Assembly (NCBI RefSeq): GCF_001298715.1
Contig: NZ_CDSC02000460.1
Span: 1-10,063 of the forward strand
Source: Bathymodiolus azoricus thioautotrophic gill symbiont
GTDB lineage: Bacteria > Pseudomonadota > Gammaproteobacteria > PS1 > Pseudothioglobaceae
Reading direction: 5' to 3'
Length of the DNA stretch: 10,063 nt
The notes below the pieces were generated by a model that was not told where the DNA came from, ran no database searches, and saw nothing but the letters and a program-made list of their open reading frames with translations. A program made the position numbers and the translations under genes. Every line of letters starts with the position of its first letter. Position 1 is the stretch's first letter. Positions 1-10,063 of the stretch are shown here, piece by piece.

Positions 1-55
1 CATGATCATGGTCATGAGTGTGTTCGGTTTCGTTACATCCACATACTGTGCACAT
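1..55 (-). CDS. hypB: HypB, nickel/GTPase hydrogenase maturation factor (N-terminus only)
   Basis: Only the first 18 codons are inside the window; the gene runs off the left edge. They begin MCTVCGC and continue into alternating His/Asp/Thr residues (HTHDHDH). The CxxCGC motif at residues 2-7 is the high-affinity N-terminal metal site known from HypB, and the following histidine-rich stretch is the nickel-storage segment seen in many HypB proteins. HypB is a cytoplasmic GTPase that works with HypA to deliver nickel to the hydrogenase large subunit. The start is supported by an AAGGAGT ribosome-binding site at 62-68, six bases upstream, which overlaps the hypA stop codon. The GTPase domain cannot be seen here, so identification rests on the motif and on its place directly after hypA. 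Confidence 0.85.
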   Translation of the reverse strand, partial: MCTVCGCNETEHTHDHDH

Positions 56-59
56 ATTA

Positions 60-404
60 TTACTCCTTAATTGATATTTGTTTAATTTTTAACTCTTCAC
101 CACCTGTTACAGTTAATTGGCTGGAGTTACATAGTGGGCAAGCGTCGTATCTTTGTTTGACCACCACTGTTTTATCACAACTAAAACACCAAGCATTTGC
201 CTGCGTTTGTATAATTTCTAACTGAGCACCATTCGCAATAGTACCACGAATTGCCACATCAAAACTAAATTCTAAAGCGTTAACTTCCACTCCTGAAAAA
301 GGTCCTATTTCTAACCAAACCTTATTAATAGCTTTATAGTTATTTGCTTTTGCACTGGCTTCTAGGGACTCAACAATACTCATGCAGATACTCATTTCAT
401 GCAT
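60..404 (-). CDS. hypA: HypA, hydrogenase nickel-insertion protein
   Basis: This 114-residue protein has the length and landmarks of the HypA/HybF family. It starts MHE, where His2 is the family's nickel ligand, and carries a zinc site made of two CxxC pairs (C73/C76 in CFSC and C89/C92 in CPLC). HypA acts in the cytoplasm with HypB to hand nickel to the apo large subunit (HupL). The MHE start is chosen because the N-terminal Met-His must be exposed for nickel binding; a downstream Met4 would lose it. The start overlaps the end of hupK by 8 bp (ATGCATGA), so the two are probably translationally coupled, and hypB starts 4 bp after its stop. Whether it also serves another nickel enzyme cannot be judged from this window. 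Confidence 0.95.
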   Translation of the reverse strand: MHEMSICMSIVESLEASAKANNYKAINKVWLEIGPFSGVEVNALEFSFDVAIRGTIANGAQLEIIQTQANAWCFSCDKTVVVKQRYDACPLCNSSQLTVTGGEELKIKQISIKE

Positions 405-1569
405 TGTTAATCTCTATTGTATAGCCAACACAAGGATCAATAGCATTAGTTAACAATGTTATTTTATTAACTAAGTCCTGTTTATTTTGAAAATCAAGGG
501 ATTGAATCATTTGCTTTAAAACGCCTTGAGGATGAAAATTCCATTGCGTTGGTGAAAGTATCCGATAACTCTTAATTTCTTCGCCTTGAATTGTTAAAGA
601 GTGCATTAATTTTCCACGTGCTGCCTCTACCTCAACAACAGCTGTATTAACGACAGTAGAGGTGTTAATATCATAATGAATATCCTCAGAATAAAGGTTC
701 ACATAGTTGTGCTTAACCCCCTTCAACAACTCAAATATTTCCAGCAGTTGAGAGGCATATCTGCTTAACACGCCATTGCCATATTTTGCAGATAATTTCT
801 GTATTAATGGATGTTTTTTTTGTCTGCTATATGGTGTAGTTTCATAGCAAATATTTTTATAAGTAGGCTGACCAATAAACCCATCATCATTAAGCAATGT
901 TATTATTTCTTCTGTTGTTATATTTGGCAAAAATAAAGAATCAACGCTACCTAAGCCACTTGATTGAGATTGCTGTATATTGTGTAAAAATAGGGCGCAG
1001 TCGCTACTTTGGGTTTTTATCCAATATTCAAAATTTTCACTATTGGAAAGTATTGTCTCTGAATGGAACTGTTCGCCAACAAGCTCAAGCATTAGTTGTT
1101 GCTCTAATTTTGCAACTAAAGAATTAATGCCACTAAAAGGTTGTAGTGTTTTTTTTTCTAACGATAAAGGGTTGCCTGTTAGAAATAAAGTGGTATTTAT
1201 TTCTCTAAGCGTAGCAAATAAATCAACAATATTTTTATTTATTTTATTACTATCATCAATACGCCATTTTGTTGCAATACTAAAACAATGCTCCCTAATA
1301 GTCTCTAAATCTAACAGTAATTGACAGGCCATTATTTCATTTTTGCTCAAAGAAATCACCTTGCATTTATCCAAAAGGTGTAAAAATGCAAATCTGTGTG
1401 CAGTATTACATAATTGATACAAAGCATCGAGTGTTGTTGCGACTTTTTGAATAGACTGTCCTGCAAATAATTGAGTGATATGTAGGGGGCGAGAAGAGCT
1501 AATTAAAACTTTTTTAATATCAGAGGCCTCTATAACAACTTTGATTACAATTTTTCCTTCAATTGACAT
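397..1569 (-). CDS. hupK: HupK, large-subunit-like hydrogenase assembly protein
   Basis: This 390-residue protein resembles a degenerate [NiFe]-hydrogenase large subunit. Around residues 50-58 the segment LYQLCNTAH stands where HupL has its first CxxC nickel motif, but only one cysteine (C54) and the histidine remain. Near the C-terminus DPCVGY (378-383) echoes the HupL DPCxxC motif with one cysteine (C380) and no cleavable tail. HupK proteins are thought to act as scaffolds while the Fe(CN)2CO unit is prepared for HupL; that role is family knowledge, not shown here. The start codon shares one base with the hupJ stop (TAATG) and there is no strong Shine-Dalgarno sequence, so coupling to hupJ is likely. 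The middle of the protein is poorly conserved, so the family call rests on the two motif regions and on gene order. Confidence 0.85.
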   Translation of the reverse strand: MSIEGKIVIKVVIEASDIKKVLISSSRPLHITQLFAGQSIQKVATTLDALYQLCNTAHRFAFLHLLDKCKVISLSKNEIMACQLLLDLETIREHCFSIATKWRIDDSNKINKNIVDLFATLREINTTLFLTGNPLSLEKKTLQPFSGINSLVAKLEQQLMLELVGEQFHSETILSNSENFEYWIKTQSSDCALFLHNIQQSQSSGLGSVDSLFLPNITTEEIITLLNDDGFIGQPTYKNICYETTPYSRQKKHPLIQKLSAKYGNGVLSRYASQLLEIFELLKGVKHNYVNLYSEDIHYDINTSTVVNTAVVEVEAARGKLMHSLTIQGEEIKSYRILSPTQWNFHPQGVLKQMIQSLDFQNKQDLVNKITLLTNAIDPCVGYTIEINNA

Positions 1570-2105
1570 TATAAAACTTGTGTATTGTTTTTATTCCCAC
1601 GAAGAAAATCTCTTCTTGAGGTAACCTTACTTAAGGTCTCATCGTCCTTAATTTTTTGTACTAGCGCTTTCTTATCCTTTTCTGCTTTCTTGAATTCATC
1701 ATTTTGCAATAATTGTCCCATCACTGCAGTAGCAGTCTCAACTGCTTGAGTCTGGGTTTTAAATTCAAACATAGGCGAAAACAATGAACAAGTTAAATAA
1801 ACACCAAATTCATCATCTAATTGAGTTAAAAAAGAATATTCACCATCTGGAAACAATATGTTGGCAGTTTTCCCTACCCTAATTTTTTGTTGCATAATGC
1901 CATTTGGCAGTAGAACAATATTCATAAACCAAGGTGTGATTAATACTCCGACTTTAGAGGCTTGCTTACCGCTTTCTTCTCCCCAGTTAACAAAACCCAC
2001 TACTTCAACTTTAAGTTTATTGTTAACAATCGGAATGTCTTTCATTTTGTGCTTATACACATATTGATAATGACTTTTTAAACACTCAATATTGCTACCA
2101 TTCAT
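1569..2105 (-). CDS. hupJ: HupJ, HybE-family hydrogenase assembly chaperone
   Basis: The 178-residue protein contains the block GVLITPWFMNIVLLP (about residues 53-67), characteristic of the HupJ/HybE family of [NiFe]-hydrogenase assembly chaperones. A second conserved stretch around GEYSFL and a cysteine-containing SLFSPMFEF segment follow in the middle. HybE-type proteins bind the precursor subunits in the cytoplasm and are proposed to delay Tat export until cofactors are in place. The extreme C-terminus has SRRDFLRG (163-170), which looks like a Tat twin-arginine motif but lies at the wrong end for a signal peptide. The rubredoxin that is fused to HupJ in some species is here the separate gene just upstream (hupI). 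No clear ribosome-binding site is visible before the ATG; 8 bp separate it from hupI. Confidence 0.88.
   Translation of the reverse strand: MNGSNIECLKSHYQYVYKHKMKDIPIVNNKLKVEVVGFVNWGEESGKQASKVGVLITPWFMNIVLLPNGIMQQKIRVGKTANILFPDGEYSFLTQLDDEFGVYLTCSLFSPMFEFKTQTQAVETATAVMGQLLQNDEFKKAEKDKKALVQKIKDDETLSKVTSRRDFLRGNKNNTQVL
1596..1619 (-). other. Tat-like SRRDFLRG motif at the C-terminus of HupJ
   Basis: These codons encode Ser-Arg-Arg-Asp-Phe-Leu-Arg-Gly at residues 163-170 of 178. The motif parallels SRRSFIK in the HupS signal peptide (residues 28-34). It is not followed by a hydrophobic segment, so it is not an export signal. It could be mimicry that lets the chaperone contact Tat components or a Tat proofreading partner. 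I believe similar tails occur in other HybE-family proteins, but could not check this. Confidence 0.6.
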
Positions 2106-2113
2106 TTTAATAA

Positions 2114-2341
2114 CTATAAAATATCATTTCTATCGATAACCATAAACTGATCCATAAAACCATCACAATTTGGACAATGCCAATGCCCTGGTAATTGAGT
2201 AAATGGCGTGTTAGCTGCTATCTGCCAATAATCATCCCCCTCTTCAGGTTTGTAAACATGATGACAAATTTTGCACTCCATGCAAGCATCATCGGCAATT
2301 TTCTCCTCATCTCCTAGATAACTGCCTTCAAAAGTTTTCAC
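2114..2341 (-). CDS. hupI: HupI, rubredoxin-type hydrogenase accessory protein
   Basis: This 75-residue protein is a rubredoxin. C23/C26 (CKIC) and C56/C59 (CPNC) would bind one iron, and the intervening segment has the family's GD...W.IA..TPF..LP..W pattern. HupI/HoxR rubredoxins in hydrogenase operons are needed for assembly of the small-subunit iron-sulfur clusters when oxygen is present, which fits the oxygen-tolerant type predicted for HupS. The start is GTG, embedded in a GTGA overlap with the hupH stop codon, with no strong Shine-Dalgarno sequence, so translation probably depends on ribosomes finishing hupH. The next in-frame ATG (Met22) would leave only one residue ahead of the first cysteine pair, so the GTG start is preferred. 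An 8 bp gap follows before hupJ. Confidence 0.95.
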   Translation of the reverse strand: MKTFEGSYLGDEEKIADDACMECKICHHVYKPEEGDDYWQIAANTPFTQLPGHWHCPNCDGFMDQFMVIDRNDIL

Positions 2342-3207
2342 AATTCGTCAGTAAACTCTTTTAAGCGTTCAGTGCTTGATTCTATATCTTCTTGTGCAGC
2401 ACAAGCAACAATAGGTATGTCAACTACCTCAATAGTGCTGAGTATTTCATTGTCAGTAGAGTTAAAATATTTCACCCACCAAATAGCAGAAACACCGGTT
2501 GAAGTAATACGACAATTACCATAACCTCTTGACAAGATAACAGTATCACCCAAACCTAAAACATTATTAATAGAGATTAAGTCATCTTCTGTGTGAGGCA
2601 ACAATGTTAAATTAATAGCTTCTAAAGAAGTTTTTAAATTACCATGTTCTTCTCTTTTTTCTTTTAATTCAGTCAAAATTGCGGGTGCGTTAATGACATT
2701 TTCTGGCAATAAGGCGCTATTAAATATAACTTTACTAGAGTTTTTTTGATTAAGCATAACAATCGCCTCTGGGATATCACCCACTTCAATACAGTCACTA
2801 ACAAGATTATTATCGTTATCAATAATAGTGATTCGCCAAACGCCTGTAAAAATTGACTCTTGAATGTTTACTATTTGTTCTTTTTGATTGATAATTGCAC
2901 TCACTTCCCCCTCGCCTAGCAGGGTATTAAGGTACGCTAAATTATTTTCATCCAAACCATGGACAACAAAAGACAGATTAGGGTTGTCAATTTTATAATT
3001 AAGCATTTGAAAATGAATGCGTTCTAAAAATTCTTTACACTGAGATAAGTCTTGACTTTCATCCCATTCATAAATTTTACTATTTACATCAAAGGTAGAC
3101 ATTTCTGTCGGCATTTCCATATATTCTAATTTATCTTCTTCCGATATAGTTTGTGAACCAGCACCTAAAAAATTTGCTGGAATTGGTGGAATAGGGATTG
3201 ATGACAT
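2338..3207 (-). CDS. hupH: HupH, HyaF-family hydrogenase maturation protein
   Basis: The protein has 289 residues, close to HyaF/HupH family size. The N-terminal region contains the family hallmark G.GSQ...(E/D)..LEYMEMP.EM.TF (about residues 16-39). The C-terminal half has GYGNCRITSTGVSAIWWVKYFN and then VVDIPIVACAAQEDIESSTERL, again typical of HupH. HupH is a cytoplasmic accessory protein for assembly of the small subunit and its iron-sulfur clusters; its biochemical activity is not well defined in the family. A strong AAGGAG site lies 7 bp before the ATG, in a 13 bp gap after hupG. The 3' end overlaps the hupI GTG start by 4 bp. No signal peptide or membrane segment is visible. Confidence 0.92.
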   Translation of the reverse strand: MSSIPIPPIPANFLGAGSQTISEEDKLEYMEMPTEMSTFDVNSKIYEWDESQDLSQCKEFLERIHFQMLNYKIDNPNLSFVVHGLDENNLAYLNTLLGEGEVSAIINQKEQIVNIQESIFTGVWRITIIDNDNNLVSDCIEVGDIPEAIVMLNQKNSSKVIFNSALLPENVINAPAILTELKEKREEHGNLKTSLEAINLTLLPHTEDDLISINNVLGLGDTVILSRGYGNCRITSTGVSAIWWVKYFNSTDNEILSTIEVVDIPIVACAAQEDIESSTERLKEFTDEL

Positions 3208-3220
3208 TTTTAAACTCCTT

Positions 3221-3631
3221 CTAATTTTGTTTTAAAGCTATTTTAATGGGTGGTGTTGTTGGTTCTGATAATAACAGTTTTTGTATTGTATTGATATAAT
3301 CATCCCAGTCTTGCACCTTGGAAATGGCACCTAAATAATTTCCATCTTTAAAAAACACCAAAGAAGGCCAGGTGGTAAAACCATAATTTCGCTGAACTTT
3401 CATTTCGTCATCGCGACTAATAATAGCGGGAACAATTGCATGTTTAAAAGCTACCATCAATTCTGGCAATATGACAGCAACATCTAAACTTTCTGGAAAA
3501 AGTTTAGCGTCATTGCAAAAAAATAAAACACTATGACGGTGCTTACCGATAAAAGCGTTGACATCGTCTGCCAATAAAAGCGGATATTGATTTTTATCGA
3601 TAAGTTGCTGTATTAGTTCTGGAAACATCAT
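3221..3631 (-). CDS. hupG: HupG, HyaE-like thioredoxin-fold chaperone
   Basis: This 136-residue protein has the layout of the HyaE/HupG family, a thioredoxin fold without a redox centre. VLFFCNDAKLFPESLDVAVILPEL (about 35-58) occupies the place of the thioredoxin active-site strand and helix, but there is no CxxC and only one cysteine in the protein (C39). YGFTTWPSLVFFKDG (83-97) corresponds to the cis-proline loop and the following strand of thioredoxins. In E. coli HyaE binds the Tat signal peptide of the hydrogenase small subunit, so this protein probably guards the HupS precursor before export. It begins with an ATGA overlap with the end of hupF, a sign of coupled translation, and lies between two other maturation genes. 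Confidence 0.9.
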   Translation of the reverse strand: MMFPELIQQLIDKNQYPLLLADDVNAFIGKHRHSVLFFCNDAKLFPESLDVAVILPELMVAFKHAIVPAIISRDDEMKVQRNYGFTTWPSLVFFKDGNYLGAISKVQDWDDYINTIQKLLLSEPTTPPIKIALKQN

Positions 3632-3939
3632 TGTTTGTCCTCGGGTAAAAAAGGGTTAATAGGTGTTCGATCAATTAAATCACCAAATAAAGCGTGTATT
3701 CGCTCGCTCTCATCACTATACATCGCCAAACTGACTGCCTTTAAAGCATTATCAATTTCTTTGGCTCTGTCAGTAGAAATAACCTCTCTGGCAGCATCAA
3801 TAAAAACCAACACCCAAGTACCTGTCATTTGTGGTCCAACCAATTGCATATTAATGGTTTTATTAACCCCATTATCTTGACAAGTCGCAAAAGTATCGCT
3901 CATAGAATCCACAACCTGCATAGGAATACCAATACACAT
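3628..3939 (-). CDS. hupF: HupF, HypC-family chaperone for HupL
   Basis: The 103-residue protein begins MCIGIPMQV. The N-terminal Met-Cys (Cys2) is the defining functional residue of HypC chaperones, which carry the Fe(CN)2CO group to the large subunit and keep it open for nickel. It is longer than a typical HypC (about 75-95 residues) and ends with ALFGDLIDRTPINPFLPED, a tail that marks the HupF subgroup. HupF is known to assist or protect HupL during aerobic growth and works beside a separate HypC. A second HypC would be expected in the hyp genes beyond hypB, outside the window. A GAGGGG site lies just ahead of the ATG inside the end of hupD, with a 3 bp intergenic gap. It overlaps hupG by 4 bp. 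Confidence 0.93.
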   Translation of the reverse strand: MCIGIPMQVVDSMSDTFATCQDNGVNKTINMQLVGPQMTGTWVLVFIDAAREVISTDRAKEIDNALKAVSLAMYSDESERIHALFGDLIDRTPINPFLPEDKQ

Positions 3940-3942
3940 TAT

Positions 3943-4635
3943 TTACCCCTCAAAGTGCTTGCGACCATCCACAAAGACATTAGTGTGGCAAGTATTATCA
4001 ATCAATTCTTCTTCTCGCTGTTCAAAAGCATTGTCCATTAACACCCGGGCATCTCCTTTTCTGCACGCTATTGCTTCAGGTGGTCGATTCACTTCATAAT
4101 CATCCATAGCAATTGTTGGACTGTTGACGCCCTCACATTCAGCAAGCGGCGTCACACGCTTTTTGTAAGTAACACCATAACTATCAAGATATTTCAAACA
4201 TTCATTAATTGCTGGTTGAATTTGCACTTTAACTTCATCACGCAAACTACCGCCAAAATCCTCTAATTGCACAGGTTGAACGCCAATTAAAAATATATGA
4301 TCTGGTGTTTCCCCTGTTAATTCAGCGGTAGATAGTACTTCTTGAAAGCCTGTTTGATGTAGACTCATTTTTTTAGCACCCATAAATTTAGGGACATCTT
4401 CATCATGAATAAGTTTCATCGTGCCAGGTTTTAAACCATAATCAATTGCATCAAAAACAATCAATAAATCACATTCTTGTACATGTTGAATTAAATACAA
4501 CCCCAGTGTGCCACCATCCATTAATTTAACTTCATCATTAAATTCGTATTGCTGATTGATTGCCTCAACTGTGCGCACACCAAAACCCTCATCAGCCCAC
4601 AATATATTGCCAACACCTAATATTAAAACTTTCAT
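3943..4635 (-). CDS. hupD: HupD, [NiFe]-hydrogenase maturation endopeptidase
   Basis: This is a HybD/HupD-family protease that removes the C-terminal peptide of HupL after nickel insertion. The start MKVLILGVGNILWADEGFGV is the family signature, and the three nickel-sensing ligands known from HybD (E16, D62, H93) are all present at exactly those positions (DEGFG, FDAID, SLHQTG). The GVQP and LEDFGGSLR segments near 118-132 are also typical. The core ends around residue 155, followed by a tail with ACRKGDARVL at 190-199. About 30 further residues follow, rich in acidic groups and with one Cys-His pair (C216, H217); at 230 residues the protein exceeds the usual 160-205. An AAAGG site precedes the ATG. 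It is separated from hupC by 74 bp, the widest gap in the operon. Confidence 0.96.
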   Translation of the reverse strand: MKVLILGVGNILWADEGFGVRTVEAINQQYEFNDEVKLMDGGTLGLYLIQHVQECDLLIVFDAIDYGLKPGTMKLIHDEDVPKFMGAKKMSLHQTGFQEVLSTAELTGETPDHIFLIGVQPVQLEDFGGSLRDEVKVQIQPAINECLKYLDSYGVTYKKRVTPLAECEGVNSPTIAMDDYEVNRPPEAIACRKGDARVLMDNAFEQREEELIDNTCHTNVFVDGRKHFEG

Positions 4636-4656
4636 TTTTTACCTTTTTTATATAGA

Positions 4657-4686
4657 TAAAAAGAGCTCCAAATGACACTCTTTTTA
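4657..4686 (-). terminator. Weak hairpin with A/T arms between hupC and hupD
   Basis: A perfect 9 bp inverted repeat (TAAAAAGAG at 4657-4665, CTCTTTTTA at 4678-4686) encloses a 12-base loop. Read in the direction of the operon, the downstream arm ends in five U residues, as in an intrinsic terminator, but the stem has only two G-C pairs and would be weak. It lies in the only sizeable gap of the operon, between the structural genes and the maturation genes. It could be a leaky attenuator or an mRNA processing/stability element that lowers expression of hupD and the genes beyond. It could also be chance symmetry in AT-rich spacer. Confidence 0.35.
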
Positions 4687-4709
4687 CTAAAAAAATTAAA
4701 ATAAAATGA

Positions 4710-5441
4710 CTATCTTCGATCGTCTTTCCAAGTTCTCCAGCCATTAATCATTGTACTAACTAACGATTGCCTTGACATTACATCTTCTCTAATAGCGGCA
4801 TAAATATGAATCATAACGAATGTCAAAATAAACCACATGCCCAAGTGATGCCAAGTATGCACATCCTGACTTTGTCCAAAGAGTGGAATCAGCCACCCAG
4901 CAAAGGCAGTATACCACCAGCTATCCATTCCTTGACCTTCTGCATACAATGCAAATCCAGTAAAAATCATAAAGATAGATCCTGTAACAAACATTAAAAA
5001 CATAAACAGTGATGCCATAGGATTGTGTCCCACATATTTTTTAGGCTCTTTTTCTAAGAAGGCATACCAGCGCAACTCATGCAACACCTCTTTCCACCAA
5101 GATATTTGAAACAATGGTGGCACGAAAAGCTGTTTGGCATGTCCATTCCCTACAAATGCCCAATACACCCTACCAATCATACCAATGGCAAACACATAAG
5201 CCGCCACAAAATGGAAAAAGCGAATATAGCCCATAACATAAAAATCACTTGCTTCACCTGACATGCTAGGCAATGGGGAGCCGATAAAATAACCCGTCAA
5301 CGCCAAAACAGTAATAGCACCTGCATTAACCCAATGCCACAAACGCACAGGCGCTTCATATACATAAACTGCCTCTACGGTTGATTCAATACCTGATGAT
5401 TCTAAGTCACCAATAGCCGAACTCATCTTTTTTGTACTCAT
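4710..5441 (-). CDS. hupC: HupC, di-haem cytochrome b subunit of uptake hydrogenase
   Basis: The 243-residue membrane protein belongs to the HupC/HyaC/HydC cytochrome b family that anchors HupSL and passes electrons to the quinone pool. Four hydrophobic helices are visible, at about 38-54, 72-97, 144-166 and 200-217. Candidate haem ligands are H36 (RLWHWVNA), H77 (RFFHFVA), H198 (HTWHH) and H212 (MIHIY). The 14-residue spacing of the last two matches the spacing I recall for the Wolinella HydC ligands. The N-terminus has about 25 polar residues before the conserved VYVYEAPVRLWHW block. An AAAGGGG site precedes the ATG by 6-7 bases. A small membrane-protein gene is inserted between hupL and hupC, and the 3' side is followed by a spacer with a hairpin. 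Confidence 0.96.
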   Translation of the reverse strand: MSTKKMSSAIGDLESSGIESTVEAVYVYEAPVRLWHWVNAGAITVLALTGYFIGSPLPSMSGEASDFYVMGYIRFFHFVAAYVFAIGMIGRVYWAFVGNGHAKQLFVPPLFQISWWKEVLHELRWYAFLEKEPKKYVGHNPMASLFMFLMFVTGSIFMIFTGFALYAEGQGMDSWWYTAFAGWLIPLFGQSQDVHTWHHLGMWFILTFVMIHIYAAIREDVMSRQSLVSTMINGWRTWKDDRR

Positions 5442-5464
5442 AATCTACCCCTTTAAATAAAAGT

Positions 5465-5737
5465 TTATGACAATAAAAGACCTACACCCAATATTGAACT
5501 CATAAGGCCTAATACCATTAATATCGTTGATAAAATTTGCCTGCTATTACAAACAAGGACAGCGCTTACTATCAACACCGCACTCATTGCCAACATTGCA
5601 GCGATATGGTATGAGCTACTAAGATAGTGTTTCGCTACCTCAATAACACCCACAAGTTCAAATGGCGTATGCCCAGAATGAGCAATCGCAGTGACTGAAA
5701 ATAACAACGACATTGCAACTAATAATAATTTTTTCAT
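5465..5737 (-). CDS. Small secreted-type membrane protein in the hupE position
   Basis: This 90-residue protein is not firmly recognised. Residues 1-19 form a signal peptide (MKKLLLVAM..., cleavage predicted after Ala-Ile-Ala), leaving a mature protein that starts His-Ser-Gly-His. Two hydrophobic helices follow, at about 45-62 and 69-89, with one cysteine (C63) between them and histidines at 20, 23, 37 and 44. The mature start and the segment YHIAAMLAMSAVL recall HupE/UreJ nickel permeases, which begin H-x-GH and have HPxxGxDHxLAM. However, HupE has about 200 residues and six helices, and the full metal motif is absent here. Its position between hupL and hupC matches where hupE sits in some gammaproteobacterial clusters (Methylococcus, from memory). 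A strong AAGGAG site overlapping the hupL stop shows it is translated as part of the operon. It may be a reduced HupE or an extra subunit of the membrane complex. Confidence 0.85.
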   Translation of the reverse strand: MKKLLLVAMSLLFSVTAIAHSGHTPFELVGVIEVAKHYLSSSYHIAAMLAMSAVLIVSAVLVCNSRQILSTILMVLGLMSSILGVGLLLS

Positions 5738-5744
5738 TTTTATA

Positions 5745-5750
5745 CTCCTT
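5745..5750 (-). promoter_or_regulatory. Ribosome-binding site of the small membrane protein
   Basis: AAGGAG lies 7 bases before the ATG of the 90-residue gene, and its first two bases are the last two of the hupL TAA stop. This is one of the best Shine-Dalgarno matches in the operon and fixes the start of the small gene, which might otherwise be dismissed as spacer between hupL and hupC. Confidence 0.85.
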
Positions 5751-7563
5751 ATCGAACTTTAACATTAATTAATTCTTCACCTTCTTCACTCATTATATGA
5801 GTAGAACAGGCAAGACATGGGTCGAAACTGTGCAAAGTGCGTAAAATTTCAACCGGCTCATTGGCACGCTCAACAGGGGTTCCCATTAAGCTGGCCTCAA
5901 AGGCACCAATATTTCCCTCTGGGTCCCGAGGTGACCCATTCCAAGTTGTTGGAACAATACACTGGTAATTGTCAATTTTTCCATCTTTAATCACAATCCA
6001 ATGCGCATTTGCACCACGAGGAGCAGCTACTGTACCTACACCTTTGGCATTTTTTGGCCAAGTTTTAGGATCCCATTTTTCCATGTTAGCAGTTGAGCTA
6101 TCGCCACTCTTTATATTTTTGATTAACGCATGCCAATCTTCCACCATCATTTCAGCGCAATATTCGGACTCTAATGCTCTTGCAAGCGTTCTACCTATAG
6201 TAGATTGCAGCGCTTGCTTCATATTAAGTTCAGTGCCAGCTAAAGCGTTAAATCCAGAAAGTGCCTTAGTGGTTTGTTCTGTGATGTACTCATGTCCTTG
6301 TGCGATTGCTAAAACATAACGAGATAAAGGACCCACTTCAACTGCATGCCCTCTCCAGCGAGGGGATTTAATCCATGAGTATTTAGCACTTTCATCAAGC
6401 TCCTTAATATCGGTTCTTGTGCCTTTAGTTTTGGATCCTAACTCATAGTTTGGCTCTGTAATACCATCCCATGGGTGTAGTCCTTTGGTTTCATCTGGAT
6501 ATTTATACCAAGAATGTGTAACAAATTCTTGCACTTGCTCTGGGTCTTTTGGATCAACTGGAAATACCTCATCCCAATTGTCATTAAGAATAACGCCACC
6601 TGGCAATTGATCGGTAGATTTATCATAATTAACTTTAGGATAAGCGCCGTAATCCATGACACTTTTTGCACCAATACCGCCACCCCATAGTTGTCCCTTA
6701 TAAAAACTGGCAATAGCAATAACATCAGGCACATAAACATTATTATTAAACTGCACCATTTCATCAATGCGTGATTTAACAAAATTTAAACGCTCCATAT
6801 TTAGGGGTGCACCTGCAGCCATATCGCCATCCATATTAATTGCACACGGGACGCCACCAACAAGATAATTTGGGTGTGGATTTTTACCACCAAAAATAGT
6901 ATGCAACTTAACAAACTCTTTTTGCAAGTCCAAGGCTTCCAAATAATGCGCTACCGCCATTAAATCTGCTTCGGGAGAAAGCTTATAAGCAGGATTGTCC
7001 CAATAACCATTTTTAAAGGGTCCTAATTGCCCCGATTCAATAAACTTACGAATTCTAGTTTGAATATCTTTAAAATATCCAGGGCTAGATTTGGCATGCT
7101 TAGGCGATACGATATTTTGCAACCCTGAGGTTGCCTTCGGGTTTGCCTTTAATGCATTCACTGGATTGACCCAGTCCAACGCATGCAAGTGATAAAAATG
7201 CACAACATGATCGTGCACTTGCAAAGTTTTTGCCATCATTTCACGAATAAGATGCGCATTAAGTGGGATTTTAATATCCAACGCATCCTCTACTGCTCTA
7301 CAAGATGCCAGCGCATGGCACCCTGTACAAACGCCACAAATTCTCTCAACAAAAGCCCAAGCATCGCGGGGGTCTCTACCTCTTAAAATCACTTCAAGTC
7401 CACGCCACATTGTACCCGTGGAAACCGCATTAACAATCACATTGTTTTTGTCTAAATTGACTTCACAACGCATATGTCCTTCAATTCTAGTAACAGGATC
7501 CACAACAACACGCTGACCGCCGTTGTCCAAAGTGTAACCATTGGGTGTATTTATAACTGACAT
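5749..7563 (-). CDS. hupL: HupL, [NiFe]-hydrogenase large (catalytic) subunit
   Basis: This 604-residue subunit holds the Ni-Fe(CN)2CO site where H2 is split. RIEGH (26-30) contains the proton-transfer Glu28. RICGVC (74-79) supplies two nickel cysteines (C76, C79), and DPCLAC (581-586) supplies the other two (C583, C586). DPCLACSTH is followed by a 15-residue tail (590-604) ending in VKVR; by family knowledge HupD cleaves after His589 once nickel is inserted. GGKNPHPN (225-232) is another conserved block. It has no signal peptide and is exported together with HupS. Length and motifs fit membrane-bound group 1 uptake hydrogenases. An AGGAGA site inside the end of hupS precedes the ATG, with a 3 bp gap. 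No frameshift or missing residue is seen. Confidence 0.99.
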
Positions 7564-7566
7564 AAT

Positions 7567-8685
7567 TTATTCTCCTGTGTTTTCTGCTTGATTGGTCTTG
7601 GCACTTTTAAGTGCACTGGCTGCTGCATGCACAGCAATTACCGCGCCTGTAGCACCAGCAACAGCAAATCCGATTTCATCAGCATCCGCCTCAATACCAA
7701 AGCCATGCACCTCAGTTAAGCGGTCATAAAATGAGCCTTTATCCCAAAATCCATCTTCTGAGCAACCAATACAACCATGGCCTGCTTGAATTGGGAAAGA
7801 AGTGCCTTCATTCCAACGAATGGTAGAGCAAGCGTTGTAAGTTGTTGGACCTTTACAGCCAACCTTGTATAAACAATAGCCTTTTTTGGCATTTTCATCG
7901 TCAAACTCTTCCACAAATTGTCCAGCATCAAAATGTGGACGACGATAACATTTATCGTGAATTCTTTGTGAATAAAACATCTTAGGACGGCCTTGTCTGT
8001 CTAAGGTAGGCATTTTGTCAAAAGTTACCATATAAGTAATCACCCCTGTCATAACTTCTGCAATTGGTGGACAACCAGGCACTTTAATGATTGGCTTGTC
8101 AGTGATTAATTTATGTGTTGGTGTTGCTTGTGTAGGATTGGGTCTGGCGGCTTGAACGCAACCCCAAGAAGCACATGAACCCCAAGAAATAATCGCCTTA
8201 CAATGTTTAGCAACTTTTTCAATTTGGTGGTGAAAAGGCTTGCCGGCAATAATACAAGACATGCCGTCTTGATTAAGAGGTGTATTACCCTCAACTGCAA
8301 GAATAAAATTACCATCGTATTTTTCAATAGTCTCATCAATAATGGCTTCTGCTTGCTGCCCTGCTGCCGCCATAATCGTATCATCATAATCTAGCGAAAT
8401 CATAGACAAAATAACATCTTTTGCCAATGGGTGTGCTGAACGAATAAACGATTCTGAACAGCATGTGCACTCTAAGCCATGTAGCCAAAGCACTGGAATT
8501 CTTGGTTTATTTTCCATAGCATAAGCAATCTTACCGACAAACGAAGGCCCTAAGCCTAATGCGGTTGCAGTTAAACTACAATATTTAATAAAACTACGAC
8601 GACTAATCCCCTGTCTTCGCATTACATCATAAAAGCTTTCAGTTGGCGATTTGTCAACCGATCGTGTTAATTCTATATTAGGCAT
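7567..8685 (-). CDS. hupS: HupS, [NiFe]-hydrogenase small (FeS) subunit, oxygen-tolerant type
   Basis: The 372-residue precursor begins with a Tat signal: SRRSFIK at 28-34, a hydrophobic stretch, and predicted cleavage after Ala-Tyr-Ala (54-56), giving a mature N-terminus MENKPRIPV. The proximal cluster region has six cysteines: C73, C75, C76, C171, C176 and C205. Subtracting 56 gives 17, 19, 20, 115, 120 and 149, the positions known for the [4Fe-3S] cluster of oxygen-tolerant E. coli Hyd-1. Distal cluster ligands are H243, C246, C271 and C277; medial [3Fe-4S] ligands are C286, C305 and C308. A C-terminal helix at about 337-360 anchors the protein to the membrane next to HupC. It is the first gene of the operon, with a purine-rich GGGGAGAGG ribosome-binding site and an upstream sigma-54 promoter. 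Confidence 0.99.
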
Positions 8686-8759
8686 AATCCTCTCCCCTTA
8701 AGTTTATTATTTAATAAAAAAATAATGTACCCTAATCAGTAACAAAGTATACTATTTAA
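8686..8759 (-). promoter_or_regulatory. Predicted 5' leader of the hup mRNA
   Basis: If transcription starts about 12 bases beyond the -12 GC, the hup transcript has a leader of roughly 74 bases. It is very A/T-rich up to the purine-rich GGGGAGAGG ribosome-binding site just before hupS. I see no convincing riboswitch or stable hairpin in it. The exact 5' end is inferred. Confidence 0.5.
8748..8753 (+). promoter_or_regulatory. Possible sigma-70 -10 box (TATACT) for the rpoN-like gene
   Basis: TATACT lies 26 bases before the ATG of the divergent sigma-54 gene and matches the TATAAT consensus at five of six positions. No good -35 box is found 16-18 bases upstream; the best is TGTACC at 8726-8731. 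A start near 8760 would give a leader of about 20 bases, back-to-back with the predicted hup start. In such AT-rich DNA a -10-like hexamer may occur by chance. Confidence 0.35.
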
Positions 8760-8770
8760 TATTAATACAA

Positions 8771-8785
8771 GCAATAACTATGCCA
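8771..8785 (-). promoter_or_regulatory. Sigma-54 -24/-12 promoter of the hup operon
   Basis: On the minus strand these bases read TGGCAT-AGTTA-TTGC, then TT. This matches the sigma-54 consensus TGGCAC-N5-TTGC at every element base except the last of the -24 box, with the correct GG-to-GC spacing. It points to hupS, with a transcription start expected near 8759. Known hup promoters in proteobacteria are often sigma-54 dependent. The site covers the ATG (8780-8782) and the second codon of the divergent rpoN-like gene, so polymerase bound here should interfere with that gene. An enhancer-binding activator would be needed to open the promoter; none is encoded in this window. Confidence 0.82.
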
Positions 8786-10057
8786 AAACACTCATTACAA
8801 CAAAAATTAAGTTTTAATTTCAACTTAACGCCCTTATTAAAAAACTCTATAAATCTACTGTCTATGCCGTATGACGATTTATTAGTTGAAGTGAATAATG
8901 CCTTAAAAGAAAATATTATTTTGACTAAAAATACTAAAAAAACAGATGAATTTTATGTCAATAATAAAACCAATGAAGATTCCTTTGCAAAATTAACCTT
9001 CAAAGAATCTTTGTTTTCTAGTTTAGAAAACCAATTACCAAATATTGGTTTAACCGAAAAACAACTTAATATCGCCTATATTATGCTTGAGAATTTAACC
9101 GAAGTCGGATTTCTAGAGATAAACATTGAGGCAATCATAAGGATTTATTCAAGAAAACACTCCAAGGATCAAGTCAATATTCAGCAGTGTGAGATGGTCA
9201 AAAATAAAATGCAAACCAATCTTGACCCTTTTGGTATTACCTCCTTTAATACGCAAGACTTTTTATTATTACAAGTCAATCATAAGGGAAACCTTGCCGA
9301 TCAATCTTTAATTGTGAAACTTTTATCCGGTGAGACTGATATTTCCCAAATAACCGAAATACAAAGATGTAACTTCATCAAGGTGGTTAAATATTTGAAT
9401 AAAACCCCAGCTGATAATTTAGGTAATATTCAAAACTCATATATACAGCCAGATATTTTTATTAACAAAGTAGGCGATGGTTGGCGCATTAGCCTAAAAA
9501 AGCTACCCGCTATCATGCTCAATAAAGAATATCTAGCGTTACGCAAACAAATTCCAGACAAAACTTTATTCAATGAACATCTAAGCATTGCCCGTGGACT
9601 GGTTGATTTTTTGACTTATCGCAATCAATATTTACAGAGAATTAGCAAGGCGCTGGTCGCCAAACAACATCAAGCGCTTGACAAAGGTCTGGAATACATA
9701 TTACCATTAACGCAAAAACAATTAGCATTGGAACTGGATATGGGTGAATCCACCTTATCGCGTTTAATTAAAAACAAATATATGGATACACCCATTGGTA
9801 CGATTAAAATCCAAGATTTATTTTCTGCCAATGTTGGCAATCATGCTGCAAAATCTATTCAACACAGAATTATTCAAATTATTCACAATGAAAGTATTGC
9901 ACTTTCTGATCAAAAAATATGTGATTTATTAACACGGGACAGGATTGTAATTTGTCGAAGAACAATAACCAAATATCGAAAAAAATTAAATATACCTTGC
10001 GCCCGTTATAGAAAATTATTTAACCTTAAACTCAAAAATAATGACGCTAAAAAATGA
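8780..10057 (+). CDS. Divergent, shortened sigma-54 factor (RpoN paralogue)
   Basis: This 425-residue protein is an RpoN-family sigma-54, which directs RNA polymerase to -24/-12 promoters and needs an enhancer-binding ATPase. Region I (about 5-50) keeps the NLTPLLKNSINLLSM pattern but has only two glutamines where typical RpoN has many. The acidic region II is nearly absent (about 51-70), which accounts for most of the shortfall against the usual 470-500. LDPFGITSFNTQDFLLLQ (148-165) and YIQPDIFINKVGDGWRISL (221-239) match the core-binding domain. GESTLSRLIKNKYMDTPIGT (322-341) is the helix-turn-helix region. The RpoN box, normally ARRTVAKYRE, reads CRRTITKYRK (392-401). It ends with tandem stops TGA TAA. 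There is no strong ribosome-binding site. Its position beside hup, rather than in the usual lptB-rpoN-hpf neighbourhood, suggests a specialised second copy, but it could be the only rpoN of the genome. Confidence 0.93.
   Translation: MPKHSLQQKLSFNFNLTPLLKNSINLLSMPYDDLLVEVNNALKENIILTKNTKKTDEFYVNNKTNEDSFAKLTFKESLFSSLENQLPNIGLTEKQLNIAYIMLENLTEVGFLEINIEAIIRIYSRKHSKDQVNIQQCEMVKNKMQTNLDPFGITSFNTQDFLLLQVNHKGNLADQSLIVKLLSGETDISQITEIQRCNFIKVVKYLNKTPADNLGNIQNSYIQPDIFINKVGDGWRISLKKLPAIMLNKEYLALRKQIPDKTLFNEHLSIARGLVDFLTYRNQYLQRISKALVAKQHQALDKGLEYILPLTQKQLALELDMGESTLSRLIKNKYMDTPIGTIKIQDLFSANVGNHAAKSIQHRIIQIIHNESIALSDQKICDLLTRDRIVICRRTITKYRKKLNIPCARYRKLFNLKLKNNDAKK
8807..8828. promoter_or_regulatory. Inverted repeat upstream of the hup promoter
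   Basis: TTAAGTT and AACTTAA (8807-8813 and 8822-8828) form a perfect 7 bp dyad with an 8-base spacer. It lies about 22 bases upstream of the -24 box, inside codons for region I of the sigma-54 gene. The centre is near -58 relative to the predicted hup start, somewhat closer than usual for an enhancer-binding activator, so it could be an operator or chance symmetry in AT-rich coding DNA. Confidence 0.3.
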
Positions 10058-10063
10058 TAACTT

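Follow-up and report, generated by a model that had tools for sequence, protein, structure and literature searches.

Sigma-54 is usually a factor of wide reach that works with several activators, and the canonical rpoN locus has the order lptB-rpoN-hpf-ptsN. Why does a gene of this family stand head-to-head with the small-subunit gene of an uptake hydrogenase in the thioautotrophic gill symbiont of Bathymodiolus azoricus, and how much besides that hydrogenase might its product serve? The window, i.e., the whole stretch of 10,063 nucleotides that was analyzed, is contig C130 of the symbiont genome G000 (1.86 Mb in 515 contigs, rated 100% complete). The contig ends 6 bases past rpoN, and the neighbour of this gene on the known side is hupS; in relatives the far side of rpoN, as judged by eye, is not hpf or ptsN. 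The following features were recognized in the window:

60-404, minus strand: hypA
397-1569, minus strand: hupK
1569-2105, minus strand: hybE/hupJ
2114-2341, minus strand: rubredoxin (hupI), a gene distinct from rpoN; GTG start deduced from relatives
2338-3207, minus strand: hupH
3221-3631, minus strand: hyaE/hupG
3628-3939, minus strand: hupF/hypC-family chaperone
3943-4635, minus strand: hupD maturation protease
4710-5441, minus strand: cytochrome b subunit (isp2/hupC-like)
5465-5737, minus strand: isp1-like small membrane protein of 90 aa, named by position, its family match being below the cut-off
5749-7563, minus strand: hupL, large subunit (profile match)
7567-8685, minus strand: hupS, uptake [NiFe] hydrogenase small subunit with a Tat signal (TIGR00391, 545.9 bits vs cut-off 179.5)
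8748-8753, plus strand: TATACT, possible sigma-70 -10 element of rpoN
8785-8770, minus strand: TGGCATAGTTATTGCT, predicted sigma-54 (-24/-12) promoter site of hup, facing hupS
8780-10057, plus strand: rpoN, divergent sigma-54 of 425 aa starting MPK (open reading frame and Pfam)

The rpoN frame carries all three sigma-54 domains above the Pfam gathering scores, namely AID (PF00309, 29.0 bits), CBD (PF04963, 75.6 bits) and DBD (PF04552, 131.8 bits), with profile positions 1-44 of 46 covered for the AID and 4-159 of 160 for the DBD. The motif that we take to identify the RpoN box is present as CRRTITKYR in the window and as RRT[VI]TKY[RQ] in all seven genomes with an intact gene of this kind, hereafter called hup-type. 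An RpoN-family gene head-to-head with hupS, as proposed in the initial annotation, is therefore borne out, the gap between the two genes being 94 bases (8686-8779). The NCBIfam equivalog model for rpoN, TIGR02395, gives the protein 239 bits, below its cut-off of 277.35, which is a naming threshold; by NCBI's rule the predicted RpoN is a divergent subfamily and not an equivalog.

The -24/-12 promoter that had been claimed to face hupS stands as well. The site matches exactly TGGCAYRNNNNTTGCW, which we take to be the -24/-12 consensus, with GG at -25/-24 and GC at -13/-12 and a predicted start near 8759 (counted from the -12 GC). Exact matches to TGGCAYRNNNNTTGCW number 7 in the 1.86-Mb genome, and about 4e-4 would be expected in a gap of 94 bases. 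With one mismatch allowed, 133 matches were found in the genome vs 14 for the reversed control; since the one-mismatch pattern is so common, it is the exact match and its conservation that carry weight, and the loose consensus alone says little. An exact match lies upstream of hup in all seven genomes with an intact hup-type rpoN, with 9 + 10 of its bases unchanged among them and the rest of the gap varying; the longer form TTTTGGCATRGTTATTGCTT varies among these genomes at R only. In the eighth genome, G103, in which rpoN is broken, the -24 half of the site is gone together with the start codon and the -12 half is retained.

The site and the gene share bases. Positions 8780-8785 serve both as the first two codons of rpoN and as part of the hup site, the -24 half of which is the start codons ATGCCAAAA read backwards, and the corresponding Met-Pro-Lys start is invariant in all seven intact copies. 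A TATAMT box occupies the -10 place of rpoN in five of the seven genomes (TATATC in G094, none in G011), and no convincing sigma-70 -35 element was found upstream of it. Provided that this box is used, the promoters of rpoN and hup would overlap and would not be occupied together.

The distribution of the pair was surveyed in 83 genomes of the family, each searched with three families (rpoN, hupS and the activator). The hup-type rpoN is intact in G000, G005, G006, G007, G011, G091 and G094 and broken in G103, and a matching hupS of about 117 bits is present in the same eight genomes (truncated by a contig end in G006). The pairing expected to recur in relatives does so: rpoN adjoins hupS in 8/8 family members with this hydrogenase, the broken gene of G103 included. 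No PF04552 match above the cut-off was found in 71 of the 83 genomes. Two of these (G002 and G031) have only matches below it, repeated and in frames of ~300-430 aa, perhaps helix-turn-helix (HTH) regions of transposases. Four more genomes (G003, G010, G022 and G090) carry a different rpoN of ~450 aa and lack hup. In G003, G022 and G090 (loci L021, L097 and L098) the gene is followed, within one contig, by those for a histidine kinase and an activator; G010 has its activator on a separate contig. The gene of G090 neighbours a DMSO-reductase-like operon that includes a TorD chaperone. We read these loci as sigma-54 modules of a second kind within this family. Strong activators (>100 bits) are confined to 12 of the 83 genomes, i.e., the seven intact hup-type ones, the four just named and G065. 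The last (99% complete) has two of them (C43, C66) and no rpoN match, which may reflect contamination, a missing rpoN or activators that are free of RpoN.

Beyond the family, a sample of 276 class genomes with a completeness of 90% or more was considered, which includes a few from the family. Outside the family, 58 of these genomes have an over-cut-off [NiFe] hydrogenase small subunit of any type, and 56 of the 58 have rpoN; the two genes adjoin in none of the 56. In seven they share a contig, the nearest pair being 66 kb apart, and for the other 49 differing contig numbers were compared by eye, so that draft contig breaks could hide an adjacent case, but hardly all of them.

The genome of the window holds one strong activator in a PF00158 search (224.6 bits; a second could be missing from the 515-contig draft). 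Two weak AAA+ matches of 29.3 and 22.9 bits lie in frames of 853 and 744 aa, a length that suggests Clp/Lon-type proteins. The activator, of the HupR/HoxA kind, is encoded between hypB and hypC at G000:C215:5828-7105, and the cluster of the window very probably runs on there as hypB-hupR-hypC-hypD-hypE. In G005, G007 and G011 a single contig carries hup, rpoN and the activator, with ~12 kb from rpoN to the activator; this contiguity is seen directly in these three genomes, and we infer it for G000. The hup-type activator consists of a receiver and an AAA+ domain with GAFTGA and an AAA lid, followed by the stop codon. No HTH was detected at E 0.01 in 5/5 intact copies (that of G005 is split over two frames, possibly by an assembly error, and that of G094 is cut by a contig end). 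The HTH_8 domain that completes the HupR/HoxA architecture (receiver, AAA+ with GAFTGA, HTH_8) is thus absent, which places the protein among the type Ic, i.e., DNA-binding-domain-less, bEBPs. Two family activators of the other type have weak HTH_8 matches of 18.5 and 20.2 bits vs the Pfam cut-off of 22. Among the best 120 of 8000 relatives of the G011 activator, PF02954 is lacking in the top 14 clusters (61-100% identity) and present in 105 of the next 106 (the exception being P0228); one of the 14, P0127, is a 385-aa fragment that stops inside the lid and is uninformative on this point. Many of these 106 are named HupR/HoxA, as is the query itself (P0121, HoxA), and the identity to clusters so named is 49-54%. 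On the simplest reading, the DNA-binding domain would have been lost once, at the base of the clade.

The hydrogen sensor has a patchier record. A histidine kinase and HupU/HupV-type hydrogenase subunits are kept downstream of hypE in G011 and G091; in G000, G005, G006, G007 and G094 no such genes follow hypE, and no second hydrogenase small subunit was found in these five genomes. At what are presumably the key receiver positions (acidic pair, phospho-acceptor D, T/S and K), the phospho-acceptor D and K are kept. The acidic pair is DD in both genomes with HupT and reads DG, DA, DS and DG in the four without it (G000, G005, G006 and G007, respectively), the receiver of G094 being off the contig. 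In Cupriavidus necator, according to the accessible text of PMC10073562, HoxA is active when unphosphorylated; if the same applies here, by analogy hup would be permanently on where the sensor has been lost.

RpoN itself stands far from its relatives. The best 120 of 556 matches comprise 14 clusters at 51-99% identity, after which identity drops to 28% (118 bits); a distant relative from Flavobacteriales has 27%. By this comparison hup-type RpoN appears to be an isolated clade, and a tree built together with 17 RpoNs of the class and 4 others of the family unites it in one clade (100/100) whose stem measures 2.6 changes per column; this tree is rooted at the midpoint and contains 13 rows of biased composition. 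Within the clade, the protein of G094 (genus g4) groups with that of G000 (genus g1; 98/96), apart from that of G091 (g4), which hints at transfer between genera. Beyond rpoN, G005, G006 and G007 have part of their genes in common, and those of G091 and G094 look different, so that mobility is a hint only. RpoN also differs in identity from its neighbours in the cluster (54-76% vs 91-95% for HupL, in 6 genomes, and 86-91% for HypD).

The initial annotation explained the locus by a specialised second sigma-54 alongside a housekeeping rpoN, a reading to which the divergent sequence and the location in the hydrogenase cluster lend themselves, as does the presence of hpf and/or ptsN near rpoN instead in the four class loci tested (of 17 fetched). 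The genome search removed its basis: PF04552 has one match in G000, the sole rpoN found (in a draft of 515 contigs, from which a second copy could be missing), an outcome that the initial annotation had itself named as refuting. It has one apiece in the six further genomes with an intact hup-type gene, and the 71 family genomes mentioned above have none over the cut-off. This reading is already refuted for the present assembly, and we give it next to no credence in general. Collapse of its regulon or capture of the module, rather than a duplication of rpoN, would explain why RpoN looks dedicated. Quite improbable, too, is a reading of rpoN as the decaying remnant of a general sigma-54 of the ancestor, with hup transcribed by sigma-70 and the -24/-12 site a fossil. 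HupR of Rhodobacter capsulatus works with sigma-70, and the low identity of RpoN to the next relatives outside its clade (among the best 120 of 556) and its score below the NCBI naming cut-off could be taken for decay. In G103 (L096, G103:C209 ~912-1340), moreover, rpoN is in fragments with the start codon missing and the hupS and hupL frames are intact; no strong activator was found in this genome, which is 78% complete, and the broken rpoN may be an assembly error. Against decay, rpoN is by its codon changes under purifying selection, with dN/dS of 0.08-0.25 in 18 of 21 pairs (3 saturated), values that are rough since dS is at least 0.9 in all comparable pairs. Conservation is higher in the domains that contact the activator and the DNA (71% each) than in the one that binds the core enzyme (55%), and the hup site is kept in 7/7 genomes with the intact gene, its -24 half being lost where rpoN is broken.

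A somewhat less remote, yet still unlikely, alternative is that RpoN continues to serve a wider regulon, in which hup is only one among several conserved sites. The 18-base promoter word TTGGCAYRGTTATTGCTT was searched in the 83 family genomes with up to two mismatches. Exact matches occur at 10 sites, all of them in the seven genomes with an intact hup-type rpoN and none in the other 76; seven are at hup, and G007, G011 and G094 have one more each. Matches with one mismatch occur in G005, G006 and the rpoN-less G079. In G007, G011, G094, G005 and G006 this second site lies upstream of a short open reading frame and/or a rhodanese-like gene, at the following places:

L165 4088-4103 (= G007:C1:239087-239102), minus strand: second site
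L166 2613-2628, minus strand: second site
L167 2234-2249, minus strand: second site
L199, minus strand: second site
L200 9185, plus strand: second site

The short frame encodes a DUF3579 protein in the G011 copy tested and is similar in G005, G006 and G094, the rhodanese-like gene is cut short in G007, and a membrane protein near the site in some relatives has only a sub-cut-off cytochrome c match. The near-identical second site and the excess of one-mismatch consensus matches over the control speak for a wider regulon; the single strong activator, the lack of any other site common as the 18-base word and the position of G000's three other matches to TTGGCAYRGTTATTGCTT within two mismatches, all inside reading frames, speak against it. 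Counts of exact TGGCAYRNNNNTTGCW matches are of little help here: they are 5-12 in the six other intact hup-type genomes, 2-11 in 8 rpoN-less ones and 0 in G103, and, because they overlap, genomes with rpoN are told from those without it by the full 18-base word but not by the loose consensus. The unclear exact counts, together with the one-mismatch excess, mean that weaker true sites may exist. As far as seen, the predicted regulon is hup alone in the genome of the window and hup with perhaps one further operon in five relatives; judging by these second sites, then, it is not always hup alone. That the sigma factor mainly serves hup, the last claim of the initial annotation, is well supported by the one strong activator in the hyp operon and by the finding of no other conserved site in the genome.

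Several candidates for additional promoters in G000 were dropped. The six exact TGGCAYRNNNNTTGCW matches other than that at hup all lie inside open reading frames. One of them, on C467, just inside a transporter-like frame and divergent from another gene, looked like a candidate sigma-54 promoter; it was discarded as its 15 bases recur in two genomes that have no rpoN, G001 and G004. The rhodanese-like gene of G000 (C400) has a different context from that of the second targets and no good upstream site. As a separate observation, the leader behind the second site reads TGGCAGA...TCTGCCA in G007 and G094 and TGACAGA...TCTGTC in G006, a change that looks compensatory, as in a possible RNA hairpin or small RNA.

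With these alternatives weighed, the locus is very likely a self-contained sigma-54 module fixed to the uptake hydrogenase, made up of a sole, divergent RpoN, a HupR lacking a DNA-binding domain and the hup site; sigma-54, normally of general purpose, seems to have been narrowed down to serving the adjoining hydrogenase as its private switch. On the best reading of the sequences, the putative regulon has one or two promoters and is passed on along with hydrogen oxidation, the functions of its parts being assigned from homology and conservation. In the proposed mechanism, RpoN-RNA polymerase would wait as a closed complex at the hup promoter and HupR, having no enhancer-binding domain, would open this complex from solution through its GAFTGA loop. 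Where HupT-HupUV is missing and the receiver pocket is changed, as in G000, HupR would stay unphosphorylated and hence, presumably, constantly active. The closed complex would also cover the rpoN start and its presumed promoter, so that RpoN should limit its own synthesis; such self-limitation through promoter overlap is probable. A further step, which we advance tentatively and to which we give slightly less than even chances, is that the sigma factor is a captive part of a mobile cassette. According to it, rpoN, HupR without its DNA-binding domain and the hydrogenase would come and go together; the -24 element being the rpoN start, the closed complex would prepare hup and shut off rpoN, keeping a regulon of one, at most a few, promoters in self-balance; and sigma-54 would survive in the family only as such cassettes, of the hydrogenase type and of the second, DMSO-reductase-like type. 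Sigma-54 here appears cut down to a near-smallest workable set, with one sigma factor, one activator without DNA-binding domain and one or two promoters, and seems to be handed on together with an optional energy pathway. Such a set would offer a natural minimal system for mechanistic work, a clear case of regulon shrinkage or capture among symbionts and kindred bacteria, and an account, open to direct testing, of the control of hydrogen use in vent-mussel symbionts.

Among the nearest known systems are HoxA/HoxJ/HoxBC of C. necator and HupR/HupT/HupUV of R. capsulatus; the activator described here is a HupR/HoxA homologue, with the 49-54% identity to clusters so named that is given above. Sigma-54 is a general factor in both organisms, and here rpoN lies in the cluster; furthermore, the full-length HupR/HoxA relatives carry HTH_8 (105/106 as given above, among the best 120 of 8000), unlike the activator of the window. 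The rpoN of Rhodobacter nif clusters and rpoN2 of Mesorhizobium loti are pathway-linked paralogues, encoded, as here, with the pathway served, and several organisms with such genes have further rpoN genes (M. loti has two rpoN genes, according to the accessible text of the source); in the window, by contrast, rpoN is the sole one found and has bases in common with the promoter. The hydrogenase promoters of C. necator need sigma-54, in likeness to the predicted hup site (PMC10073562, accessible text). In Acidithiobacillia, as far as the accessible text of PMC12194929 goes, HupR has no kinase, is linked to hupS-hupL and is proposed to work with sigma-54, like here, but it is HupR and not rpoN that is divergent from hupSL, and RpoN is described as passing vertically within that class. 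Activators without a DNA-binding domain are represented by type Ic proteins such as FlgR of Helicobacter and CtcC of Chlamydia, whose hosts have small genomes with one or few activators (accessible texts of PMC3162934 and PMC7482065). These proteins, and the small one-activator genomes (Francke et al., 2011; PMC3162934), are precedents for such economy; the present case differs in its presumed target, a hydrogenase, in the physical tie of the sigma gene to that target and in the occurrence of the loss in a HupR lineage.

According to the accessible text of Patra et al. (2022; PMC9789115), hypABCDE, hupIJKLRS, hyaCDEF and rpoN are conserved in arrangement in the sulfur-oxidising symbionts of Bathymodiolus, and HupTUV is found, among mussel symbionts, in B. 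thermophilus strain EPR9N only; the cluster is apparently the same as that of the window. The words 'sigma' and 'promoter' are absent from its main text, and, unlike here, the accessible text gives no count of rpoN or activator genes and leaves the missing DNA-binding domain unremarked. The main text of the Hydrogenovibrio SP-41/XCL-2 paper (PMC6501319) does not contain rpoN, sigma, hupR, hoxA or promoter. In the open-licence literature searched we found no account of a hup-dedicated sigma-54 in these bacteria, nor of a genome's only sigma-54 being linked to a hydrogenase, nor, on a point that was not targeted by itself, of a -24 element formed by the start of the sigma gene.

Two corrections of annotation follow. 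The accessible text of PMC9789115 labels rpoN 'a rubredoxin gene', whereas rubredoxin (hupI) and rpoN are separate genes in the window, and the RpoN of the B. thermophilus symbiont (P0008) is named 'hypothetical protein', perhaps because RpoN of this kind, as scored for the window, falls below the TIGR02395 cut-off. A more distant [NiFe] hydrogenase small subunit (~79 bits) was encountered at G103:C134 (L099) and G100:C20, and at G103:C134 this hydrogenase clusters with several small membrane proteins.
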